Below, in pieces: positions 1-64,000 of a stretch of 64,000 nucleotides of DNA. The stretch covers positions 1-64,000 of the forward strand of contig NZ_VWPY01000008.1 in assembly GCF_011839805.1 (NCBI RefSeq), in the 5' to 3' direction. This DNA is from Kineococcus rubinsiae. GTDB lineage: Bacteria; Actinomycetota; Actinomycetes; Actinomycetales; Kineococcaceae. Under the pieces are notes generated by a model. That model searched no databases. It had not been told where the DNA came from and worked only from the letters and a program-made list of their open reading frames with translations. The position numbers and the translations under genes are program-made. How positions within the stretch are numbered: the stretch's first letter is position 1; each line of letters begins with the position of its first letter.

Positions 1-473
1 CCGACGCCGCCCGCACCGCGAGCGCCCCGCGGACCACCTCGACGGCGGACGCCCCCGCGGCCCACGGAAGCACCACCGCCGGCCCCGACACCGCCGCCGA
101 CGGAACCGCCGCCGACGCGGCCGTCGCCGCCGCCCGGACCCGGCTGGGCCTGCCCTACGTCTGGGGCGCGACGGGCCCGTCCACCTGCGACTGCTCGGGG
201 CTCACGCAGTGGGCCTACCGGCAGGCGGGCACGGCGATCCCCCGCACGTCCCGGCAGCAGTACGCGGGCCTGCCGCGGGTGCCGCTGGACGCCCTGCGGC
301 CCGGCGACCTGGTCTTCTACGCGACGAGCTCCGACCCCGCGACGATCCACCACGTCGCGCTGTACCTCGGCGGCGGGAAGGTCCTGCACGCCCCGCACAC
401 GGGCGACGTGGTCCGCGAGGCCGGCGTCGCGATGCCGGGGCTGCTCGGCGCGGTGCGCCCCGCCGCCGGCTGA
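1..473 (+). CDS. C40 family peptidase (NlpC/P60), 3' part only
   Basis: The reading frame is open from the window edge, so the N-terminus is missing. About 156 residues remain: an Ala/Thr/Asp-rich stretch of roughly 45 residues, then an NlpC/P60 domain. Visible landmarks are YVWGATGPSTCDCSGL with the catalytic Cys in the DCSG block, the PRTSRQQY segment, PGDLVFY, and the catalytic His in HHVALYLGGG, followed by LHAPHTG. Such enzymes cut D-gamma-glutamyl-diaminopimelate bonds in peptidoglycan and are normally exported; the signal peptide would lie outside the window. It ends 94 nt before the pseudokinase gene in the same direction. The family is clear; the exact role (growth hydrolase or lytic enzyme) is not. 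Confidence 0.88.
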   Translation, partial: DAARTASAPRTTSTADAPAAHGSTTAGPDTAADGTAADAAVAAARTRLGLPYVWGATGPSTCDCSGLTQWAYRQAGTAIPRTSRQQYAGLPRVPLDALRPGDLVFYATSSDPATIHHVALYLGGGKVLHAPHTGDVVREAGVAMPGLLGAVRPAAG

Positions 474-567
474 GCGCGCGCGGACGGCCCCGGCGCAGCG
501 GCGCGCGCCCCTAGGATTGGCCCCGGCGGTCGAGGTCGGTCGCGCCCCCGGCGACGGCGGGTGCGCC

Positions 568-2169
568 GTGGAGCACGAGGGGGACGTTCTGGACGCCGTG
601 GGCCGCAGCACCGTGGCGGACCGCTACGCCCTCGACGGGGAGCCGGGCGGGGCGCCCGACGCGCGGCCGCGCCGCGCGCGCGACACGACGCTGGACCGCT
701 GGGTCCGCGTGCGCACCCTCGACGCCGCCGACGCCCGCGCCGCGGAGTTCCTCGACGCCGCCCGCCGCGCCGCGATGGTCAGCGACCCGCACGTCCCCCG
801 CGTCCTGGACGCCGGCACCGACCAGCGCCCCGGCGGCGGCACGGTCTACGTGGTCGAGGAGGACGTCGAGGGCCGCACTCTGACGGACCTGCTGCGCCAG
901 GGGCCCCTGCAGGCCCCCGCGGTGCGCTCGCTCGTCGGCGAGGTCGCCACGGCCCTGGACGCGGCCGCCCGCCGCGGCCTGCACCACACCCGCCTGACCC
1001 CGGACTCGGTCGTCCTCGGCCCGGACGGCGTCGTGCGCGTCGTCGGCCTGGGCCTGGAGGCCGCGCTGGAGAAGGACCCCCCGGTGGTCTCGGCCGCGCG
1101 CGCGACGGTGCTGGCCAACCGCGCGGACGCCGTCGGCCTCGTCGCGCTCGTCTACGCCGGGCTGACGGGCCGCTGGCCGGCGGCCGCGGGCATCGCGGCG
1201 CACCGCACCCTGCCCGCGGCCCCGTCCGGCGACGGGCACCCCGTGCCGCCGAAGGACATCCGCCCCGACGTCCCGAACGACCTCGACACCCTGTGCGTGG
1301 TCACGTTCGGCCCCCACGAGGACGGCCCGCGCGACCCGTCCGAGCTCGCCCTGCAGCTCGCGCCGTGGTCGATGGCCGTGTGGGCCGACGTGCTGCGCGA
1401 CATGCGCGGCGAGCGGGCCACGCGCGAGGTCCGGCAGCGGCTCGCGAGCCGCGAGGTCGTGCCCGACGAGGAGCCGCCGGTGCCCTTCGCGGCCCCGGCC
1501 TCGACGGGACGCCCGCCGCAGTCGGACTCCCGCCTGGTGCTGGCCATCGTCGCGGTCTGCGTGGTCGTCGGGCTCGTGGTCGCCCTGTGGCAGCTCAGCC
1601 GCATCGGCGTGCCCGGGGAGCTGTCGGGGCAGCCCGCGGCGACGTCCAGCGCCGCGCCGAGCACGCCGGCGGCCGAGAGCCCCGCCGCGCCGGCCCCGTC
1701 GACGACCCCGCCGCCCGCCGCCCCCGCCCCCGTCCCGCTGCGGGTCGCGGGTGTCACGGCCATCGACCCCGAGGGCGACGGCACGAGCCCCGGCGGCGTC
1801 GAGCGCACGGTCGACGGCGACCCGGCGAGCAGCTGGTCCAGCGAGCGCTACACCTCCGCGGGCTTCGGCGGCCTCAAGAGCGGCATCGGCCTGCTGGTGG
1901 ACCTCGGCGCGGACGTCGACGTCACCTCGGTCGTGCTGACCGACGCCGGCGAGGGCGGCCGCGTGGAGCTGCGCAACGCCCCGACCGGCGGCTACGAGGG
2001 CTCGGTGCCGGTCGCCGAGTCCGCGGCGGGCGGCGTCGCGACCCTGACGCCGCTCACCCCCGTCCGCACGCGCACGGTCCTGCTGTGGGTGACGCAGCTG
2101 CCGACCACGGACGGCCAGGCCCGCCTGACGGTGTCCGAGCTGCAGGTCCTCGGCACCCCGGTGCCGTGA
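568..2169 (+). CDS. Membrane-anchored pseudokinase-like protein with C-terminal discoidin-like domain
   Basis: Residues 20 to 280 resemble a Ser/Thr protein kinase fold (VYVVEEDVEGRTLTDLL hinge region; LHHTRLTPDSVVLGPDG where the catalytic loop should be), but I see no HRD, no DFG and no clear glycine loop. It is therefore probably catalytically dead. One membrane helix (LVLAIVAVCVVVGLVVALW) follows near residue 330, then a Pro/Ala/Ser linker, then a domain of about 140 residues with ERTVDGDPASSWSS, typical of F5/8-type C (discoidin-like) folds outside the cell. Actinobacteria often carry such a gene between murJ and sigM; here sigM follows with a 4-nt overlap. The start is uncertain: GTG 568 was chosen, TTG 517 and GTG 598 are alternatives. 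A -10-like TAGGAT sits at 512-517. Confidence 0.72.
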   Translation: MEHEGDVLDAVGRSTVADRYALDGEPGGAPDARPRRARDTTLDRWVRVRTLDAADARAAEFLDAARRAAMVSDPHVPRVLDAGTDQRPGGGTVYVVEEDVEGRTLTDLLRQGPLQAPAVRSLVGEVATALDAAARRGLHHTRLTPDSVVLGPDGVVRVVGLGLEAALEKDPPVVSAARATVLANRADAVGLVALVYAGLTGRWPAAAGIAAHRTLPAAPSGDGHPVPPKDIRPDVPNDLDTLCVVTFGPHEDGPRDPSELALQLAPWSMAVWADVLRDMRGERATREVRQRLASREVVPDEEPPVPFAAPASTGRPPQSDSRLVLAIVAVCVVVGLVVALWQLSRIGVPGELSGQPAATSSAAPSTPAAESPAAPAPSTTPPPAAPAPVPLRVAGVTAIDPEGDGTSPGGVERTVDGDPASSWSSERYTSAGFGGLKSGIGLLVDLGADVDVTSVVLTDAGEGGRVELRNAPTGGYEGSVPVAESAAGGVATLTPLTPVRTRTVLLWVTQLPTTDGQARLTVSELQVLGTPVP

Positions 2170-2768
2170 CGCCCCCGGCGGACGGCGACGCGCGCGACCC
2201 CCGCACCGACGCGGAGCTGGTCGCGGCCCACGTGGCGGGCGACCCGGACGCCTTCGGCGAGGTCGTGCGCCGCCACCGCGACCGCCTGTGGGCCGTGGCC
2301 CTGCGCACCACGGGCGACCGCGAGGAGGCCGCCGACGCCGTGCAGGACGCGCTGGTGTCCGCGCTGCGGGCCGCGGACCGCTTCCGCGGCGACTCGGCCG
2401 TGACGACCTGGCTGCACCGCATCGTCGTCAACGCCTGCCTGGACCGGGCGCGCCGGCGGGCCGTGCGGCCCACCCGGCCGCTGGAGGAGGAGGTCGGCCC
2501 GGGCGGCGAGGACTCGCGGCGCACGGGTGCCGCACCGGCCGTGGTGCCGGACCAGACGCCGTCGGTCCAGACCCGCCTGGACGTGACGCAGGCCCTGGCG
2601 CGGCTGCCCGAGGCGCAGCGGGCCGCGCTGGTGCTGGTGGACATGTACGACGTGCCGGTCGCCGAGGCCGCGGAGATCCTCGGCGTTGCGGTCGGCACGG
2701 TGAAGTCGCGCTGCTCGCGGGGGCGCGCGGCGCTGGCGGAGGTCCTGGGTGTCGCAGGGAACCGCTGA
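2166..2768 (+). CDS. sigM: ECF RNA polymerase sigma factor, SigM-like
   Basis: The protein has 200 residues and starts at a GTG that overlaps the stop of the pseudokinase gene (GTGA). Sigma-70 region 2 covers about residues 15 to 90 (DPDAFGEVVRRHRDRLWAVA, then DAVQDALVSALR and TTWLHRIVVNACLD). A charged linker follows, and region 4 covers about 135 to 195 (LARLPEAQRAALVLVDMYD, then VAEAAEILGVAVGTVKSRCSRGR). It directs RNA polymerase to an extracytoplasmic-function regulon, in mycobacterial SigM linked to redox and envelope genes. Gene order (pseudokinase, this gene, anti-sigma, trxBA) supports the SigM name. It is probably held by the product of the next gene. Confidence 0.9.
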   Translation: MTPPADGDARDPRTDAELVAAHVAGDPDAFGEVVRRHRDRLWAVALRTTGDREEAADAVQDALVSALRAADRFRGDSAVTTWLHRIVVNACLDRARRRAVRPTRPLEEEVGPGGEDSRRTGAAPAVVPDQTPSVQTRLDVTQALARLPEAQRAALVLVDMYDVPVAEAAEILGVAVGTVKSRCSRGRAALAEVLGVAGNR

Positions 2769-2849
2769 GCCCGCGGGGGCGTCGGAGGACGGGTGGCACG
2801 GCGGCGGTGCAGCCGCCACCAGGAGCGGGGACGGGCGAGGGAGGTGGAC

Positions 2850-3647
2850 GTGAGCAGCAGCGACGAGGAGCAGGACGACGCCGGCGTGGCGGCCTTCGAC
2901 GCCTCCGCGCGGGCGGTCGGCGACCTCCTGCGCGCCGCGGCCGCTCAGGACGGCCCGATGCCCGCCGACGTCGTCGCCCGCCTGGACGCGGCGCTCGGCG
3001 CGGCCCGGGTCGAGACGCGCGTCGCCTCCCTCGACCACCGGCGCCGGCGCGCCCGCCGCTGGAACCGGGTGCTCGCCGCGGCCGCCGGCGTCGTGCTGGG
3101 CGGCGGTGGGTACCTGGCGAGCCAGGCCGACCTCGGCGGCGGGGCCGCGTCGTCCACGTCGGCCGGGTCCGCGGCCGGCGCCCCGGCGATGAGCAGCGGC
3201 GGGGTCGAGCGCAAGGACGCGTCGGGCCCCGTGGCGGTGCCCGACCCCCCGGTCGTGTCCAGCGGCGCCGACTACGGCGACCCCGCGGCCCTGCAGGCGG
3301 GGGCGGCCGCGGTCGTCGCCGCGTCGGGGCAGCCGGGGCAGCCGGGGCAGCCGGGGCAGCCGGGGCAGCCGGGGCCCGACCGGACGCTGCTCACCTCCCC
3401 GCAGGACGCCGCGGGCGAGGACCGCGGCGACCCCGCGGTGGCGCAGTCCCTGAGCTGCGCGCAGGCCGCCGGGGTCGACCCGGCCACCGTGCTCGGCATC
3501 GACCTGGCGCAGTGGCGCGGCACCCCCGCCGCGGTCGTCGTCTCCCCCGCGGGCCCGGGCCGCGTGCAGGTCACGGTCCTCGCCCGCGACTGCGTCCCGG
3601 GCGAGGCACCGCTGGCGGCGCAGGCGGTCGCCGGCCCCGTCCCGTAG
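2850..3647 (+). CDS. Membrane-anchored anti-sigma factor partner of the SigM-like protein
   Basis: The protein has 265 residues. The start is set by a strong GAGGGAGG ribosome site just before GTG 2850. The N-terminal 75 residues are cytoplasmic and acidic to basic; one membrane helix follows (RVLAAAAGVVLGGGGYLA, about residues 73 to 90). The outside part is low in complexity: it holds five GQP tripeptide repeats and ends in a Cys-containing segment (SCAQAAG ... ARDCVPGE, one Cys each) that could form a disulfide. No zinc-binding HxxxCxxC motif is visible, so it is not a classical ZAS anti-sigma factor. Its position after sigM is the main evidence for the role. Confidence 0.68.
   Translation: MSSSDEEQDDAGVAAFDASARAVGDLLRAAAAQDGPMPADVVARLDAALGAARVETRVASLDHRRRRARRWNRVLAAAAGVVLGGGGYLASQADLGGGAASSTSAGSAAGAPAMSSGGVERKDASGPVAVPDPPVVSSGADYGDPAALQAGAAAVVAASGQPGQPGQPGQPGQPGPDRTLLTSPQDAAGEDRGDPAVAQSLSCAQAAGVDPATVLGIDLAQWRGTPAAVVVSPAGPGRVQVTVLARDCVPGEAPLAAQAVAGPVP
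3326..3370 (+). repeat. Five 9-bp tandem repeats (ggggcagcc) in the anti-sigma gene
   Basis: Five perfect copies of ggggcagcc run head to tail and encode the repeated tripeptide Gly-Gln-Pro in the predicted extracytoplasmic linker. Slippage would add or remove whole tripeptides without shifting the frame. Confidence 0.95.
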
Positions 3648-3681
3648 GCGCCGCGGACGGCTCACCGCGGAGCCCCCGGCG

Positions 3682-3708
3682 GGGAACAGCGCACCCGTAC
3701 GATCGGTT
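3682..3708 (+). promoter_or_regulatory. SigR/SigH-type ECF promoter of trxBA
   Basis: GGGAAC at 3682-3687 is followed by exactly 18 nt and GTT at 3706-3708. This matches the GGAAT-N18/19-GTT pattern known for SigR-type (RpoE-like) promoters of thioredoxin genes in Streptomyces and mycobacteria, apart from C for T at the fifth base. It lies 72 nt before the trxB start. The match is seen directly; which sigma factor reads it is inferred. Confidence 0.65.
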
Positions 3709-3780
3709 GAGACAGCAGCACGACGCGACAGGTGATCAGCACCTGGAGCACCTCCCGATCACGGAAGCAGGTCTGACGCG

Positions 3781-4812
3781 GTGGACGACGTCCGGAACGT
3801 CATCGTCATCGGCTCGGGACCGGCGGGCTACACCGCCGCCCTCTACGCCGCGCGGGCAGACCTGGCGCCCCTGGTCTTCGAGGGGTCCGTCACGGCCGGC
3901 GGTGCCCTCATGAACACCACCGAGGTCGACAACTTCCCCGGCTTCCCCGAGGGCATCCTCGGGCCGGACCTCATGGACGGCATGCGCGCGCAGGCCGAGC
4001 GCTTCGGCGCCGAGCTCGTCACGGACGACGTCGTCGAGGTCCGCCTCGACGGCGAGGTCAAGGAGGTCGTCACCGGCAGCGGCGGCACCTACCGCGCCCA
4101 CTCCGTGATCCTCTCCCTGGGCTCCGCCTACCGCGAGCTCGGCCTGCCCGACGAGAAGCGGCTCTCCGGCCGCGGCGTCAGCTGGTGCGCGACCTGCGAC
4201 GGGTTCTTCTTCCGCGACCAGGACATCGTCGTGGTCGGCGGCGGCGACTCCGCCGTCGAGGAGGCGACGTTCCTCACGAAGTTCGCCCGCACCGTGACGA
4301 TCGTCCACCGCCGCGACGCGCTGCGCGCCTCGAAGATCATGGTCAAGCGCGCCGAGAACGACCCGAAGATCCGCTTCGCGTGGAACTCCGAGGTCGTCGG
4401 GATCCAGGGCGAGCAGAAGGTCACCGGCCTCCGGCTGCGCGACACGGTCACGGGCGAGGAGCGCGACGTGGCGGCCACCGGCCTGTTCGTCGCCATCGGC
4501 CACGAACCCCGCACGGCCATCGTGAAGGGGCAGGTCGACCTCGACGAGAACGGGTTCATCCTCGTCGACGGCCGCAGCTCGCGGACGAACCTCCCCGGGG
4601 TGTTCGCCGCCGGCGACGTGATCGACCACACCTACATGCAGGCCATCACCGCGGCCGGATCCGGTTGCGCCGCAGCGCTGGACGCGGAGCGGTTCCTCGC
4701 CGAGCGCCACGACGCGCAGCGCGAGGAGCAGCCCGTGCGCGAGGAGCTGACCACGCCGCCGGCCGACGAGGCCGACCTGGTCCCGCGCCCGCAGCCCCGC
4801 GTCACCGTCTGA
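3781..4812 (+). CDS. trxB: Thioredoxin-disulfide reductase
   Basis: This 343-residue FAD enzyme passes electrons from NADPH to thioredoxin in the cytoplasm. Visible motifs are the FAD-binding [16 protein letters not shown] near the N-terminus, the redox-active CATC (Cys136 and Cys139), the NADPH-binding [13 protein letters not shown] and the C-terminal FAD contact [23 protein letters not shown]. The last 30 or so residues are a variable charged tail. The GTG start gives the expected N-terminus ([15 protein letters not shown]). trxA follows after 53 nt and is probably in the same transcript, driven by the SigR-type promoter upstream. Confidence 0.97.
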
Positions 4813-4865
4813 CGGTCCGCGAACACCGCACGAACCCCCACCCGACCCAGCACAGGAGACCGGCC

Positions 4866-5189
4866 ATGAGCACCACCGCCCCCGTCACCGACGACACGTT
4901 CGACAGCGTCGTCCTGCAGGCCGACAAGCCCGTCCTCGTCGACTTCTGGGCCCCCTGGTGCGGCCCGTGCCGCCAGGTCGCCCCGATCCTCGAGGAGATC
5001 GCGGACGAGAACCGCGACAAGATCCAGGTCGTGAAGATCAACACGGACGAGAACCCGCGGATCGCCGCGAAGTACGGCGTGACGTCGATCCCGACGCTGA
5101 ACGTCTACTCCGGTGGCGAGGTCGTCAAGACCATCGTCGGCGCCCGCCCGAAGCCCGCGCTGCTCAAGGAGCTCAAGGACTTCCTCTGA
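4866..5189 (+). CDS. trxA: Thioredoxin
   Basis: The protein has 107 residues, the normal length for thioredoxin 1. The active site WCGPC is present (Cys32 and Cys35), as are the preceding VDFWAPW strand, the KINTDENPRIAAKYGVTSIPTL segment with the cis-proline and the C-terminal helix. It reduces protein disulfides in the cytoplasm and is recharged by the TrxB encoded just upstream. The ATG at 4866 follows an AGGAGA ribosome site. The gene ends at a pair of hairpins shared with the convergent acetyltransferase gene. Confidence 0.97.
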   Translation: MSTTAPVTDDTFDSVVLQADKPVLVDFWAPWCGPCRQVAPILEEIADENRDKIQVVKINTDENPRIAAKYGVTSIPTLNVYSGGEVVKTIVGARPKPALLKELKDFL

Positions 5190-5227
5190 TCCTCGGGCGC
5201 GGCTGACCCGCTGCGCCGCAACGCCTC

Positions 5228-5263
5228 GGAGCGCCGAAACCCCGCACGGGGTTCCGGCGCTCC
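5228..5263. terminator. Terminator hairpin after trxA
   Basis: A stem made of GGAGCGCCG and CGGCGCTCC encloses a second inner stem ACCCCG/CGGGGT with a tiny loop. It lies between the convergent trxA and acetyltransferase genes and fits a GC-rich bidirectional terminator without a T tract. Confidence 0.8.
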
Positions 5264-5281
5264 GTCGTTCCGCGGGGCTCC

Positions 5282-5302
5282 ACCCGTTGCCGCGCAACGG
5301 GT
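5282..5302. terminator. Second hairpin between trxA and the GNAT gene
   Basis: ACCCGTTGC and GCAACGGGT form a perfect 9-bp stem around CGC. It touches the stop codon of the minus-strand acetyltransferase gene and probably serves as its terminator. Confidence 0.65.
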
Positions 5303-5964
5303 CAGGTCTGCGAGACCCCGGTCAGCGAGGTGACGCGGACGCTGGCCAGCAGCCGCTCGAGGGCCTGCTCGACGTCCTCGCGCCAGCTGACGGCGTTCTT
5401 CAGCTCCAGCCGCAGCCGGGGGTGGCGGTGGTGCGGGCGCACGACGGTGAACCCGACGGACTCCAGCGTGTGGGCCGGCAGCACGCACGGGTCGGAGCTG
5501 TCGTGGGCGTCCTCGTCGTTGCCGTCCCCGCCCTTCGCGGTGGGCCCGCCGCCGAACGCCTCGACGGCCTTGATGCCGCGCTGCGTGAGGTCCTTGGCGG
5601 CGCTCTGGATCAGCATCCGGGCCAGGCCCTGGCCGCGGAAGGCGGGGTCGATCCAGCCCGTCATGAGCAGGACCGCGTCCCCGCTGACGGGGGACGTCGC
5701 GAAGCCGTTCTGGCGGGGCACGTACACCGGCGGCGCGTAGGTCACGAAGCCGACGGGCTGGTCGTCGACGTAGACGATCCGGCCGCAGGGGCCCCACTGC
5801 AGGAGGACCGTGGAGATCCACGCCTCCTTCTCGAAGTCCGGGTAGCCCGCCTCGGCGGCGCGCTGGCCGGCGACGGCGTCGAGCTCCCAGAAGACGCACC
5901 GGCGCGACGCCTTGGGCAGGTCGGAGACGGTGTCGAGCGTGAGCGGAGCCATCCGGCGACCCAT
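5302..5964 (-). CDS. GNAT family N-acetyltransferase
   Basis: The 220-residue protein has a C-terminal GNAT core: GRIVYVDDQPVGFVTY (beta 2-3), VLLMTGWIDPAFRGQGLARMLIQ with the acetyl-CoA pyrophosphate loop RGQGLA, and a late strand LESVGFTVVRPHHRHPRLRLEL. An acidic insert (GGDGNDEDAHDSSD) sits between the last two. The substrate cannot be told. Start ATG 5964 has a GGGAGGGGG ribosome site 8 nt upstream; the frame could be extended to 6093 but without coding character. Genes of this type often sit near trxA and parAB in actinobacteria, so it looks like a conserved origin-proximal gene. Confidence 0.83.
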   Translation of the reverse strand: MGRRMAPLTLDTVSDLPKASRRCVFWELDAVAGQRAAEAGYPDFEKEAWISTVLLQWGPCGRIVYVDDQPVGFVTYAPPVYVPRQNGFATSPVSGDAVLLMTGWIDPAFRGQGLARMLIQSAAKDLTQRGIKAVEAFGGGPTAKGGDGNDEDAHDSSDPCVLPAHTLESVGFTVVRPHHRHPRLRLELKNAVSWREDVEQALERLLASVRVTSLTGVSQT

Positions 5965-6224
5965 CGGGCTGTGCCCCCTCCCGGACGACCGCGCAGCGGC
6001 CATGACCCGTCGTCGGCGGTGGTGACCGCGCTCGCGCCGGTCACCCCGTACGAGGACGCGGCCGCGACACGGGCCGGAGCCCGTGCGCGTCACGCGTCGT
6101 CACGGGCATCCTAGGTGGAGGTCCCGCCTGGTGCGACGAGACCCGAGGCGCACCATGTAAGCCTGCACCACGCACCGCACCCCGTTCCACCCGCGCGATC
6201 CACCACGTGCCCCAGGAGGCCGTC

Positions 6225-7601
6225 ATGAGCCAGCACCCGCCGCCCTCGAGCCCGCCAGACGCGCCCGCCGCGTCCGCCGCGGCCGGGGCCGCGGCCGCCG
6301 GTTCGCGCCACGGCAACCGCCTGGACCGCTGGCGCGACACCTACGCCGCCCGCACCGCGTCGATGACGGCCTCGGAGATCCGGGCGCTGTTCGCCGTCGC
6401 CAACCGCCCCGAGGTCGTGTCCCTCGCCGGCGGCATGCCGTACCTGCCCGCGCTGCCGCTGGACGCCATCGCGGGCATCGCGCAGCGCCTGGTCGCCGAG
6501 CGCGGCGCCGTCGCGCTGCAGTACGGCTCCGGGCAGGGCGAGGAGGTGCTGCGCGAGCAGATCGTCGAGGTCATGCGCCAGCAGCAGATCCACGCCCACC
6601 CCGACGACGTCGTCGTCACCACGGGCTCCCAGCAGGCCCTCGACCTCGTCGCGCGCGTCTTCCTCGACCCGGGTGACGTCGTCGTGGCCGAGGCCCCCAG
6701 CTACGTGGGCGCGCTGAACGTCTTCCGCGCCTACCAGGCGCAGATCGTCCACGTCCCCATGGACGCGGACGGGCTGCAGCCGCAGGCGCTGGACGAGACG
6801 CTCACCCGCCTGGCCGCCCAGGGCCGCCGCGTGAAGTTCCTCTACACGGTGCCCAACCACCACAACCCGGCCGGCGTGACGCTCTCCCTGGAGCGGCGCC
6901 CCGCCGTCCTCGACGTCTGCCGCCGGCACGGCGTGCTGGTGCTCGAGGACGACCCGTACGCGCTGCTGGGCTTCGAGGGCGACCCGCTGCCCGCCCTGCG
7001 GTCGATGGACTCCGAGCTCGTCGTGCACCTGGGGTCCTTCTCGAAGACCTTCGCGCCCGGGTTCCGCGTGGGCTGGGCCGTCGCCCCGCACGCCGTGCGG
7101 GAGAAACTCGTGCTGGCCGCGGAGTCCGCGGTGCTGTGCCCGACGTCGTTCGGGCAGTTCGCGATCGCCGAGTACCTGCAGACCTACGACTGGCTGGGCC
7201 AGGTCAAGGTCTTCCGCGAGCTGTACCGGGAGCGGCGCGACGCCATGCTCGACGCCCTGGCCACGCACCTGCCGCAGGCCACGTGGACGCACCCCGACGG
7301 CGGCTTCTACGTCTGGCTGACGCTGCCCGACGGCCTGGACGCCAAGGCGATGCTGCCGCGGGCCGTGACCGCGCGGGTGGCGTTCGTGCCCGGCACGGCC
7401 TTCTACGCCGACGGGTCCGGCCGGCAGTCGATGCGGCTGTCGTACTGCTTCCCGACGGCCGACCGGATCCGCGAGGGCGTCCGGCGCCTCGCGGGCGTCG
7501 TCCAGGACGAGCTGGAGGTCCTGGAGACCTTCGGCTCGGTCGGCACCCCACCCCACGAACGCCAGGGCAGCGTGGACTCGCCCGGACCGGAGCTCGCATG
7601 A
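6225..7601 (+). CDS. PLP-dependent class I/II aminotransferase
   Basis: The protein has 458 residues, with a disordered Pro/Ala-rich N-terminus of about 30 residues. The fold type I core shows SLAGGMPY (substrate loop), ALQYGSGQGEEVLREQI, TTGSQQALDLVARVFLDPGD, TVPNHHNPAGVT, DDPYALLGFEG and the PLP lysine in GSFSKTFAPGFRVGW (Lys274). It belongs to the 2-aminoadipate/MocR-type aminotransferases but has no GntR DNA-binding domain. The amino donor is unknown. ATG 6225 follows AGGAGG; the upstream GTG at 6207 has no ribosome site. Its stop overlaps the start of the ligase gene (ATGA), so the two are translationally coupled. Confidence 0.88.
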   Translation: MSQHPPPSSPPDAPAASAAAGAAAAGSRHGNRLDRWRDTYAARTASMTASEIRALFAVANRPEVVSLAGGMPYLPALPLDAIAGIAQRLVAERGAVALQYGSGQGEEVLREQIVEVMRQQQIHAHPDDVVVTTGSQQALDLVARVFLDPGDVVVAEAPSYVGALNVFRAYQAQIVHVPMDADGLQPQALDETLTRLAAQGRRVKFLYTVPNHHNPAGVTLSLERRPAVLDVCRRHGVLVLEDDPYALLGFEGDPLPALRSMDSELVVHLGSFSKTFAPGFRVGWAVAPHAVREKLVLAAESAVLCPTSFGQFAIAEYLQTYDWLGQVKVFRELYRERRDAMLDALATHLPQATWTHPDGGFYVWLTLPDGLDAKAMLPRAVTARVAFVPGTAFYADGSGRQSMRLSYCFPTADRIREGVRRLAGVVQDELEVLETFGSVGTPPHERQGSVDSPGPELA

Positions 7602-8539
7602 ACCCCCGCGTGACCGTCCTGGCCGGCGGCCTGTCCCACGAGCGGGACGTGTCGCTGCGCTCGGGCCGGCGCGTGGCCGAGGCGCTGCGGGCCTCGGGCT
7701 GCGAGGTGACCGTCCTGGACGCCGACGCGCACCTGCTGCCCCGGCTGGCCGAGGAGCGCCCCGACGTCGTGTGGCCCGTGCTGCACGGCGCCATCGGCGA
7801 GGACGGCGCCCTGCGCGACGTCCTGGAGCTGCTCGAGCTGCGCTACGTCGGCTCCCGCCCGCAGTCCTGCCGCCTGGCGTGGGACAAGCCGATCGCGGCG
7901 AGCGTCGTGCGCGCCGCGGGCATCGCCGTCCCTGAGCACATCGCCTTGCCGCACGCCACGTTCCGCGACCTCGGGGCCCAGCCGGTCCTCGCGGCCGCCG
8001 GGGCGTGGGCGGGCTTCCCGCTCGTCGTGAAGCCCAGCCGCGGCGGCTCCGCGCTGGGCGTCGCGGTCGTCGACGGCCCGGGCGACCTCGCCCGGGCGGT
8101 GGTGGACGCCTTCGCCTACGGGGACACGGCCGTGGTGCAGCAGCACGTGCCCGGCACCGAGGTCGCCGTCTCCGTGGTCGAGGTCGACGGGGAGCTCCTG
8201 GTCCTGCCGGCCGTCGAGATCGTCGCCGACGGCGGCTCCTACGACTACACGGCCCGCTACACGGCCGGGGCGACCGAGTTCTTCGCCCCCGCCCGCCTCG
8301 CCGACGACGTCACCGACCGGCTCGCGAAGGCCGCCCGGGGCGCCCACGAGGCGCTGGGCCTGCGGCACGTCTCGCGGATCGACTTCATCGTCGACCCCGA
8401 CGGCACGCCGGTGTTCCTGGAGGCCAACGCGGCCCCGGGCATGACGGAGACGTCGCTCCTGCCTCAGGGCGTCGCCGCGGCCGGCCTCGAGCTCGACGCC
8501 GTCTACCGGGGGATCGTGCAGACCGCGTTCACCGCCTGA
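7598..8539 (+). CDS. D-alanine-D-alanine ligase family protein
   Basis: This 313-residue ATP-grasp ligase has the N-terminal Ddl signature (VLAGGLSHERDVSLRSG), the PVLHGAIGEDGALRD motif, the ATP-binding KPSRGGSALGV, and the Mg-binding RIDFIVDPDGTPVFLEANAAPGMTETSL. It joins two D-alanines, or a related pair, for peptidoglycan precursors. It is shorter than typical Ddl (about 350 residues), and the genome may hold another copy near the division or murein genes. Coupling to an aminotransferase by ATGA overlap leaves open a role with another D-amino acid. A strong hairpin follows. Confidence 0.85.
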   Translation: MNPRVTVLAGGLSHERDVSLRSGRRVAEALRASGCEVTVLDADAHLLPRLAEERPDVVWPVLHGAIGEDGALRDVLELLELRYVGSRPQSCRLAWDKPIAASVVRAAGIAVPEHIALPHATFRDLGAQPVLAAAGAWAGFPLVVKPSRGGSALGVAVVDGPGDLARAVVDAFAYGDTAVVQQHVPGTEVAVSVVEVDGELLVLPAVEIVADGGSYDYTARYTAGATEFFAPARLADDVTDRLAKAARGAHEALGLRHVSRIDFIVDPDGTPVFLEANAAPGMTETSLLPQGVAAAGLELDAVYRGIVQTAFTA

Positions 8540-8552
8540 GGCCGCCGACGGA

Positions 8553-8580
8553 CGCCCCTGCCCCGCCCGGGGCGGGGGCG
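8553..8580 (+). terminator. Terminator hairpin after the ligase gene
   Basis: A 13-bp GC stem with one G-T wobble closes over a two-base loop, 14 nt after the ligase stop, followed by TTCGTCGTG. It is the likely end of the aminotransferase-ligase transcript. Confidence 0.75.
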
Positions 8581-8631
8581 TTCGTCGTGCGGGGGGAGCG
8601 CCCGCGCGGGGCGCCTGGTAGTCCTGGACCC

Positions 8632-9261
8632 GTGACGAGCCCCCTCGACGTCCTGCTCACCGCCGTGGAGCGCACGACCGCCCACGCCACGTTCGCCGTG
8701 ACGGCCTCCGTGGCGGTCCGGGAGGACGCGGCCCCTCCCGCCACCAGCCGCGGCTACTGCGACCTCGACGTGCCCCTCGTGGCCTCGGCCTGGTTCACCG
8801 TCGGCGGACCCACCCACCCGGGGCTGCTGCACGGCACGTCGCTGCACCTCGGCATGCCCGACTGGGTCAGCCTCGACGTGCACGGCGTCGCCGTCACGGA
8901 GCTGCTGCCGCTGTACTGGCTGCGCGCAGCCACCGCGGTGCGCGAGCAGGGCCCGGGCGTCCTGGCCGTCGAGCTGGACCTGGCACTCGCCGCGGACGTC
9001 AACCCGCCCGCCGTCGCGCGGAGCCTGCGCCACGACGAGCTGGGCCCGCTGCAGGCGGCCCGGGGACCGGCGTCCGGGACGGTCCGCATCGGCGCCACGG
9101 GCCTCGTGGAGCGCATCGACCTCGCCGTGGCGGGCGAGGAGCCCTGCACGGTCGTCCTGACGCTCGAGCCCGTGCCGCAGCGCCCCCTGGACGCGGCCCT
9201 CGTCGTCCCCGGCGCCGACCTCACCGCCGTCGTCGGGGAGCTGATCGACCCCGTCGCCTGA
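8632..9261 (+). CDS. Unrecognised protein of 209 residues
   Basis: I do not recognise the family. The GTG start at 8632 has no obvious ribosome site; TAGTCC just upstream could be a -10 element of a near-leaderless transcript. The protein has no signal peptide, membrane helix or Cys-rich motif. Alternating hydrophobic and polar stretches (HATFAVTASVAVRED, VLAVELDLALAADV, GTVRIGATGLVERIDLAVAG) suggest a mostly beta structure, loosely like the LppX/LprG type of beta half-barrel but without a lipobox. It is convergent with parB, separated by 36 nt. Codon use is like its neighbours, so it is a real gene. Confidence 0.7.
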   Translation: MTSPLDVLLTAVERTTAHATFAVTASVAVREDAAPPATSRGYCDLDVPLVASAWFTVGGPTHPGLLHGTSLHLGMPDWVSLDVHGVAVTELLPLYWLRAATAVREQGPGVLAVELDLALAADVNPPAVARSLRHDELGPLQAARGPASGTVRIGATGLVERIDLAVAGEEPCTVVLTLEPVPQRPLDAALVVPGADLTAVVGELIDPVA

Positions 9262-9297
9262 GCCGGCGCACGTCCGTCGTGGGGCGGGCGCCGGTCG

Positions 9298-10443
9298 TCA
9301 GGCGTGCGTCGGCTGCTGCTCCAGCAGGCGCAGGATCCGGTCGAGGTCGTCCAGGCCCGCGAAGTCCACCGTCAGGCGCCCCTTGGTGCGGCCCATGGCG
9401 ATGCGGACCCGCGTGTCGAGCCGCTCGGCGAGGGCGGAGGCCCGCTGCTCGACCTCGGGCTGCGGCTGCGCGGGGTTGCGGCGGCGCGGCGCGGTGTCGG
9501 CGTCGCCGAGGGCGATGATCTCCTCCACGGCCCGCACGGAGAGGCCCTCGGCCACGATGCGCTGCGCCAGCCGCTCCATGGCGCCGCCGTCCTCCAGGGA
9601 CAGCAGGGCGCGGGCGTGGCCCGCGCTGAGCACGCCGGCGGCGACGCGGCGCTGCACGAGCGGGGGGAGCTTCAGCAGCCGCAGCGTGTTGCTGATCTGC
9701 GGGCGCGACCGGCCGATCCGGCCCGCGAGGTCCTCGTGGGTGCAGCCGAAGTCCTCGAGCAGCTGCTGGTAGGCGGCGGCCTCCTCCAGCGGGTTCAGCT
9801 GGCTGCGGTGCAGGTTCTCCAGCAGCGCGTCGCGGAGCAGGTCGTCGTCGGCGGTGTCGCGGATGATCGCGGGGATCGTGGCGAGGCCGGCCTCGGTGGC
9901 GGCGCGCCAGCGGCGCTCGCCCATGACGAGCTCGTACGTCTCCGGCTCACCCGCCACGGGCGGCGCGGCGCGGAGCACGATCGGCTGCAGGACGCCGATC
10001 TCCTGCACGGAGTGGACCAGCTCGGCGAGCTCGTCCTCGTCGAACACCGTCCGCGGCTGGCGCGGGTTCGGCATGATCGAGGTGACCGGCACCTCGGCGA
10101 AGCGTGCACCCGGCACCGCGACCAGCCCGTCGGGCTGGACGGCCGCGAGAGGCGCCACGTCGTCGTCACGGGCCGCGTCGTCGCCGGCGGCGCGCTGGTC
10201 GTCCTGCGCGTCTCGTGCGTCGTTCTCGCGGCCCTCACGGGCCGCGGAGGGCGTCTCGTCCGCGGGGCGCTCCGGCTCGGCCGGCACCTCGCGCTGGTCG
10301 AAGAACACGTCGACCGGCCGCCCCGCAGGGCGCGGGGGGACGGCGCCGAAGGCGTCGGCGTGCTGCGGCCGGGGCGATGCCGCCGGGCCGTTGGGGATGA
10401 GGGCTCCCAGCCCGCGCCCCAGGCCTCGCCGCTTGTCGCTCAC
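9298..10443 (-). CDS. parB: Chromosome partitioning protein ParB
   Basis: The 381-residue CTP-dependent clamp binds parS near the origin and spreads along DNA to form the partition complex. The basic N-terminus ([16 protein letters not shown]) matches the ParA-stimulating motif. After about 100 acidic linker residues come the ParB/Srx domain ([47 protein letters not shown] with the CTP-binding GERRWRA box), the helix-turn-helix domain ([25 protein letters not shown]) and a C-terminal dimerisation segment. GTG 10443 overlaps the parA stop and follows AGGAGG. Several parS sites lie in parA and rsmG upstream, so ParB probably coats its own operon. Confidence 0.97.
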
Positions 10444-12023
10444 GCTCCACCCTCCTGCGACGCCATCCCGCGCCGACCGATCGAACTGTCCGTCCACCGC
10501 GACCACGGGTCCGCCACCTGCGGCGGCGACCCGACGGCAGCATCTCGCGCCGGGGTCCGCACGTCGGTGACCGCCGCCGGTGTGTCGTCGGGCGCGGCCC
10601 CGCGCTGCGCCATCTCCCGCGCCGCCTCCAGATAGGCGAGGGCCCCCGAGGAGGACGGGTCGTAAGTCATGACCGTCTTGCCGTGGCTGGGGGCCTCGGA
10701 GATGCGCACGGACCGCGGGACGAGCGAGCGCAGCACCTCGCCGCCGAAGTGCCCGCGCACCTCCTCGACCACCTGCGCCGCCAGGCGCGTCCGGCCGTCG
10801 TACATGGTCAGCAGGATCGTCGAGACGTGCAGGTCCGGGTTGAGGTGCTGCTGGATCAGCTCGATGTTCGACAGCAGCTGCGTCAGGCCCTCCAGTGCGT
10901 AGTACTCGCACTGGATGGGGATGAGGACCTCGGGTGCCGCGACGAAGGCGTTGATGGTCAGCAGGCCGAGGCTCGGCGGGCAGTCGATGAGCACGTAGTC
11001 GATGCGCCCGGCGCCGGAGCGCTCCACCTGCTTGAGGTAGGTCGTGAGGGCGCGCAGCAGGCGCGACTCGCGCGCGACCATGCTCACCAGCTCGATCTCC
11101 GCCCCGGCGAGGTCGATCGTCGCGGGGGCGCACCAGAGGTCCGGCGCCTCGCCGCAGCGCTGCACCACGTCGGCGAGGGGCTTGCCCTCGACGAGGACCT
11201 CGTAGACCCCCGGCACGTCGGCGCTGTGGTCGATGCCCAGCGCCGTGGAGGCGTTGCCCTGCGGGTCCAGGTCCAGGACGAGCACCTTGAGACCGGCCAG
11301 CGACAGCGCCGCCGCAAGGTTCACGGCGGTCGTGGTCTTGCCGACGCCGCCCTTCTGGTTGGCGATCGTCAGAATCCGGGTCTCGACCGGCGCCGGGAAG
11401 CGCGCAGTCGCGGGACGAGCCGCGGCGGTCACCGGAGGCAGTGGCGCCTCGTTGGTCGGCTCGTCCACGACGGGAGTCGGCGGGACGACGGGCGCCGACG
11501 GAGGTGCCGGGTCCTCCAGCGTGCTGGCCTGCGGCATCGGCACGGGCGCGACCTCTCCTGTTTCACGTGGAACATCGAGCGGGGGGTCGTAGCGAGGGGG
11601 CCTCACCAGGACGTCGGTCACCGCGGTTCCACGTGGAACATCGCTGGCCTGCACAGGAGGCGCTTCACTCGCGAGAGGCGACGGCACCGTGGTCGGGACC
11701 GAGGGCTCGGGGTCGGGAGCCGGCACGGTCGGTCCGACAACAGCCGCCTCCGTTTCACGTGGAACACGAGCGACCGCGGCGGGCGGAGTCAGCTCGCCGC
11801 GCGCCAGGTCATCTCCGGATGCGACGGACACCGAGACGGACAGCTCATCCTCGACAGCCTTCGATGTTTCACCTGGAACGTCCTCGTGGACGGTGGCAGA
11901 GGGAGCTGACTCCACCGTGGTGTCCCCCTCCACGGCGCTCCGGGACGGCCCGAACCAGCCGAGGCCGCGGGGCCGAGAGTCCTGAGGGGCGGTGCTGCCG
12001 CCGAACCAGCCGAGAGTGCTCAC
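10440..12023 (-). CDS. parA: Chromosome partitioning ATPase ParA with long N-terminal extension
   Basis: The 527-residue protein has a low-complexity N-terminal extension of about 215 residues, then a full ParA ATPase domain: deviant Walker [12 protein letters not shown] (signature Lys near 222, GKT at 228-230), [33 protein letters not shown], and [20 protein letters not shown]. It forms the nucleoid-bound gradient that pulls ParB-parS complexes. Usual ParA proteins have 250 to 320 residues. The extension has the motif VPRET/VPRGT three times and VPGET once, each encoded by a parS or parS-like site. GTG 12023 was chosen for its GGAAGG ribosome site; the frame extends to 12128, overlapping rsmG. 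Confidence 0.95.
11559..11574. promoter_or_regulatory. parS site within parA
   Basis: TGTTTCACGTGGAACA is a 15/16 match to the palindromic parS consensus. It encodes V-P-R-E-T at about ParA residue 151. Confidence 0.93.
11625..11640. promoter_or_regulatory. parS site within parA
   Basis: GGTTCCACGTGGAACA has the perfect palindromic core GTTCCACGTGGAAC. It encodes V-P-R-G-T at about ParA residue 129. Confidence 0.93.
11751..11766. promoter_or_regulatory. parS site within parA
   Basis: CGTTTCACGTGGAACA has the parS core with one arm mismatch. It encodes V-P-R-E-T at about ParA residue 87. Confidence 0.92.
11865..11880. promoter_or_regulatory. Degenerate parS-like site within parA
   Basis: TGTTTCACCTGGAACG differs from parS at the central CACGTG (CACCTG) and at the last base. 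It encodes V-P-G-E-T near ParA residue 49, in the same frame as the three full sites. It may be a decayed or weak site. Confidence 0.5.
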
Positions 12024-12069
12024 GCTGAGGGCCTTCCGGGACGAGATCGGAACAGGGAGGCGGGGGACG

Positions 12070-12831
12070 TCACCGCTGGCGGGCGCCGCGGGCTGAACCG
12101 CGGGCGGGCTTCTTCTTGGCCGGCGCACCGGCGACCGGCGCCTTGCGCAGCGGACCCGTCCCGCGGCCGACGCGGACCACGGTCGTCCCGGTCTCGTCGT
12201 CCGGCCCGCAGTGGACGACCTCCGGGGTGGTGGTGATGCCGAGCGCCTTGAGCGCGGCGCCGGCCGCCTCGATCTCCTCGGGAGCCGAGCGGCCCTTGAT
12301 GGCGAGCAGGGAACCCTCGGTCTGCACCAGCGGCATCGTCCACCCGTAGAGGGTGGCCAGCGGCGCGACCGCGCGGGCTGTGACGATCGGCGCGGAGAAC
12401 TCCCCGGCGACGTCCTCGGCGCGGCCGCGGACCACGGCGACCTGGTCGCGCAGGCCGAGCTCGGCGACCACCTCGCGCAGGAAGTGGAACCGGCGCTCGA
12501 GGGGCTCGACCAGCCGGATCTGGAGGTCTGGGCGGGCGAGCGCCACCGGGATGCCGGGCAGCCCGGCGCCGGAGCCCACGTCGATGACGGAGGCGTCCTG
12601 GGGGATCAGCTCGTGGAGGTACGCGCAGTTCAGCAGGTGCCGGCTCCACAGGCGGGGCACCTCGCGCGGACCGATCAGCCCGCGCTCGACGCCCGCGTCG
12701 GCGAGGTACGCGACGTAGGCGGCAGCCAGCTCCACCCGCTCCCCGAACACGTCGGCTGCGGCAGCGGGAACGACGGAGGGCGGTGGTGTTCCACGTGGAA
12801 CACCACCGCCCTCGGGCACTTCGTCAGACAC
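12070..12831 (-). CDS. rsmG: 16S rRNA (guanine(527)-N7)-methyltransferase RsmG
   Basis: The 253-residue SAM-dependent enzyme methylates G527 of 16S rRNA. The SAM-binding motif VIDVGSGAGLPGIPVALARPDL, the LVEPLERRFHFLREVV segment and VTARAVAPLATLYGWTMPLV are all present, after the YVAYLADAGVERGLIGPREVPRLWSRHLLNC region typical of GidB. A basic tail (PAKKKPARGSARGARQR) ends it. The first 20 residues include VPRGT encoded by a perfect parS, so this end of the gene doubles as a ParB-binding site. It lies between jag and parA in one operon. Confidence 0.96.
   Translation of the reverse strand: MSDEVPEGGGVPRGTPPPSVVPAAAADVFGERVELAAAYVAYLADAGVERGLIGPREVPRLWSRHLLNCAYLHELIPQDASVIDVGSGAGLPGIPVALARPDLQIRLVEPLERRFHFLREVVAELGLRDQVAVVRGRAEDVAGEFSAPIVTARAVAPLATLYGWTMPLVQTEGSLLAIKGRSAPEEIEAAGAALKALGITTTPEVVHCGPDDETGTTVVRVGRGTGPLRKAPVAGAPAKKKPARGSARGARQR
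12782..12807. promoter_or_regulatory. parS site inside a perfect 26-bp palindrome at the start of rsmG
   Basis: The parS 16-mer TGTTCCACGTGGAACA at 12787-12802 is extended on both sides (GGTGG and CCACC) to a perfect 26-bp palindrome. It lies in the first codons of rsmG and encodes V-P-R-G-T-P-P. It is the most symmetrical parS copy in the window. Confidence 0.96.
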
Positions 12832-12866
12832 CCCGTCACCCTATCGGGCGGGGGGTGCCCCTCAGC

Positions 12867-13487
12867 TCACGCGCTGGGCGCGTCCCCGGCCGCCTCGGGC
12901 GCGAGCACGACGACGCGGCGCCGGGGCTCCTCACCCTCGGACTCGGACTCGAGCCCGGCCGCGGCGACGGCGTCGTGGACGACCTTGCGCTCGAACGCCG
13001 GCATCGGGTCGAGCTTCTCGTCGGTGCCGCTGGCCCGCACCCGGGCCACGACCTCCTGGGCGAGGCCGATCAGCGAGGTCCGCTTCTCGGCCCGGAAGCC
13101 CGCGACGTCGAGGAGGAGCCGCGTGCGGTCCCCGGTCTGGGCCTGCACCGCGAGGCGCGTCAGCTCCTGCAGCGCCTCGAGCACCTCGCCGTCGCTCCCG
13201 ACGAGCTTGCGCAGCGCCGGCGTCCCGGCCCCGTCGGCGACGATCGCGACCGACGCGCGGCCGTTCTCGATGTCGATGTCGATGTCACCGTCGAGGTCGA
13301 CGATGTCGAGGAGCTCCTCGAGGTAGTCGGCGGCGACGTCGCCCTCCTCCTCCAGGCGCGTCGCTCCCGCGCCCTTCGGCTGGCGCGGGGTGCGCCCCGT
13401 CGCGGCGGCGGGGGCACCCGCCTCCGGCTGCTCCGCCGTCTGCATCGCCTCGGTGTCGTCCACCGCTCCTGCCGTGCCCTGACTCAC
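12867..13487 (-). CDS. jag: Jag/SpoIIIJ-associated RNA-binding protein (KH and R3H domains)
   Basis: The protein has 206 residues. A Gln/Ala-rich N-terminus of about 45 residues lacks the full Jag-N domain. A KH domain follows (VDLDGDIDIDIENGRASVAIVADGAG, ALRKLVGSDGEVLEALQELTRLAVQ), then an R3H domain (RTSLIGLAQEVVARVRASGTDEKLDPMPAFERKVVHDAVA) and a charged tail. The R3H basic residues are partly replaced. It is an RNA-binding partner of the YidC module. GTG 13487 has an ideal AGGAGG ribosome site. It lies 73 nt after yidC. Confidence 0.93.
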   Translation of the reverse strand: MSQGTAGAVDDTEAMQTAEQPEAGAPAAATGRTPRQPKGAGATRLEEEGDVAADYLEELLDIVDLDGDIDIDIENGRASVAIVADGAGTPALRKLVGSDGEVLEALQELTRLAVQAQTGDRTRLLLDVAGFRAEKRTSLIGLAQEVVARVRASGTDEKLDPMPAFERKVVHDAVAAAGLESESEGEEPRRRVVVLAPEAAGDAPSA

Positions 13488-13560
13488 GCGTCCTCCTGGG
13501 TGCCGCGTCCGCGGCTCGTCGTCCTGGTCCGCACCGGTGGGGTGCGTCGTCTGGCGGGGG

Positions 13561-14589
13561 TCAGCGCCCGGTGGGGCGCTGACTGCTCGGCGGGGCGCCC
13601 GGGCGGCGTCGCGCGTCGCGGCTGGTGCCCCGCTTGGGCTGCTGCCGCTGACGCCGCACGGGCGCCACGGACGAGGTGTGGTCGCCGTCCTTGGTCAGCT
13701 GCAGTCCACCACCGGTCTCGGCGGAGGGCAGAACGTGGCCGCGGCGGGCCGCCCGGCGCGCCTTGCGCTCCTCGAGCTCCTTCTCGGCGATGGAGCCCGG
13801 GTTGGGCATGCGCCGGATGACGAAGAACTGCTGGCCCATGGACCAGACGTTCGTCGTGAGCCAGTAGAGGAGGACACCGATCGGGAAGTTGACGCCCGAC
13901 ACCGCGAAGACGATGGGCAGCACGTAGAGCATGAGCTTCTGCTGCTGCGCGAAGGGGTTGTTCTCCATCGACGCCGACGACGTGTTCTTCGCCATCAGCT
14001 GGCGCTGCGTCACGAACTGCGACGCGGACATCAGCACGATCATCACGGCGGTGAGGACGATGGTGTTCCAGTCGCCCGTACCCCAGGACTTCAGGAAGAT
14101 GCCGGACAGCTTCGCGCCGAAGATCGTGGCGTTGTCCGCCTGGTCGACCAGGTCGAGGGTCAGCACACCGACCGGCTTGCGCTGCCCGATGCCGTTCAGC
14201 GTGTGGAACAGCGCCAGGAAGATGGGCGACTGCAGCAGGATCGGCAAGCAGGAGGCCATCGGGTTGGTCCCCGACGACCGGTACAGGGCCATCATCTCCT
14301 GCTGCTGCGCCTGACGGCTCGCAGGATCGGTCTTGCCCTTGTACTTCGCCTGGATCTTGCGCATCTCCGGCTGGATGACCTGCATCCCGCGCATCGCCTT
14401 GATCTGCTTCACGAACAAGGGGATGAGGATGATGCGGACGACGACGACGAGCCCGATGATCGAGAGCGCCCAGGCCGTCCCGCCCGCCGGGTCGAAGCCC
14501 ACGAACGTCCACAGGTCGTGGAAGCGCACCATGATCCACGCGACCACCCACTGGATGGGGTAGAGCAGTTGGTAGAAGAAATCGATCAT
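13561..14589 (-). CDS. yidC: Membrane protein insertase YidC
   Basis: The 342-residue Oxa1-type insertase places proteins into the plasma membrane with or without SecYEG. An N-terminal helix (YPIQWVVAWIMV) is followed by the conserved core: GGTAWALSIIGLVVVVRIILIPLFVKQIKAM with the hydrophilic-groove Arg in VVVRIILIP, the cytoplasmic coiled coil (MRKIQAKYKGK), MASCLPILLQSPIFLALFHTL, then helices up to QKLMLYVLPIVFAVSGVNFPIGVLLYWLTTNVWSMGQQ. A basic, Arg/Gln-rich tail ends it, as in other actinobacterial YidC. It sits in the rpmH-rnpA-yidD-yidC-jag operon. Confidence 0.97.
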   Translation of the reverse strand: MIDFFYQLLYPIQWVVAWIMVRFHDLWTFVGFDPAGGTAWALSIIGLVVVVRIILIPLFVKQIKAMRGMQVIQPEMRKIQAKYKGKTDPASRQAQQQEMMALYRSSGTNPMASCLPILLQSPIFLALFHTLNGIGQRKPVGVLTLDLVDQADNATIFGAKLSGIFLKSWGTGDWNTIVLTAVMIVLMSASQFVTQRQLMAKNTSSASMENNPFAQQQKLMLYVLPIVFAVSGVNFPIGVLLYWLTTNVWSMGQQFFVIRRMPNPGSIAEKELEERKARRAARRGHVLPSAETGGGLQLTKDGDHTSSVAPVRRQRQQPKRGTSRDARRRPGAPPSSQRPTGR

Positions 14590-14677
14590 CGCCCGGCAGT
14601 CCTCTCCTCCACTCGCCGGTCGCCCGGCGGCTCGTGTCCGAGGCCCTGCTGATCGGGGCCCGCTCGACGTTGTCGTC

Positions 14678-14697
14678 GAGGACGCGCTGGCGTCCTC
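14678..14697. other. Hairpin between yidD and yidC
   Basis: GAGGACGC and GCGTCCTC form a perfect 8-bp stem with a four-base loop (GCTG) in the 139-nt yidD-yidC gap. It could act in transcript processing or partial termination in the operon. Confidence 0.5.
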
Positions 14698-14728
14698 TCA
14701 GGTTCTCGGTGCGGCCGTGGGCTCCCGC

Positions 14729-15055
14729 TCACGAGCGCTGCCGCCGCGATGGACCCCTCGGCGGAACGGGGTCGACGCCTCCAGGGTTCCACGGGTGGCA
14801 CCGCAGCAGGCGCCTGACGGCCAGCCAGGTCCCGCGTACGGCCCCGTGCGTCCGCAGCGCGTCGACGGCGTAGGCCGAGCAGGAGGGGTAGAAGCGGCAG
14901 GTGGGGCCCAGGAGGGGGGAGACCACGAGCTGGTAGGCGCGGACCAGGCCGACCAGCAGCAGTGCCGGCCAGCGCAGGGGGTGCCAGCGGGAGCGGCGTC
15001 CCCGGTCCTCGCGCTGCGCCCGGTCCTCCCGGTGCCCGGCCGCGACGTCAGCCAC
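14729..15055 (-). CDS. yidD: Membrane protein insertion efficiency factor YidD
   Basis: The 108-residue protein carries the YidD core: [35 protein letters not shown], with the conserved Cys pair, and [24 protein letters not shown]. It assists YidC-dependent insertion at the inner face of the membrane. The N-terminal 30 residues are charged and variable. GTG 15055 overlaps the rnpA stop by 8 nt, so the two are coupled; an internal start is possible. Confidence 0.94.
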
Positions 15056-15398
15056 GGCCCGTCAGCCCCAGGCGGCGCAGACCCTTGTCGAGGTCGGCGG
15101 CGAGTTCCGCGGACGAGGCCCCGGCCGCGGACGGCAGGGCCCGCACGACGAGGAGCCCGCCCTCCGGGGGGAGGGAGGGCCAGCGGTGGGCGGCGAGGTG
15201 GCGCAACCGGCGCTGGGTGCGGTGCCGCACGACCGATCCCCCGACCGCCTTGGACACGACGAAGCCCACCCTCGTGGGGTGGGCTTCGTCGGTCGCGGTC
15301 CAGTGCAGGACCATGCGACGCGTTCCGGCGCGGCTGCCGCCGCGCAGGGCCGACGTGAAGTCGTCCTTGCGTCGCAGGCGGCGCGCCGCGGGCAGCAC
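15048..15398 (-). CDS. rnpA: Ribonuclease P protein component
   Basis: The 116-residue basic protein is the subunit that binds the RNase P RNA and the 5' leader of pre-tRNA. The start [17 protein letters not shown] and the conserved RNR-type motif [24 protein letters not shown] are clear. GTG 15398, 19 nt after the rpmH stop, gives the family N-terminus; no strong ribosome site is visible, so reading is probably coupled to rpmH. Confidence 0.95.
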
Positions 15399-15417
15399 GC
15401 TGAGGTCGCGGGGTCGG

Positions 15418-15555
15418 TCAGGCGGAGATCTCCGCGCGGCCCTTGGCACGGCGCGCGGAGAGGATGGCGCGGCCGGCGCGGGTGCGCATCCGCAGGCGGA
15501 AGCCGTGGGTCTTGGCCCGCCGACGGTTGTTCGGCTGGAAGGTCCGCTTGCTCAC
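15418..15555 (-). CDS. rpmH: Large ribosomal subunit protein bL34
   Basis: The 45-residue basic protein [20 protein letters not shown] and so on is almost invariant among bacteria. GTG 15555 has a GGAGA ribosome site; the longer upstream frame is not coding. It is the first gene of the rpmH-rnpA-yidD-yidC-jag-rsmG-parA-parB run and is divergent from dnaA. Confidence 0.98.
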
Positions 15556-15634
15556 GTGAGGTCTCCAAGATCGCCAGGTCCGGGCTCCCGTCGCCCGCCG
15601 CGAGGCAGGTCGGACGCAGAGCACAATCCGGACC

Positions 15635-15663
15635 AGAGTACGGGCGCCGGAGGCAGGGGTCAA
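15635..15663 (-). promoter_or_regulatory. rpmH operon promoter
   Basis: Read on the minus strand, TTGACC (15663-15658) is followed by 17 nt and TACTCT (15640-15635). The spacing and hexamers fit the housekeeping sigma factor. The start of transcription would fall about 70 nt before rpmH. Confidence 0.78.
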
Positions 15664-15818
15664 AGCGCCGTCCGCGGGAGGCCGCGCAGAGGACGACGGG
15701 GTGGACGACGAGGCGCTGCGGGGCGGGTACCGTCGTGCCTGCGCACAGCGGTGGCCGGATCCTCGGGTCTCCGCGCGTCGGGCGGGCCAACCCCGGGCGA
15801 CCGGGCGCGGGACCCCAC

Positions 15819-15847
15819 TTGAACGGTGGAGCCACCGTTGTTACCGT
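15819..15847 (+). promoter_or_regulatory. Putative dnaA promoter with inverted repeat in the spacer
   Basis: TTGAAC (15819-15824), 17 nt, then TACCGT (15842-15847). The spacer and -35 overlap a perfect inverted repeat AACGGTGG-AG-CCACCGTT (15822-15839), a likely repressor or activator site. The rest of the 434-nt rpmH-dnaA gap holds the rpmH promoter and two DnaA-box-like sequences and no gene. Confidence 0.5.
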
Positions 15848-15929
15848 CCCGCCTCGACGAGCCGACGTCCGCGCCGATGACCGGTGCACCGACGGGCCTC
15901 CTCGTCGTCCCCGGCCGTCGTGCACAGTG

Positions 15930-15950
15930 TGTGGACAGGGGTGTGGACGG
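15930..15950. promoter_or_regulatory. Two DnaA-box-like sequences in the dnaA leader
   Basis: TGTGGACAG (15930-15938) and TGTGGACGG (15942-15950) lie 40 to 60 nt before the dnaA start. They resemble the actinobacterial DnaA box TGTGGACAA and may let DnaA repress its own gene. Confidence 0.6.
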
Positions 15951-15989
15951 AGCCCGTCGATCAGCGTGGAACGACGGGAGAACCCCTCA

Positions 15990-17651
15990 GTGGACACCGA
16001 TGGCGGAGACTTCCGGGGCGTCTGGGAGCGCGCAGTGGCGCAGCTCGACGCCGACGGGGTCACCCAGCACCAGAAGGCCTTCGTGCGGCTCACGCAGCCC
16101 CTGGGCCTGCTGGACGGGACCGCGCTGCTGGCCGTGCCGAACGACCTCACCAAGGAGGTCATCGAGCAGAAGGTCCGCGAGCCGCTGACCCGGGCGCTGG
16201 CCGACCAGCTCGGCCACAGCGTCCGGCTCGCCGTGACCGTGGACGCCTCCATCGGGGGGACGCTGTCGCCGGAGCTGAACGGCGAGTCGGGCTCCGGCCC
16301 GGGGCACGGCGACCTGGAGCGCGAGCGGGTGGCCGGCGGGGACCCGGACGGTGCGACGACGCGACGCGGCTACGACGGCCGGCCGACGGACGCCCGCACG
16401 GGTGACTCCCGCACCGGTGACGCGCGGGGCGGCGGGGAGAACCGGCGCTACGACGACGACGGCTACGACGGCCGGGGCTCGGGCCGCCGCACGGCGGAGG
16501 ACGCCAACCCGCTCGACGACTCCGACCCCGACCTGCTCTTCACGGGCTTCAAGGTCGACCGCGGCCCCGGCACCGGGCGCCAGCCCTCGCGCGGGCGCAC
16601 CCCCAGCAAGGTCGAGAACGCGCGGCTGAACCCGAAGTACATCTTCGAGACCTTCGTCATCGGCGCCAGCAACCGCTTCGCGCACGCCGCGGCCGTCGCG
16701 GTCGCCGAGGCGCCGGCCAAGGCCTACAACCCGCTCTTCATCTACGGGGAGTCCGGGCTGGGCAAGACGCACCTGCTGCACGCCATCGGGCACTACGCGC
16801 AGAACCTCTACCCGGGCGTGCAGGTGCGGTACGTGAACTCCGAGGAGTTCACCAACGACTTCATCAACTCGATCCGCGACGACAAGGCGCAGGCCTTCCA
16901 GCGCCGCTACCGCGACGTCGACGTCCTCCTGATCGACGACATCCAGTTCCTGTCGAACAAGGTGCAGACGCAGGAGGAGTTCTTCCACACCTTCAACACG
17001 CTGCACAACGCGAGCAAGCAGGTGGTCATCACCTCCGACCTGCCGCCCAAGCAGCTGTCGGGGTTCGAGGAGCGCATGCGCAGCCGCTTCGAGTGGGGCC
17101 TGATCACCGACGTCCAGCCCCCGGACCTCGAGACCCGCATCGCCATCCTCCGCAAGAAGGCGACGGGGGAGCGCCTGGAGGCGCCCGACGACGTGCTGGA
17201 GTACATCGCGTCGAAGATCTCCTCCAACATCCGCGAGCTCGAGGGCGCGCTGATCCGCGTCACGGCCTTCGCGAGCCTCAACCGCCAGCCCGTCGACATG
17301 CAGCTGGCGGAGATCGTGCTGCGCGACCTCATCCCCAACGACGAGACGCCCGAGATCACGGCGTCGGCGATCATGGGCCAGACGGCGTCCTACTTCAGCG
17401 TCACGCTGGAGGACCTGTGCGGCACGTCCCGCTCCCGGACGCTCGTGACCGCCCGCCAGATCGCCATGTACCTGTGCCGGGAGCTGACCGAGCTGTCGCT
17501 GCCGAAGATCGGGCAGCACTTCGGCGGCCGCGACCACACGACCGTCATGCACGCCGAGCGCAAGATCCGGCAGCAGATGGCGGAGCGGCGCAGCACCTAC
17601 AACCAGGTGACCGAGCTGACCAACCGCATCAAGAAGCAGGCCGGCGCCTGA
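15990..17651 (+). CDS. dnaA: Chromosomal replication initiator protein DnaA
   Basis: The 553-residue protein binds DnaA boxes and melts oriC. Domain I (about 1-90) holds [16 protein letters not shown]. Domain II (about 90-195) is a long Gly/Asp/Arg-rich linker. Domain III is the AAA+ module, beginning at [23 protein letters not shown], with Walker [15 protein letters not shown] from residue 253, Walker [13 protein letters not shown] and the arginine-finger [13 protein letters not shown]. Domain IV ends with the box-binding signature [18 protein letters not shown] 15990 follows CGGGAG and gives the expected short N-terminus; the frame is open far upstream but without coding character. Confidence 0.98.
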
Positions 17652-17695
17652 GGGCGCCCCACCACCCGCACCGCGGCGTCCTCGTGACGCCACCC

Positions 17696-17732
17696 GAGAG
17701 GGCCTCCCGACACCACGTCGAGGGGCCCTCTC
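17696..17732 (+). terminator. dnaA terminator hairpin
   Basis: GAGAGGGCC and GGCCCTCTC form a 9-bp stem 45 nt after the dnaA stop. The 3' arm and its trailer CCCTCTCCGTCGT are repeated once more about 30 nt downstream, so there may be two alternative 3' ends. Confidence 0.65.
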
Positions 17733-17779
17733 CGTCGTTCCCGGGGGCCCCTCTCCGTCGTCCCCGAGGGTCCGAGGAG

Positions 17780-18120
17780 GCCTCGCACACGCTCCGAGAG
17801 GTTGTCCACACGCTGGGGAAAGGCGTGTGGACATCCTCGCCCCGATCCGTGGACAACCCCGTGGACAGCGCGTGCACGCCGCCCCGTGCGCCTGTGGACG
17901 GGTGTGGACGCCGCGCGAGCGGCAGCCGGGCCTGTGGACGACCGGAGCTCGCCGTCCGCAGGCCACCCACAGCCCTGTGGACGGCGATCGAGCCGCTGAC
18001 CTGCGACGATGCGAAGTTGTCCACAGCGTCCACAAGGACTACTACGACGATGAACTCCTCCATGAAGATGTCCGTCAACCCACGAGAGGGGTGGACAACC
18101 CCGGTGGACGAGGGCGGCCG
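17780..18120. other. oriC: Replication origin oriC with DnaA boxes
   Basis: The 645-nt dnaA-dnaN gap holds at least ten copies of the actinobacterial DnaA box. Perfect TTGTCCACA lies at 17802-17810 and 18017-18025. Near matches on either strand lie at 17826-17834, 17848-17856, 17860-17868, 17893-17901, 17903-17911, 17933-17941, 17976-17984 and 18090-18098. The stretch 18033-18085 is visibly richer in A and T than anything around it and is the best candidate for the unwinding element. The gap holds no gene. A -10-like TACTGT at 18174-18179 may belong to dnaN. Confidence 0.93.
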
Positions 18121-18296
18121 GGCAGCCCTGGAGGCGGTGGTGGGCCCCGTTCTCCCACCGCCCGGGACTCCACTACTGTCAGGAGCCGTTCTCGTGCGCG
18201 TTCGTCGCCGGCCCCTCCAGGAGGCCGTCCCGGGCGGGGTGAGGGCCTCGTGGACAGCACGCCGGCTTCCCGGCGGTGGAGAAGGGGCGGTACCTG

Positions 18297-19424
18297 GTGG
18301 AGTTGCAGGTCGAGCGCGACGTGCTGGCCGACGCCGTCGCCTGGGCTGCGCGTGCCCTGCCGACGCGTCCCCCCGTCCCGGTCCTCGCAGGCGTCCTGCT
18401 CGAGGCCGACACCGAGGGGACGCTGACGCTGTCGACGTTCGACTACGAGGTGTCAGCGCGCGTCGAGGTGCCCGCCGAGGTCCGCACCGCGGGTCGCGTG
18501 CTCGTCTCGGGGCGCCTGCTGGCCGACATCTCCCGCAGCCTCCCGGGCCGTCCCGTGACGCTCGTGACCGAGGGCTCGAAGGTCACGCTGACCTGCGGCG
18601 CCAGCCGCTTCGCGCTGCTGACGATGCCGGTCGACGAGTACCCGGCCCTGCCGGCGCTGCCCGACTCCTCCGGGACCCTGACGGGCGACACCTTCACCGA
18701 GGCCGTCTCCCAGGTCACGATCGCCGCGAGCCGCGACGAGACGCTGCCGATCCTCACGGGCGTCCGGATGGAGATCGAGGGCGACCGGCTCACGCTGCTG
18801 GCCACCGACCGCTACCGCCTCGCGGTCCGCGAGCTGCGCTGGAACCCCTCGACGCCCGACATCTCGGCGATCGCCCTCGTGCGCGCCCGGACGCTGTCGG
18901 ACGTCGCCCGCTCCATCGGGGCGACGGGGTCGATCACCATGGCGCTGGCGGACGGCAAGAGCGACCTCATCGGCTTCCAGGCCGCGGGCCGCCACTCCAC
19001 GTCGCTGCTGGTCGACGGCGAGTACCCGAAGGTGCGCGCCCTCTTCCCGGCCGAGTCCCCCACCTACGCCGTGGTCTCCACCGCGGCCCTCACCGAGGCC
19101 GTCAAGCGGGTCGCGCTCGTCGCCGAGCGCAACACCCCCGTCCGCTTGCGCTTCGAAGAGGGTCTGCTGTCCTTGGAGGCGGGCCAGGGTGACGACGCGC
19201 AGGCGTCGGAGGCGCTCGACGCGACCCTCACGGGGGAGCCGATCGCGATCGCCTTCAACCCCCAGTTCCTGCTCGACGGCCTGGGGGCGCTGAACACGGA
19301 GTTCGCCCGCCTGTCGTTCACCCAGTCCACGCGACCGGCCGTCATCACGGGGCAGGCCAGCGCGGACAGCGGGGACGACGACACCTACAAGTACCTGCTG
19401 ATGCCGGTTCGACTCGCCGGCTGA
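18297..19424 (+). CDS. dnaN: DNA polymerase III sliding clamp, beta subunit
   Basis: The 375-residue ring protein tethers DNA polymerase III. The N-terminus VELQVERDVLADAVAWAARALPTRPPVPVLAGVLLEA and the C-terminus DTYKYLLMPVRLAG (last residues contacting polymerase peptides) are typical, with three clamp domains of about 120 residues each between. GTG 18297 was preferred because GGAGAAGGGGCGG precedes it and it gives the family start; the GTG at 18276 has no ribosome site. It is followed by gnd after 52 nt. Confidence 0.97.
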   Translation: MELQVERDVLADAVAWAARALPTRPPVPVLAGVLLEADTEGTLTLSTFDYEVSARVEVPAEVRTAGRVLVSGRLLADISRSLPGRPVTLVTEGSKVTLTCGASRFALLTMPVDEYPALPALPDSSGTLTGDTFTEAVSQVTIAASRDETLPILTGVRMEIEGDRLTLLATDRYRLAVRELRWNPSTPDISAIALVRARTLSDVARSIGATGSITMALADGKSDLIGFQAAGRHSTSLLVDGEYPKVRALFPAESPTYAVVSTAALTEAVKRVALVAERNTPVRLRFEEGLLSLEAGQGDDAQASEALDATLTGEPIAIAFNPQFLLDGLGALNTEFARLSFTQSTRPAVITGQASADSGDDDTYKYLLMPVRLAG

Positions 19425-19476
19425 CGCCGGCGACCGCAGACGCCCGGGAGCCCCGGGTCACACGAGGGGAAACTTC

Positions 19477-20388
19477 ATGCACATCGGACTCGTCGGCCTG
19501 GGCAAGATGGGCGGGAACATGCGCTCCCGCCTGCGCGAGAAGGGCCTGGAGGTCACGGGCTACGACCCGAACCCCGACGTCACCGACGTGCCCAGCCTCC
19601 AGGCGCTGGTGGAGGCCCTCCCCTCGCCCCGCGTCGTCTGGGTGATGGTCCCCTCCGGCAGGATCACGCGAGACACGGTGGCGAGCCTCGCCCCGCTGCT
19701 CAAGGACGGTGACCTGGTCATCGACGGCGGCAACTCGAAGTGGACCGACGACGAGATCAACGCCAAGCTCCTGAGCGAGCGCGGCACGGGCTACATGGAC
19801 TGCGGCGTCTCCGGCGGGGTCTGGGGCAAGGACAACGGCTACGGCCTCATGGCCGGCGGCGCCGACGCGCACGTCAAGCTCGCGATGCCGGTCTTCGACG
19901 CGCTGCGCCCCGACGGCCCCCGCGAGGAGGGCTTCGTCCACGCCGGCGGCGTGGGTGCGGGCCACTACTCCAAGATGGTCCACAACGGCATCGAGTACGG
20001 CCTCATGCACGCCTACGCCGAGGGCTACGAGCTCCTCGAGGCGAAGGGCATCATCAAGGACGTCCCCGCCGTCTTCAAGGCGTGGACCCGCGGCACCGTG
20101 GTCCGCTCGTGGCTGCTGGACCTCATGGTCCTCGCCCTGGAGCAGGACCCGAAGCTCGACCACATCCGCGGCTACGCGCAGGACTCCGGCGAGGGCCGCT
20201 GGACGCTCGAGCAGGCCATCGAGAACGCCGTGCCCATGCCCGTGCTCGCGGCCGCGCTCTTCGCCCGCTTCTCCTCCCGCCAGGAGGACTCGCCGTCCAT
20301 CAAGGCCGTCGCGGCGCTGCGCAACCAGTTCGGCGGCCACGCGGTCACCGAGGCCGGGCCCTCCTCCGGCGCCGGCTCCGTCAGCTAG
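19477..20388 (+). CDS. gnd: 6-phosphogluconate dehydrogenase, decarboxylating (short form)
   Basis: The 303-residue enzyme turns 6-phosphogluconate into ribulose 5-phosphate and CO2. The dinucleotide site [12 protein letters not shown], the substrate motif [11 protein letters not shown] and the catalytic [10 protein letters not shown] are present. It is of the short type (about 300 residues, not 470), commonly linked with NAD rather than NADP. In many actinobacteria gnd sits between dnaN and recF as here. ATG 19477 follows CGAGGGGA. Confidence 0.95.
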
Positions 20389-20431
20389 GCCCGCAGGGCC
20401 GAGACGCGGGCGACGAGAACCCGGTACGGGC

Positions 20432-21607
20432 GTGCACGTCGCGCACCTCTCCCTGGTGGACTACCGGTCCTACGCCGAGCTCGAGCTGGACCTCGGCCCG
20501 GGCACGACGACGTTCGTCGGGCTCAACGGCCAGGGCAAGACGAACCTCGTCGAGGCCATCGGCTACGTCGCCACGCTCTCCAGCCACCGCGTCTCGGGCG
20601 ACGGTCCGCTCGTGCGCCAGGGAGCGGCCCGCGCCGTCGTGCGGGCGGAGCTGGTGCGCGGCGGCCGCCGCGCCCTCGTGGAGCTGGAGATCACGCCGGG
20701 CCGGGCCAACCGCGCCCGGCTGAACTCCTCCCCGGTGCGGCGCCCGCGCGACGTGCTGGGCACCCTGCGGACCGTGCTGTTCGCCCCCGAGGACCTCGCG
20801 CTCGTCAAGGGCGACCCCGACGGGCGGCGGCGCTACCTCGACGACCTCCTGGTCACGCGGTGGCCGCGGGTCGCGGGCGTCCGCAGCGACTACGACCGGG
20901 TGCTGCGCCAGCGCACGGCCCTGCTCAAGTCGGCGGGTGCGGCGCTGCGCTCGGGCCGGGGTGACGCGTCCGTCCTCGACGTCTGGGACGACCAGCTCGC
21001 GAGCATCGGCGCGGAGCTGCTGGCCGCGCGGCTCGCGCTCCTGGCGGACCTGCGCGAGCCCGTCGCCGGGGCCTACCAGGCCGTCAGCCGGGGCCAGGGC
21101 GACCTCGAGCTGACCTACCGCAGCGCGCTGCCGCTTCTCGCCGACGGCGTCGCCACCCGGCCCGGGGGTGCGCAACCCACCCGCGAGGACCTCCGGCAGG
21201 CGCTGCTGGCGGCCATGGGCGAGCAGCGCAAGGCGGAGCTGGACCGCGGCGTCTGCCTCGTCGGCCCGCAGCGCGACGACCTCGTCCTCACCCTCGGCGG
21301 GATGCCCGCCAAGGGCTACGCGAGCCACGGCGAGTCCTGGTCGGTGGCCCTGGGCCTGCGCCTGGCCAGCTACCGGCTGCTGCTGGCCGACGGCGCCTCG
21401 GAGGACCCGGGCGGCCCCGTCCTCGTCCTGGACGACGTGTTCGCCGAGCTGGACGCCGGCCGCCGCGAGCGGCTCGCGGAGGTCGTCGCGGACGCCGAGC
21501 AGGTGCTGGTCACCGCCGCCGTGCCCGAGGACGTCCCCGAGGCGCTGCGCGGGTCGGGGGCCTCGCGCGTGGACGTCGTGACGGGGAGCGCCGTCCGTGC
21601 CGTTTGA
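20432..21607 (+). CDS. recF: DNA replication and repair protein RecF
   Basis: The 391-residue SMC-like ATPase loads RecA at gaps. It starts [29 protein letters not shown] with Walker [25 protein letters not shown] and the late signature region [22 protein letters not shown] with Walker [21 protein letters not shown] follow. GTG 20432 gives the family N-terminus; no strong ribosome site is visible. Its stop lies 11 nt inside the next gene. Confidence 0.96.
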
Positions 21608-22283
21608 CCCCCTGCCGCCTGAAGCCCTGCCACCCGAGCCCCTCCCGCCCGACTCCCGCCCGCCCGAGCCGGGCGGGGACGACTCCGACGCCGTCGAGCT
21701 GCCACCCCCCGCGGTGGGCGGCACCGACGACGCCGGCGACGAGCCGAGCGGTGCCGACCTGGCCCGCTCCGCCCTCGGCCGGGCCCGCGCGGCCGCGGGC
21801 GCGCGCGGGCTGCGCCCCTCGAACGCCCCCCTGGGCACGAAGGCGACCAAGGACGCCTTCGGTCGCGCCTACGGCCGGCCCCGGCGCGGTGACGCGTCCG
21901 CCCGCTCGGGCGCGTGGCCCGACGCGCGCGACCCGCAGGCGCTGGGCGGCACCCTGCACCGCCTGGTCGGGGAGCGGGGGTGGGAGCAGCCCGTCGCGGT
22001 CGGCGGCGCCTTCGGGCGCTGGGACGTCGTCGTGGGCCCCGAGCTCGCGGGGCACTGCACGCCGGAGTCCCTCGACGAGGGGACGCTGACGGTCCGCGCG
22101 GAGTCCACGGCGTGGGCGACGCAGGTCCGCCTGCTGGTCAGCGTGCTGGTGCGCCGCCTCGACGAGGAGCTCGGCCACGGCGTCGTCACGAAGGTCGTCG
22201 TCAAGGGCCCGACCCGCCCGTCCTGGCGAAAGGGCGGCCGCAGCGCCACGGGCGGCCGGGGTCCGCGCGACACCTACGGCTGA
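21597..22283 (+). CDS. DciA-type replicative helicase loader (DUF721)
   Basis: The 228-residue protein has a Pro/Glu-rich N-terminus with repeated LPPEP-like motifs, a basic middle, and a C-terminal DUF721/DciA domain of about 100 residues ([65 protein letters not shown]). DciA interacts with DnaB helicase in bacteria that lack DnaC. The recF-dciA-gyrB order is standard in actinobacteria. GTG 21597 overlaps recF by 11 nt. Confidence 0.9.
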
Positions 22284-22440
22284 GGCGGACGCCCTACCAC
22301 CCGCGGCCTCCGGTGAGAAGGGGATGCAGCCGCCGATCGGGCGCAGGATCCGCCGAGGGGGCTTCGTGTAGGTCCCCACCCACCCGGGGGGTCGAACGGT
22401 CTGGGGGGCGCCACAGGGCCGCTCAGCGCGGCTGTCCCCC

Positions 22441-22457
22441 TGTGGACGGGGTAAGAT
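22441..22457 (+). promoter_or_regulatory. gyrB promoter -10 with overlapping DnaA-box-like sequence
   Basis: The 300-nt dciA-gyrB gap holds a good -10 element TAAGAT (22452-22457), directly preceded by TGTGGACGG (22441-22449), a near match to the DnaA box. No convincing -35 hexamer is seen. Otherwise the gap holds no gene I can support. Confidence 0.55.
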
Positions 22458-22583
22458 GGACGCAGAACCTGGCCGTCGACGGGCCCGTGGCGCCCTCCGG
22501 CTCCGCGTCCGGTTGCGCTGAGCACCAGCTCGGTCGCGCCTGTGCCTCGACGACGTGCCGACGCGGAGGGAGAACACCCAGTC

Positions 22584-24704
22584 GTGCCTGACGAGAACCG
22601 TCCCGAGGACGAGCAGCCCGAGACCCCGGCGCAGGAGACCGCAGCCGGAGCGAGCGGGCCGGAGGCGCCGGACGGTTCGGTCCCGTCGCTCGCGGACGCG
22701 CTGACCGACGACGGCGACGTCGCGCAGGGCGGGGGCGACGAGTACGGCGCGGGTGCGATCACGGTGCTCGAGGGGCTGGAGGCCGTCCGCAAGCGGCCCG
22801 GCATGTACATCGGCTCCACGGGTGAGCGCGGCCTGCACCACCTCGTCTACGAGGTCGTCGACAACTCCGTCGACGAGGCGCTGGCCGGCCACTGCGACCG
22901 CATCGACGTGGGCATGACCGCCGACGGCGGCATCCGGGTGATCGACAACGGCCGCGGGATCCCGGTCGACGTCATGGAGGGCGAGGGGCGTCCCGCGGTC
23001 GAGGTCGTCCTGACGGTCCTGCACGCGGGCGGCAAGTTCGGCGGCGGCGGGTACTCCGTCTCCGGCGGCCTGCACGGCGTCGGCATCTCGGTCGTCAACG
23101 CGCTCTCGCGGCGCCTGGACCTGGAGATCCGCCGGCAGGGCTTCGTCTGGCGCCAGTCCTACGCGCACGGCGTGCCGACGGCTCCCCTCGTCAAGGGCGA
23201 GGCCAGCACCGAGACCGGCACCATCATCACGTTCTGGCCCAGCGCCGAGACGTTCGAGACGGTCGAGTTCGACTTCGAGACGCTGCGCACGCGCTTCCAG
23301 CAGATGGCGTTCCTCAACAAGGGCCTCACCATCAACCTGGTCGACGAGCGCGAGCAGCCGGGCGAGGACGAGGCGGAGGCCGAGGCGACCGACGCGAAGC
23401 AGCTGCGCGAGGTCTCCTACAACTACGCCGACGGCCTCGTCGACTACGTCCGCCACGTGAACGCGCTCAAGAAGAACGAGCCGATCCACGAGTCGATCAT
23501 CTCGCTGGAGGCCGAGGACACCGACAAGGGGATCTCGGTCGAGCTCGCCCTGCAGTGGACGACCGCGTACACGGAATCGGTGTTCACCTACGCGAACACC
23601 ATCAACACCTCCGAGGGCGGCACGCACGAGGCCGGCTTCCGCACCGCGCTGACCAACCTCGTCATCGACTACGCCCGCGAGACCAAGCAGCTGAAGGAGA
23701 AGGAGACCCTCGAGGGCTCCGACATCCGCGAGGGGCTGACCGCGGTCATCTCCGTCAAGCTCGCCGAGCCGCAGTTCGAGGGCCAGACGAAGACCAAGCT
23801 GGGCAACACCATCGCCCGCACCTTCGTGCAGCAGCAGGTGCGCGAGCACCTCGGCCACTGGTTCCAGGCGAACCCCCGCGAGGCGCGCGCGATCGCGGCG
23901 AAGGCCGTGTCCGCCTCCGTCGCGCGGATGGCCGCCCGCAAGGCGCGCGACGCCACCCGCAAGGGCCTGCTGGAGCGCAACTCGCTGCCCGGCAAGCTGA
24001 AGGACTGCCAGTCGAACAACCCCGCCGAGTGCGAGGTGTTCATCGTCGAGGGCGACTCCGCCGGTGGTTCGGCCACGCGCGGCCGCGACCCGCGGACCCA
24101 GGCGATCCTGCCGATCCGCGGCAAGATCCTCAACGTCGAGAAGGCGCGGCTGGACCGGGCGCTCGGCAACCAGGAGGTCCAGGCCCTCATCACGGCCTTC
24201 GGCACGGGCATCGGCGAGGAGCTCAACCTCGACAAGCTCCGCTACCACAAGATCGTGATCATGGCGGACGCCGACGTCGACGGCCAGCACATCCGGACGC
24301 TGCTGCTGACGCTGCTGTTCCGCTACATGAAGCCGCTGGTGGAGAACGGCCACGTGTACCTCGCGCAGCCGCCGCTGTACCGGATCAAGTGGCAGGGCGG
24401 GGCGGCGCACGAGTTCGCCTACTCCGACCGGGAGCGCGACGCGCTGATCGCCGACGGGCTGGCGGCCGGCAAGAAGCTGCCCAAGGAGAACAACACCCAG
24501 CGGTACAAGGGTCTCGGGGAGATGAACTGGGACGAGCTGTCCGAGACGACGATGGACCGCGCGCACCGCACGCTGCTCCAGGTCACGCTCGAGGACGCGG
24601 CGGCCGCCGACACGATGTTCTCGGTCCTCATGGGGGAGGACGTCGAGTCGCGGCGCTCCTTCATCCAGCGCAACGCCCGCGACGTCCGGTTCCTCGACGT
24701 GTAG
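22584..24704 (+). CDS. gyrB: DNA gyrase subunit B
   Basis: The 706-residue subunit holds the ATPase of gyrase. An acidic N-terminal tail of about 60 residues precedes the core: [42 protein letters not shown] (ATP site), [30 protein letters not shown]. The Toprim domain shows [14 protein letters not shown] and [23 protein letters not shown]; the C-terminus is [13 protein letters not shown] and [14 protein letters not shown] 22584 is preferred because GGAGGG lies upstream; GTG 22542 would add 14 residues. Confidence 0.96.
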
Positions 24705-24705
24705 C

Positions 24706-24721
24706 GGTTCCACGTGGAACA
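24706..24721. promoter_or_regulatory. parS site between gyrB and gyrA
   Basis: GGTTCCACGTGGAACA has the perfect core GTTCCACGTGGAAC and starts one base after the gyrB stop. It is on the opposite side of oriC from the parA/rsmG cluster and is the only strong site in non-coding DNA. Confidence 0.94.
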
Positions 24722-24781
24722 CCCCGTGGGAGCACCGCCCGCCGAGATCCGCCCGAGCACGCCTGAGAGGGAACCCGCACC

Positions 24782-27525
<2,744 letters not shown>

Positions 27526-27529
<4 letters not shown>

Positions 27530-27996
27530 GCCCCGCCGAACGAACGGCGTCGACGCCCGCGTCGGCCACGGCGAGCGGCGGTGCGGCCCCCCGGCCCACC
27601 GCCCGCGCGTCCTCCGCCGGCGCCGTCGACTCCGTCCCCCGTCGTGTGCGCCTCACGCTGGCGCGCATCGACCCGTGGTCGGTGACCAAGCTGTCGTTCC
27701 TGCTGTCGGTCGCGGTGGGCATCGCCCTGGTGGTCGCGACGGGCGTGGTGTGGAGCGTCCTGAACGGGATGGGCGTCTTCACCGACCTCGACGGGCTGCT
27801 GCACGACATCGCGGGCAACGAGATCGACATCTCGCTGCTCGACTACGTCGGCTTCGGCAAGGTCATCTCGCTCGCGACGGTGATCGCCGTGATCGACGTG
27901 GTCCTGCTGACCGCGCTGTCGACGATCGTGGCGTTCCTCTACAACGTGTCGTCCGCGCTCGTCGGCGGCCTGCACGTCACCCTCTCCGACGACTGA
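27526..27996 (+). CDS. DUF3566 membrane protein
   Basis: The 156-residue protein has a Ser/Ala/Thr-rich N-terminus of about 45 residues, then [37 protein letters not shown] with the first membrane helix, a hydrophilic loop, and a second helix ([28 protein letters not shown]). This is the DUF3566 family, almost always directly after gyrA in actinobacteria. The function is not established. It overlaps the gyrA stop by 4 nt, so it is co-translated. Confidence 0.93.
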
Positions 27997-28008
27997 TCCC
28001 CGGGGGCG

Positions 28009-28035
28009 GGGGCGGCGTTTTGGGAGTGCCGCCCC
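28009..28035 (+). terminator. Hairpin after the DUF3566 gene
   Basis: GGGGCGGC and GCCGCCCC form an 8-bp stem around GTTTTGGGAGT, 12 nt after the stop. A promoter-like TTGGGA (28020-28025), 18 nt, TACAGT (28044-28049) for the tRNA overlaps its loop. Confidence 0.6.
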
Positions 28036-28074
28036 TCCTCGGGTACAGTCGTCGAGCCGCGTGCGACGCGGCAC

Positions 28075-28148
28075 GGGCCTATAGCTCAGTTGGTTAGAGC
28101 GCTTCGCTGATAACGAAGAGGTCACTGGTTCAAATCCAGTTAGGCCCA
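28075..28148 (+). tRNA. tRNA-Ile (anticodon GAT)
   Basis: The 74-nt cloverleaf has acceptor arms GGGCCTA and TAGGCCC, a D arm with AGCTCAGTTGGTTAGAGC, anticodon loop CTGATAA (GAT) and a T arm with GGTTCAAATCC. CCA is not encoded. Confidence 0.98.
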
Positions 28149-28175
28149 CTCCCGTCCCTTCGCGGAGGTCCCGAA

Positions 28176-28292
28176 GTGAAGAAGCTCCTCCTCGTGGCCG
28201 CCGTCGCCGGTGCCGTGGTCGTCTACCGCCGCAAGGCGTCCGAGAAGGCCGAGCGGGACCTCTGGGCCGAGGCGACCGACACGGTCCGCTGA
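28176..28292 (+). CDS. DLW-39 family microprotein
   Basis: This 38-residue protein, MKKLLLVAAVAGAVVVYRRK followed by ASEKAERDLWAEATDTVR, has one short hydrophobic helix, a basic stop-transfer segment and the DLW motif that names the family. It lies between the tRNA-Ile and tRNA-Ala genes, the position typical for actinobacteria. GTG 28176 has GGAGG 8 nt upstream. The function is unknown; a membrane location is inferred. Confidence 0.9.
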   Translation: MKKLLLVAAVAGAVVVYRRKASEKAERDLWAEATDTVR

Positions 28293-28302
28293 GTCCGCCC
28301 GG

Positions 28303-28375
28303 GGGGGCGTGGCGCAATTGGTAGCGCACCTGCTTTGCAAGCAGGGGGTTAGGGGTTCGAGTCCCCTCGCCTCCA
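28303..28375 (+). tRNA. tRNA-Ala (anticodon TGC)
   Basis: The 73-nt cloverleaf has acceptor arms GGGGGCG and CGCCTCC (one G-T pair), D arm GCGCAATTGGTAGCGC, anticodon loop TTTGCAA (TGC) and T arm GGGGTTCGAGTCCCC. CCA is not encoded. Confidence 0.98.
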
Positions 28376-28384
28376 CCCCGCGAG

Positions 28385-28421
28385 AGGGCCAGGTCTGAGG
28401 CAGTCGCCTCGACCTGGCCCT
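28385..28421 (+). terminator. tRNA-Ala terminator
   Basis: AGGGCCAGGTC and GACCTGGCCCT form an 11-bp stem; the interior TGAGGC...GCCTC can pair further. It begins 10 nt after the tRNA. Confidence 0.8.
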
Positions 28422-28474
28422 TCGTCGTCGGACCCCGTCCGCGACGCGCCCTGGACGCTCAACAGCCGAGACGA

Positions 28475-28509
28475 CGAAGGCCCTCCCCGCAGCGCGGGGA
28501 GGGCCTTCG
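28475..28509. terminator. Strong hairpin facing the minus-strand gene
   Basis: CGAAGGCCCTCCCCGC and GCGGGGAGGGCCTTCG form a perfect 16-bp stem around AGC. It ends 12 nt from the stop codon of the minus-strand gene and probably terminates it; being symmetrical it can also stop leftover tRNA transcription. Confidence 0.85.
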
Positions 28510-28520
28510 CGTGTCCGGGC

Positions 28521-29360
28521 TCAGCTGGCGGGGTGGTCCCCGTCGGCGACGTGCGCGCCGTCCTGCGTGCCGGCGTCACCGGCAGCGTCCTCGATGACGA
28601 CGGTGCTGCCCTCGGCGGGCTCCGCCGGGGCGGGCGTCGCCGCCGGCGTGGTGGCGGAGGCCGTGGGGGTCCAGGTCGCGCCCGGGGTCGCCCACGGGTC
28701 CTCGTCCTTGCCCTTGCGCAGCGCGGAGAACGCCGCCGCGCCGAGGCCCACGACCAGGGCGACGAGCAGGACCTTGCGCCCGCGGTGCTTCGGCTTCACG
28801 ACGGCCTCGCCCTTGAGCACGGCGAGGGCGTCCGCGGAGCGGTGCTTGGCGGCACCGGCCGCGCCCGCGGTGACTGCGGCGGCGCCGGTCGCCTTGGCGC
28901 CCACCGCGGCGGCCTTGGCCGTCGCCGCGGCCACGGCGGGAGCCGCAGCCACCTGGGCGGCGGTGCCCGCGTGGTGCGCGGCCTCGCTCAGGCGCGGCAG
29001 CACGTCCTCGACGAGCTTCTCCCGGGCCTGCTCCACGACCGGGGTGACGGCGGCCGTCGTGGCCGCGGCGGCGGCGGCGAGGCGGGGGGCGGCGGCCTCC
29101 TGCGTGGCCGACCACCCCTTCTCGAGCTTGGGCTGCGCCCAGTCGCGAGCGGCGCCGACGTGCGGCGTGGCCCAGTCGACCGCGTCCTTGGCCACGGGGG
29201 TGGCCCACTCCTTCGCGCCCTCGACGGCGGTCTTCGCGCCGACGACGGCGGCACCCGCAGCCGGGCCCACCTGCTTGGCCAGCGCCAGTCCCTGCTCGCG
29301 GACCTGAGCCTGCAGCTGCTCGACGGGCGTCTTCTTGGCGGGCTTGGTCTTCAGGAACAT
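28521..29360 (-). CDS. Ala-rich amphipathic protein with one membrane helix (DUF5324-like)
   Basis: The 279-residue protein has a long Ala/Lys/Glu-rich N-terminal half made of amphipathic helices with repeated AxxWATP/WAQP-type motifs (EWATPVAKDAVDWATPHVGAARDWAQP), like apolipoprotein or stress-type helical repeats. A basic segment KHRGRK precedes one membrane helix (VLLVALVVGLGAAAFSAL), and a Pro/Ala/Thr-rich tail lies beyond it. Related DUF5324-type proteins sit near crgA in Streptomyces; that link is from memory and tentative. Start ATG 29360 has GAGGAGG upstream. Confidence 0.7.
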   Translation of the reverse strand: MFLKTKPAKKTPVEQLQAQVREQGLALAKQVGPAAGAAVVGAKTAVEGAKEWATPVAKDAVDWATPHVGAARDWAQPKLEKGWSATQEAAAPRLAAAAAATTAAVTPVVEQAREKLVEDVLPRLSEAAHHAGTAAQVAAAPAVAAATAKAAAVGAKATGAAAVTAGAAGAAKHRSADALAVLKGEAVVKPKHRGRKVLLVALVVGLGAAAFSALRKGKDEDPWATPGATWTPTASATTPAATPAPAEPAEGSTVVIEDAAGDAGTQDGAHVADGDHPAS

Positions 29361-29497
29361 CCGTTCCTCCTCTTCGTCGGTCGGCGCCCGGCGCACAGCA
29401 GCGGTCGGGACGTCAGCACCGGTGTGAACGGTCGGGGACAGCCTCCCGTGCCCGGGCCCGCGGGTCCAGTGGGGGGTCGCGTGGGAGGATGGGCACC

Positions 29498-30022
29498 ATG
29501 CACGCGACTCTGCACACCAACCACGGCGACATCCGGGTGGAGCTCTTCGAGAACCACGCCCCCAAGACGGTGGCCAACTTCGTGGGCCTCGCCGAGGGCA
29601 CCCAGGAGTGGCTGGACCCGCGCTCGGGCGAGAAGAAGAACGCCCCGCTCTACGACGGCGTGACCTTCCACCGCATCATCTCGGGCTTCATGATCCAGGG
29701 CGGCGACCCGCGCGGCGACGGCCGCGGCGGCCCCGGGTACCAGTTCGACGACGAGATCCACCCCGACCTGCGCTTCGACAAGAAGTACCTGCTCGCCATG
29801 GCGAACGCGGGCAAGGTCGGCGGCCGCGGCACCAACGGCTCGCAGTTCTTCATCACGACGACGACCACGCCGCACCTCAACGGCAAGCACACCATCTTCG
29901 GCGAGGTCGCCGACGAGTCCTCCAAGGCCGTCGTCGACGCGATCGAGAAGGTCGCCACCGGCCCCGGTGACGCGCCGCGCGAGCCCGTCGTCATCACCAG
30001 CGTCGAGGTCGACCGCAGCTGA
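29498..30022 (+). CDS. Peptidyl-prolyl cis-trans isomerase, cyclophilin type
   Basis: The 174-residue protein is a single cyclophilin domain: VELFENHAPKTVANFVGLAEG, VTFHRIISGFMIQGGDP with the catalytic Arg, NAGKVGGRGTNGSQFFITT and LNGKHTIFGEV. It lacks a signal peptide, so it is cytoplasmic and helps protein folding. ATG 29498 is preferred because GGGAGG lies 9 nt upstream; ATG 29489 is too close to it. The rhomboid gene follows in the same direction after 63 nt. Confidence 0.96.
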   Translation: MHATLHTNHGDIRVELFENHAPKTVANFVGLAEGTQEWLDPRSGEKKNAPLYDGVTFHRIISGFMIQGGDPRGDGRGGPGYQFDDEIHPDLRFDKKYLLAMANAGKVGGRGTNGSQFFITTTTTPHLNGKHTIFGEVADESSKAVVDAIEKVATGPGDAPREPVVITSVEVDRS

Positions 30023-30085
30023 GGTCCGCACCACCCCCGCGGCGGGCGGGGTAACGCCGACCGGGTCGCAGGCGTTGGGCACTCC

Positions 30086-30955
30086 GTGAGCACTCCGGAG
30101 TCCCCCGCGCCTGCACCCGCCGGCGTCCCCGTCTGCCCCCGGCACCCCGATCGCGAGTCCTGGGTCCGCTGCCAGCGCTGCGAGCGGCCCGTCTGCCCGT
30201 CCTGCCAGCGCCCCGCCGCGGTCGGCGTGCAGTGCGTGGACTGCGTCGCCGAGGGTGCCCGCACGATCCGCGCGCCCCGGACCACGCTCGGCGGTGCCGT
30301 GCGCTCCCGCGAGACGCTCGTCACCAAGGTCGTCATCGGCCTCTGCGTCGCGCTGTACCTCGCCGGCTTCGTGCTCCCGCCGGAGGTGTCCGCGTACCTG
30401 CCCCTGGTCAACGCGGAGAGCTACTACATCACCAGCTTCGCCGCCGGGAACTACTGGCAGCCGCTGACGTCGGCGTTCCTGCACGCCAGCCCGCTGCACC
30501 TGATCTTCAACATGTACGCCCTGTGGGTCACGGGCCAGTACCTCGAGCCGCTGCTCGGGCGGGCGCGCTTCCTCGCCCTCTACCTCGTCTCGGCCCTGGG
30601 CGGTGCGGTCGGCGCCACCCTGCTGCCGATGACGGCCGGGGTCACCACCGTCGGGGCCTCCGGCGCCGTCTTCGGCCTGTTCGGGGCGCTGTTCGTGGTC
30701 AACCGGCGCCTGGGACGGCAGTCCAACCAGGTGCTCGTGCTCATCGCCATCAACCTGGCCCTGGGCTTCTTCGTGCCGAACATCTCCTGGCAGGGCCACG
30801 TCGGCGGACTCGTCACCGGCGCCGTCACGGCTGCTCTGCTCTCCCGCCGCCGCGGTCCGGCCGCCGCGGCCGCGCAGTGGTCGGCGGTGGGCGCCGTGGC
30901 CGTCGTCGTGCTCGGCCTGCTGGCGTTCGCCGCGGCCCGCATGACCGTCGGCTGA
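30086..30955 (+). CDS. Rhomboid family intramembrane serine protease
   Basis: The 289-residue protein begins with a cytoplasmic zinc-binding B-box-like segment (CPRHPDRESWVRCQRCERPVCPSCQ) of about 45 residues. Six membrane helices follow. The catalytic dyad is visible: Ser192 in GASGAVFGLFG and His238 in WQGHVGGLVTG; HASPLHLIFNMYALW is the usual oxyanion region. It cuts membrane proteins within the bilayer; substrates are unknown. The gene precedes crgA in many actinobacteria, in convergent orientation, as here. Confidence 0.95.
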   Translation: MSTPESPAPAPAGVPVCPRHPDRESWVRCQRCERPVCPSCQRPAAVGVQCVDCVAEGARTIRAPRTTLGGAVRSRETLVTKVVIGLCVALYLAGFVLPPEVSAYLPLVNAESYYITSFAAGNYWQPLTSAFLHASPLHLIFNMYALWVTGQYLEPLLGRARFLALYLVSALGGAVGATLLPMTAGVTTVGASGAVFGLFGALFVVNRRLGRQSNQVLVLIAINLALGFFVPNISWQGHVGGLVTGAVTAALLSRRRGPAAAAAQWSAVGAVAVVVLGLLAFAAARMTVG

Positions 30956-30984
30956 CCCGCCGGGAGATCGACTCCCCCCAGGTC

Positions 30985-31175
30985 CGTCCACAGCCTGGGG
31001 ACGACGGGTGGGGAATCACACCCGTGTCATCCACGGCTTGTGGGCTCATCTGTGGACGACGCGCGGTCTTGCCCACAGGTATCCACAGGCTGTGGACGAG
31101 TCGGTGGACAGACTCTGTGGACGACGGGCGCTCAGGCGCCCGTCCGTCCCCAGGTCGTCCCCAGGCCGTGGACGG
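30985..31175. other. Second cluster of DnaA-box-like sequences
   Basis: In the 223-nt gap between the convergent rhomboid and crgA genes at least eight 9-mers resemble DnaA boxes: CGTCCACAG 30985-30993, TGTGGACGA 31051-31059, TTGCCCACA 31069-31077, TATCCACAG 31080-31088, TGTGGACGA 31091-31099, GGTGGACAG 31103-31111, TGTGGACGA 31116-31124, CGTGGACGG 31167-31175. The density equals that in oriC, but no AT-rich stretch is seen. It may titrate DnaA or be a remnant or accessory part of the origin. Confidence 0.7.
31124..31143. terminator. Hairpin between rhomboid and crgA genes
   Basis: ACGGGCGC and GCGCCCGT form a perfect 8-bp stem around TCAG, between two convergent genes; it lies within the DnaA-box-like cluster. 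Confidence 0.55.
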
Positions 31176-31178
31176 GGA

Positions 31179-31505
31179 TCAGCGCCAGCGGGTGGTCATG
31201 GCGAAGCCGACGATGATCAGCCCGAAGCCCGCGAGCAGGTTCCAGTTGTCCCAGCCGGGCACGGGGTACTGCGAGCTGGACAGGTAGAACGTCACGACCC
31301 AGATCAGCCCGAGCACCATCAGGGTGAGCATGGTCGCGACCCACCAGCGCGGCGTGATGCGGTTGCCCGCCTTGATCGCCTGGTCGGTGGTCAGCTCCTT
31401 GCGGCGGCCACGGCGCGGGCGCTGCGTCGGGGTGACCGCTTCGTCGGTGGCCGCAGCCGCCGGCTCGTCGCGCTGCTTCCTGCGGCGCAGCGGGGACTCG
31501 GGCAC
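31179..31505 (-). CDS. crgA: Cell division protein CrgA
   Basis: The 108-residue protein has a basic N-terminus (PESPLRRRKQRDEP), a charged linker and two membrane helices (PRWWVATMLTLMVLGLIWVVTFYLSS and WNLLAGFGLIIVGFAMTTRW) joined by the conserved QYPVPGWDNWN loop. CrgA links FtsZ/FtsI-type divisome proteins in mycobacteria and holds back septation in Streptomyces. GTG 31505 follows GGAGGTTCACC. It is divergent from the DUF881 gene. Confidence 0.95.
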   Translation of the reverse strand: MPESPLRRRKQRDEPAAAATDEAVTPTQRPRRGRRKELTTDQAIKAGNRITPRWWVATMLTLMVLGLIWVVTFYLSSSQYPVPGWDNWNLLAGFGLIIVGFAMTTRWR

Positions 31506-31661
31506 GGTGAACCTCCGGGATCGCGGGGCGGACTGCCGATCAGCGTAGTGCGCACACGACCCGCGAGTACTCCGCCGATGACGAGCAGTCACACTGTGCG
31601 GACGAGATCCGCTCCCCGCGGCGCCGGCACCCGGCCCGCGGGACGACGAGGACGGGACGCC

Positions 31662-32426
31662 ATGGGCCAGCGCGCACACCGGAGGCCGCGGCTCGTCGCG
31701 CGCGTCGCGGCGCGCAAGGCCGCCGTCGCGCTGGTGCTCGCCGCCGGGGGGCTGCTGTTCGCCACCAGCGCGCAGACCTCGCAGGGCACCGACCTGCGCT
31801 CCGACACGGCGGACCTGCCCACGCTGGTGCGCGAGCGCTCCCAGGCCGTGCAGGCGCGCTCGGTCCAGGTGGCGGCCCTGCGCGCCGAGGTGGACCGCCT
31901 CAGCCGGTCCGTCCCCGCGGCGAGCGCGCCGGGCGACCCCGCGGACCCGCTGGACGACGCGGCGCTCGGCGCGGCCGCCGGCACGACCGCCGTGCGCGGC
32001 CCGGGCGTCACCGTGACCCTCGACGACGCGCCGCGGACCCCGACGCCGCCGGCCGGCGCGGCGCCCGACGACCTGGTGGTGCACCAGCAGGACGTCGAGG
32101 GGGTCGTCAACGCGCTGTGGGCCGGAGGTGCCGAGGCGATGATGATCATGGACCAGCGGATCGTGTCGACCTCCGCCGTGCGCTGCGTCGGCAACGTCCT
32201 CGTGCTGCAGGGCCGGACCTACTCCCCGCCCTACACGATCGCGGCCATCGGCGACCCCGCCCGCCTGGAGGCCGCGCTCGCCGGCAGCGCGCAGATCTCG
32301 ATCTACCGCCAGTACGTCGACGCCTACGGCCTCGGCTACGACGCGGCGAGCTCCGACGACCTGCTCCTCGGCGCCTTCGACGGGTCGCTCTCCCTGTCCT
32401 ACGCGCGCGTGCCGGGCGCGGCGTGA
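31662..32426 (+). CDS. DUF881 family membrane-anchored protein
   Basis: The 254-residue protein has a basic start, one signal-anchor helix (KAAVALVLAAGGLLFATSA), a coiled-coil-like segment (LVRERSQAVQARSVQVAALRAEVDRLSRSV) and the DUF881 domain outside the cell (GPGVTVTLDDAP, LVVHQQDVEGVVNALWAGGAEAMMIMDQRIVSTSAVRCVGNVLVLQGRTYSPPYTIAAIGD). DUF881 proteins cluster with crgA, sortase and division genes; the function is not known. ATG 31662 was chosen; an earlier ATG lies near 31578. It overlaps the sortase start (GTGA). Confidence 0.9.
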   Translation: MGQRAHRRPRLVARVAARKAAVALVLAAGGLLFATSAQTSQGTDLRSDTADLPTLVRERSQAVQARSVQVAALRAEVDRLSRSVPAASAPGDPADPLDDAALGAAAGTTAVRGPGVTVTLDDAPRTPTPPAGAAPDDLVVHQQDVEGVVNALWAGGAEAMMIMDQRIVSTSAVRCVGNVLVLQGRTYSPPYTIAAIGDPARLEAALAGSAQISIYRQYVDAYGLGYDAASSDDLLLGAFDGSLSLSYARVPGAA

Positions 32427-33160
32427 GCGCCCCGTTCCGCTCGCGGGGGCGCGCGGCGGTGAGCGTCACCGGTGAGCTCCTCGTCACCGCGGGGGTCCTC
32501 ACGCTCCTCTTCGTCGTGTGGCAGCTGTACTGGACCGACTTCACGTCCGGCCGGGCGCAGGCCGCGACCGTCGACGACCTGCAGTCGCAGTGGGCGGTGT
32601 CCGCACCGCAGACCCCGGGGCCGGCGCCCTCGCCGGGTGCGTCGCCGAGCACCCCCGCCGTGACGGTCGACGAGACCCCGCCCCAGGGCGACGCGTTCGC
32701 CATCGTCTACGTGCCGCGCTTCGGCTCCGGCTACGCCGTGCCCGTCGTCGAGGGCACCGCGACCGCGGACCTGCAGGAGGGCATCGGGCACTACGCGGGG
32801 ACGGCGATGCCGGGTCAGGTCGGCAACCTGGCGCTCGCGGGGCACCGGGTCACCTACGGCAAGCCCTTCAACCTCATCGCGGACCTGCAGGACGGCGACG
32901 CGGTCGTCGTCGCCACCGCCACCCAGTGGTTCACCTACCGGGTGCAGTCGCACGAGATCGTCCGGCCCACGCAGGTCTCCGTCATCGCGCCCGTGCCCGA
33001 CCAGCCGGGTGCGCAGCCGACCCAGGCGTGGTTGACGATGACCGCCTGCCACCCCATGCACTCGGCCCGGCAGCGCTACGTGGTGCACGCCCTGCTGGAG
33101 TCGGTGCAGGACCGCAGCGCGGGAGCCCCCGCCTCGCTCGCCCCGGTCGGGCAGGGGTAG
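32423..33160 (+). CDS. Class E sortase
   Basis: The 245-residue transpeptidase has an N-terminal membrane anchor (VTGELLVTAGVLTLLFVVWQLYW), a Pro/Ser linker, and the sortase barrel with catalytic His141 (LALAGHRVTYG), Cys209 (WLTMTACHPMHSA) and Arg218 (QRYVVHAL). Class E enzymes anchor proteins with LAXTG-type signals to the cell wall. The gene is coupled to DUF881 by GTGA overlap and followed after 4 nt by a small membrane protein, so the three form one operon. Confidence 0.95.
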   Translation: MSAPFRSRGRAAVSVTGELLVTAGVLTLLFVVWQLYWTDFTSGRAQAATVDDLQSQWAVSAPQTPGPAPSPGASPSTPAVTVDETPPQGDAFAIVYVPRFGSGYAVPVVEGTATADLQEGIGHYAGTAMPGQVGNLALAGHRVTYGKPFNLIADLQDGDAVVVATATQWFTYRVQSHEIVRPTQVSVIAPVPDQPGAQPTQAWLTMTACHPMHSARQRYVVHALLESVQDRSAGAPASLAPVGQG

Positions 33161-33164
33161 CGCC

Positions 33165-33326
33165 GTGTACGCGTGGTGGTGGCGGATCCTGCCCGGGCCG
33201 TGGTGGCTGCGGCTGCTGATCAGCGTCGTCGCGGCGGCGGCCGTGGTGCTGCTGTGCTTCACCGTCGTCTTCCCCGCCGTCGCCGACCACCTCGCCATCA
33301 ACGACGGCACGGTCGACGGCACCTGA
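33165..33326 (+). CDS. Small membrane protein downstream of sortase
   Basis: The 53-residue frame reads VYAWWWRILPGPWWLRLLIS, one hydrophobic helix of about 22 residues (VVAAAAVVLLCFTVVFPAVA) and a short acidic tail. GTG 33165 lies 4 nt after the sortase stop. Similar Trp-rich, single-helix proteins sit at this place in other actinobacteria, so I take it as a real gene. The function is unknown; contact with the sortase is inferred only from position. Confidence 0.8.
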   Translation: MYAWWWRILPGPWWLRLLISVVAAAAVVLLCFTVVFPAVADHLAINDGTVDGT

Positions 33327-33455
33327 CCGGCGCGTCCCCCGGGGTGGGCGGGCGGTCGGGTGGGGCGGTCGCCGGAACGCCCCGGCGCGCCTCCGGGCCT
33401 GCGAGGATCACGGCTCGGTGCCGGTCCACGGCACCCGCGACTCGAGGAGGAGACC

Positions 33456-33956
33456 ATGGCGTCGACGACCGGACCCGACGGCGACGGCCGGCAGGCCTAC
33501 GAGCAGGACGGCCGCGGCCAGGGCGGGTACGACCAGGGCGGCTACGACCAGCGCGGCTACGGCGCCTACGGGCAGCCGGCGCCGAAGAACGGCGCCGGGA
33601 TCGCCTCGCTGATCCTCGGCATCCTCTCGATCCTGCTGTTCTGGCTCGTGGGGCTCGGGCTGGTCCCGGGCGTCATCGGGCTGATCCTCGGGATCGTGGG
33701 GCTGCGCCGTGCGCGCCGCGGGCGCGCCACCAACCGCGGCAGCGCGATGATCGGTCTCATCACGAGCATCGTCGGCATCGTGCTGTCGCTCATCGTCGCC
33801 GTGGTCCTCGCGGTGACCGTCGGCGCCGTCTGGGGCAACGGCGGCCGTGAGCTCGCCACCTGCATCCGGGACTCCGGCAACAGCGAGGCGGCCGTCCAGC
33901 AGTGCGTCGACACCTTCAACCAGCGCGTCGACGACATCGGCACCGTCAACCCCTGA
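33456..33956 (+). CDS. DUF4190 domain membrane protein
   Basis: The 166-residue protein has a Gly/Tyr/Gln-rich N-terminus with near-repeats GGYDQGGYDQRGYGAYGQ, then the DUF4190 pair of membrane helices (GIASLILGILSILLFWLVGLGLVPGVIGLILGIVGLRRARRG and GSAMIGLITSIVGIVLSLIVAVVLAV) and an outside segment with two Cys (ATCIRDSGNSEAAVQQCVD) that may pair. The role is unknown. ATG 33456 follows GAGGAGGAGA. Confidence 0.9.
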   Translation: MASTTGPDGDGRQAYEQDGRGQGGYDQGGYDQRGYGAYGQPAPKNGAGIASLILGILSILLFWLVGLGLVPGVIGLILGIVGLRRARRGRATNRGSAMIGLITSIVGIVLSLIVAVVLAVTVGAVWGNGGRELATCIRDSGNSEAAVQQCVDTFNQRVDDIGTVNP

Positions 33957-34058
33957 CGCGCGCCGCGCGGCCCCGGCCGTGTGAAGGCCTCGCGTGAACG
34001 CTGCGGAACCTCGGGCATCCGGCGGGGAGCACGGTGCGGCGTCTCCTATCGTCTAGTG

Positions 34059-35588
34059 GTGTCCACCTCTCCCGGCCCCGAGCCGCGGCGCGCCGACGTC
34101 CCGGGCGGCGGCCGGCGGGCGCGCGGCCAGCACGCCAGCCACCAGCACGGGGCGGCGTTCCGGGTGCTGCGGGCCCTGGGCGTCACGGCGATCGTCCTGG
34201 CCGTCGTCGCCGCGGGCGGCGGGGTGTGGGCCTACCACCGGCTGCAGGGCAACATCCAGTCCTCGGACCTGTCCGGCCTGCTGGGCAACCGGCCCGCGGT
34301 CGACGCGGCCGAGGACCCGACGACCGGCAACTCCGCGGTCAACATCCTCGTCATGGGCAGCGACACCCGGGACCTGTCCGACGGCAGCGGCGACGAGTAC
34401 GGCGGCGCGGCGGCGGACCCCGGGGCGCGCTCGGACACCACCGTCCTGGTGCACCTCGCGGCCGACCGCCGCAGCGCCCGCCTGGTGAGCATCCCCCGCG
34501 ACTCGATGGTGCGGATCCCCGACTGCCCGGCCACCGACGGCTCGACGACCGCGGCCCACCTCGGCATCTTCAACTCGGCCTTCTCCGAGGGCGGGGCCGC
34601 GTGCACCATCAAGACCGTGGAGTCCCTGACGAAGGTGCGCGTCGACCACTACGTCGTCGTCGACTTCAGCGGCTTCCGCTCGATGATCGACGCGCTGGGC
34701 GGGGTGACGATCTGCACCCCCGAGGCCATCTCGAGCGAGAAGGCCAACCTGTACCTGTCCGCGGGCACGCACGAGGACGTGGACGGCGAGACGGCCCTGG
34801 CCTACGCCCGGGTGCGCTACGGCATCGGCGACGGCTCGGACATCTCCCGCATCTCGCGCCAGCAGGCGCTGATGTCCTCCATGGTGCAGAAGGTGACGAG
34901 CTCGCAGATCCTCCTGCGGCCCGACAAGCTCTACTCCTTCCTCGACGCGGCCACGAAGTCCGTGACGACCGACCCGGACCTCGCCGAGCTGGGCACGGTC
35001 GCCGGGCTGGCGCAGAGCCTGCAGAAGATGCCCGCGGGCGGCGTCGAGTTCATCACCGTGCCCACGGAGGAGTACCCGAGGGACAAGGCCCGCGTGCAGT
35101 GGACGACCGCCGCGGCCACCCTGTGGGACCAGATCCGCACCGACGCGGGGAACACGGCTGCGCCGACGGCCTCCCCGACGGCCGACCCGGCCACGTCGTC
35201 CACGCTCACGGTCGCGCCGGCGCAGGTCTCGGTGCAGGTCCTCAACGTCGGCGGCCCCGCCGGCACCGCGGCGACGGCGGCCGCGGCGCTGACCGCGCAG
35301 GGCTTCTCCGTCGCCGGCACGGGGGACGGCGCCCCGACGGCGCCCGGCACCACGGTCCTGGTCCGCCACTCCAGCGCCCGCGCCGACTCCGCCGCCACCG
35401 TCGCGGCCGCCTTCCCGGGCGCCGTGCTGCGCGAGGACGCGAGCCTCGGCCGGACGGTCGTCGTGGAGCTCGGGGCGGGCACCCCGGCCGTCGTCGACGT
35501 CCGCGCCCGGGTGGCCCCGGCCCCCGCGGCCGCCACGCCGACGCCGACGATCACCGCCCGCGCCGCGACCGCGGACCTCTGCTCGTGA
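34059..35588 (+). CDS. LytR-CpsA-Psr (LCP) family ligase with LytR C-terminal domain
   Basis: The 509-residue protein has a basic start, one membrane helix (VLRALGVTAIVLAVVAAGGGVWAY), the LCP domain (NILVMGSDTRD, RSDTTVLVHLAADRRSARLVSIPRDSMVRIPDC, HYVVVDFSGFRSMIDALGGVTICTPEAI, ALAYARVRYGIGDGSDISRISRQQ with key Arg residues) and a C-terminal LytR_C domain (VSVQVLNVGGPAGTAATAAAAL). LCP enzymes join glycopolymers such as teichoic acids or arabinogalactan to peptidoglycan. The start has two adjacent GTG codons (34056, 34059) and no ribosome site; TATCGT 4 nt upstream suggests a leaderless transcript. The stop overlaps the TPR gene. Confidence 0.94.
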   Translation: MSTSPGPEPRRADVPGGGRRARGQHASHQHGAAFRVLRALGVTAIVLAVVAAGGGVWAYHRLQGNIQSSDLSGLLGNRPAVDAAEDPTTGNSAVNILVMGSDTRDLSDGSGDEYGGAAADPGARSDTTVLVHLAADRRSARLVSIPRDSMVRIPDCPATDGSTTAAHLGIFNSAFSEGGAACTIKTVESLTKVRVDHYVVVDFSGFRSMIDALGGVTICTPEAISSEKANLYLSAGTHEDVDGETALAYARVRYGIGDGSDISRISRQQALMSSMVQKVTSSQILLRPDKLYSFLDAATKSVTTDPDLAELGTVAGLAQSLQKMPAGGVEFITVPTEEYPRDKARVQWTTAAATLWDQIRTDAGNTAAPTASPTADPATSSTLTVAPAQVSVQVLNVGGPAGTAATAAAALTAQGFSVAGTGDGAPTAPGTTVLVRHSSARADSAATVAAAFPGAVLREDASLGRTVVVELGAGTPAVVDVRARVAPAPAAATPTPTITARAATADLCS

Positions 35589-36145
35589 GCGCCGCCGACT
35601 TCGAGGACCGCCTCGCCGCCGTCTGGGACGGCGCCGAGGACGTGCACGAGGAGGAGGTCGTGCTCGCCGTCGAGGCGCTCGTCGCGGAGCTCCCCGCGGG
35701 CGACCCGGTGGGCCGCTTCGAGCTCGCCAGCGCCCACGACTACGCGGGCCACGAGGACCAGGCCGTGCCGCTGTACCGCGCCGCGCTCGACGCGGGGCTC
35801 GAGGGGGAGCGGCGCCGGCAGGCCGTCGTGCAGCTCGCGAGCTCGCTCCGGCTCGTGGGCGACCCGGCGGGCGCCCTGCAGGTGCTGCGGGAGAACGCGC
35901 CCCGTCCCGCGGGCGACGACGCGATCGACGACGACGAATCTGCCGACGACGCCGACGCCGCGGACGACGAGGGGTCCGTCGAGGCGCACGCCGCCTTCGA
36001 GGCCCTCGCGCTGGTGGACCTGGGCCGCGACCGCGAGGCCGTCACGGTCCTGCTCGCGGCCCTGGCCCCGCACGCCGCCCCCTACGACCGGGCGGTCCTG
36101 CGCTACGCGGAGGAGCTGCCCGACCCGCCCGAGGGCGTCAGCTGA
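35585..36145 (+). CDS. Tetratricopeptide repeat protein
   Basis: The 186-residue protein has helical repeats: VLAVEALVAELPAGDPVGRFELASAHDYAGHEDQAVPLYRAALDAGL and QAVVQLASSLRLVGDPAGALQVLRE are TPR units, followed by an acidic stretch (DDAIDDDESADDADAADDE) and a third repeat (HAAFEALALVDLGRDREAVTVLLAALAPH). This is the small TPR_5 type. No signal peptide is seen. GTG 35585 overlaps the LCP stop, so it is coupled to it; the partner is unknown. Confidence 0.87.
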   Translation: MSAADFEDRLAAVWDGAEDVHEEEVVLAVEALVAELPAGDPVGRFELASAHDYAGHEDQAVPLYRAALDAGLEGERRRQAVVQLASSLRLVGDPAGALQVLRENAPRPAGDDAIDDDESADDADAADDEGSVEAHAAFEALALVDLGRDREAVTVLLAALAPHAAPYDRAVLRYAEELPDPPEGVS

Positions 36146-36164
36146 CCCCGTCGTCAGCTGACGC
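36135..36164. terminator. Bidirectional terminator between TPR and Gfo/Idh genes
   Basis: GCGTCAGCTGAC and GTCAGCTGACGC form a perfect 12-bp stem around CCCGTC. A third copy of TCAGCTGACGC forms the end of the convergent gene, so the stem can also pair with it. Confidence 0.8.
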
Positions 36165-36170
36165 GTCCCC

Positions 36171-37172
36171 TCAGCTGACGCGGACGGGGGCTCCCGTGCG
36201 CAGCGACTCCTGCGCGGCGTCGGCCACGGCCGAGGCGGCCACCGCGTCGGCCGGGGTGCAGAGGTCGTCGCCCGCGACGCCCTGGACGAGGTCGACGAAG
36301 GCCGCGATCTCGGCCCGGTAGGCCTCGGCGAACCGCTCCGCGAACGTGGTGTGCGGGGTCCCGCCCGGGAAGGCGACGCCGGGCTCGGCCGACCGCAGGG
36401 CCGAGGAGTCGTCGAGGCCCACCTGCAGGGTGCCGAGCGAGCCCTGCAGCTCGAGGCGGACGTCGTGGCCCGCGCCGTTGTAGCGCGAGGCGGTGACGAC
36501 GGCGAGGGTCCCGTCGTCGAGGGTGCAGACGGCCAGGGCGGAGTCGACGTCCCCGACGCCCGCGATGGCGGGGTCGCCGTTGTTGCTGCCGCGGGCGTAC
36601 ACCTCGACCACGTCGCGGCCGGTGATCCAGCGGATGACGTCGAAGTCGTGGACGCTCACGTCGCGGAACAGCCCGCCCGAGGTGGCGAGGAACGCCACGG
36701 GCGGCGGCGACACGTCGCACGTCACGGCCCGGACCGCGTGCAGCCAGCCGAGCTCGCCCGCCAGGTACGCGCGCCGGGCCTCCCGGTAGCCGGGGTCGCA
36801 GCGGCGCTGGTGGCCGATGCGGACGGTGCCGCTGCGCTCGGCGATGTGCTTCAGCACGGGCATCGACAGGACGACGTCGGGGGCGACCGGCTTCTCGGAG
36901 AACACGGGGATGCCCGCGTCGACGCCCGCGCGGATGAGTTCCGGGTGCGACGCCGTCCCGGTGGCCACGACGAGCCCGTCGATCCCGGCGGCGAGCAGGG
37001 CGTCCACGTCCCGGGCCGCCGAGGCGCCCAGGTCGTCGGCGACCTGGCGGGCGCGGTCGGGGTCCACGTCGGCGATCGTGAGCCGGTCGACGCCCGGCGT
37101 GCTGACGATGGTGCGGGCGTGCATCACGCCGATGCGGCCGACGCCGACCAGTCCGAGGTGCAGGTCGGACAC
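36171..37172 (-). CDS. Gfo/Idh/MocA family oxidoreductase (inositol 2-dehydrogenase-like)
   Basis: The 333-residue NAD(P)-dependent enzyme has the Rossmann start LHLGLVGVGRIGVMHARTI, the EKP motif (GIPVFSEKPVA) typical of the family and the catalytic region GGLFRDVSVHDFDVIRWITG with the DxxxHD-like residues. It most resembles myo-inositol 2-dehydrogenases, but no other inositol gene is near, so the substrate is open. GTG 37172 follows GAGGAG. It is divergent from the SEC-C gene. Confidence 0.88.
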   Translation of the reverse strand: MSDLHLGLVGVGRIGVMHARTIVSTPGVDRLTIADVDPDRARQVADDLGASAARDVDALLAAGIDGLVVATGTASHPELIRAGVDAGIPVFSEKPVAPDVVLSMPVLKHIAERSGTVRIGHQRRCDPGYREARRAYLAGELGWLHAVRAVTCDVSPPPVAFLATSGGLFRDVSVHDFDVIRWITGRDVVEVYARGSNNGDPAIAGVGDVDSALAVCTLDDGTLAVVTASRYNGAGHDVRLELQGSLGTLQVGLDDSSALRSAEPGVAFPGGTPHTTFAERFAEAYRAEIAAFVDLVQGVAGDDLCTPADAVAASAVADAAQESLRTGAPVRVS

Positions 37173-37271
37173 GGGTTTCTCCTCGCGGGCTGGGGGAGGT
37201 GCTGAACGGACCGGGCCGACGATCCGGTGCCGGGGAGGCGGTGTCAAGCCTGCCCGCGCGAGGATGGGCCG

Positions 37272-37655
37272 GTGCTCCCCGACGACGCCCGCTGTCCGTG
37301 CGGCAGCGGCGACCCCTACGGCGCCTGCTGCGGCCGCTTCCACCGCGGTGACGCCGCGCCCACGCCCGAGGCCCTGATGCGCTCCCGCTACTCGGCGTTC
37401 GTCGTGGGCGACGCCGCCTACCTGCTCGCGACGTGGGACCCGGCGCACCGGCCGGCGGAACTCGAGCTGGACCCCGGCACGGAGTGGCTGCGCCTCGTGG
37501 TGCTCCGGGCCGAGGGCGGCCCGTTCGACACCCGGGGCACCGTGGAGTTCGAGGCCCACCACCGCACGGCGGGCCGCCGGGGGGTCCAGCACGAGGTCAG
37601 CGAGTTCGTGCGGCGGGACGGTTCCTGGTCCTACGTCGACGGTTCGCCGGGCTGA
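37272..37655 (+). CDS. YchJ-like (UPF0225) SEC-C motif protein
   Basis: The 127-residue protein begins with a zinc-binding SEC-C motif (CPCGSGDPYGACCGRFH) and continues with the YchJ NTF2-like fold (EALMRSRYSAFVVGDAAYLLATWDPAHRP, TVEFEAHHRTAGRRGVQHEVSEFVRRDGSWSYVDG). The function is unknown. GTG 37272 has GAGGA at a fair distance. It is convergent with the CPBP protease gene 4 nt away. Confidence 0.9.
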   Translation: MLPDDARCPCGSGDPYGACCGRFHRGDAAPTPEALMRSRYSAFVVGDAAYLLATWDPAHRPAELELDPGTEWLRLVVLRAEGGPFDTRGTVEFEAHHRTAGRRGVQHEVSEFVRRDGSWSYVDGSPG

Positions 37656-37659
37656 GCCG

Positions 37660-38607
37660 TCACCGCGGCAGCGCCGCGCTGTCGCGCCGCGGGACCGGCG
37701 ACGACCCCGTGCCCGAGGGTCCCCGCGGCGGCGCCCCGAGCCGGCCGCGGGTGACGACGAGCAGCACGGCAGTGGCCGCGGTCGTCGCGACGAGCTGCAC
37801 GACGAGGGTGTCGCCCCCGGCGTCCAGCGTCGGGAACACGGCCGGCCACAGCAGCGTGTAGGTGCTGTTGATGCCGGCGTGCAGCAGCATCACCAGCGGG
37901 ACGCTCTGGCCGGTGCGGTTGAACACCCAGGTCATCACGAGGCTCAGCGGGACGCAGGAGGCGATGAACAGCACGGGTTGCGTCCAGCTCACCCCGGGGA
38001 AGCCGCCCCACTCGGTGAGGAACAGCGGCAGGTGCCAGCCGCCCCAGAGGAGGCCGAGGACGACCGTGCCGCGGACGGCGCCGAGGCGGTTCTGCAGGCG
38101 GGGCAGGGCGAAGTCGCGCCAGCCGGGTTCCTCCGCCAGGGCCGTCGTGACGATCTGCACCAGGAGCATCGGCAGGTAGCCGAGCAGCAGGAACGCGCTG
38201 ACCGGGCGCACGGCGCCCCACGCCTGCGGCAGCGCGAACGTCGCGGCGAGGATGGACACCGGCACGACGACGCCGACGCCGAGGTACCAGCGCCAGCCGA
38301 CGCGGAACCGGAACAGCCGCCCGCGCCAGGCCCGCAACCCCGCCCGCCCCTCGGTGAGGGCCGTGACGACGAGGGCGGCCGTGACCGGCCCGAGGTAGGC
38401 GCCGGGCAGGACGCCCAGCAGCTGCGAGGTGCCCAGCACGCTGGGGAACGTGAACCCCAGGACGCCGGTCCCGTTGCCGGACAGCAGGTACGGGATCCAC
38501 GCGAGCCAGCTGAGGCCGTAGGCGAGGGCGAAGAACGCGGTGAGCGGGCGCCGGTCGAGCGCGGCGGGCAGCCGGGGTGGGGCGGTGCGGGGGCGGGGGG
38601 TTTCCAC
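37660..38607 (-). CDS. CPBP family intramembrane metalloprotease
   Basis: The 315-residue multi-helix membrane protein shows the CPBP (Abi) motifs: EEPGWRDFALPRLQ (EExxxR), WGGWHLPLFL and HAGINST with metal-binding Glu and His. The family includes CAAX-type prenyl protease homologues and bacteriocin-immunity proteins. It lies 131 nt downstream of a two-component regulator pair in the same direction and may be part of that transcript or its target. GTG 38607 follows GGAGG. Confidence 0.92.
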   Translation of the reverse strand: METPRPRTAPPRLPAALDRRPLTAFFALAYGLSWLAWIPYLLSGNGTGVLGFTFPSVLGTSQLLGVLPGAYLGPVTAALVVTALTEGRAGLRAWRGRLFRFRVGWRWYLGVGVVVPVSILAATFALPQAWGAVRPVSAFLLLGYLPMLLVQIVTTALAEEPGWRDFALPRLQNRLGAVRGTVVLGLLWGGWHLPLFLTEWGGFPGVSWTQPVLFIASCVPLSLVMTWVFNRTGQSVPLVMLLHAGINSTYTLLWPAVFPTLDAGGDTLVVQLVATTAATAVLLVVTRGRLGAPPRGPSGTGSSPVPRRDSAALPR

Positions 38608-38738
38608 GGGGACGACCTCCGGGACGGGCGGTCGCTCGGGTGCGATCCGCTGACGTCCTGCAGTCCACCGCGAGGGCCGTGGGCGGGTCAGTCACGCAGG
38701 CGGCAGGAACCCGGTGGTGCCTGCACCACCCGCCGTGG

Positions 38739-39395
38739 CTACCTGCCGTCGGCGGTCCGGAGCCAGCGCAGCACCGCGGCCACCCGGCGGTCGGCCTCGT
38801 CCGTGGGGGCGAGGTCGAGCTTCGCGAAGATGCTGCGGATGTGCTTGTGCACGGCGCCATCGGTGACGACGAGCCGTGCGGCGATGGCGGTGTTCCCGAG
38901 GCCCTCGGCCATGAGTTCCAGCACCTCGCGCTCCCGGGCCGACAACCGGTCCAGCCCCGCGTCCGGGCGGGTGCGCGTGAGCAGCTGCGCGACCACCTCG
39001 GGGTCGACGGCGGTGCCCCCAGCGGCGACGCGGTGCAGGGCGTCGAGGAACTCCCCGACGCGGCCCACCCGCTCCTTCAGCAGGTACCCCAGGCCGCGCG
39101 CGCCGCCCGCGAGCAGGTCCGTGGCGAACGCCTGCTCGACGTAGGCGGACAGCACCAGGACGGCCAGCTCCGGGCGGCGCCGGCGCCCCTCGACGGCGGC
39201 GCGGATCCCCTCGTCGGTGTGGGTGGGGGGCATCCGGACGTCGACGATGGCGACGTCGGGGCGGTGCTCGTCCAGCGCGGCCAGCAACCCCGCGGGTTCC
39301 CCGGCCGTGGCGACGACGTCGAGGCCCTCGGCGCGCAGCAGCAGGGTCAGCCCCTCGCGCAGCAGCGCGTCGTCCTCGCCGATCACGATCCGCAC
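38739..39395 (-). CDS. NarL/LuxR-type response regulator
   Basis: The 218-residue protein has a receiver domain (IVIGEDDALLREGL, phospho-acceptor Asp52 in VAIVDVRMPP, LVLSAYVEQ, GYLLKERVG) and a C-terminal LuxR helix-turn-helix (LDRLSAREREVLELMAEGLGNTAIAARLVVTDGAVHKHIRSIFAKL). It is activated by the kinase encoded upstream, whose 3' end overlaps it by 13 nt. The frame is open far upstream but only this start gives the family N-terminus. Confidence 0.95.
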   Translation of the reverse strand: MRIVIGEDDALLREGLTLLLRAEGLDVVATAGEPAGLLAALDEHRPDVAIVDVRMPPTHTDEGIRAAVEGRRRRPELAVLVLSAYVEQAFATDLLAGGARGLGYLLKERVGRVGEFLDALHRVAAGGTAVDPEVVAQLLTRTRPDAGLDRLSAREREVLELMAEGLGNTAIAARLVVTDGAVHKHIRSIFAKLDLAPTDEADRRVAAVLRWLRTADGR

Positions 39396-40636
39396 GGCAG
39401 CACCACCTCCAGTTCCGTCGGCCCGCCCGGCGGGCTGGTCAGGGTCAGCCTGCCGTCGTGCGCGCGCACGCGGTGCAGCACCCCGGCCAGCCCCGACCCG
39501 GCCGCGAGGTCCGCCCCGCCGCGGCCGTCGTCGGTGAGCCGCAGCAGGAGCTCGTCCCCGCGGCGGCGGACGGTGAGCCGGGCCGCGGACGCGCCGCTGT
39601 GCCGGGCGACGTTCGTGAGCCCCTCGGCGACGACGAAGTAGGCGGTCGCCTCCACCGAGGCGGGCAGCCGCCCCTCGACGTCGACCTCGACGGCGCAGGG
39701 CACGGGGCACGCGGCGGCCAGCCCGGTGACGGCGCCGGCAAGGCCGCGGTCCAGCAGCACCGGCGGCAGGATGGTGCGGACCACGGAGCGGAGCTCGGCC
39801 AGCGCCTGCTCCGTCGCGGTCTGGGCCCGTTCCAGGAGGTCGTCGGTGACGGCCGGGTCCCGGGTCAGCGACCGGCGGGCCGCACCGATGAGGACGCTCA
39901 CCCCGACGAGGCGGTTCTGGGCGCCGTCGTGCAGGGACCGCTCGATGCGGCGCAGCTCCACGACGTGCGCGTCGAGGGCGGCGGCCCAGGTGGCGGTGAG
40001 CTCCGCGACCCGCAGGGAGAGGTCGGTGCCGGGCGGCGGGGCCAGCAGGCGCAGGCCCCAGGACGCCTGCGCGCGGGCCAGCGCGGGCGTCGCGCCGACG
40101 GTCAGCGCGGCCCAGCCGAGACCCAGCAGCGCGACGGCGCCCGCGTCGGCACCCGTGCGGACGGTCCACCACCAGGGCGACGCGTCGACGTCGGTGGGCA
40201 CCCACCGCCACCAGAGAGGGAACGTGCTGTCCCGCACCGCGTACAGGGGCAGCAGCACCCCGACGAGGCCGGTGAGCAGGCCGAGACTCGCGTGCAGGAC
40301 GACCCAGATCAGCTCCCGGCGCAGCACGGGGTCCGCGAGGGCCGCGCGCAGGGGAGTGGGCACCGCCCCGGCGGGCGGCAGACCGGGCCCGCCGCGGGCC
40401 AGCCGCAGCCGCTCCCGGTCGGCGAGGCGGCGCACGCTGCGCAGCGCCGCCGGTGCGAGGAGCAGACCCACCCCGACCACGCTGAGCACCGCGACCAGCA
40501 GCAGCCGCAGCAGCACCAGCAGCGCGGGGAACGCCGTCCCGAGGCCGCCGCCGAGCTGCCCGAGCGCCGCCCGCGTGGCGCGGGCCGTCCCGGCCGCGGC
40601 CCCCCGCAGGGCGTGCGGGGTCTCGGAGGCGGGCAC
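39383..40636 (-). CDS. NarL-type sensor histidine kinase
   Basis: The 417-residue protein has several membrane helices in the first 190 residues (PALLVLLRLLLVAVLSVVGVGLLL, WVVLHASLGLLTGLVGVLLPLYAV, AGAVALLGLGWAALTV), a HisKA_3 domain with phospho-acceptor His236 (IERSLHDGAQNRLVGVSVLIGAARRSL) and a HATPase (YFVVAEGLTNVARHSGASAA, DDGRGGADLAAGSGLAGVLHRV). It probably senses a signal in the membrane, as there is no large outside domain. It phosphorylates the overlapping response regulator. Confidence 0.94.
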   Translation of the reverse strand: MPASETPHALRGAAAGTARATRAALGQLGGGLGTAFPALLVLLRLLLVAVLSVVGVGLLLAPAALRSVRRLADRERLRLARGGPGLPPAGAVPTPLRAALADPVLRRELIWVVLHASLGLLTGLVGVLLPLYAVRDSTFPLWWRWVPTDVDASPWWWTVRTGADAGAVALLGLGWAALTVGATPALARAQASWGLRLLAPPPGTDLSLRVAELTATWAAALDAHVVELRRIERSLHDGAQNRLVGVSVLIGAARRSLTRDPAVTDDLLERAQTATEQALAELRSVVRTILPPVLLDRGLAGAVTGLAAACPVPCAVEVDVEGRLPASVEATAYFVVAEGLTNVARHSGASAARLTVRRRGDELLLRLTDDGRGGADLAAGSGLAGVLHRVRAHDGRLTLTSPPGGPTELEVVLPCGS

Positions 40637-40791
40637 GTCGCGACGGTACGAGGTCGCGCCGCCCGGCGTCTGCCGCGCGGGCGAGGAGTACAGCCTGCTG
40701 CACCCGCGCCGGGCAGTCCGCGGGATGTCCCGCCGCGCCCCGCCACCGGAGGCTGGGACCCGACACCGACCACCGACCCGAGGAGCTCCCC

Positions 40792-41001
40792 GTGACCGAC
40801 ACCCAGACCCCCGCCGACACCGTGACCACCACCGCCCTCACGACCCGCAGGTCGTGGCTGTGGGTCCTGCTCACCGTCGCCGTCGGCGTCAACGTCGTCG
40901 CCTCGGCGGGGGTCCTGCCCCTCGGCGTCGGCATCGCCGCCGGGCTCGTCACCCTCGCCTGCGCGACGCTCCTCGTCCTGGCGCGGGTCCGCCGCCGGTA
41001 G
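40792..41001 (+). CDS. Small two-helix membrane protein
   Basis: The 69-residue protein has a Thr-rich start and two membrane helices (SWLWVLLTVAVGVNVVASAGVL and GVGIAAGLVTLACATLLVLA), ending in RVRRR. GTG 40792 follows GAGGAGC at good spacing. It is divergent from the histidine kinase gene, so it could be a target or a small accessory protein of that system. I do not recognise the family. Confidence 0.72.
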   Translation: MTDTQTPADTVTTTALTTRRSWLWVLLTVAVGVNVVASAGVLPLGVGIAAGLVTLACATLLVLARVRRR

Positions 41002-41057
41002 CGTGCGCGGGACCCGGCCCGACGACGGGCCGGGCTCGCCGAGCGGAGGAGCCCGTC

Positions 41058-41990
41058 GTGGAGCACGTGGTCCTGGACACCGACCTGGCGATGGGCGCCC
41101 CCGGCAGCGACATCGACGACGGGTTCGCCCTCGCGCTGGCGCTCGCGGACCCGGACGTCTCCCTCGACCTCGTCACCACCGTCAACGGCAACACCGACGT
41201 CGAGACCGCGACCCTCCTCACCCTGGAGCTGCTGCACCGCCTGGGGTCCCCGGACGTCCCCGTCCACCGCGGCGCGAGCCGCCCGCTGCTGCGGCCGCAG
41301 GCGCGCACCGGGTCGGTGCCGGCGGGGACGCCCGTGCGGGCACCGCGCGACGGCCACGCGGCCGTGGCGCTCGTCGACCACGTCCGCGCGCACCCCGGCG
41401 AGGTCACCCTCGTCGCGATCGGCCCGCTGACCAACGTGGCGCTCGCCGTCCGCCTGGACCCGGGGTTCGCGGGCCGGCTGAAGCGACTCGTGATCATGGG
41501 CGGCCGGTTCCTCAGCGCGCCCCACGACGCGGCCGTGCCGGGGGAGTGGAACGTCTGGAACGACCCCGAGGCCGCGCACGTCGTCCTCACCTCGGGGATC
41601 ACCGCGGAGTGGGTCGGCCTCGACGTCACCGAGCAGGTGCGCCTGGACCTGCCGACGGCCCGGCGGATGGCGGTGGGCGACGAGCCGTTCCTGCAGTTCG
41701 CCGGCCGCTACACGGAGGCCTGGATCGAGCACGGCCGGTCCGAGGGCGGCGACGGCCTCTCCTGCGCGCTGCACGACCCCCTCGCGGTGGCCGCCGTCAC
41801 GCGCCCCGGCCTGCTCACCTGGCGCGACGCCTGCGTCGTCGTCGAGACGGGCGACCGGCTGCGCGGCGTGGTGCTCGCGGACTTCCTCGAGGTGCCGGGG
41901 ACGACCTCCGCGGTCAACGCCCGCGTCGCGGTGGCCGTCGACGCGGCGGGGTTCACCGAGCGCTTCACCGGCCTGCTCGGGGCCGGCTGA
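41058..41990 (+). CDS. Nucleoside hydrolase (inosine/uridine-preferring type)
   Basis: The 310-residue enzyme splits the N-glycosidic bond of nucleosides. The calcium-binding N-terminus HVVLDTDLAMGAPGSDIDDGFALALAL is close to the DTDxxxDD consensus but has a short insertion. Further motifs are TTVNGNTDVETAT, VAIGPLTNVALA, VIMGGRF, EWNVWNDPEAAHVVL and the late HDPLAVAA. It is probably cytoplasmic, as no signal peptide is seen. GTG 41058 follows GGAGGA. It is convergent with the TetR gene, separated by two bases. Confidence 0.93.
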   Translation: MEHVVLDTDLAMGAPGSDIDDGFALALALADPDVSLDLVTTVNGNTDVETATLLTLELLHRLGSPDVPVHRGASRPLLRPQARTGSVPAGTPVRAPRDGHAAVALVDHVRAHPGEVTLVAIGPLTNVALAVRLDPGFAGRLKRLVIMGGRFLSAPHDAAVPGEWNVWNDPEAAHVVLTSGITAEWVGLDVTEQVRLDLPTARRMAVGDEPFLQFAGRYTEAWIEHGRSEGGDGLSCALHDPLAVAAVTRPGLLTWRDACVVVETGDRLRGVVLADFLEVPGTTSAVNARVAVAVDAAGFTERFTGLLGAG

Positions 41991-41992
41991 GG

Positions 41993-42631
41993 TCAGGCGG
42001 GGCCGGTCCCCCGCGCGGCCAGCGCGACGCGCACCCCGCGGCGCGCCTGCGCGGCGGCGGACGGGTCGGCGCCCGCGGTGAGGACCACGAGGGTGCCCTC
42101 GTAGAGCAGGTGGACGTGGGCGCCGAGGTCCGCGTCGCCCGTCAGGTCGTCGAAGAGGGCGCGCATCCAGGCCTTCTCCGCCCGCACGACCGCCACCGCC
42201 GGGTGGTCGGTGTCGCCGAGCTCGGCGTAGGCGTTGACGAACCCGCAGCCGCGCCGCTGACCGCCCATCCACGTCTGCAGCGCGTCGAAGACCAGCAGGA
42301 CCCGGGTCTCCGCGGCCGCCGGTCCCTCGAGCGCGTCGGCCCCGCCGAGCCGCGCGAGCAGGTGCTCGCGCCAGCGGTGGGCGCGCTGCAGCAGGTACAG
42401 CGCCACGAGGGCGTCCTTCGAGCCGAACCGGTCGTAGAGGGTCTTCTTGGTCGTCCCGGCCGTCTCCGCGATGAGGTCGACGCCGACGGCGCGCACACCC
42501 CGCTCGTAGAACAGCGACCCCGCGGCGTCGAGCAGTCGCGCCCCCGCGGTGGTCAGCGGCGGCAGCGGCGCGAGCACGGGGCGCAGGGCCGCGGGCGTGG
42601 TGTCGTCGAGCGTCGTGAGGGTCCTCAGCAC
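41993..42631 (-). CDS. TetR/AcrR family transcriptional regulator
   Basis: The 212-residue protein has an N-terminal helix-turn-helix domain (ARLLDAAGSLFYERGVRAVGVDLIAETAGTTKKTLYDRFGSKDALVALYL) and a ligand-binding domain. GTG 42631 has GAGGAGGC upstream. It is divergent from an EamA-type exporter, and a perfect inverted repeat ATACCG-AC-CGGTAT lies between them. It therefore probably represses the exporter and itself until a ligand binds. Confidence 0.93.
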   Translation of the reverse strand: MLRTLTTLDDTTPAALRPVLAPLPPLTTAGARLLDAAGSLFYERGVRAVGVDLIAETAGTTKKTLYDRFGSKDALVALYLLQRAHRWREHLLARLGGADALEGPAAAETRVLLVFDALQTWMGGQRRGCGFVNAYAELGDTDHPAVAVVRAEKAWMRALFDDLTGDADLGAHVHLLYEGTLVVLTAGADPSAAAQARRGVRVALAARGTGPA

Positions 42632-42661
42632 GGTGCCTCCTCGGTCGGGTGCACTGCGAGT

Positions 42662-42675
42662 ATACCGACCGGTAT
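42662..42675. promoter_or_regulatory. TetR operator between regulator and exporter
   Basis: ATACCG-AC-CGGTAT is a perfect 14-bp inverted repeat, 14 nt before the exporter start and 31 nt from the regulator start. Its right half overlaps a -10-like TATGGT, so a bound repressor would block the promoter. Confidence 0.85.
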
Positions 42676-42689
42676 GGTTACCTGCACGG

Positions 42690-43631
42690 GTGACCCCGAC
42701 CCCGCGACCGTCCGCCGTGACCTCCCGCCTGCGCGGCGCCGCGCTGGTCGTCGTCTGGAGCTCCGGCTTCATCGGCGCCGAGCTCGGCGCCCGGCACGCC
42801 CCGCCCGCCACGCTGCTCGCCTGGCGCTGCCTGGTCACGGCGGTCGTGCTGCTGCCGTGGGCCGTCCGGGCCGCCGCCCGCCTGGACCGGCGGGAGTGGC
42901 TGCGCCAGGGCGTGCTCGCGCTGCTGTGCCAGTGCCTCTACCTCGGCGGGGTCTTCCTCGCCGCCGCCGCCGGGGTGCCCGCAGGGACCTCGGCCCTCGT
43001 CGCCGCCCTCCAGCCCGCGCTCGTGCTGGCCGTGGTCGTGCTGGTCGGGCGGCAGCGCTGGCGCCCCGCGCACCTCGCCGGGCTGGTCCTGGGGACGGCG
43101 GGGGTGGCGCTCACCGCCGCGGGCGACCTGCGCGCCGGGGTGGGCGTCGCGGCGCTCGCGCTGCCGCTGGTGGCGATGCTGTCGCTGACCGCCGGGACGC
43201 TGCTCCAGCGCCGGTGGTCCGGCGGCGCGCGCCCGGCCGTGCCTGTGCGGGAGACCCTCGCCGTCCAGGCCCTGTTCGCCGCCGGGTTCTTCACCGCCTC
43301 CGCGGCCGCCGCGGGCGAGCTCACCCCGCCGGCCACCGCGGGGTTCTGGGGCGCCGTGGCGTGGGCGGCCGCGGCCGGCGTCGGCAGCTACGGCCTGTAC
43401 TACCTGACCACCGCGAAGGACGGCCCGACCCGCGCCAGCACCCTGCTGTACCTGACCCCCGGCGCCACGGCCCTGTGGGCCGCCGCGATGTTCGGCCAGC
43501 CGCTGCGCGCCACCACCGTCCTCGGGCTGCTGGTCAGCGCGTCCGCCGTGCTGCTCCTGCGCGCGGCGCCCGGCGCGCCCGACCGGCGCGCGGCCGGAAA
43601 CCCCCTGTCCGCGCCGCGGGTGCCTGCCTAG
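42690..43631 (+). CDS. EamA/DMT superfamily transporter
   Basis: The 313-residue protein has about ten membrane helices and two EamA repeats: RGAALVVVWSSGFIGAELGARHAPPATLLAWR and the second half from ALPLVAMLSLTAGTLLQRRW, with ARASTLLYLTPGATALWAA. Members export amino acids, metabolites or drugs. GTG 42690 lies 14 nt after the operator with no ribosome site, so the transcript may be leaderless. The neighbouring TetR protein is the likely regulator. Confidence 0.9.
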   Translation: MTPTPRPSAVTSRLRGAALVVVWSSGFIGAELGARHAPPATLLAWRCLVTAVVLLPWAVRAAARLDRREWLRQGVLALLCQCLYLGGVFLAAAAGVPAGTSALVAALQPALVLAVVVLVGRQRWRPAHLAGLVLGTAGVALTAAGDLRAGVGVAALALPLVAMLSLTAGTLLQRRWSGGARPAVPVRETLAVQALFAAGFFTASAAAAGELTPPATAGFWGAVAWAAAAGVGSYGLYYLTTAKDGPTRASTLLYLTPGATALWAAAMFGQPLRATTVLGLLVSASAVLLLRAAPGAPDRRAAGNPLSAPRVPA

Positions 43632-43640
43632 GGTGACGAG

Positions 43641-44291
43641 GTGCCCAGCATCCTCAGCGTCAACGTCGGCGAGCGGCGGCCCATCGCCGCGAAGTCCGGG
43701 ACCAGCGGGATCGACAAGCGCCCTGTCGTCGGTCCGGTCGCGGTGCGGGCGCCCGGGCCCAAGGGCACGGGGGGCAGCGGTCTGGTGGGCGACCACATCA
43801 GCGACACCGCCAACCACGGCGGCGACGACCAGGCCGTCTACGCCTACGCCCGCGAGGACCTCGACGCGTGGGAGGACGAGCTCGGGCGCCCGCTCGCCAA
43901 CGGCACGTTCGGCGAGAACCTCACGACCGCCGGCCTCGAGGTCACCCGCGCCGTCATCGGCGAGCGGTGGGCGGTGGGCGACGTCGTCCTGCAGGTCTCC
44001 TGCCCGCGCATCCCCTGCGTCACGTTCGCGGTGTGGCTGGGGGAGCAGCGCTGGGTGCCGCGGTTCACCCGGGCCCGCGTGCCGGGTGCGTACCTGCGCG
44101 TCCTCGTGCCGGGAACCCTGGTGGCCGGGGCCGACGTCAGGGTCCTCGACGTCCCCGCGCACGGCGTGACGGTCGCGACGGCGTTCGCCGCGTTCACCAC
44201 GGAACCCGGGCTGCTGCCGCTGCTTCGGGACGTCCCGGAACTCCCGCGCGAGGACTCCGAGGCGATCGCCCAGCGCCTCGCCCGCCGCTGA
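43641..44291 (+). CDS. MOSC domain protein (YiiM-like)
   Basis: The 216-residue protein is a stand-alone MOSC domain with GSGLVGDHISDTANHGGDDQAVYAYAREDLDAWEDELGR and NGTFGENLTTAGLEVTRAVIGERWAVGDVVLQVSCPRIPCVTFAVWLG, including the conserved Cys of SCPRIPC. MOSC domains handle sulfur carried by molybdenum cofactor; YiiM-like proteins are linked with reduction of N-hydroxylated compounds. GTG 43641 lies 9 nt after the EamA stop, so both may share a transcript. Confidence 0.92.
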   Translation: MPSILSVNVGERRPIAAKSGTSGIDKRPVVGPVAVRAPGPKGTGGSGLVGDHISDTANHGGDDQAVYAYAREDLDAWEDELGRPLANGTFGENLTTAGLEVTRAVIGERWAVGDVVLQVSCPRIPCVTFAVWLGEQRWVPRFTRARVPGAYLRVLVPGTLVAGADVRVLDVPAHGVTVATAFAAFTTEPGLLPLLRDVPELPREDSEAIAQRLARR

Positions 44292-44295
44292 GGAG

Positions 44296-46542
44296 CTACC
44301 CCGCGAGGTGCTCGCGCAGGCACGTCCCCGTCGTGGTGGCCGCCGCCGCGAGCTCCCGGGGGGTTCCCTCGAACACGACGTCCCCGCCGTCGGTGCCCGC
44401 GCCGGGCCCGAGGTCGACGACCCAGTCGGCCTGGCTCACGAGGTCGAGGTGGTGCTCCACGACGACGACCGTGCTGCCCCCGTCGACGAGCCGGTCGAGC
44501 AGCCCGACGAGGACCTCGACGTCGCCGAGGTGCAGCCCCGTCGTCGGCTCGTCGAGCAGGTAGACGCCCCCGGGGGTGCCGAGCTCCATGGCCAGCTTCA
44601 GCCGCTGGCGCTCCCCGCCCGACAGGGTGCTCAGGGTCTGACCCAGGCCGAGGTAGCCGAGGCCGACGTCGACCATCGCGTCCAGCGTGCGGCGCACCGG
44701 CTTCTCCGTGAAGTGCTCCGCGGCCTGCGCGGCCGACAGCCCCAGGACCTCGGCGATGTTTCTGCCGCGCAGCGTGTGGGTCAGCACCTCGTCCTGGTAG
44801 CGGCTGCCCTCGCACGACTCGCAGACCGTGACGATCTGCTCCAGGAAACCCACGTCGGTGTAGATGCTGCCGAGGCCGTTGCACGTCGGGCAGGCGCCCG
44901 CCGAGTTCGCGCTGAACAGCGACGCCGGGACGCCGTTGGCCTTGGCGAAGGCCTTGCGGATCTCGTCCATCATCCCCGTGTACGTCGCGGTCATCGACCG
45001 GCGCGAACCACGCGCGAGGCTCTGGTCCACGACCAGCGCGCCCGGGCACGCGGCCGCCAGGGCGCCCAGCACGAGGGAGCTCTTGCCCGAGCCGGCGATC
45101 CCCGTGACGGCGGTGAGCACGCCCGTCGGGACGTCGACGTCCACGGCCCGCAGGTTGTGCAGCGACGCGCCGCGCACCGCGATGCTGCCGGTCCGCTCCC
45201 GCACCCGCTCGCGCAGCGCGGGCCGCTGCGCCAGGCGCCGGCCCGTGCGCGTGTCGGCCGCGCGCAGGCCCGCGAACGTCCCCTCGAACACGACCTCGCC
45301 GCCCGCCGCGCCGGCCCCCGGGCCCATGTCCACGACGTGGTCCGCGATGCTCATCAGCAGGGGCTTGTGCTCCACGACGAGGACGGTGTTCCCCTTGTCC
45401 CGCAGGCGCCGCAGCATCGTGGTGAGCGGGCCGAGGTCGTGCGGGTGCAGGCCGACGGAGGGTTCGTCGAACACGTAGGTGAGGTCGGTGAGCGCGGACC
45501 CCAGGTGCCGCACCATCTTCACGCGCTGCGCCTCGCCGCCGGACAGGCTGGGGCTGGAGCGGTCGAGGGACAGGTAGCCGAGGCCGATGAACACGAGGTC
45601 GCCGAGGCGGGCCCGCAGCGCCGTGAGCAGCGGGGCCAGCGCCGGGGCGTCGAGGCCGTCGAGGAACGCCAGCAGGTCGGTCACCTGCATGGCGGTGCAC
45701 TCGGCGATGTTGCGGCCCGCCACGCGGCAGCGCAGGACGGTCGCGCTGAAGCGGCTGCCGCCGCAGTCGGGGCAGGGCTGCGAGGTCACGACGCGGTCGA
45801 CGACGCGCTGGACGTGCGGTTGCAGCGAGGCGTAGTCCTTGGCGAGGTGGGTGCGGCGGAACTTGTCGAGGAGGCCCTCGTAGGTGAGGGTCATCGTCGC
45901 GGTCTTCACCTTGGCAGTGGCGCCGCGCAGGAACGTCTCGCGCTCGGCCGGGGTGAACTCCCGCAGCGGCTTGTCGTTGTCGAAGAACCCCGACTCGGTG
46001 AAGATCTGGTGGTACCACTTGCCGGGCTGGTAGTCGGCCAGCTTGATGGCCCCGGCGTTCAGCGACAGGTCCCAGTCCACCAGCTCGTCCACGTCGATGT
46101 CGTCGACGCGGCCCTGCCCCTCGCAGCGCGGGCACATGCCCTCGGGCGAGGTGAACGACAGCTGCGAGGCGTGCGCGACGGCGGGTTCGCCCAGCCGCGC
46201 GAACACCAGCCGGAGCATGGTCTGCAGGTCCGTCACCGTGCCCACGGTGGAGCGGCTGTTCCCGCCCATCCGCTCCTGGCCCACGACGATCGCGGCGGAG
46301 AGGTTGCGCAGCGCGTCGGCGTCGGGCTGCGGGATGCTCGGCAGGAAGTTCTGCACGAACGCCGTGTGCGTCTCGTTCAGCAGCCGCTGCGACTCCGCGG
46401 CGATCGTGCCGAACACCAGCGACGACTTCCCCGAGCCCGACACCCCCGTGAACACCGTGATGGCGCCCTTGGGGATGTCCAGCGAGACGTCCTTGAGGTT
46501 GTTCTCCCGCGCCCCGCGGACCTCGATGTGCCGGCTGCCCAC
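44296..46542 (-). CDS. Short UvrA-like ABC ATPase (UvrA2/drug-resistance type)
   Basis: The 748-residue protein has two ABC ATPase halves: Walker A GVSGSGKSSL and GIAGSGKSSL, signatures SPSLSGGEAQRVK and STLSGGERQRLK, Walker B VFDEPSVGLH and LLDEPTTGLH. Zinc-binding pairs CPRCEGQG, CPDCGGSRF, CPTCNGLG and CESCEGSRY are kept. It is about 200 residues shorter than canonical UvrA (about 950), lacking most of the UvrB-binding and insertion regions. Such proteins give resistance to DNA-intercalating drugs in actinomycetes, so nucleotide-excision repair is not its likely role. Confidence 0.92.
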   Translation of the reverse strand: MGSRHIEVRGARENNLKDVSLDIPKGAITVFTGVSGSGKSSLVFGTIAAESQRLLNETHTAFVQNFLPSIPQPDADALRNLSAAIVVGQERMGGNSRSTVGTVTDLQTMLRLVFARLGEPAVAHASQLSFTSPEGMCPRCEGQGRVDDIDVDELVDWDLSLNAGAIKLADYQPGKWYHQIFTESGFFDNDKPLREFTPAERETFLRGATAKVKTATMTLTYEGLLDKFRRTHLAKDYASLQPHVQRVVDRVVTSQPCPDCGGSRFSATVLRCRVAGRNIAECTAMQVTDLLAFLDGLDAPALAPLLTALRARLGDLVFIGLGYLSLDRSSPSLSGGEAQRVKMVRHLGSALTDLTYVFDEPSVGLHPHDLGPLTTMLRRLRDKGNTVLVVEHKPLLMSIADHVVDMGPGAGAAGGEVVFEGTFAGLRAADTRTGRRLAQRPALRERVRERTGSIAVRGASLHNLRAVDVDVPTGVLTAVTGIAGSGKSSLVLGALAAACPGALVVDQSLARGSRRSMTATYTGMMDEIRKAFAKANGVPASLFSANSAGACPTCNGLGSIYTDVGFLEQIVTVCESCEGSRYQDEVLTHTLRGRNIAEVLGLSAAQAAEHFTEKPVRRTLDAMVDVGLGYLGLGQTLSTLSGGERQRLKLAMELGTPGGVYLLDEPTTGLHLGDVEVLVGLLDRLVDGGSTVVVVEHHLDLVSQADWVVDLGPGAGTDGGDVVFEGTPRELAAAATTTGTCLREHLAG

Positions 46543-46647
46543 GGGTGCGCTCCCTGTGCTCGTGCGGTCAGGTGCTCGTGCGGTGGGGCGCGGCGGCCCC
46601 GGCGCACCAGCGTCGCCGCTGCCGCGCCGGCGGTCAACGCCCGCGGC

Positions 46648-47391
46648 TCAGCCCGCGCGCACCACGGGCAGCGGCAGGTCCAGCACCGTGCGGCCCGCGC
46701 TGTCGACGACCGTGAAGTCGACGGCGTCGGCCCGCAGCACGGCGGTCTGCAGGTTGCACGTCACGGCCTTCGCCCCCGTGCCGAGGAACTCCCCGGCGGG
46801 CAGCGACCGCCCGTCGGTGGTGCGCACGATCCCGCGGTAGGTCTGGCCGGCGCCGAAGCCAGCCGCGACCATCCGCACCTCCAGGCCCCACGTGTGCGGC
46901 ACCACCGTGGCGGTGTCCGCGCTCACCGCGGGGTCCAGCGGGCGCAGCGGCAGCTGCTCGAACGCCACCGCCGGGGCGGGCGGCGGTGCGTCGTCGGGCA
47001 GGACCGCGATCGCGGTGACCACGGCCGCCACGGCGGCGGCGGCCACCGGCACCAGGACGGCCCGCAGCCGGCCGCGGCGCACCGCGCGCCGGTCGCGGTG
47101 CTCGCGCAGCACCGCCTCCGCTGCGACGGCCCGGGCGATCCGCACGCCCAGCTCGCGCGGCGGTGCGACGGGCCCGGGGGCCCGGTCGGGGTCGACGAGG
47201 CGCAGGTCGCCGGCCAGCGGGGCCAGCTCCTCCAGGTCCGCGCGGCAGCTCGCGCACCCGTCGAGGTGGGCGCGCAGCGCGACGGTCTCGGGCTCGCCGA
47301 GGGCGCCCAGCACGTGGGCGCCGAGCATCTCGCGCAGCTCGCGGTGGCTGAACCCCTGCGGGCGCGGACCGGTGCGGTCGTCGGCGTTCAC
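46648..47391 (-). CDS. Anti-sigma factor with zinc-finger domain
   Basis: The 247-residue protein has an N-terminal zf-HC2-type domain (HRELREMLGAHVLGALGEPETVALRAHLDGCASCRADLEELAPLAGDLRLV with HxxxCxxC-like residues), a membrane helix (LVPVAAAAVAAVVTAIAVL) near residue 105 and an outside domain like RskA (GLEVRMVAAGFGAGQTYRGIVRTTDGRSLPAGEFLGTG). It presumably holds the adjacent ECF sigma factor until proteolysis. GTG 47391 overlaps the sigma stop. Confidence 0.9.
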   Translation of the reverse strand: MNADDRTGPRPQGFSHRELREMLGAHVLGALGEPETVALRAHLDGCASCRADLEELAPLAGDLRLVDPDRAPGPVAPPRELGVRIARAVAAEAVLREHRDRRAVRRGRLRAVLVPVAAAAVAAVVTAIAVLPDDAPPPAPAVAFEQLPLRPLDPAVSADTATVVPHTWGLEVRMVAAGFGAGQTYRGIVRTTDGRSLPAGEFLGTGAKAVTCNLQTAVLRADAVDFTVVDSAGRTVLDLPLPVVRAG

Positions 47392-47969
47392 GGCTCCACC
47401 CCCATCTCGTCCATCGCCACGCGCAGGGCCTTCAGCCCGTAGAACACCCGGCTGCGCAGCGTCCCCACCGGCAGGTCCATCTCGGCCGCGACCTCGGCGT
47501 ACGGCCGGTCCTTGAGGTAGGTCTCGACGATCGCGGTCCGGTGCTCCCCGGACAGGCGGCGCAGCGCCTCCTCCACGATCCACCCGCGCAGCAGCCGCTC
47601 GCTCGGGTCGTCACCCGGGTGCGGGGACGCCGCCGCCGGGTCGTCGACGAGCGCCGCCTGCCAGGGCCGCACCTCCGCGGCCCGGACGTGGTCGATCATC
47701 GCGTTGCGGGCGATCGAGAACAGCCACGTGCGCAGGCTCCCCAGCGACGGGTCGAAGCGGTCACCCGCGCGCCACGCCCGCAGGAACGTCTCCTGCACGA
47801 CGTCCTGCGCGCTGCCCGCGTCGCCCAGCGAGCGCAGGACGAACCGGTAGACCTCGGCCCCGTGGGCGTCGTAGGCGCGGGCGACGGCCTGCTCGTCGCG
47901 CAGCGCCTCGTCCACCGCGGTGGGCGCGTCGGGACGCGCGCGGGAGTGCCGGCCGGCCCGCAGCACCAC
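47388..47969 (-). CDS. ECF RNA polymerase sigma factor (SigK/RpoE-like)
   Basis: The 193-residue protein has region 2 (ARAYDAHGAEVYRFVLRSLGDAGSAQDVVQETFLRAWRAGDRFDP, LRTWLFSIARNAMIDHVRA) and region 4 (LRRLSGEHRTAIVETYLKDRPYAEVAAEMDLPVGTLRSRVFYGLKALR). GTG 47969 is preferred because AGAGGAG lies just upstream. An ATG at 47996 falls inside a 7-bp tandem repeat and has no ribosome site. It is coupled to its anti-sigma gene by GTGA overlap. Confidence 0.92.
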   Translation of the reverse strand: MVLRAGRHSRARPDAPTAVDEALRDEQAVARAYDAHGAEVYRFVLRSLGDAGSAQDVVQETFLRAWRAGDRFDPSLGSLRTWLFSIARNAMIDHVRAAEVRPWQAALVDDPAAASPHPGDDPSERLLRGWIVEEALRRLSGEHRTAIVETYLKDRPYAEVAAEMDLPVGTLRSRVFYGLKALRVAMDEMGVEP

Positions 47970-47987
47970 GGCTGCTCCTCTCGCGTC

Positions 47988-48033
47988 ATCGGTCATCGGT
48001 CGTCGGTCGTCGGTCGTCGGTCGATCATCGGTC
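47988..48033 (-). repeat. 7-bp tandem repeats in the sigma factor leader
   Basis: Five head-to-tail copies of (A/G)TCGGTC on the plus strand run from 47988 to 48022; a sixth lies at 48027-48033. On the coding strand they read GACCGAY. They lie 19 nt before the chosen start and contain an alternative ATG. Confidence 0.9.
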
Positions 48034-48038
48034 CTCGC

Positions 48039-48096
48039 GCCCGCGGGGTGCGGCCCGGTCCTGTCCCCTCGCTCAGGACCGGGCCCTCCCCGCGGG
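48039..48096. terminator. Long hairpin between DUF4394 and sigma genes
   Basis: GCCCGCGGGG...GGCCCGGTCCTG pairs with CAGGACCGGGCC...CCCCGCGGGC around TCCCCTCGCT, giving two stems of 12 and 10 bp. It lies 26 nt after the end of the DUF4394 gene and probably terminates it, also insulating the sigma gene. Confidence 0.85.
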
Positions 48097-48122
48097 CGTC
48101 GCCGCCCGCGGAGAGGGGTGGG

Positions 48123-48977
48123 TCAGCGCTGCAGCGGCAGGGCGATGTCCGTGACGTCCTGGGCGAACGCCCCGACGCGCTTCGCCTGCCCGGTGAGCAG
48201 CGACACCTCGTACAGGCCGCGCCCGCCCCCGACCGACAGGCTGGCGTACCCGGCGACGTCGACCGACTTCCCCTTCACCAGCGTCGAGCTGATGTCGAAG
48301 CCGGCGGGACCCGTGGCGTCGACGCCGAGGGAACCCGTGGCCGCGAGGGTGCCCGCGTTGGCCGGGGACTGGACGGCGACCGCGTCGGTGGCGGTGCTCA
48401 GCACGAACAGCGTCGTCGCCGTCGCCGCGTCGAGGTCGTTGTTCGTGTACGCCGCCCCGGTCACGCCCGCGGTGGTGCCCGCGGCCGGCGGGGTGCTCAG
48501 CGGGGTGTCCGCGACGGTGGCCGCGCCCGCGGTCGCGAACGGCTGGCGCAGGTTCTGGCCGGTGTCGCTGACGACGCGCAGCGCGTTGGCGGCCGGGTTG
48601 AAGTCCACGCCGAAGCTGGTGCCCTGCAGGGCGACGGTGAGGCGCTGGACGTAGGTGGCCTTCGCGGTGCGGGTGTCGAGCGTGTAGATCCCGCCGCGGT
48701 CGCCCACGCCGTAGAGCTTGCCGTCCTGCACGCGGACGTCGATCCCGACGAGGCGGGTGTCCTGCTGCAGGCCCGTGACGGTGCCGATCGGCCCGCTGCG
48801 GCGCGGGTCGCGGGTGCTGAACGTGACGAGCTGGGTGCCCCCCACGAGGCCGACCGCGCGGTGCGAGCTCGACGACGAGCCGCTCTCCTTCGCGGTGGGT
48901 CCGCTCGCGGCGGCGGGGGCCGCGGCGACCGCGGTGACGAGGGCGGCGACGGCGAGTGCGGTGACGGGCTTGCGCAC
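48123..48977 (-). CDS. Secreted DUF4394 domain protein
   Basis: The 284-residue protein starts with a clear signal peptide (RKPVTALAVAALVTAVAAAPAAASG, probable cut after AAAS or AAA). The rest is DUF4394, a beta-propeller-like fold: LVTFSTRDPRRSGPIGTVTGLQQDTRLVGIDVRVQDGKLYGVGDRGGIYTLDT, GVDFNPAANALRVVSDTGQNLRQPF, AAYTNNDLDAATATTLFVL. No Cys is seen. GTG 48977 follows GGAGGAC. It stands directly upstream of the ECF sigma/anti-sigma pair, and so may belong to its regulon, as in other sigma clusters with a secreted product. The function is unknown. Confidence 0.9.
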   Translation of the reverse strand: MRKPVTALAVAALVTAVAAAPAAASGPTAKESGSSSSSHRAVGLVGGTQLVTFSTRDPRRSGPIGTVTGLQQDTRLVGIDVRVQDGKLYGVGDRGGIYTLDTRTAKATYVQRLTVALQGTSFGVDFNPAANALRVVSDTGQNLRQPFATAGAATVADTPLSTPPAAGTTAGVTGAAYTNNDLDAATATTLFVLSTATDAVAVQSPANAGTLAATGSLGVDATGPAGFDISSTLVKGKSVDVAGYASLSVGGGRGLYEVSLLTGQAKRVGAFAQDVTDIALPLQR

Positions 48978-49083
48978 GGTGTCCTCCAGGGTCGGTGGCC
49001 CAGCGTCCGTGCCGGGCTCGGTGGTGGGTACGCGGCCCGTCCCGCCCGCGTTCACCGCCGTCGCGGCCGGTCCCGGGCGCCCC

Positions 49084-49464
49084 TCAGCGGAGGAGGCAGA
49101 ACTCGTTGCCCTCGGGGTCGCGCAGCTGCACCCAGCCCTCGTGCTCGCCCGCGACCGTCGCCCCGAGGGCGAGCAGCCGGGCCAGCTCGCGCGGGTGGTC
49201 GTCGGTGTCCAGGTCGAGGTGGACGCGGTTCTTCACGACCTTGCCCTCGGGGACCCGGGTGAAGAAGTACCGCGGCCCGCCGGCCGCGGACTCGACCAGG
49301 ACGCTGGGGTCGTCCTCCGGGTCGTCGATCCCCCGGGCGGCGAGGCGGTCGAGCTCGGCGTCGTCGTAGGGGGCGACCCGGTAGCCGTCGAGCACCCCGG
49401 CCCAGAAGCGGGCCAGGGACGCGGGGTGCCGCGCGTCGACGACGACGTCGCGCAGGGAGGCCAC
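49084..49464 (-). CDS. VOC family protein
   Basis: The 126-residue protein has two beta-alpha-beta-beta-beta half-modules of the glyoxalase/bleomycin-resistance fold: LRDVVVDARHPASLARFWAGVLDGYRV and KNRVHLDLDTDDHPRELARLLALGATV with DPEGNEFCLL. It may bind a metal and a small molecule, but the ligand is unknown. GTG 49464 lies 3 nt after the stop of the second VOC gene, so the two are one transcript. Confidence 0.9.
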   Translation of the reverse strand: MASLRDVVVDARHPASLARFWAGVLDGYRVAPYDDAELDRLAARGIDDPEDDPSVLVESAAGGPRYFFTRVPEGKVVKNRVHLDLDTDDHPRELARLLALGATVAGEHEGWVQLRDPEGNEFCLLR

Positions 49465-49467
49465 GGC

Positions 49468-49833
49468 TCAGCGGTCCTCGCGGTGCTGCACCACGTTGAG
49501 CACGTTGCCGTCCGGGGCCCGGACGAGGAACCGGCGCACGCCCCACGGCTCGTCCTGCAGGGGGTGGACGATCTCGTAGCCGCGGCGCAGCGCCTCCTCG
49601 TGGGCGGCGTCCACGTCGTCGACCTTGACGGTCACGACCGGGTCCTCCGGCGCCGCCGCGTCGCGGGTGACGAGCTGGAGCCGCGCGCCGGTCTCCGCCG
49701 ACGTGTACCGGGCCACCCAGCCGAGGTGGAACTCCTCGGTCCCCAGCCCGAGGTACCCCGCGTAGAAGTCCCGTGCCGCGTCGATGTCCGCGACGCGCAG
49801 GTCCGCGATGATCTCGACCACGCGCACGTGCAC
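49468..49833 (-). CDS. VOC family protein (second of a pair)
   Basis: The 121-residue protein is another VOC fold: IIADLRVADIDAARDFYAGYLGLGTEEFHLGWVARYTS and VTVKVDDVDAAHEEALRRGYEIVHPLQDEPWGVRRFLVRAPDGNVLNVVQH, the last part typical of glyoxalase-like ring. GTG 49833 has GAGGGGGCG upstream; GTG 49827 would be two residues shorter. The function is unknown. Confidence 0.9.
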   Translation of the reverse strand: MHVRVVEIIADLRVADIDAARDFYAGYLGLGTEEFHLGWVARYTSAETGARLQLVTRDAAAPEDPVVTVKVDDVDAAHEEALRRGYEIVHPLQDEPWGVRRFLVRAPDGNVLNVVQHREDR

Positions 49834-49948
49834 CGCCCCCTCGTGAGGGTCCTGGCCCCCGGGACGAGCCTGGCACCGCCCGCGGGGACCGTCCAGAGCG
49901 TCCCGGCCTCGTCCCGGCACCGCGCAGGCGGACGGTAGCGTCGGGCCC

Positions 49949-50884
49949 TTGACCGTGCGCTGGAGGACCGTGTGGCGCGTCGTGCTGGCCGTCGCCACCG
50001 TCGCGGCGGTCGTCGTCCTCGGCCGGCGCCTCGAGGCGGCGGACCTGGGCGACCGGCTGCGCTCGGCGCAGGGCTGGTGGGTGACCGCCGCGGTGCTCGC
50101 CTCCACGCTCCCCGTCCTGGGCAACGTCACCTCGCTGGTCGCGCTGACCCCCGGCCGGCTGCCCGTCGTGCGCACCGCGGCCGTGCAGCTCGCGACGTCC
50201 TTCGTGAACCTCGTGACCCCGGCGAGCGCGGGCGGGGTCGCGCTGAACATGCGCTACCTGCACCGCCGCGGGGTGCCCGTGGCCGCGGCCGTCACGACCG
50301 TCGGGGTCGTGCAGTCCTCGGCGGGGCTCGTGACGCTCGTCCTGGTCGCGGTCCTGCTGCTGACGTCCGGGCAGGTGCGGGAGATCGGCGGGCTCGTGCC
50401 GTGGCAGGTGCCCGTCGCCGTCGTGGCCGTGTTCGCGGTGGTCGCGGTCGTCGTCCGCTCCTGGGGAGGGGCGCGCGCCTGGCTGCGCCGCCGCGTCCTG
50501 GCCCCGCTGCGCGCGTCGTGGCCGCCGCTGCGGGCGACGCTCTCCTCCCCCGGGCGCCTGACGGCCGCGGTGCTGGGGCACCTGGTGACGACGCTGGGGT
50601 TCACGCTGACGCTGTGGTGCGCCGTGCACGCCTTCGGGGGTTCCGCACCGCTCGGCCTGCTCGTGCTCGTCGTCGTGGGGAGTTCCGCCGTGGCGGGCGC
50701 GGTGCCCGTCCCCGGGGGGATCGGGGCCGCGGAGGCGGCCCTCGTCGCGGGTCTCGTCACCGTCGGCGTGGACCCCACGACGGCGCTGTCGGCCGCGCTC
50801 CTGCACCGGCTCGTGACCTTCTGGGCGCGGGTGCCGCTCGGCTGGGTCCTGCTGCTCCTGCTGCGCCGCAGCGGCGACGTCTGA
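49949..50884 (+). CDS. Lysylphosphatidylglycerol synthase/flippase-like membrane protein (UPF0104)
   Basis: The 311-residue protein has about eight membrane helices in the LPG_synthase_TM (YbhN/AglD) pattern: QLATSFVNLVTPASAGGVALNMRYLHRRGVP is the family signature, and VVVGSSAVAGAVPVPGGIGAAEAALVAGLV the second. There is no synthase domain. Members move lipid-linked molecules. The start TTG 49949 is doubtful; GTG 49955 is an option, and TAGCGT upstream could give a leaderless transcript. Confidence 0.88.
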   Translation: MTVRWRTVWRVVLAVATVAAVVVLGRRLEAADLGDRLRSAQGWWVTAAVLASTLPVLGNVTSLVALTPGRLPVVRTAAVQLATSFVNLVTPASAGGVALNMRYLHRRGVPVAAAVTTVGVVQSSAGLVTLVLVAVLLLTSGQVREIGGLVPWQVPVAVVAVFAVVAVVVRSWGGARAWLRRRVLAPLRASWPPLRATLSSPGRLTAAVLGHLVTTLGFTLTLWCAVHAFGGSAPLGLLVLVVVGSSAVAGAVPVPGGIGAAEAALVAGLVTVGVDPTTALSAALLHRLVTFWARVPLGWVLLLLLRRSGDV

Positions 50885-50888
50885 CGGC

Positions 50889-50912
50889 GGCCCGGCCCCG
50901 CGGGGCCGGGCC
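50889..50912. terminator. Terminator between flippase-like gene and metI
   Basis: A perfect 24-bp palindrome (GGCCCGGCCCCG and its complement) lies 5 nt after the plus-strand stop and 5 nt before the metI stop. It serves both convergent genes. Confidence 0.8.
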
Positions 50913-50917
50913 GGGGG

Positions 50918-51577
50918 TCATCGGCGCAGGACGCCCCGGGCGATGCGGTTGCCCACGAGCTGACCCACCTGCACGATCACGATGATCGTCGCGACGCTGA
51001 CGTAGACGATGCCGTAGTCGTAGCGCTGCGAGCCGTAGGTGATCGCGTAGTCGCCGAGCCCGCCGCCGCCGACGAGGCCGGCCTGCGCGGACATGTCGAC
51101 GATGCCGACGAACACGAACGTGTAGCCGAGCACGAGCGGCCCGAGGCCCTCGGGGACGACGACCCCGAGGAGGATCCCCAGCCGCGAGGCCCCCGCGGCG
51201 CGGGCCGCCTCGACCACGCCCGGGTCCACCCCGACGAGGCTCTGCTCGACGATGCGCGAGACCGCGAACGCGGCGGCCAGCGCGATGGCGAACGTCACGG
51301 CGTTCGTGCCGACCGTGGTGCCGACGACCGCGAGCTGCAGCGGCGTCACGGCCGCCAGGAAGATGACGAACGGGATGGGCCGCACGACGTTCACGACCAC
51401 GCCCAGGACGCCGAACACCACCCGGCTGCCCATGAGGTTGCCCGGCCGCGTCGCGTACAGGGCGATGCCGAGCGCCAGGCCCAGCACCCCCGAGACGACC
51501 ATCGAGACCAGGGACATGAACAGGGTCTGCCCGATGGCGGTGCGGTACACGTCGACGGTGGCGAGGAAGCCCTCCAC
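50918..51577 (-). CDS. metI: Methionine ABC transporter permease MetI
   Basis: The 219-residue membrane protein has five helices and the permease coupling motif in VEAARAAGASRLGILLGVVVPEGLGPLVLGY. The start GFLATVDVYRTAIGQTLFMSLVSMVVSGVLGLALGI is typical of MetI. It forms the channel of the D/L-methionine importer with MetN, one nt apart. The third gene of metQ-metN-metI. Confidence 0.95.
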   Translation of the reverse strand: MEGFLATVDVYRTAIGQTLFMSLVSMVVSGVLGLALGIALYATRPGNLMGSRVVFGVLGVVVNVVRPIPFVIFLAAVTPLQLAVVGTTVGTNAVTFAIALAAAFAVSRIVEQSLVGVDPGVVEAARAAGASRLGILLGVVVPEGLGPLVLGYTFVFVGIVDMSAQAGLVGGGGLGDYAITYGSQRYDYGIVYVSVATIIVIVQVGQLVGNRIARGVLRR

Positions 51578-51578
51578 G

Positions 51579-52610
51579 TCAGACCTCCTCCTCGGTGCGG
51601 ATCCCGTGCGCGCGCAGCGCCTGCAGCGCCGCGTCGACGGCGGCCGGCGAACCGGTCGTCTCGTAGGTGAGCGAGCCGATGCGCCGCTCGCGCAGCTCCG
51701 CGACGCCGCCGTGCACGAGCTCGGTGCGCACGCCGGCGTCGGCGAAGGCCGCGTCGATGCGCTGCTGCAGGCCGGGTTCGTCGGTGACGGACACCGAGAC
51801 CAGGCGGCCGGGGTGGCGCCCGCGCAGCCGCCGCAGCGTCTCGGCGTCGGGGCGGTCGTGCAGGGCGCTGCGCACGAACCGCTTCGCCGCCGCGGTGCGC
51901 GGGGTGGAGAACACGTCGTACACGTCGCCGTGCTCGACGACCCGGCCCGCGTCCATGACGGCGACGCGGTCGGCGATCTGGCGCACGGCGTCCATCTCGT
52001 GGGTGATGACCATGACGGTGACGCCGAGCTCCCGGTTCACGCGCCGCAGCAGCGAGAGCACCTCGGCCGTGGTCTCCGGGTCGAGGGCGCTCGTCGCCTC
52101 GTCGGCCAGCAGCAGCGGCGGGTTCGTCGCGAGCGCGCGGGCGATGCCGACCCGCTGCTTCTGCCCGCCGGACAGCTGTTCCGGGTGCGCGTGCGCCCGG
52201 TCCAGCAGTCCGACGAAGTCGAGCAGCTCCGCGACGCGGGCGTCGCGCTCGGCCTTCGCGACACCCGCCACCTTCAGCGGGTAGGCGACGTTCCCGGCCA
52301 CGGTGCGGGAGCGGAACAGGTTGAACTGCTGGAAGATCATGCCGATCTTCCGCCGGGCCAGGCGCAGGTCCCGCTCGGACAGCGTCGTGAGGTCCTGACC
52401 CGCCACCGTCACCGTGCCGGAGGTCGGCCGCTCGAGGGCGTTGACGAGCCGGACCAGCGTGGACTTGCCCGCGCCGGAGTAGCCGATGACCGCGAGGACC
52501 TCCCCCTCGGTCACGTCGAGGTCGACGTCGTCGACGGCCGTGACCGTCTTCGCGCCGGCCCGCACGTAGTGCTTGGTGACGGAACCGAGGCGGACGATGC
52601 TGTCCGCCAC
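51579..52610 (-). CDS. metN: Methionine ABC transporter ATP-binding protein MetN
   Basis: The 343-residue ATPase has Walker A GYSGAGKSTL, signature LSGGQKQRVGIARAL, Walker B LLADEATSALD and the H-loop ITHEMD. The C-terminal NIL domain (from about residue 265: RLVSVSVTDEPGLQQRIDAAFADAGVRTELVHGG) binds methionine and inhibits transport when the pool is high. The gene is one nt from metQ and one from metI, so the operon is tight. Confidence 0.97.
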   Translation of the reverse strand: MADSIVRLGSVTKHYVRAGAKTVTAVDDVDLDVTEGEVLAVIGYSGAGKSTLVRLVNALERPTSGTVTVAGQDLTTLSERDLRLARRKIGMIFQQFNLFRSRTVAGNVAYPLKVAGVAKAERDARVAELLDFVGLLDRAHAHPEQLSGGQKQRVGIARALATNPPLLLADEATSALDPETTAEVLSLLRRVNRELGVTVMVITHEMDAVRQIADRVAVMDAGRVVEHGDVYDVFSTPRTAAAKRFVRSALHDRPDAETLRRLRGRHPGRLVSVSVTDEPGLQQRIDAAFADAGVRTELVHGGVAELRERRIGSLTYETTGSPAAVDAALQALRAHGIRTEEEV

Positions 52611-52611
52611 C

Positions 52612-53556
52612 TCAGCTGCCCGCCGCCGTGGCGTCCTTCTCCACGGTGGTGAGCTCCGACTGCAGCGCAGCGGCGTCGGTGGTGCTGAGGACGCCGTTCG
52701 GGTAGCTCTTGCGGAACTCCGCCTCGACGGCCGGGTCGTGGATCAGCTCGGCGAGCTTCAGGTACGTCGGGTCCGCGGCGTCGGCCTTGCGGGCGGCGAA
52801 CACGTTGACGTACGGGGCGGCGGCCGGCCCGTTCGGGTCGTCGGAGAAGATCGTGTCGGAGGCCGGGAGCTTCGCGCTGGTGGCGTAGTTGTTGTTCACG
52901 ACGGCCGCCGCGACGGAGCCGCTCTGCAGGGCGTTGGCGGTCTGCGACGCGTCGAGCGCCACCACCTCCACCTTCGCGTCGGTGACGTCCTGGGTCGTCG
53001 AGAACGCGGTCCCGCCGTCCTTCAGCGTCACGATCCCCGCGGCCTGCAGCACGAGCAGCGCGCGGGCCTGGTTGATGGCGTCGTTGGGGATGGCGACCTT
53101 CGCCCCGGCGGGCAGCGCCGCGGGGTCCTTCACCGTGGTCGAGTACAGCGGCAGCGGGTACACGGCCGTGGCGCCGATGGGCTGGAGGTCGTCGCCCGAG
53201 GTGACGTTGTAGTTCGCCAGGTACTGCACGTGCTGGAACTGGTTCAGGTCCAGCTCGCCCTGCTTCAGGGCCGGGTTCGGCAGGCTGTAGTCGGAGAAGT
53301 TCACGAGCTCGACGTCCACGCCGAGCTCCTTCTGGGCCAGGTCGACGTAGGTCGTCCAGTACGGCTCCGCCTTGTCGGTCACGCCGATCTTGACGGTGCG
53401 GGTGGACGCCGCGGTCGCGGTCGAGTCGTCGCCCGTGGTGCGCCACACGACGGCGGCGACGGCCACGACGACGACGGCGACGAGCGCCGCGATGAGGAGG
53501 GGGAGGCGGTTGCGCCGCGGCTTGCTGGGCAGCGCAGGGGGGGTGGGGCTGGACAA
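52612..53556 (-). CDS. metQ: Methionine ABC transporter substrate-binding protein (NlpA/MetQ family)
   Basis: The 314-residue protein has a membrane helix (LPLLIAALVAVVVVAVAAVVW) near the N-terminus, then the NlpA fold: TVKIGVTDKAEPYWTTYVDLAQKELGVDVELVNFSDYSLPNPALKQGELDLNQFQHVQYL. No lipobox Cys is present, unlike most MetQ lipoproteins, so it seems to be held by an uncleaved helix. The start is TTG 53556 with GGAGGACCACC upstream. It is the first gene after the SAM riboswitch. Confidence 0.93.
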   Translation of the reverse strand: MSSPTPPALPSKPRRNRLPLLIAALVAVVVVAVAAVVWRTTGDDSTATAASTRTVKIGVTDKAEPYWTTYVDLAQKELGVDVELVNFSDYSLPNPALKQGELDLNQFQHVQYLANYNVTSGDDLQPIGATAVYPLPLYSTTVKDPAALPAGAKVAIPNDAINQARALLVLQAAGIVTLKDGGTAFSTTQDVTDAKVEVVALDASQTANALQSGSVAAAVVNNNYATSAKLPASDTIFSDDPNGPAAAPYVNVFAARKADAADPTYLKLAELIHDPAVEAEFRKSYPNGVLSTTDAAALQSELTTVEKDATAAGS

Positions 53557-53599
53557 GGTGGTCCTCCGGGTGGGGCAGGCCGGGACGGGTCCCGGTCAC

Positions 53600-53712
53600 T
53601 CACGCTTGTGGGACGGGTTCGTCCCACCGGGCTTTCACCTGGAGCACCCCGCCGCGGGGGAGGGTTGCTGGTCAGCAAGCCAGGGCTTGACGCTGACGCT
53701 CGATGCCGGGGT
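53600..53712 (-). promoter_or_regulatory. SAM riboswitch (SAM-IV/SAM-I clan) before metQ
   Basis: On the minus strand the leader reads GAGCGTCAGCGTCAAGCCC then TGGCTTGCTGACCAGCAACC, CTCC, GCGGCGGGGTGCTCCAGGTG, AAAGCCC and the hairpin GTGGGACGAACCCGTCCCAC (53627-53608). The order of conserved CAAGCCC, GCTTGCTG, CAGCAACCCTCC, GGGGTGC and CCAGGTGA blocks is that of actinobacterial SAM riboswitches. High SAM would switch off the methionine importer. The boundaries are approximate. Confidence 0.83.
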
Positions 53713-53835
53713 CGAGGATACAGGCTGCGGGGCCCCGGGCCGAACCCCGGCGGGGCACCCCGACCGCCCCCACTACGGTGGCCGCAGCCGCTCCGTGCCG
53801 GAGGCGTGGCCCCACGTGAGGACGACGGAGCAGCC

Positions 53836-55050
53836 GTGACGCGCCGCAGTGCCCGGCCGGGAACGCCGTCGATCCTGGCGCTGGTCCTCGTCACGGGGAC
53901 CTCCGCCCTGTCGACCGACACGTACATCGCGGCGCTGCCCGCGATGCGGGAGTCGTTCTCCACCTCGGACGCCGCCGTGCAGCTGACGCTGACGGCCTGC
54001 ATCGGCGGGCTGGCCCTCGGGCAGCTGCTGATCGGCCCCGTGAGCGACTCGCGGGGACGCCGGCGGATCGTCCTCGCTGCCACCCTCACCTTCACGGTGA
54101 TGTCCGTGCTCTGCGCGCTCGCGGACTCGATCGCGGTGATGCTCGCCGCCCGGGTGGCGCAGGGGATGGCCGCCGGCGCGGCCGCGGCGGTCGGGCGCGC
54201 GTGCGTGACGGACACCCGCGAGGGCCGGGCGGCCGCCGCGACGTTCGGGACGCTGACGGCGGTCAGCCTCATGGCCCCGGTCGTCGGGCCCGCGATCGGG
54301 GCGCTGCTGCTGCCGCTCGGGGGGTGGCGGACCGTCTTCTGGTTCCTCGCCGCCGTCGGCGTGCTCATGACCGCGGCGGCGGCCCTCGGCCTGCCGGAGA
54401 CGCTGCCGCCCGAGCGGCGCCGCCCGGGGGGGCTGACGCAGCTGCTGGGGCGCTCCGCGGAGCTCGTCCGCGACCGCGCCTTCATCACGCCGGTCGCGGT
54501 GCAGTGCCTCGTGACGTGCGGGTTCTTCACCTACATCGGCGGGTCCTCGATCGTGCTCCAGGAGGACCTCGCGCTCACCCCCGGCACCTACGCCACCGTC
54601 TTCGCCACGAACGCCTCGACCATGATCGCCTCGAGCGTGCTGTTCCGCGTCCTCGTGGTGCGCCTCGGCCCGGAGCTGCTGCGCCGCTGGGCGTTCGGGA
54701 TCCAGGCCACCGGGGTGTTCGCGCTGACGGCGATCGCGCTCGCGTGCACGCCGGGTCCGCCGCCGCTCGTGCTCGTGTGGGTGCCGCTGGCCGTCATGAC
54801 CTTCGGCCTCGGCACCTACCTGCCGGCGAACTCCGCGATCGCCCAGCGCGAGGGCCGGCGCTACGCCGGGGCGGCCTCCGCGCTGAGCGGCGGGCTGCCC
54901 TTCCTGGCCGGCGCGCTCACGACACCGCTGACGGGCCTGCTGGGCGCGCAGACGGTGGTCGCCATGGCCGCGGGGATGGGCACCTTCTTCCTGCTCGCCG
55001 TCCTCGCGGCCGCGGCCGCCGCCCGGGCCGGGCGGCGACCGGCCGGGTGA
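53836..55050 (+). CDS. MFS transporter, Bcr/CflA drug-efflux type
   Basis: The 404-residue protein has twelve membrane helices. The first loop shows GTSALSTDTYIAALPAMRESFSTSDAAVQLTLTACIGGLALGQLLIGPVSDSRGRR, the Bcr/CflA pattern with motif A (GPVSDSRGRRR). Motif C lies in APVVGPAIGALLLPLGGWRTVFWFLA. It exports drugs or sulfonated compounds by proton exchange. GTG 53836 follows CGGAGC. It is convergent with the aldo/keto reductase gene one base away. Confidence 0.94.
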   Translation: MTRRSARPGTPSILALVLVTGTSALSTDTYIAALPAMRESFSTSDAAVQLTLTACIGGLALGQLLIGPVSDSRGRRRIVLAATLTFTVMSVLCALADSIAVMLAARVAQGMAAGAAAAVGRACVTDTREGRAAAATFGTLTAVSLMAPVVGPAIGALLLPLGGWRTVFWFLAAVGVLMTAAAALGLPETLPPERRRPGGLTQLLGRSAELVRDRAFITPVAVQCLVTCGFFTYIGGSSIVLQEDLALTPGTYATVFATNASTMIASSVLFRVLVVRLGPELLRRWAFGIQATGVFALTAIALACTPGPPPLVLVWVPLAVMTFGLGTYLPANSAIAQREGRRYAGAASALSGGLPFLAGALTTPLTGLLGAQTVVAMAAGMGTFFLLAVLAAAAAARAGRRPAG

Positions 55051-55051
55051 G

Positions 55052-56026
55052 TCAGCGGCCCCCGCTCGCGGTGTCCAGCCAGAGCGCGGGGTCGGGGAGC
55101 AGCTCCTCCGCGCGCGCCCAGAACTCCTCCGGGACCGGGTTCGCGAGCGACGCGAGCAGCCGGGGGATGCGGTCGGGCTTCGAGAAGCCCACGACGGTGG
55201 TGTCGATGCGCTCGTCGCGCACCGAGCGCTGCACCGCGGCGTCGGCGAGCGCGATCCCGAACTCGTCGGCGAGGTCGTGCAGGGCGGCCGCCGCGGCGAG
55301 GACCTCCGCCCGCGCGGGTCGGAAGCCGTAGAGCGGCTGCGCGGTGCGGCTGGCGAGCAGCCCGCCGCCGAGCACCGCGGCGTTGACGACGCCGAGGCCC
55401 GCCGCGCGGGCGCGGTCGATGAGCGGGTCCGCGCCCCGGTCGAGCAGCGTCGCCCGGGAGTGCGTGAGCAGCACCTCGAACGCGCCGGTGTCGAGCAGCC
55501 GCTCGATGGTCGGCACGTGACCCGCGGCGATCCCCAGGTGCCCGATCACCCCCTCGTCGCGCAGCGCGACGAGGGCCTCGACCGCCCCGCCGGGCTGGTC
55601 GAAGCCCGCGTCCGGGTGGAACTCCGGGTCGTGCAGGTGGACCAGCGGGAGGTGGTCCATGCCGAGGCGCGCGCGGCTCTCCTCGACGGACGCGCGGACG
55701 CGCCGGCCGGAGAAGTCGCCGTCGGCGGCGTCCACCTTGGTCGCGATCAGCACGTCCCCGGCGCCCACCCGGCCCAGGGCGACGCCGATCCGCTCCTCGC
55801 TGCGGCCGTCGGAGTAGCCGTTGGCGGTGTCGATCATCGTGATCGGGCTGGCGAGGACCCCGAGCGCGACGGCGATGCCCTGCTCCTCGGGGGTGTCGTA
55901 GCCGAACAGCTCCGGCATCCCGCCGAGCGGTCCGCCGCCGGCCGACACGGCGGACACGCGCAGGCCCGTCGCGCCGAGGGTGCGCGTCCAGGACGCGGAG
56001 CCGGGGGTCACCTGCGGGTTCGTCAT
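55052..56026 (-). CDS. Aldo/keto reductase
   Basis: The 324-residue TIM-barrel NADPH reductase has the catalytic residues Asp and Tyr in MIDTANGYSDGRSE, Lys in LIATKVDAADG and His in LPLVHLHDPE. GLRVSAVSAGGGPLGG and RDERIDTTVVGFSKPDRI bind the cofactor. The sequence is closest in style to D-threo-aldose (L-fucose) dehydrogenases. It is divergent from the ROK regulator gene by about 180 nt and so may be part of the sugar cluster. Confidence 0.9.
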   Translation of the reverse strand: MTNPQVTPGSASWTRTLGATGLRVSAVSAGGGPLGGMPELFGYDTPEEQGIAVALGVLASPITMIDTANGYSDGRSEERIGVALGRVGAGDVLIATKVDAADGDFSGRRVRASVEESRARLGMDHLPLVHLHDPEFHPDAGFDQPGGAVEALVALRDEGVIGHLGIAAGHVPTIERLLDTGAFEVLLTHSRATLLDRGADPLIDRARAAGLGVVNAAVLGGGLLASRTAQPLYGFRPARAEVLAAAAALHDLADEFGIALADAAVQRSVRDERIDTTVVGFSKPDRIPRLLASLANPVPEEFWARAEELLPDPALWLDTASGGR

Positions 56027-56207
56027 CGAGCCTCATCCGGGTCGGGGGAGCGGGTGCCCGGTCGGTCCCCGTGCGGTCCGGGGCGCTGCGAGCGGCCCGC
56101 GCGAACTTACCCCTACTCGCCTAAGGAAGTCACGACCCCGCCGCGTGCCGTGTAGATTTCGCCGCTCGCGGGCGGCGAGTCGCTCACGGACCGGGACGGG
56201 GGGCGGT

Positions 56208-57452
56208 GTGGCCGACACCTCTGACCCGCCGGGTGCGTCGGTCGTCACCCTGCGCGGCCGGTCGTCGGCGGAGACGCGCAGCGCCGTCCTGGACCTCATC
56301 CGCGCGAGCGGCAAGATCAGCCGGGTCGACCTCGCGCGGCGGTCCGCGCTCACCGAGCCCACCATCTCGAAGATCGTCAAGGAACTGCTGTCGGCGGGCC
56401 TGGTCGTCCACGCCGGGTACGCCGAGTCCACGGGCGGCAAGCGCCCGGTGCTGCTGAAGATGAACGACAGCGGCGTCTACGCGCTCGGGCTCACCCTCGA
56501 CTACCACCGCTCCACGATCGTCGTCTGCGGGCCCGACGGCACCGAGCTGGCGCGCGTCTCCTCCGGGGGCACCGGGGTGGACGAGCCCCCCGTCGTGCTG
56601 GACCGCCTCGCCGGGGAGATCGACGCCCTGATGACGCGGGAGGGGATCGAGCGCTCCGCCGTCGTCGGGCTCGGCGTGGCCTCCGCCGGGCGGCGCGGGT
56701 TCCCCCAGGGGTGGAACGTCGACGCGTCCTTCTTCGGCTCGTGGGAGCCCTTCTCCGTCGAGGAGGAGCTGGCCGCGCGCACCGGGTACGCGGTGGTCCG
56801 CGAGAACGACGCCAACTGCGCGGCGCTGCGCGAGTTCTGGGTGAGCCCGGAGCCCCACCGCGACTTCGTGACGGTCTACGTGTCGCACGGCATCGGCGCC
56901 GGCATCGTCATCAACGGCGCGATCTACCGCGGGGTCTCGGGCAACGCCGGCGAGATCGGTCACATGGTCGCCGTCCCCGACGGCCGGCTCTGCTGGTGCG
57001 GTTCCCACGGCTGCCTGGAGACCGTGGCCAGCCCCCGCGCGATGGTGGAGCAGGTGCTGGCCGACCCCGCCCTGCGCGCGGCCGTGGGCGTCACCGCGCG
57101 GACGCCCATCCGCGAGGTGTTCCAGCGCCTGACGTCCGGGGCCGTGACCCGGGACGAGGGGGTCCGCGCCATGCTCGACCGGGCGGCCGGCTACTTCGCG
57201 TCCGCGGTCAGCGACCTCGTCAACACGCTCGACCTCGACCTCGTGGTCCTCGCGGGCCCGGGCCTCGCGGGGATGGAGGACGTCTTCCTGGAGGCGGCCC
57301 AGCACCGGGTGGCGACCACGGGGTTCATGCGCGAGCTGCACCCCATCACCGTGCGCCTCGCGTCGATCGGCTCGGAGACCGCAGCGCTCGGCGCGGCCTC
57401 CGTCGTGCTGCAGCGGCACCTCACGCCGCACCGCACCGGCCCGGTCACCTGA
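56208..57452 (+). CDS. ROK family transcriptional regulator
   Basis: The 414-residue protein has a winged helix at its N-terminus (AVLDLIRASGKISRVDLARRSALTEPTISKIVKELLSAGLV) and a ROK sugar-kinase fold (LGLTLDYHRSTIVVCGPDGTEL, ASFFGSWEPFSVEEELAARTGYAVVRENDANC, GIGAGIVINGAIYRGVSGNAGEIGHMV) with the zinc motif CWCGSHGCLETVAS. It presumably represses the ABC operon downstream and releases on binding a sugar. GTG 56208 follows a G-rich ribosome site. A -10-like TAGATT lies at 56153-56158. Confidence 0.94.
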   Translation: MADTSDPPGASVVTLRGRSSAETRSAVLDLIRASGKISRVDLARRSALTEPTISKIVKELLSAGLVVHAGYAESTGGKRPVLLKMNDSGVYALGLTLDYHRSTIVVCGPDGTELARVSSGGTGVDEPPVVLDRLAGEIDALMTREGIERSAVVGLGVASAGRRGFPQGWNVDASFFGSWEPFSVEEELAARTGYAVVRENDANCAALREFWVSPEPHRDFVTVYVSHGIGAGIVINGAIYRGVSGNAGEIGHMVAVPDGRLCWCGSHGCLETVASPRAMVEQVLADPALRAAVGVTARTPIREVFQRLTSGAVTRDEGVRAMLDRAAGYFASAVSDLVNTLDLDLVVLAGPGLAGMEDVFLEAAQHRVATTGFMRELHPITVRLASIGSETAALGAASVVLQRHLTPHRTGPVT

Positions 57453-57525
57453 TCGCGGGCCGCTCCCGGAGAGCGGTCTCCCACGCTCCTCGCGGGGACG
57501 TGCCCTGCCCGGAAGACTTAGTTTC

Positions 57526-57562
57526 GCAAGTATTGCTTTGTCGCCGGACGCGACCCTATGCT
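57526..57562 (+). promoter_or_regulatory. Promoter and putative ROK operator of the sugar ABC operon
   Basis: TTGCTT (57533-57538), 18 nt, TATGCT (57557-57562) form a fair promoter. The -35 overlaps an inverted repeat GCAA-GTA-TTGC (57526-57536), preceded by ACTTAGTTTC; ACTT...AAGT (57516-57531) is a second weak dyad. This A/T-rich patch is unusual in the region and is the likely ROK-binding site. Confidence 0.5.
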
Positions 57563-57624
57563 CCTCGCGACACAGCTTCGTGGACGAGGCCTCGCGGCCC
57601 TGCCCACCTGACGGACGGAAGACG

Positions 57625-58995
57625 ATGACGTTTTCTCAGCACGTTCGGCGCGCCGCCTTCGCGGCACTCGCAGGCGGCACCCTCGTCGCCGGGACGCTCA
57701 CCGCGTGCTCGGGTGGGCAGGAGGCCGCGAGCGACGGCGGGTCGGCCACCGCGGGAACCGTGAACTGGTGGAGCTGGACCCCGGACAACGACCTCGCGGG
57801 CCGTGAGATCGCGGCGTTCAACGAGGAGTACCCGGACATCGAGGTCGTCTACAAGAAGGTCCCGATCGACAACTACGCGGCCCTGCTGCGCCCGGCGCTC
57901 GCCTCCGACGACGGCCCGGACGTCTTCACGGTGAACGCGAGCGGGTCGTTCTCGGGAACGACCTTCGCCCCCTACGCCCTCGACCTCACGGAGGGGACGA
58001 AGAAGCTCCTCGGCGAGGACTGGCAGTCGAAGGTCTCGCCGATCGGCGTCAAGGCCTTCACCGTGAAGGGCCGGCTCGTCGCCTCCCAGTGGGCCAAGGT
58101 CGGCGCCGGGAACATGTGGATCAACCAGGAGGCGTTCGACCAGTACGGCGTCAAGGTCCCGACGAACCTCGCCGAGTGGCAGCAGGCGTGCGACACGTTC
58201 CGCGCCAACGGACTCGGCTGCTTCCGCGAGGGCATGGGCGGCACGTCCGGCTTCGTCATCGACACCCTCCACTCGATCATGGACAGCTACCAGCCCGGTC
58301 TGTGGAGCGACCTGCTGGCGGGCAAGGCGAAGTGGACCGACGCGGGGGTCGTGCAGTCGCTGCAGATCCTGCAGGACCTCACGACGTCGGGGATCCTCGA
58401 CGAGGGGGCGACCGGCATCCAGCAGTACCCCGACGTCAACAACGACTTCCTCACCGGCAAGGTCCCCATGGTGCAGATGGGCACCTGGTACCAGCAGTAC
58501 GCCTCCGTGGCGAGCCTGACGGCCGCGCTGGAGGGCGCCGGGGTGCCCGCGGACACGAAGAAGATCACCATCATGCCGATCCCGTTCCCGGACGTCGCCG
58601 GCAAGGGCAACCCTTCCACCCTGTTCACCGACCCCGACGCGGGCCAGGCCGTGAACGCCAAGTCGAAGGTGCGCAACGCGGCCGAGACGTTCGCGCTGTG
58701 GCTCGGCAACACCGAGAACGGTCAGCAGGTCGTGGCCAACAACCTCGACGAGTTCCCGACGCTGAACGGCGTCGACGTGCAGTTCGAGAAGGCCACCCTC
58801 GTCAACCCGGCCGTCCAGGAGCCCGCGCTCAAGGACCTCACCACGCAGCTGGCCTCGGCCACCGAGGCCCGCTCCTACGGCATCGGCGCGCAGCTCAGCG
58901 CGGCGATCGTCCAGGCGTGCCAGCAGGTGACGAGCGGCAAGAAGCCCGCCGACGTGGTGGACGCCGTCCAGGCGGCCGCGGCGACCGGCGAGTGA
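57625..58995 (+). CDS. Sugar ABC transporter substrate-binding lipoprotein
   Basis: The 456-residue protein has a lipoprotein signal (HVRRAAFAALAGGTLVAGTLTAC, lipid-bearing Cys28) and a family-1 solute-binding fold: GTVNWWSWTPDNDLAGREIAAFNEEYPDIEV, YAALLRPALASDDGPDVFTV, VASQWAKVGAGNMWINQEAFDQYGVKVPTNLAEW, and NDFLTGKVPMVQMGTWYQQ. It brings a sugar or glycoside to the two permeases encoded next. The upstream frame to 57538 was rejected for lack of a ribosome site. Confidence 0.95.
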   Translation: MTFSQHVRRAAFAALAGGTLVAGTLTACSGGQEAASDGGSATAGTVNWWSWTPDNDLAGREIAAFNEEYPDIEVVYKKVPIDNYAALLRPALASDDGPDVFTVNASGSFSGTTFAPYALDLTEGTKKLLGEDWQSKVSPIGVKAFTVKGRLVASQWAKVGAGNMWINQEAFDQYGVKVPTNLAEWQQACDTFRANGLGCFREGMGGTSGFVIDTLHSIMDSYQPGLWSDLLAGKAKWTDAGVVQSLQILQDLTTSGILDEGATGIQQYPDVNNDFLTGKVPMVQMGTWYQQYASVASLTAALEGAGVPADTKKITIMPIPFPDVAGKGNPSTLFTDPDAGQAVNAKSKVRNAAETFALWLGNTENGQQVVANNLDEFPTLNGVDVQFEKATLVNPAVQEPALKDLTTQLASATEARSYGIGAQLSAAIVQACQQVTSGKKPADVVDAVQAAAATGE

Positions 58996-59020
58996 CCACG
59001 CTCCCGGACGGAGGTCGAGG

Positions 59021-59947
59021 ATGACCACGACCACCCACCGGCCCGGCGTGACGACGGGGACGTCGTCGCGCCGGCGCCTGCGGCGCCCCGCGGGTCTGCC
59101 CTGGATCCTGCCGGCCCTGGTGGTGTCGGTCGGGCTGCTCTACTACTGCATCTTCTACACGGCCTACCTCTCGACCCTCGACTGGGACGGGACCAGCCCG
59201 CTGAAGGACAGCGTCGGCGCGGGGAACTACGGGAAGATGCTGAGCGACCCGGTGTTCTGGGGCGCCCTGCGGCACACGCTCGTGTTCTTCGTCGTGTCGC
59301 TGGTCGTGCAGGTCGTGCTCGGCATCGTCTTCGCCTGCCTCCTGCACTCGCAGCTCTACCTGAAGACCTTCTACAAGGTGCTGATCTTCATCCCGGTGGT
59401 CCTGGCCACCGCGACGGTCGCCCCGGTGTTCCGGCAGATCTACGCGCCGGACGGCACGCTCAACGGGCTGCTCGGGGCGGTCGGGCTCGACGGCCTGCAG
59501 CAGACGTGGCTGTCGAACCCGACGATCGCCCTGCTGATCGTCATCTCCGTGCAGGTCTGGCAGTCGACGGGTGTCGTGTTCGTCCTCTACTTCGCCGCCA
59601 TCGGCCAGATCGAGTCGGAGATCGTCGAGGCGGCCCGCCTCGACGGCGCCGGCAACCTCCGGATCATCGCCTCGATCGTCTGGCCGAGCGTGCGGGGCAC
59701 GACCATCGCGATCACCATCCTGACCGCGATCGGATCGCTGAAGACCTTCGACATCCCCTTCCTGGTCACCTCGGGCGGACCGAGCTACGGGACGGAGTTC
59801 CTCGGCACGCAGATCTACCGCGTCAGCATCTCCTTCGCGCAGGTGGGCTACGGGGCGTCGCTGTCGATGGTGCTGCTCGTCCTCGCGCTCGCCGCGGCCG
59901 TGATCATCAACGTCAGAGGACGACGAGGGAGCGCGAACGATGTTTGA
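59021..59947 (+). CDS. Sugar ABC transporter permease (MalF type)
   Basis: The 308-residue membrane protein has six helices and the EAA loop EIVEAARLDGAGNLRIIASIVWPSVRGTT. It follows the binding-protein gene after 25 nt. Its stop overlaps the next permease by 8 nt. No ATPase gene is near, so a shared ATPase of the MsiK type elsewhere probably powers the system. Confidence 0.95.
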   Translation: MTTTTHRPGVTTGTSSRRRLRRPAGLPWILPALVVSVGLLYYCIFYTAYLSTLDWDGTSPLKDSVGAGNYGKMLSDPVFWGALRHTLVFFVVSLVVQVVLGIVFACLLHSQLYLKTFYKVLIFIPVVLATATVAPVFRQIYAPDGTLNGLLGAVGLDGLQQTWLSNPTIALLIVISVQVWQSTGVVFVLYFAAIGQIESEIVEAARLDGAGNLRIIASIVWPSVRGTTIAITILTAIGSLKTFDIPFLVTSGGPSYGTEFLGTQIYRVSISFAQVGYGASLSMVLLVLALAAAVIINVRGRRGSANDV

Positions 59948-60728
59948 GACCAGGCGGATCCGCACCCGCGTCCTGCTGCAGGTCCTGCTGACGGTGCTGG
60001 TCGTCCCCTTCGTCTTCCCCCTGGTGGCGATGGTGCAGGGCTCGCTCAAGGGAGCCGGCTGGGCCAACTACGGCACGGTGCTGTCGCTGCCGCTGCTGCC
60101 GGGGTTCTTCCGCAACAGCGCGATCATCGCGGCGGCGGTGATCGCCATCGTGCTCGTCTGCACCATGACGGCGGCGTTCGGCTTCTCGAAGCTGCACATC
60201 AGGGGCAAGGAGTTCTTCTTCTGGCTGCTGCTCGCCTGCCTCACCCTCCCCGGGGTGGTGCTGCTCGCGCCGCTGTTCGCGACGGTCACGCGGGTCGGCG
60301 CGTACAACTCGATCTGGGCGGTCATCCTCCCGGTCGCCGCCCTGCAGATCCCGTTCACGACGCTGCTCGCCCGCAACTTCGTCGACGGGATCCCCAACGA
60401 GCTGCTCGAGGCGGCCCGCGTCGACGGGGCGAACACGGTGCGGACCTTCTGGTACGTCCTCGTGCCGCTGACCCGGCCGATCATGGCCGCGATCCTCGTC
60501 CTCGTCTTCATCAACTCGTGGAACGAGTTCCTGCTCGCCCTGCTCTTCCTGCAGACGCCGGACCACCAGACGATCACGCTGGTCCCGCAGTACTTCGTCG
60601 GCCAGTACAACAACGACCAGACGAAGGTCCTCGCGGCGGCCGTCCTGACCGCCCTGCCGGTCGTCATCGCCTACATCGCCCTGCAGCGGTACTTCGAGCG
60701 CGGCCTCGCGGCCGGTGCGCTCAAGTAG
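59940..60728 (+). CDS. Sugar ABC transporter permease (MalG type)
   Basis: The 262-residue membrane protein has six helices and the EAA loop LLEAARVDGANTVRTFWYVLVPLTRPIM. PFVFPLVAMVQGSLKG at the start is typical of the second permease of CUT1 systems. The start overlaps the first permease gene by 8 nt. Confidence 0.95.
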   Translation: MFETRRIRTRVLLQVLLTVLVVPFVFPLVAMVQGSLKGAGWANYGTVLSLPLLPGFFRNSAIIAAAVIAIVLVCTMTAAFGFSKLHIRGKEFFFWLLLACLTLPGVVLLAPLFATVTRVGAYNSIWAVILPVAALQIPFTTLLARNFVDGIPNELLEAARVDGANTVRTFWYVLVPLTRPIMAAILVLVFINSWNEFLLALLFLQTPDHQTITLVPQYFVGQYNNDQTKVLAAAVLTALPVVIAYIALQRYFERGLAAGALK

Positions 60729-60791
60729 CCGCGCACCCACCCCCACCGCGCCACCTCCACCGCTGCACCCCCACCGACGAAGGAACCCCTC

Positions 60792-61157
60792 ATGCCCCAC
60801 GCGCGCATCGACCTCCACCGGGTCCACGCCCCCCGCCTGCCCGAGTTCAGCCAGGCGATCCTCCAGGGCATGGTCGAGGGGTTCGACATGCCGGCCGACG
60901 ACTTCTTCCAGAAGTTCACGCTGCACGACGAGGGCGAGCTGTTCTACTCGCCGACGTTCCCGTCGCAGCAGCGCACCGACATCATCTTCATCGAGCTCAC
61001 CGCCGGGGTCGGCTACACCGACGAGCAGAAGCAGGCGGCCTTCGCCGCCATCGCCGACGGGTTCGCGGCGCTCGGCGTCAAGCGGGACAACATCCTGTGC
61101 GTGATCCTCGAGGTGCACGGGGCCGCCTGGTACGCGGCCGAGAGCACCCCGGCCTGA
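60792..61157 (+). CDS. Tautomerase family protein
   Basis: The 121-residue protein begins Met-Pro, so Pro2 becomes the N-terminal catalytic base of tautomerases. The fold PHARIDLHRVHAPRLPEFSQAILQGMVEGFDMPADDFFQKFTLHD and DIIFIELTAGVGYTDEQKQAAFAAIADGFAALGVKRDNILCVILEV matches the 4-oxalocrotonate tautomerase-like group of about 120 residues. It presumably acts on a keto-sugar or its breakdown product in this operon. ATG 60792 follows GAAGGA. The substrate is unknown. Confidence 0.85.
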   Translation: MPHARIDLHRVHAPRLPEFSQAILQGMVEGFDMPADDFFQKFTLHDEGELFYSPTFPSQQRTDIIFIELTAGVGYTDEQKQAAFAAIADGFAALGVKRDNILCVILEVHGAAWYAAESTPA

Positions 61158-61189
61158 TCCGCGCACGACCGATCCGAAGGAACCCGACC

Positions 61190-62068
61190 ATGGCGAACTT
61201 CCGCGTGCTCGCGCCCCGGCAGACCGCGCGCGTCCACATCCACGACGCCGTCACCGGTGAGGACGTCCTCGTCCACGAGAGCCGCGACGTGCTGCTCGAG
61301 GCCCCCAACTGGGCCGCCTCGGGCGATGCGCTGCTGCTCAACGGCGACGGCGTCCTGTGGTCGCTGGACCCGGTGCCCGGCGCCGTGCCGGTGCGCGTCG
61401 AGCACGAGGCGCTGCCCGAGATCAACAACGACCACGTGCTCGACCCCGACGGGAAGCACCTCTACCTGTCGGCGGCGGACGGGCACATCTACCGGGCCCC
61501 CACGTCCGGGGGAGCGGCGACCCGCGTGACGCGCGACGACGGCGTCTGGCACTTCCTGCACGGCGTCTCGCCCGACGGGGACCGGCTCGCGTACGTGCGG
61601 ATGGCGTCGTTCGAGGAGCCGGGCCGGCTCGCCGTGATCGCCGCGACCGGCGGCGAGACGACCCTGGTCGACACGGGGGAGGGCCACGTCGACGGCCCGG
61701 AGTGGTCCCCGGACGGTCGCTGGCTCTACTTCAACACCGAGCGCTGGGCGGGGGAGCCGGGGCAGGCGCAGCTCGCCCGAGTGCCGGACGGCGGCGGTGA
61801 GGTCGAGCGCCTCGTGACCAGCGGCACGGTCGACTGGTTCCCGCACCTCTCGCCCGACGGCGCCACGGCGGTCTACATCGAGTTCCCCGCCGGCACCCTG
61901 GGGCACCCGGCGGACAAGGAGGTCGCGCTCGTCGTGGTCGACACCGCCGACTGGTCGACGCCGCGGGAGCGGATCCTCCTCCCCGGCGGTCAGGGGACGA
62001 TCAACGTCAACAGCTGGGCGCCCGACTCCCGCCGGTTCGCCTACGTCTCCTACCCCACGGAGGGCTGA
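61190..62068 (+). CDS. Beta-propeller protein (TolB/WD40-like)
   Basis: The 292-residue protein is built of beta-propeller blades with SPDG-like turns: NNDHVLDPDGKHLYLSAADGHIYR, HGVSPDGDRLAYVRM, GPEWSPDGRWLYFNTE, FPHLSPDGATAVYIEF and SWAPDSRRFAYVSY. It has no signal peptide, so it is cytoplasmic, unlike true TolB. Such proteins occur in sugar-catabolic operons, some as lyases or isomerases. The family is clear as propeller; the function is not. ATG 61190 follows CGAAGGA. Confidence 0.82.
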   Translation: MANFRVLAPRQTARVHIHDAVTGEDVLVHESRDVLLEAPNWAASGDALLLNGDGVLWSLDPVPGAVPVRVEHEALPEINNDHVLDPDGKHLYLSAADGHIYRAPTSGGAATRVTRDDGVWHFLHGVSPDGDRLAYVRMASFEEPGRLAVIAATGGETTLVDTGEGHVDGPEWSPDGRWLYFNTERWAGEPGQAQLARVPDGGGEVERLVTSGTVDWFPHLSPDGATAVYIEFPAGTLGHPADKEVALVVVDTADWSTPRERILLPGGQGTINVNSWAPDSRRFAYVSYPTEG

Positions 62069-62071
62069 GCG

Positions 62072-63121
62072 GTGCTGCAGCACGACGACGCCGGCCTGTC
62101 CGTCCTCTTCCTGGGCGGCACGGGCACCATCAGCGCCTCCTGCGTCCGGCTCTCCGTCGAGAGCGGCCTGCGGGTCGCGGTGCTCAACCGCGGGACCGAC
62201 CGCAAGCAGCGCCCGCTGCCGGACGGGGTGGAGAGGATCACGGGCGACGTCACGGACGAGGCGTCGCTCACCGCCGCGCTCGAGGGGCGCACGTTCGACG
62301 CGGTCGTGGACTTCCTCGCCTTCGACGAGACGGCCGCCGACCGGGCGGTCCGGGTGCTCGGCCCGCACACGCGGCAGTACGTGGGGATCTCGTCGGCCTC
62401 GGTGTACGGAAAGCCGGTGCTGCAGACGCCGATCACCGAGTCGACGCCCACGCACAACCGCTTCCTCGCCTACGCGCGGGCCAAGCTGCGGTTCGAGGCC
62501 GGCCTGCGGGACGCCTACGAGCAGCAGGGCTTCCCGATGACGATCGTGCGCCCGTCGCACACCTACGACGACGCGAACCCGCCGCTGCCGGGGGACTGGA
62601 CGGTCGTCGACCGGATCGCGCGCGGGGAGGAGATCCCCGTGCACGGGGACGGGACCTCGCTGTGGACCCTCACGCACGCCGAGGACTTCGCCGTCGGTCT
62701 CGTCGGGCTGCTCGGCAACCCGCGGGCGATCGGTGAGACGTTCCACATCACCGGTGACGACGTGCACACGTGGGACCAGATCTACACGACCATCGCCGAG
62801 GTGCTCGGCGTCGCGCCCCGGCTGGTCCACGTGCCGAGCGAGCTCTACCCGGTCGTCGCGCCCGACTGGTTCTGGTCCGACCTGTTCGTCGGAGACCTGT
62901 CGCACAGCGCGGTCTTCGACAACACGAAGATCAAGCGGTTCGTGCCGGCGTTCGGGCAGCGGCTCACCTTCCACCGCGCGGTGCGCCGGATGCTGGCGTG
63001 GCGGACGGCGAACCCCGGGGCGACCGCGCCCGATCCGGCCACCGAGGCCCTGCTCGAACGCTTCGTGAGCGCCTACCACGCAGGCCGGTCGGCCTTCGAG
63101 GCGCACGCACCCGCGGGCTGA
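62072..63121 (+). CDS. NAD-dependent epimerase/reductase (extended SDR family)
   Basis: The 349-residue protein has the Rossmann start SVLFLGGTGTISASCVRL, the active-site YARAK (Tyr-x-x-x-Lys) after ISSASVYGKP, and MTIVRPSHTYDD. The C-terminal part (ETFHITGDDVHTWDQIYTTIAEVLG) binds the substrate. The pattern fits sugar-nucleotide or free-sugar epimerases/reductases. GTG 62072 follows the propeller stop by 3 nt, so both are coupled. Confidence 0.88.
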   Translation: MLQHDDAGLSVLFLGGTGTISASCVRLSVESGLRVAVLNRGTDRKQRPLPDGVERITGDVTDEASLTAALEGRTFDAVVDFLAFDETAADRAVRVLGPHTRQYVGISSASVYGKPVLQTPITESTPTHNRFLAYARAKLRFEAGLRDAYEQQGFPMTIVRPSHTYDDANPPLPGDWTVVDRIARGEEIPVHGDGTSLWTLTHAEDFAVGLVGLLGNPRAIGETFHITGDDVHTWDQIYTTIAEVLGVAPRLVHVPSELYPVVAPDWFWSDLFVGDLSHSAVFDNTKIKRFVPAFGQRLTFHRAVRRMLAWRTANPGATAPDPATEALLERFVSAYHAGRSAFEAHAPAG

Positions 63122-63146
63122 GCGGGTCGCGGGAGGAGGGGGACCG

Positions 63147-64000
63147 ATGACGGAGCTGAGCAGGAGCGACTTCCCGGCGGACTTCACCTGGGGCACGGCG
63201 ACCGCCGCCTACCAGGTGGAGGGGGCGACCACCGAGGGCGGCCGCGGACCGAGCGTCTGGGACACCTTCGCCCGCACCCCGGGGGCGATCGCCGACGGCA
63301 CGACGGGCGAGCCGGCCGACGACCACTACCACCGCTACCTCGAGGACGTCGGCCTGATGGCGGACCTCGGGGTGAACGCCTACCGGTTCTCGATCTCCTG
63401 GTCGCGGATCCAGCCGGACGGCACGGGGGCCGTCAACCCGGAGGGGATCGCCTTCTACCGGCGGCTCGCGGAAGCCCTGGTGGCCCAGGGCATCACGCCC
63501 TGGGCGACCCTCTACCACTGGGACCTGCCCCAGGCGCTCGAGGACCGCGGCGGGTGGCTGGACCGCGGCACGGCCGAGGCCTTCGCGGAGTACGCGCGCC
63601 TCGTCGTCGGCGAGCTCGGCGACGTCGTGAAGCACTGGACCACCCTCAACGAGCCGTGGTGCTCGGCGTTCCTCGGCTACGCGAGCGGCGAGCACGCCCC
63701 CGGCCGCCACGTCGGGACGCAGGCCGCGCGCGCCGCGCACCACCTGCTGCTCGCGCACGGCAGGGCCGTCCCCCTGATCCGGGCCGCCGCGGACGACCTG
63801 CAGGTCGGCATCACGCTGAACCTCTACTCGGTGCGGACGGCCAGCGACAGCCCGGCGGACGTCGACGCGGCGCGCCGCATCGACGGCCTGCAGAACCGGT
63901 TCTTCCTCGACCCGGTCCTCGCGGGCTCCTACCCGGTCGACGTGCTGCGCGACCTCGGCGAACAGGCGTGGTTCGCCGAGCACGCGCAGGGCGACCTCGC
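63147..64000 (+). CDS. Glycoside hydrolase family 1 beta-glucosidase, cut by the window edge
   Basis: The first 284 residues are present. The start FPADFTWGTATAAYQVEGATTEGGRGPSVWDTFAR and SWSRIQPDGTGAVNPEGIAFYRRL are typical of GH1. The acid/base Glu169 is in TTLNEPWCSAFLGY; the nucleophile would lie beyond the window. No signal peptide, so it splits imported glycosides in the cytoplasm. ATG 63147 follows GGGAGGAGG. It is the fourth catabolic gene after the ABC permeases. Confidence 0.95.
   Translation, partial: MTELSRSDFPADFTWGTATAAYQVEGATTEGGRGPSVWDTFARTPGAIADGTTGEPADDHYHRYLEDVGLMADLGVNAYRFSISWSRIQPDGTGAVNPEGIAFYRRLAEALVAQGITPWATLYHWDLPQALEDRGGWLDRGTAEAFAEYARLVVGELGDVVKHWTTLNEPWCSAFLGYASGEHAPGRHVGTQAARAAHHLLLAHGRAVPLIRAAADDLQVGITLNLYSVRTASDSPADVDAARRIDGLQNRFFLDPVLAGSYPVDVLRDLGEQAWFAEHAQGDL

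Follow-up and report, generated by a model that had tools for sequence, protein, structure and literature searches.

The par locus and its parS sites

The window analysed here is a stretch of 64,000 nucleotides, positions 1 to 64,000 of contig NZ_VWPY01000008.1 of Kineococcus rubinsiae. According to the ORF list, its minus strand carries yidC, jag, rsmG, parA and parB in this order (Table 1), where the names yidC and jag are assumed; an ORF at 15186-17651, recognised by eye, is presumably dnaA-like. The parA product has the deviant Walker A motif KGGVGKTT and a Pfam AAA_31 domain, as expected of a ParA/Soj ATPase, and Pfam found the ParB_N, HTH and C-terminal domains of a cognate ParB.

Table 1. 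Features of the par region in the window.
Feature	Position	Strand	Remarks
parB	9298..10443	-	Pfam ParB_N, HTH_ParB, ParB_C; ORF open to 11133, start putative
parA	10440..12023	-	527 aa from GTG 12023-12021; Pfam AAA_31, E 7.5e-55
Exact parS in parA	11560-11573	-	14-mer fits GTTYCACGTGRAAC; VPRET
Exact parS in parA	11626-11639	-	14-mer fits GTTYCACGTGRAAC; VPRGT
Exact parS in parA	11752-11765	-	14-mer fits GTTYCACGTGRAAC; VPRET
One-mismatch parS in parA	11866-11879	-	CACGTG core changed to CACCTG; VPGET
rsmG (gidB)	12070..12831	-	253 aa if the start is GTG 12831; Pfam GidB, E 3.6e-46
38-bp perfect palindrome	12776..12813		centred on the rsmG parS
Exact parS in rsmG	12788-12801	+ (14-mer)	fits GTTYCACGTGRAAC; VPRGT
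TAGGGT box, -10-like	12838..12843	-	six bases before the rsmG GTG
Exact parS in presumed gyrB-gyrA spacer	24707-24720		starts two bases past the gyrB ORF stop

GTG 12023-12021 is the best choice of parA start, since the genus then shares a start codon with the LGW motif after it: across Kineococcus a GTG, with a purine-rich stretch ahead of it in most cases, leads into the consensus V-T/S-Q-L-G-W-F-G ... L-G-W. With this start 224 residues precede GGVGK; in the longer 562-aa ORF the AAA_31 match begins at residue 251. The protein is laid out as a tandem LGWFG motif, a low-complexity linker with the parS sites, the ParA/AAA_31 ATPase core and a C-terminal tail. Judged from its sequence, the extension is real protein. 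Pairwise dN/dS was 0.39-0.95 in the linker versus 0.005-0.23 across 200 core codons among the 52 of 66 pairs listed, values that are rough because the alignments are gappy; the window compared with its closest relative (G007) gave 0.57 and 0.005, the former from an equally gappy linker alignment and likewise rough. AlphaFold, run on a shallow alignment, gave residues 1-207 a pLDDT below 50 and no secondary structure; the mean pLDDT of 47 with a 12-sequence alignment supports the statement that there is no confident fold in residues 1-207, and nothing further. The linker between the LGW motif and the ATPase core is probably disordered.

Seven matches to GTTTCACGTGAAAC with up to three mismatches were found in the window versus 0.64 expected, and none of 100 shuffles reached seven. 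All five copies of the exact word GTTYCACGTGRAAC in the 119 contigs of the 4.88-Mb assembly lie within the window, while the reversed control pattern is absent from the assembly; the shuffles and this control rule out a chance origin. Four of the exact sites are read in frame, three by parA and one by rsmG, and the last falls in the spacer between the genes that we take to be gyrB and gyrA. An earlier note on this DNA had claimed four strong and one degenerate parS in coding sequence, all in one frame, and this is what we found: four of its five sites have the exact 14-bp core of chromosomal parS and the fifth departs by one mismatch. The latter is probably a decayed parS; its aligned counterparts, the first sites of several other Kineococcus, are exact. 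The exact sites are also clustered beside parAB and the origin, as chromosomal parS sites are. We consider it likely, from these sequence features, that the sites are ordinary chromosomal ParABS loading sites, most of which lie within the parA frame in this lineage.

An antisense ORF over the same region (11441-12028, plus strand, 195 aa, with a repeated FHVEH) has no Pfam match, and we read it as a by-product of palindromes in GC-rich DNA.

Coding parS in related genomes

Each of 11 Kineococcus genomes and one genome of the sister genus has three to five exact sites in the parA extension, all in the parA frame; out-of-phase sites in the parA open frame numbered zero in these 12 genomes. The extension holds 43 of the 72 exact parS of the 11 Kineococcus, every one read in frame as V(P/S)R(E/G)T. 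A single in-frame site near the rsmG start is present in each of the 12 genomes and adds 11 to the Kineococcus count, so that parA and rsmG together hold 54 of 72: three quarters of the exact sites are coding, in two genes. Positions and spacings of the sites inside the linker vary between species.

We extended the comparison to 180 actinobacterial loci, made up of the 12 of Kineococcus and its sister genus, 80 of 111 other genomes from an order-wide search, 60 genomes picked by hand among 144 from a class-wide search outside the order (two of the 144 gave no match) and 28 named contigs. The named contigs are L023-L050 of a set of 80 loci, from which L022 was dropped as a duplicate of G010 and L051-L052 were left out; L053-L101 entered only the frame count outside the class. 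Where an upstream rsmG stop was lacking, the open frame served as the limit of the extension, together with a bound of 1500 nt in the peptide-spelling and codon counts. Site and peptide counts ignore relatedness. The ParA extension has one or more exact in-phase sites at 113 of the 180 loci, or in 95 of 152 genomes without the named contigs; counted by genus, with each named locus taken as its own genus, the figure is 73 of 117, and 55 of 89 without them. Coding parS in parA is not peculiar to Kineococcus.

The distance from the rsmG stop to the P-loop had a median of 462 nt in genera with exact or hybrid sites (n=66) versus 313 nt in those without (n=33), with named loci counted singly and distances above 1500 nt left out. 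Linker length and site number correlated weakly (Spearman 0.33, 100 genera, kinship ignored), which we count against the main reading. A tandem [LVI]GW motif stands ahead of the ParA core in 50 of the 180 loci; in 45 of these the extension also carries exact or hybrid sites, always C-terminal to the start of the motif pair. The order is therefore N-terminal motif, parS-bearing linker, ATPase. The long N-terminal extension with parS described in the earlier note is borne out by 224 fast-evolving residues before GGVGK and by parS in 11 of 11 Kineococcus extensions. Its suggestion that carrying parS is the main reason for the extension is half true: the sites are there in all 11 genomes, but the best-conserved part is the N-terminal LGW motif, and at five of the 50 LGW loci the extension lacks any exact or hybrid site.

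Several unusual arrangements were seen upstream of parA. In L201 (G084) six parS follow one another at an exact 28-bp spacing, between 906 and 766 nt ahead of the parA core match. In L179, L226, L037 and L042 an A before parS makes the site overlap a possible parA start codon, reading MFHVK. A parS lying about 2824 nt ahead of the parA core match in L156 (G024) centres 54-nt perfect arms that run up to the contig end and may be an assembly artefact.

DNA word or peptide

The five residues encoded by each site could in principle be what is conserved. Every in-phase exact site yields V(S/P)R(E/G)T, and among the 32 one-mismatch in-phase sites 22 changes are synonymous and 10 alter the peptide, a ratio that taken alone would resemble peptide conservation. 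The spelling argues otherwise. Of 201 V[SP]R[EG]T peptides in the ParA extensions of the 180 loci, 179 are exact parS, 22 differ by one mismatch and none by more; in Kineococcus 43 of 44 are exact. The codons that parS imposes are rare in the Kineococcus parA core (GTT in 3 of 315 Val, CCA in 3 of 185 Pro, GAA in 20 of 243 Glu), so that, were the peptide selected, most copies would be expected in other codons. In the linker outside parS these codons are less rare than in the core (15 of 200, 6 of 259 and 29 of 178, respectively), which counts against this argument. The same peptide moreover occurs in proteins other than ParA, RsmG and ParB among them; an exact in-phase site is absent from the extension at 67 of 180 loci; and in the variants VPGET, DSRET, ASRET, VSREA, VSRES and VSHET 13 of 14 bases are kept while the peptide is lost. 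A functional V(S/P)RET peptide in ParA, serving in ParB contact, ATPase control or mimicry with parS spelled around it, is on these grounds highly improbable, and we rejected a function of VPRET on the codon evidence and its occurrence in unrelated proteins. We found no literature on VSRET as a whole word, in a search whose coverage excluded most subscription journals.

These counts support selection on the DNA word, which appears to be kept at synonymous positions. The earlier note had proposed to ask whether the palindrome survives at such positions, and it does, with 179 of 201 peptides spelled as exact parS and none beyond one mismatch. The opposite case that it named, the same peptide over a synonymous break of the palindrome, is seen in 22 of 201; yet 19 of these 22 are one variant that also occurs outside parA in its vicinity. 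Its idea that the peptide might mimic a ParA- or ParB-contact motif is not supported, since no freely spelled copy was found among the 201, the same peptide recurs in rsmG, parB and other phyla, and the VPGET site of the window fits 13 of 14 bases with the arginine lost.

The variant that accounts for 19 of the 22 one-mismatch peptides is spelled GTTTCCCGTGAAAC or its complement GTTTCACGGGAAAC. A search of 18 genomes, 14 of them chosen for having it in parA, detected 40 occurrences in 15 genomes, against none for the reversed control; 38 of the 40 are on the parA contig and 21 lie outside parA peptides. Since GTTTCCCGTGAAAC clusters on the parA contig, its behaviour is that of a DNA element belonging to the par region. 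To our eye it looks like a cross of parS and a Noc site, and it could be a version of parS for which ParB specificity has changed. The variant was seen near parA in 15 of the 18 genomes, for example G014, G056, G098 and G147.

The common reading frame

In the ParA open frames of the 180 loci, 179 sites are in phase, none is in the second frame and 24 are in the third. Most of the 24 seem to lie upstream of the true ParA start, many of them near the upstream end of the open frame, as in Streptomyces loci where they stand ahead of the likely start; we nevertheless counted them against the main reading. Sites of the rsmG-parA spacer outside the parA open frame fall into the three phases as 12, 21 and 15, without strong phase. 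Other proteins read parS in the same frame: 25 of 26 sites in the aligned part of rsmG, where 11 of the 25 are the single Kineococcus site, and 11 of 12 in that of parB. Upstream of the aligned parts the bias is smaller, with 22 sites in frame versus 14 in the third frame at rsmG, which we count against the main reading, and three of five in frame at parB. Two sites in the aligned part of jag occupy the other two frames and count against it as well. At 49 loci of other classes and phyla (L053-L101), 17 of 21 ORF overlaps at GC <0.55 are in the same frame, and all 61 overlaps of these loci divide as 35, 7 and 19 over frames 0, 1 and 2, with many alternative ORFs on one site. Because the frame recurs in rsmG, parB and other phyla, it is a general tendency of coding parS and not a property of ParA.

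The word itself may set the frame. One of its frames has a TGA if position 11 is A, as in most versions, another gives F-H-V-K/E and the third V-S/P-R-E/G-T. A fixed frame would follow if the TGA frame and the F-H-V-K/E frame were avoided and the polar, linker-friendly V-S/P-R-E/G-T frame were left; tolerance of the polar peptide would then be the reason for the frame.

Alternatively, the frame could be purely historical, inherited from one ancestral in-frame site through tandem duplication and indels in multiples of three. Clear in-frame duplications exist: in G067 (L168) a parS-bearing 54-nt unit is repeated in tandem between 915 and 699 nt upstream of the P-loop, and such duplication adds to the frame bias. 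In keeping with a shared ancestral site, one site sits 141 nt before GGVGKT in eight named Streptomyces loci and two further genomes. As a full account we find it unlikely: the flanks of sibling sites in Kineococcus have an identity of 0.373 (66 pairs) versus 0.380 for random in-frame linker pairs, and the frame shared with rsmG, parB and other phyla is beyond the reach of duplication inside parA. Duplication of larger blocks as the origin of the Kineococcus sibling sites was likewise rejected, the flank identity being without signal. The outer copies of the 54-nt repeat in G067 are altered to VSREA.

The palindrome and promoter-like box at rsmG

The rsmG site differs in kind from the parA sites. 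Its palindrome continues beyond parS by unbroken arms of 11-12 nt in 10 of 11 Kineococcus and 15 nt in the sister genus; in the remaining genome (G009) a mismatch adjoins parS. Across the 12 sequences 98.5% of cells pair, and eight of 17 pairs have changed on both sides, versus a mean of 2.8 in shuffles (none of 500 reached eight); slid controls gave 1-3. Some of these double changes also substitute residues of RsmG. Among the 180 loci, arms of at least 6 nt were found at 18 of 74 sites at the jag-rsmG junction versus one of 179 in-phase parA sites; elsewhere they occur at six of 69 spacer sites, four of 108 further upstream and three of 59 downstream. Ten of the 18 long-arm junction sites are in Kineococcus, and five of 43 genera have such sites. 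As an alternative to selection, the palindrome could have been perfected by a mutational route, template switching. Long arms at the jag-rsmG junction were also seen in G018, G036, G052, G081, G210 and G260.

RNA folding predicts a stable hairpin with a 17-bp stem, the first element of an intrinsic terminator; the fold z-score of -5.99 was computed over 101 nt, which include a second hairpin as well. The second element, a U-run, is missing, since in the window the hairpin is followed by CGTCGTTCCC. A run of seven T after the hairpin occurs only in G210 among the 18 junction sites with arms of at least 6 nt, and in no Kineococcus.

TAGGGT or TAGGCT stands at the position of the promoter-like box in 11 of 11 Kineococcus. 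A TAGG(G/C)T box six bases before a conserved GTG suggests a leaderless transcript, with the box as its putative promoter element. A sigma70-consensus scan of 11000-14800 returned no promoter; the same scan gave one terminator-like site at 14321-14336, away from the rsmG hairpin. The rsmG site is counted as coding on the premise that rsmG starts at or near GTG 12831, a start predicted from conservation only. A dual use of this parS is conceivable, and we put it forward tentatively: it would be both a ParB loading site and the core of a conserved hairpin with which a leaderless rsmG-parA-parB transcript begins, where ParB and the mRNA or cruciform structure would jointly set parAB expression, and in some relatives it might serve as terminator of the upstream gene.

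Proposed mechanism and known systems

In our model ParB would load on the parS array near the origin, the sites being predicted from sequence to bind it. The ParA linker would tolerate such words, so that parS copies could be gained, lost and moved there provided the frame is kept, and ParB loading inside the operon would dampen transcription of rsmG-parA-parB. Autoregulation by this route, to which the earlier note had pointed, is plausible. It might even be the main purpose of the in-operon sites, as an operator at which ParB forms a roadblock on parAB, with segregation served elsewhere. The parS right after the promoter-like box at the rsmG start would suit such an operator, and there are precedents in the available parts of two reports: control by ParB has been proposed for gidB and parA of BCG (Casart 2008, PMC2346475), and in Pseudomonas aeruginosa the interaction of ParB with parS3 and parS4 represses transcription of the adjoining genes (PMC5521831). 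We doubt that this is their main role: with 54 of the 72 exact Kineococcus sites in parA and rsmG, few would be left for segregation, and site positions inside the linker are not conserved. We thus keep to loading sites for segregation, with autoregulation as a plausible addition.

A parS inside parA has been known in mycobacteria since 2008. As far as the accessible text of that report goes, BCG has two putative parS sites, at gidB and within the coding part of parA, and regulation of both genes by ParB was suggested (Casart 2008, PMC2346475). Mycobacterium bovis BCG and M. smegmatis thus resemble Kineococcus in having parS inside parA and at gidB, but their parA has a single site where that of Kineococcus has an array of three to five; at gidB of BCG the site overlaps a -10 box and the same text is silent on an extended palindrome, whereas the Kineococcus site has one of 38 bp (PMC2346475). 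Nine of ten parS of P. aeruginosa are predicted in coding sequences; unlike in Kineococcus there is apparently no ParA-linker array, judging from the part of the report at hand, and the sites were mutated without protein change (PMC4368675). The actinobacterium Corynebacterium glutamicum also has a cluster of ten parS near oriC, but in the portion of the source available nine of them are intergenic and only parS1 is coding, in trpCF (PMC7083940). What is new here is the palindrome of the rsmG site, with arms that co-vary in Kineococcus, beside a promoter-like box. No literature match was found for the in-frame array, the frame rule or the rsmG palindrome in a search only partly aimed at these.

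Where a centromere is mostly coding, the segregation motor and its own loading sites are tied together in evolution, and DNA-level constraint can be compared with protein-level constraint in a natural test. The frame rule V-S/P-R-E/G-T, holding in ParA, RsmG, ParB and other phyla, could locate coding parS from protein sequence alone, and the rsmG palindrome makes the suspected link between ParB, parS and expression of the par operon directly testable.

An N-terminal extension specific to Actinomycetota ParA has been described, and the N-terminus of M. smegmatis ParA is implicated in DivIVA binding; in the accessible part of that work the extension is 20-25 residues long, whereas in Kineococcus 145-224 residues precede GGVGK and carry parS words and the tandem LGW (PMC9298525). 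Literature pairing LGWP with ParA was not found in a search whose coverage excluded most subscription journals. The tandem [LV]GW at 11949-12023 (ParA residues 1-25) could be a motif through which ParA binds a polar or membrane partner.
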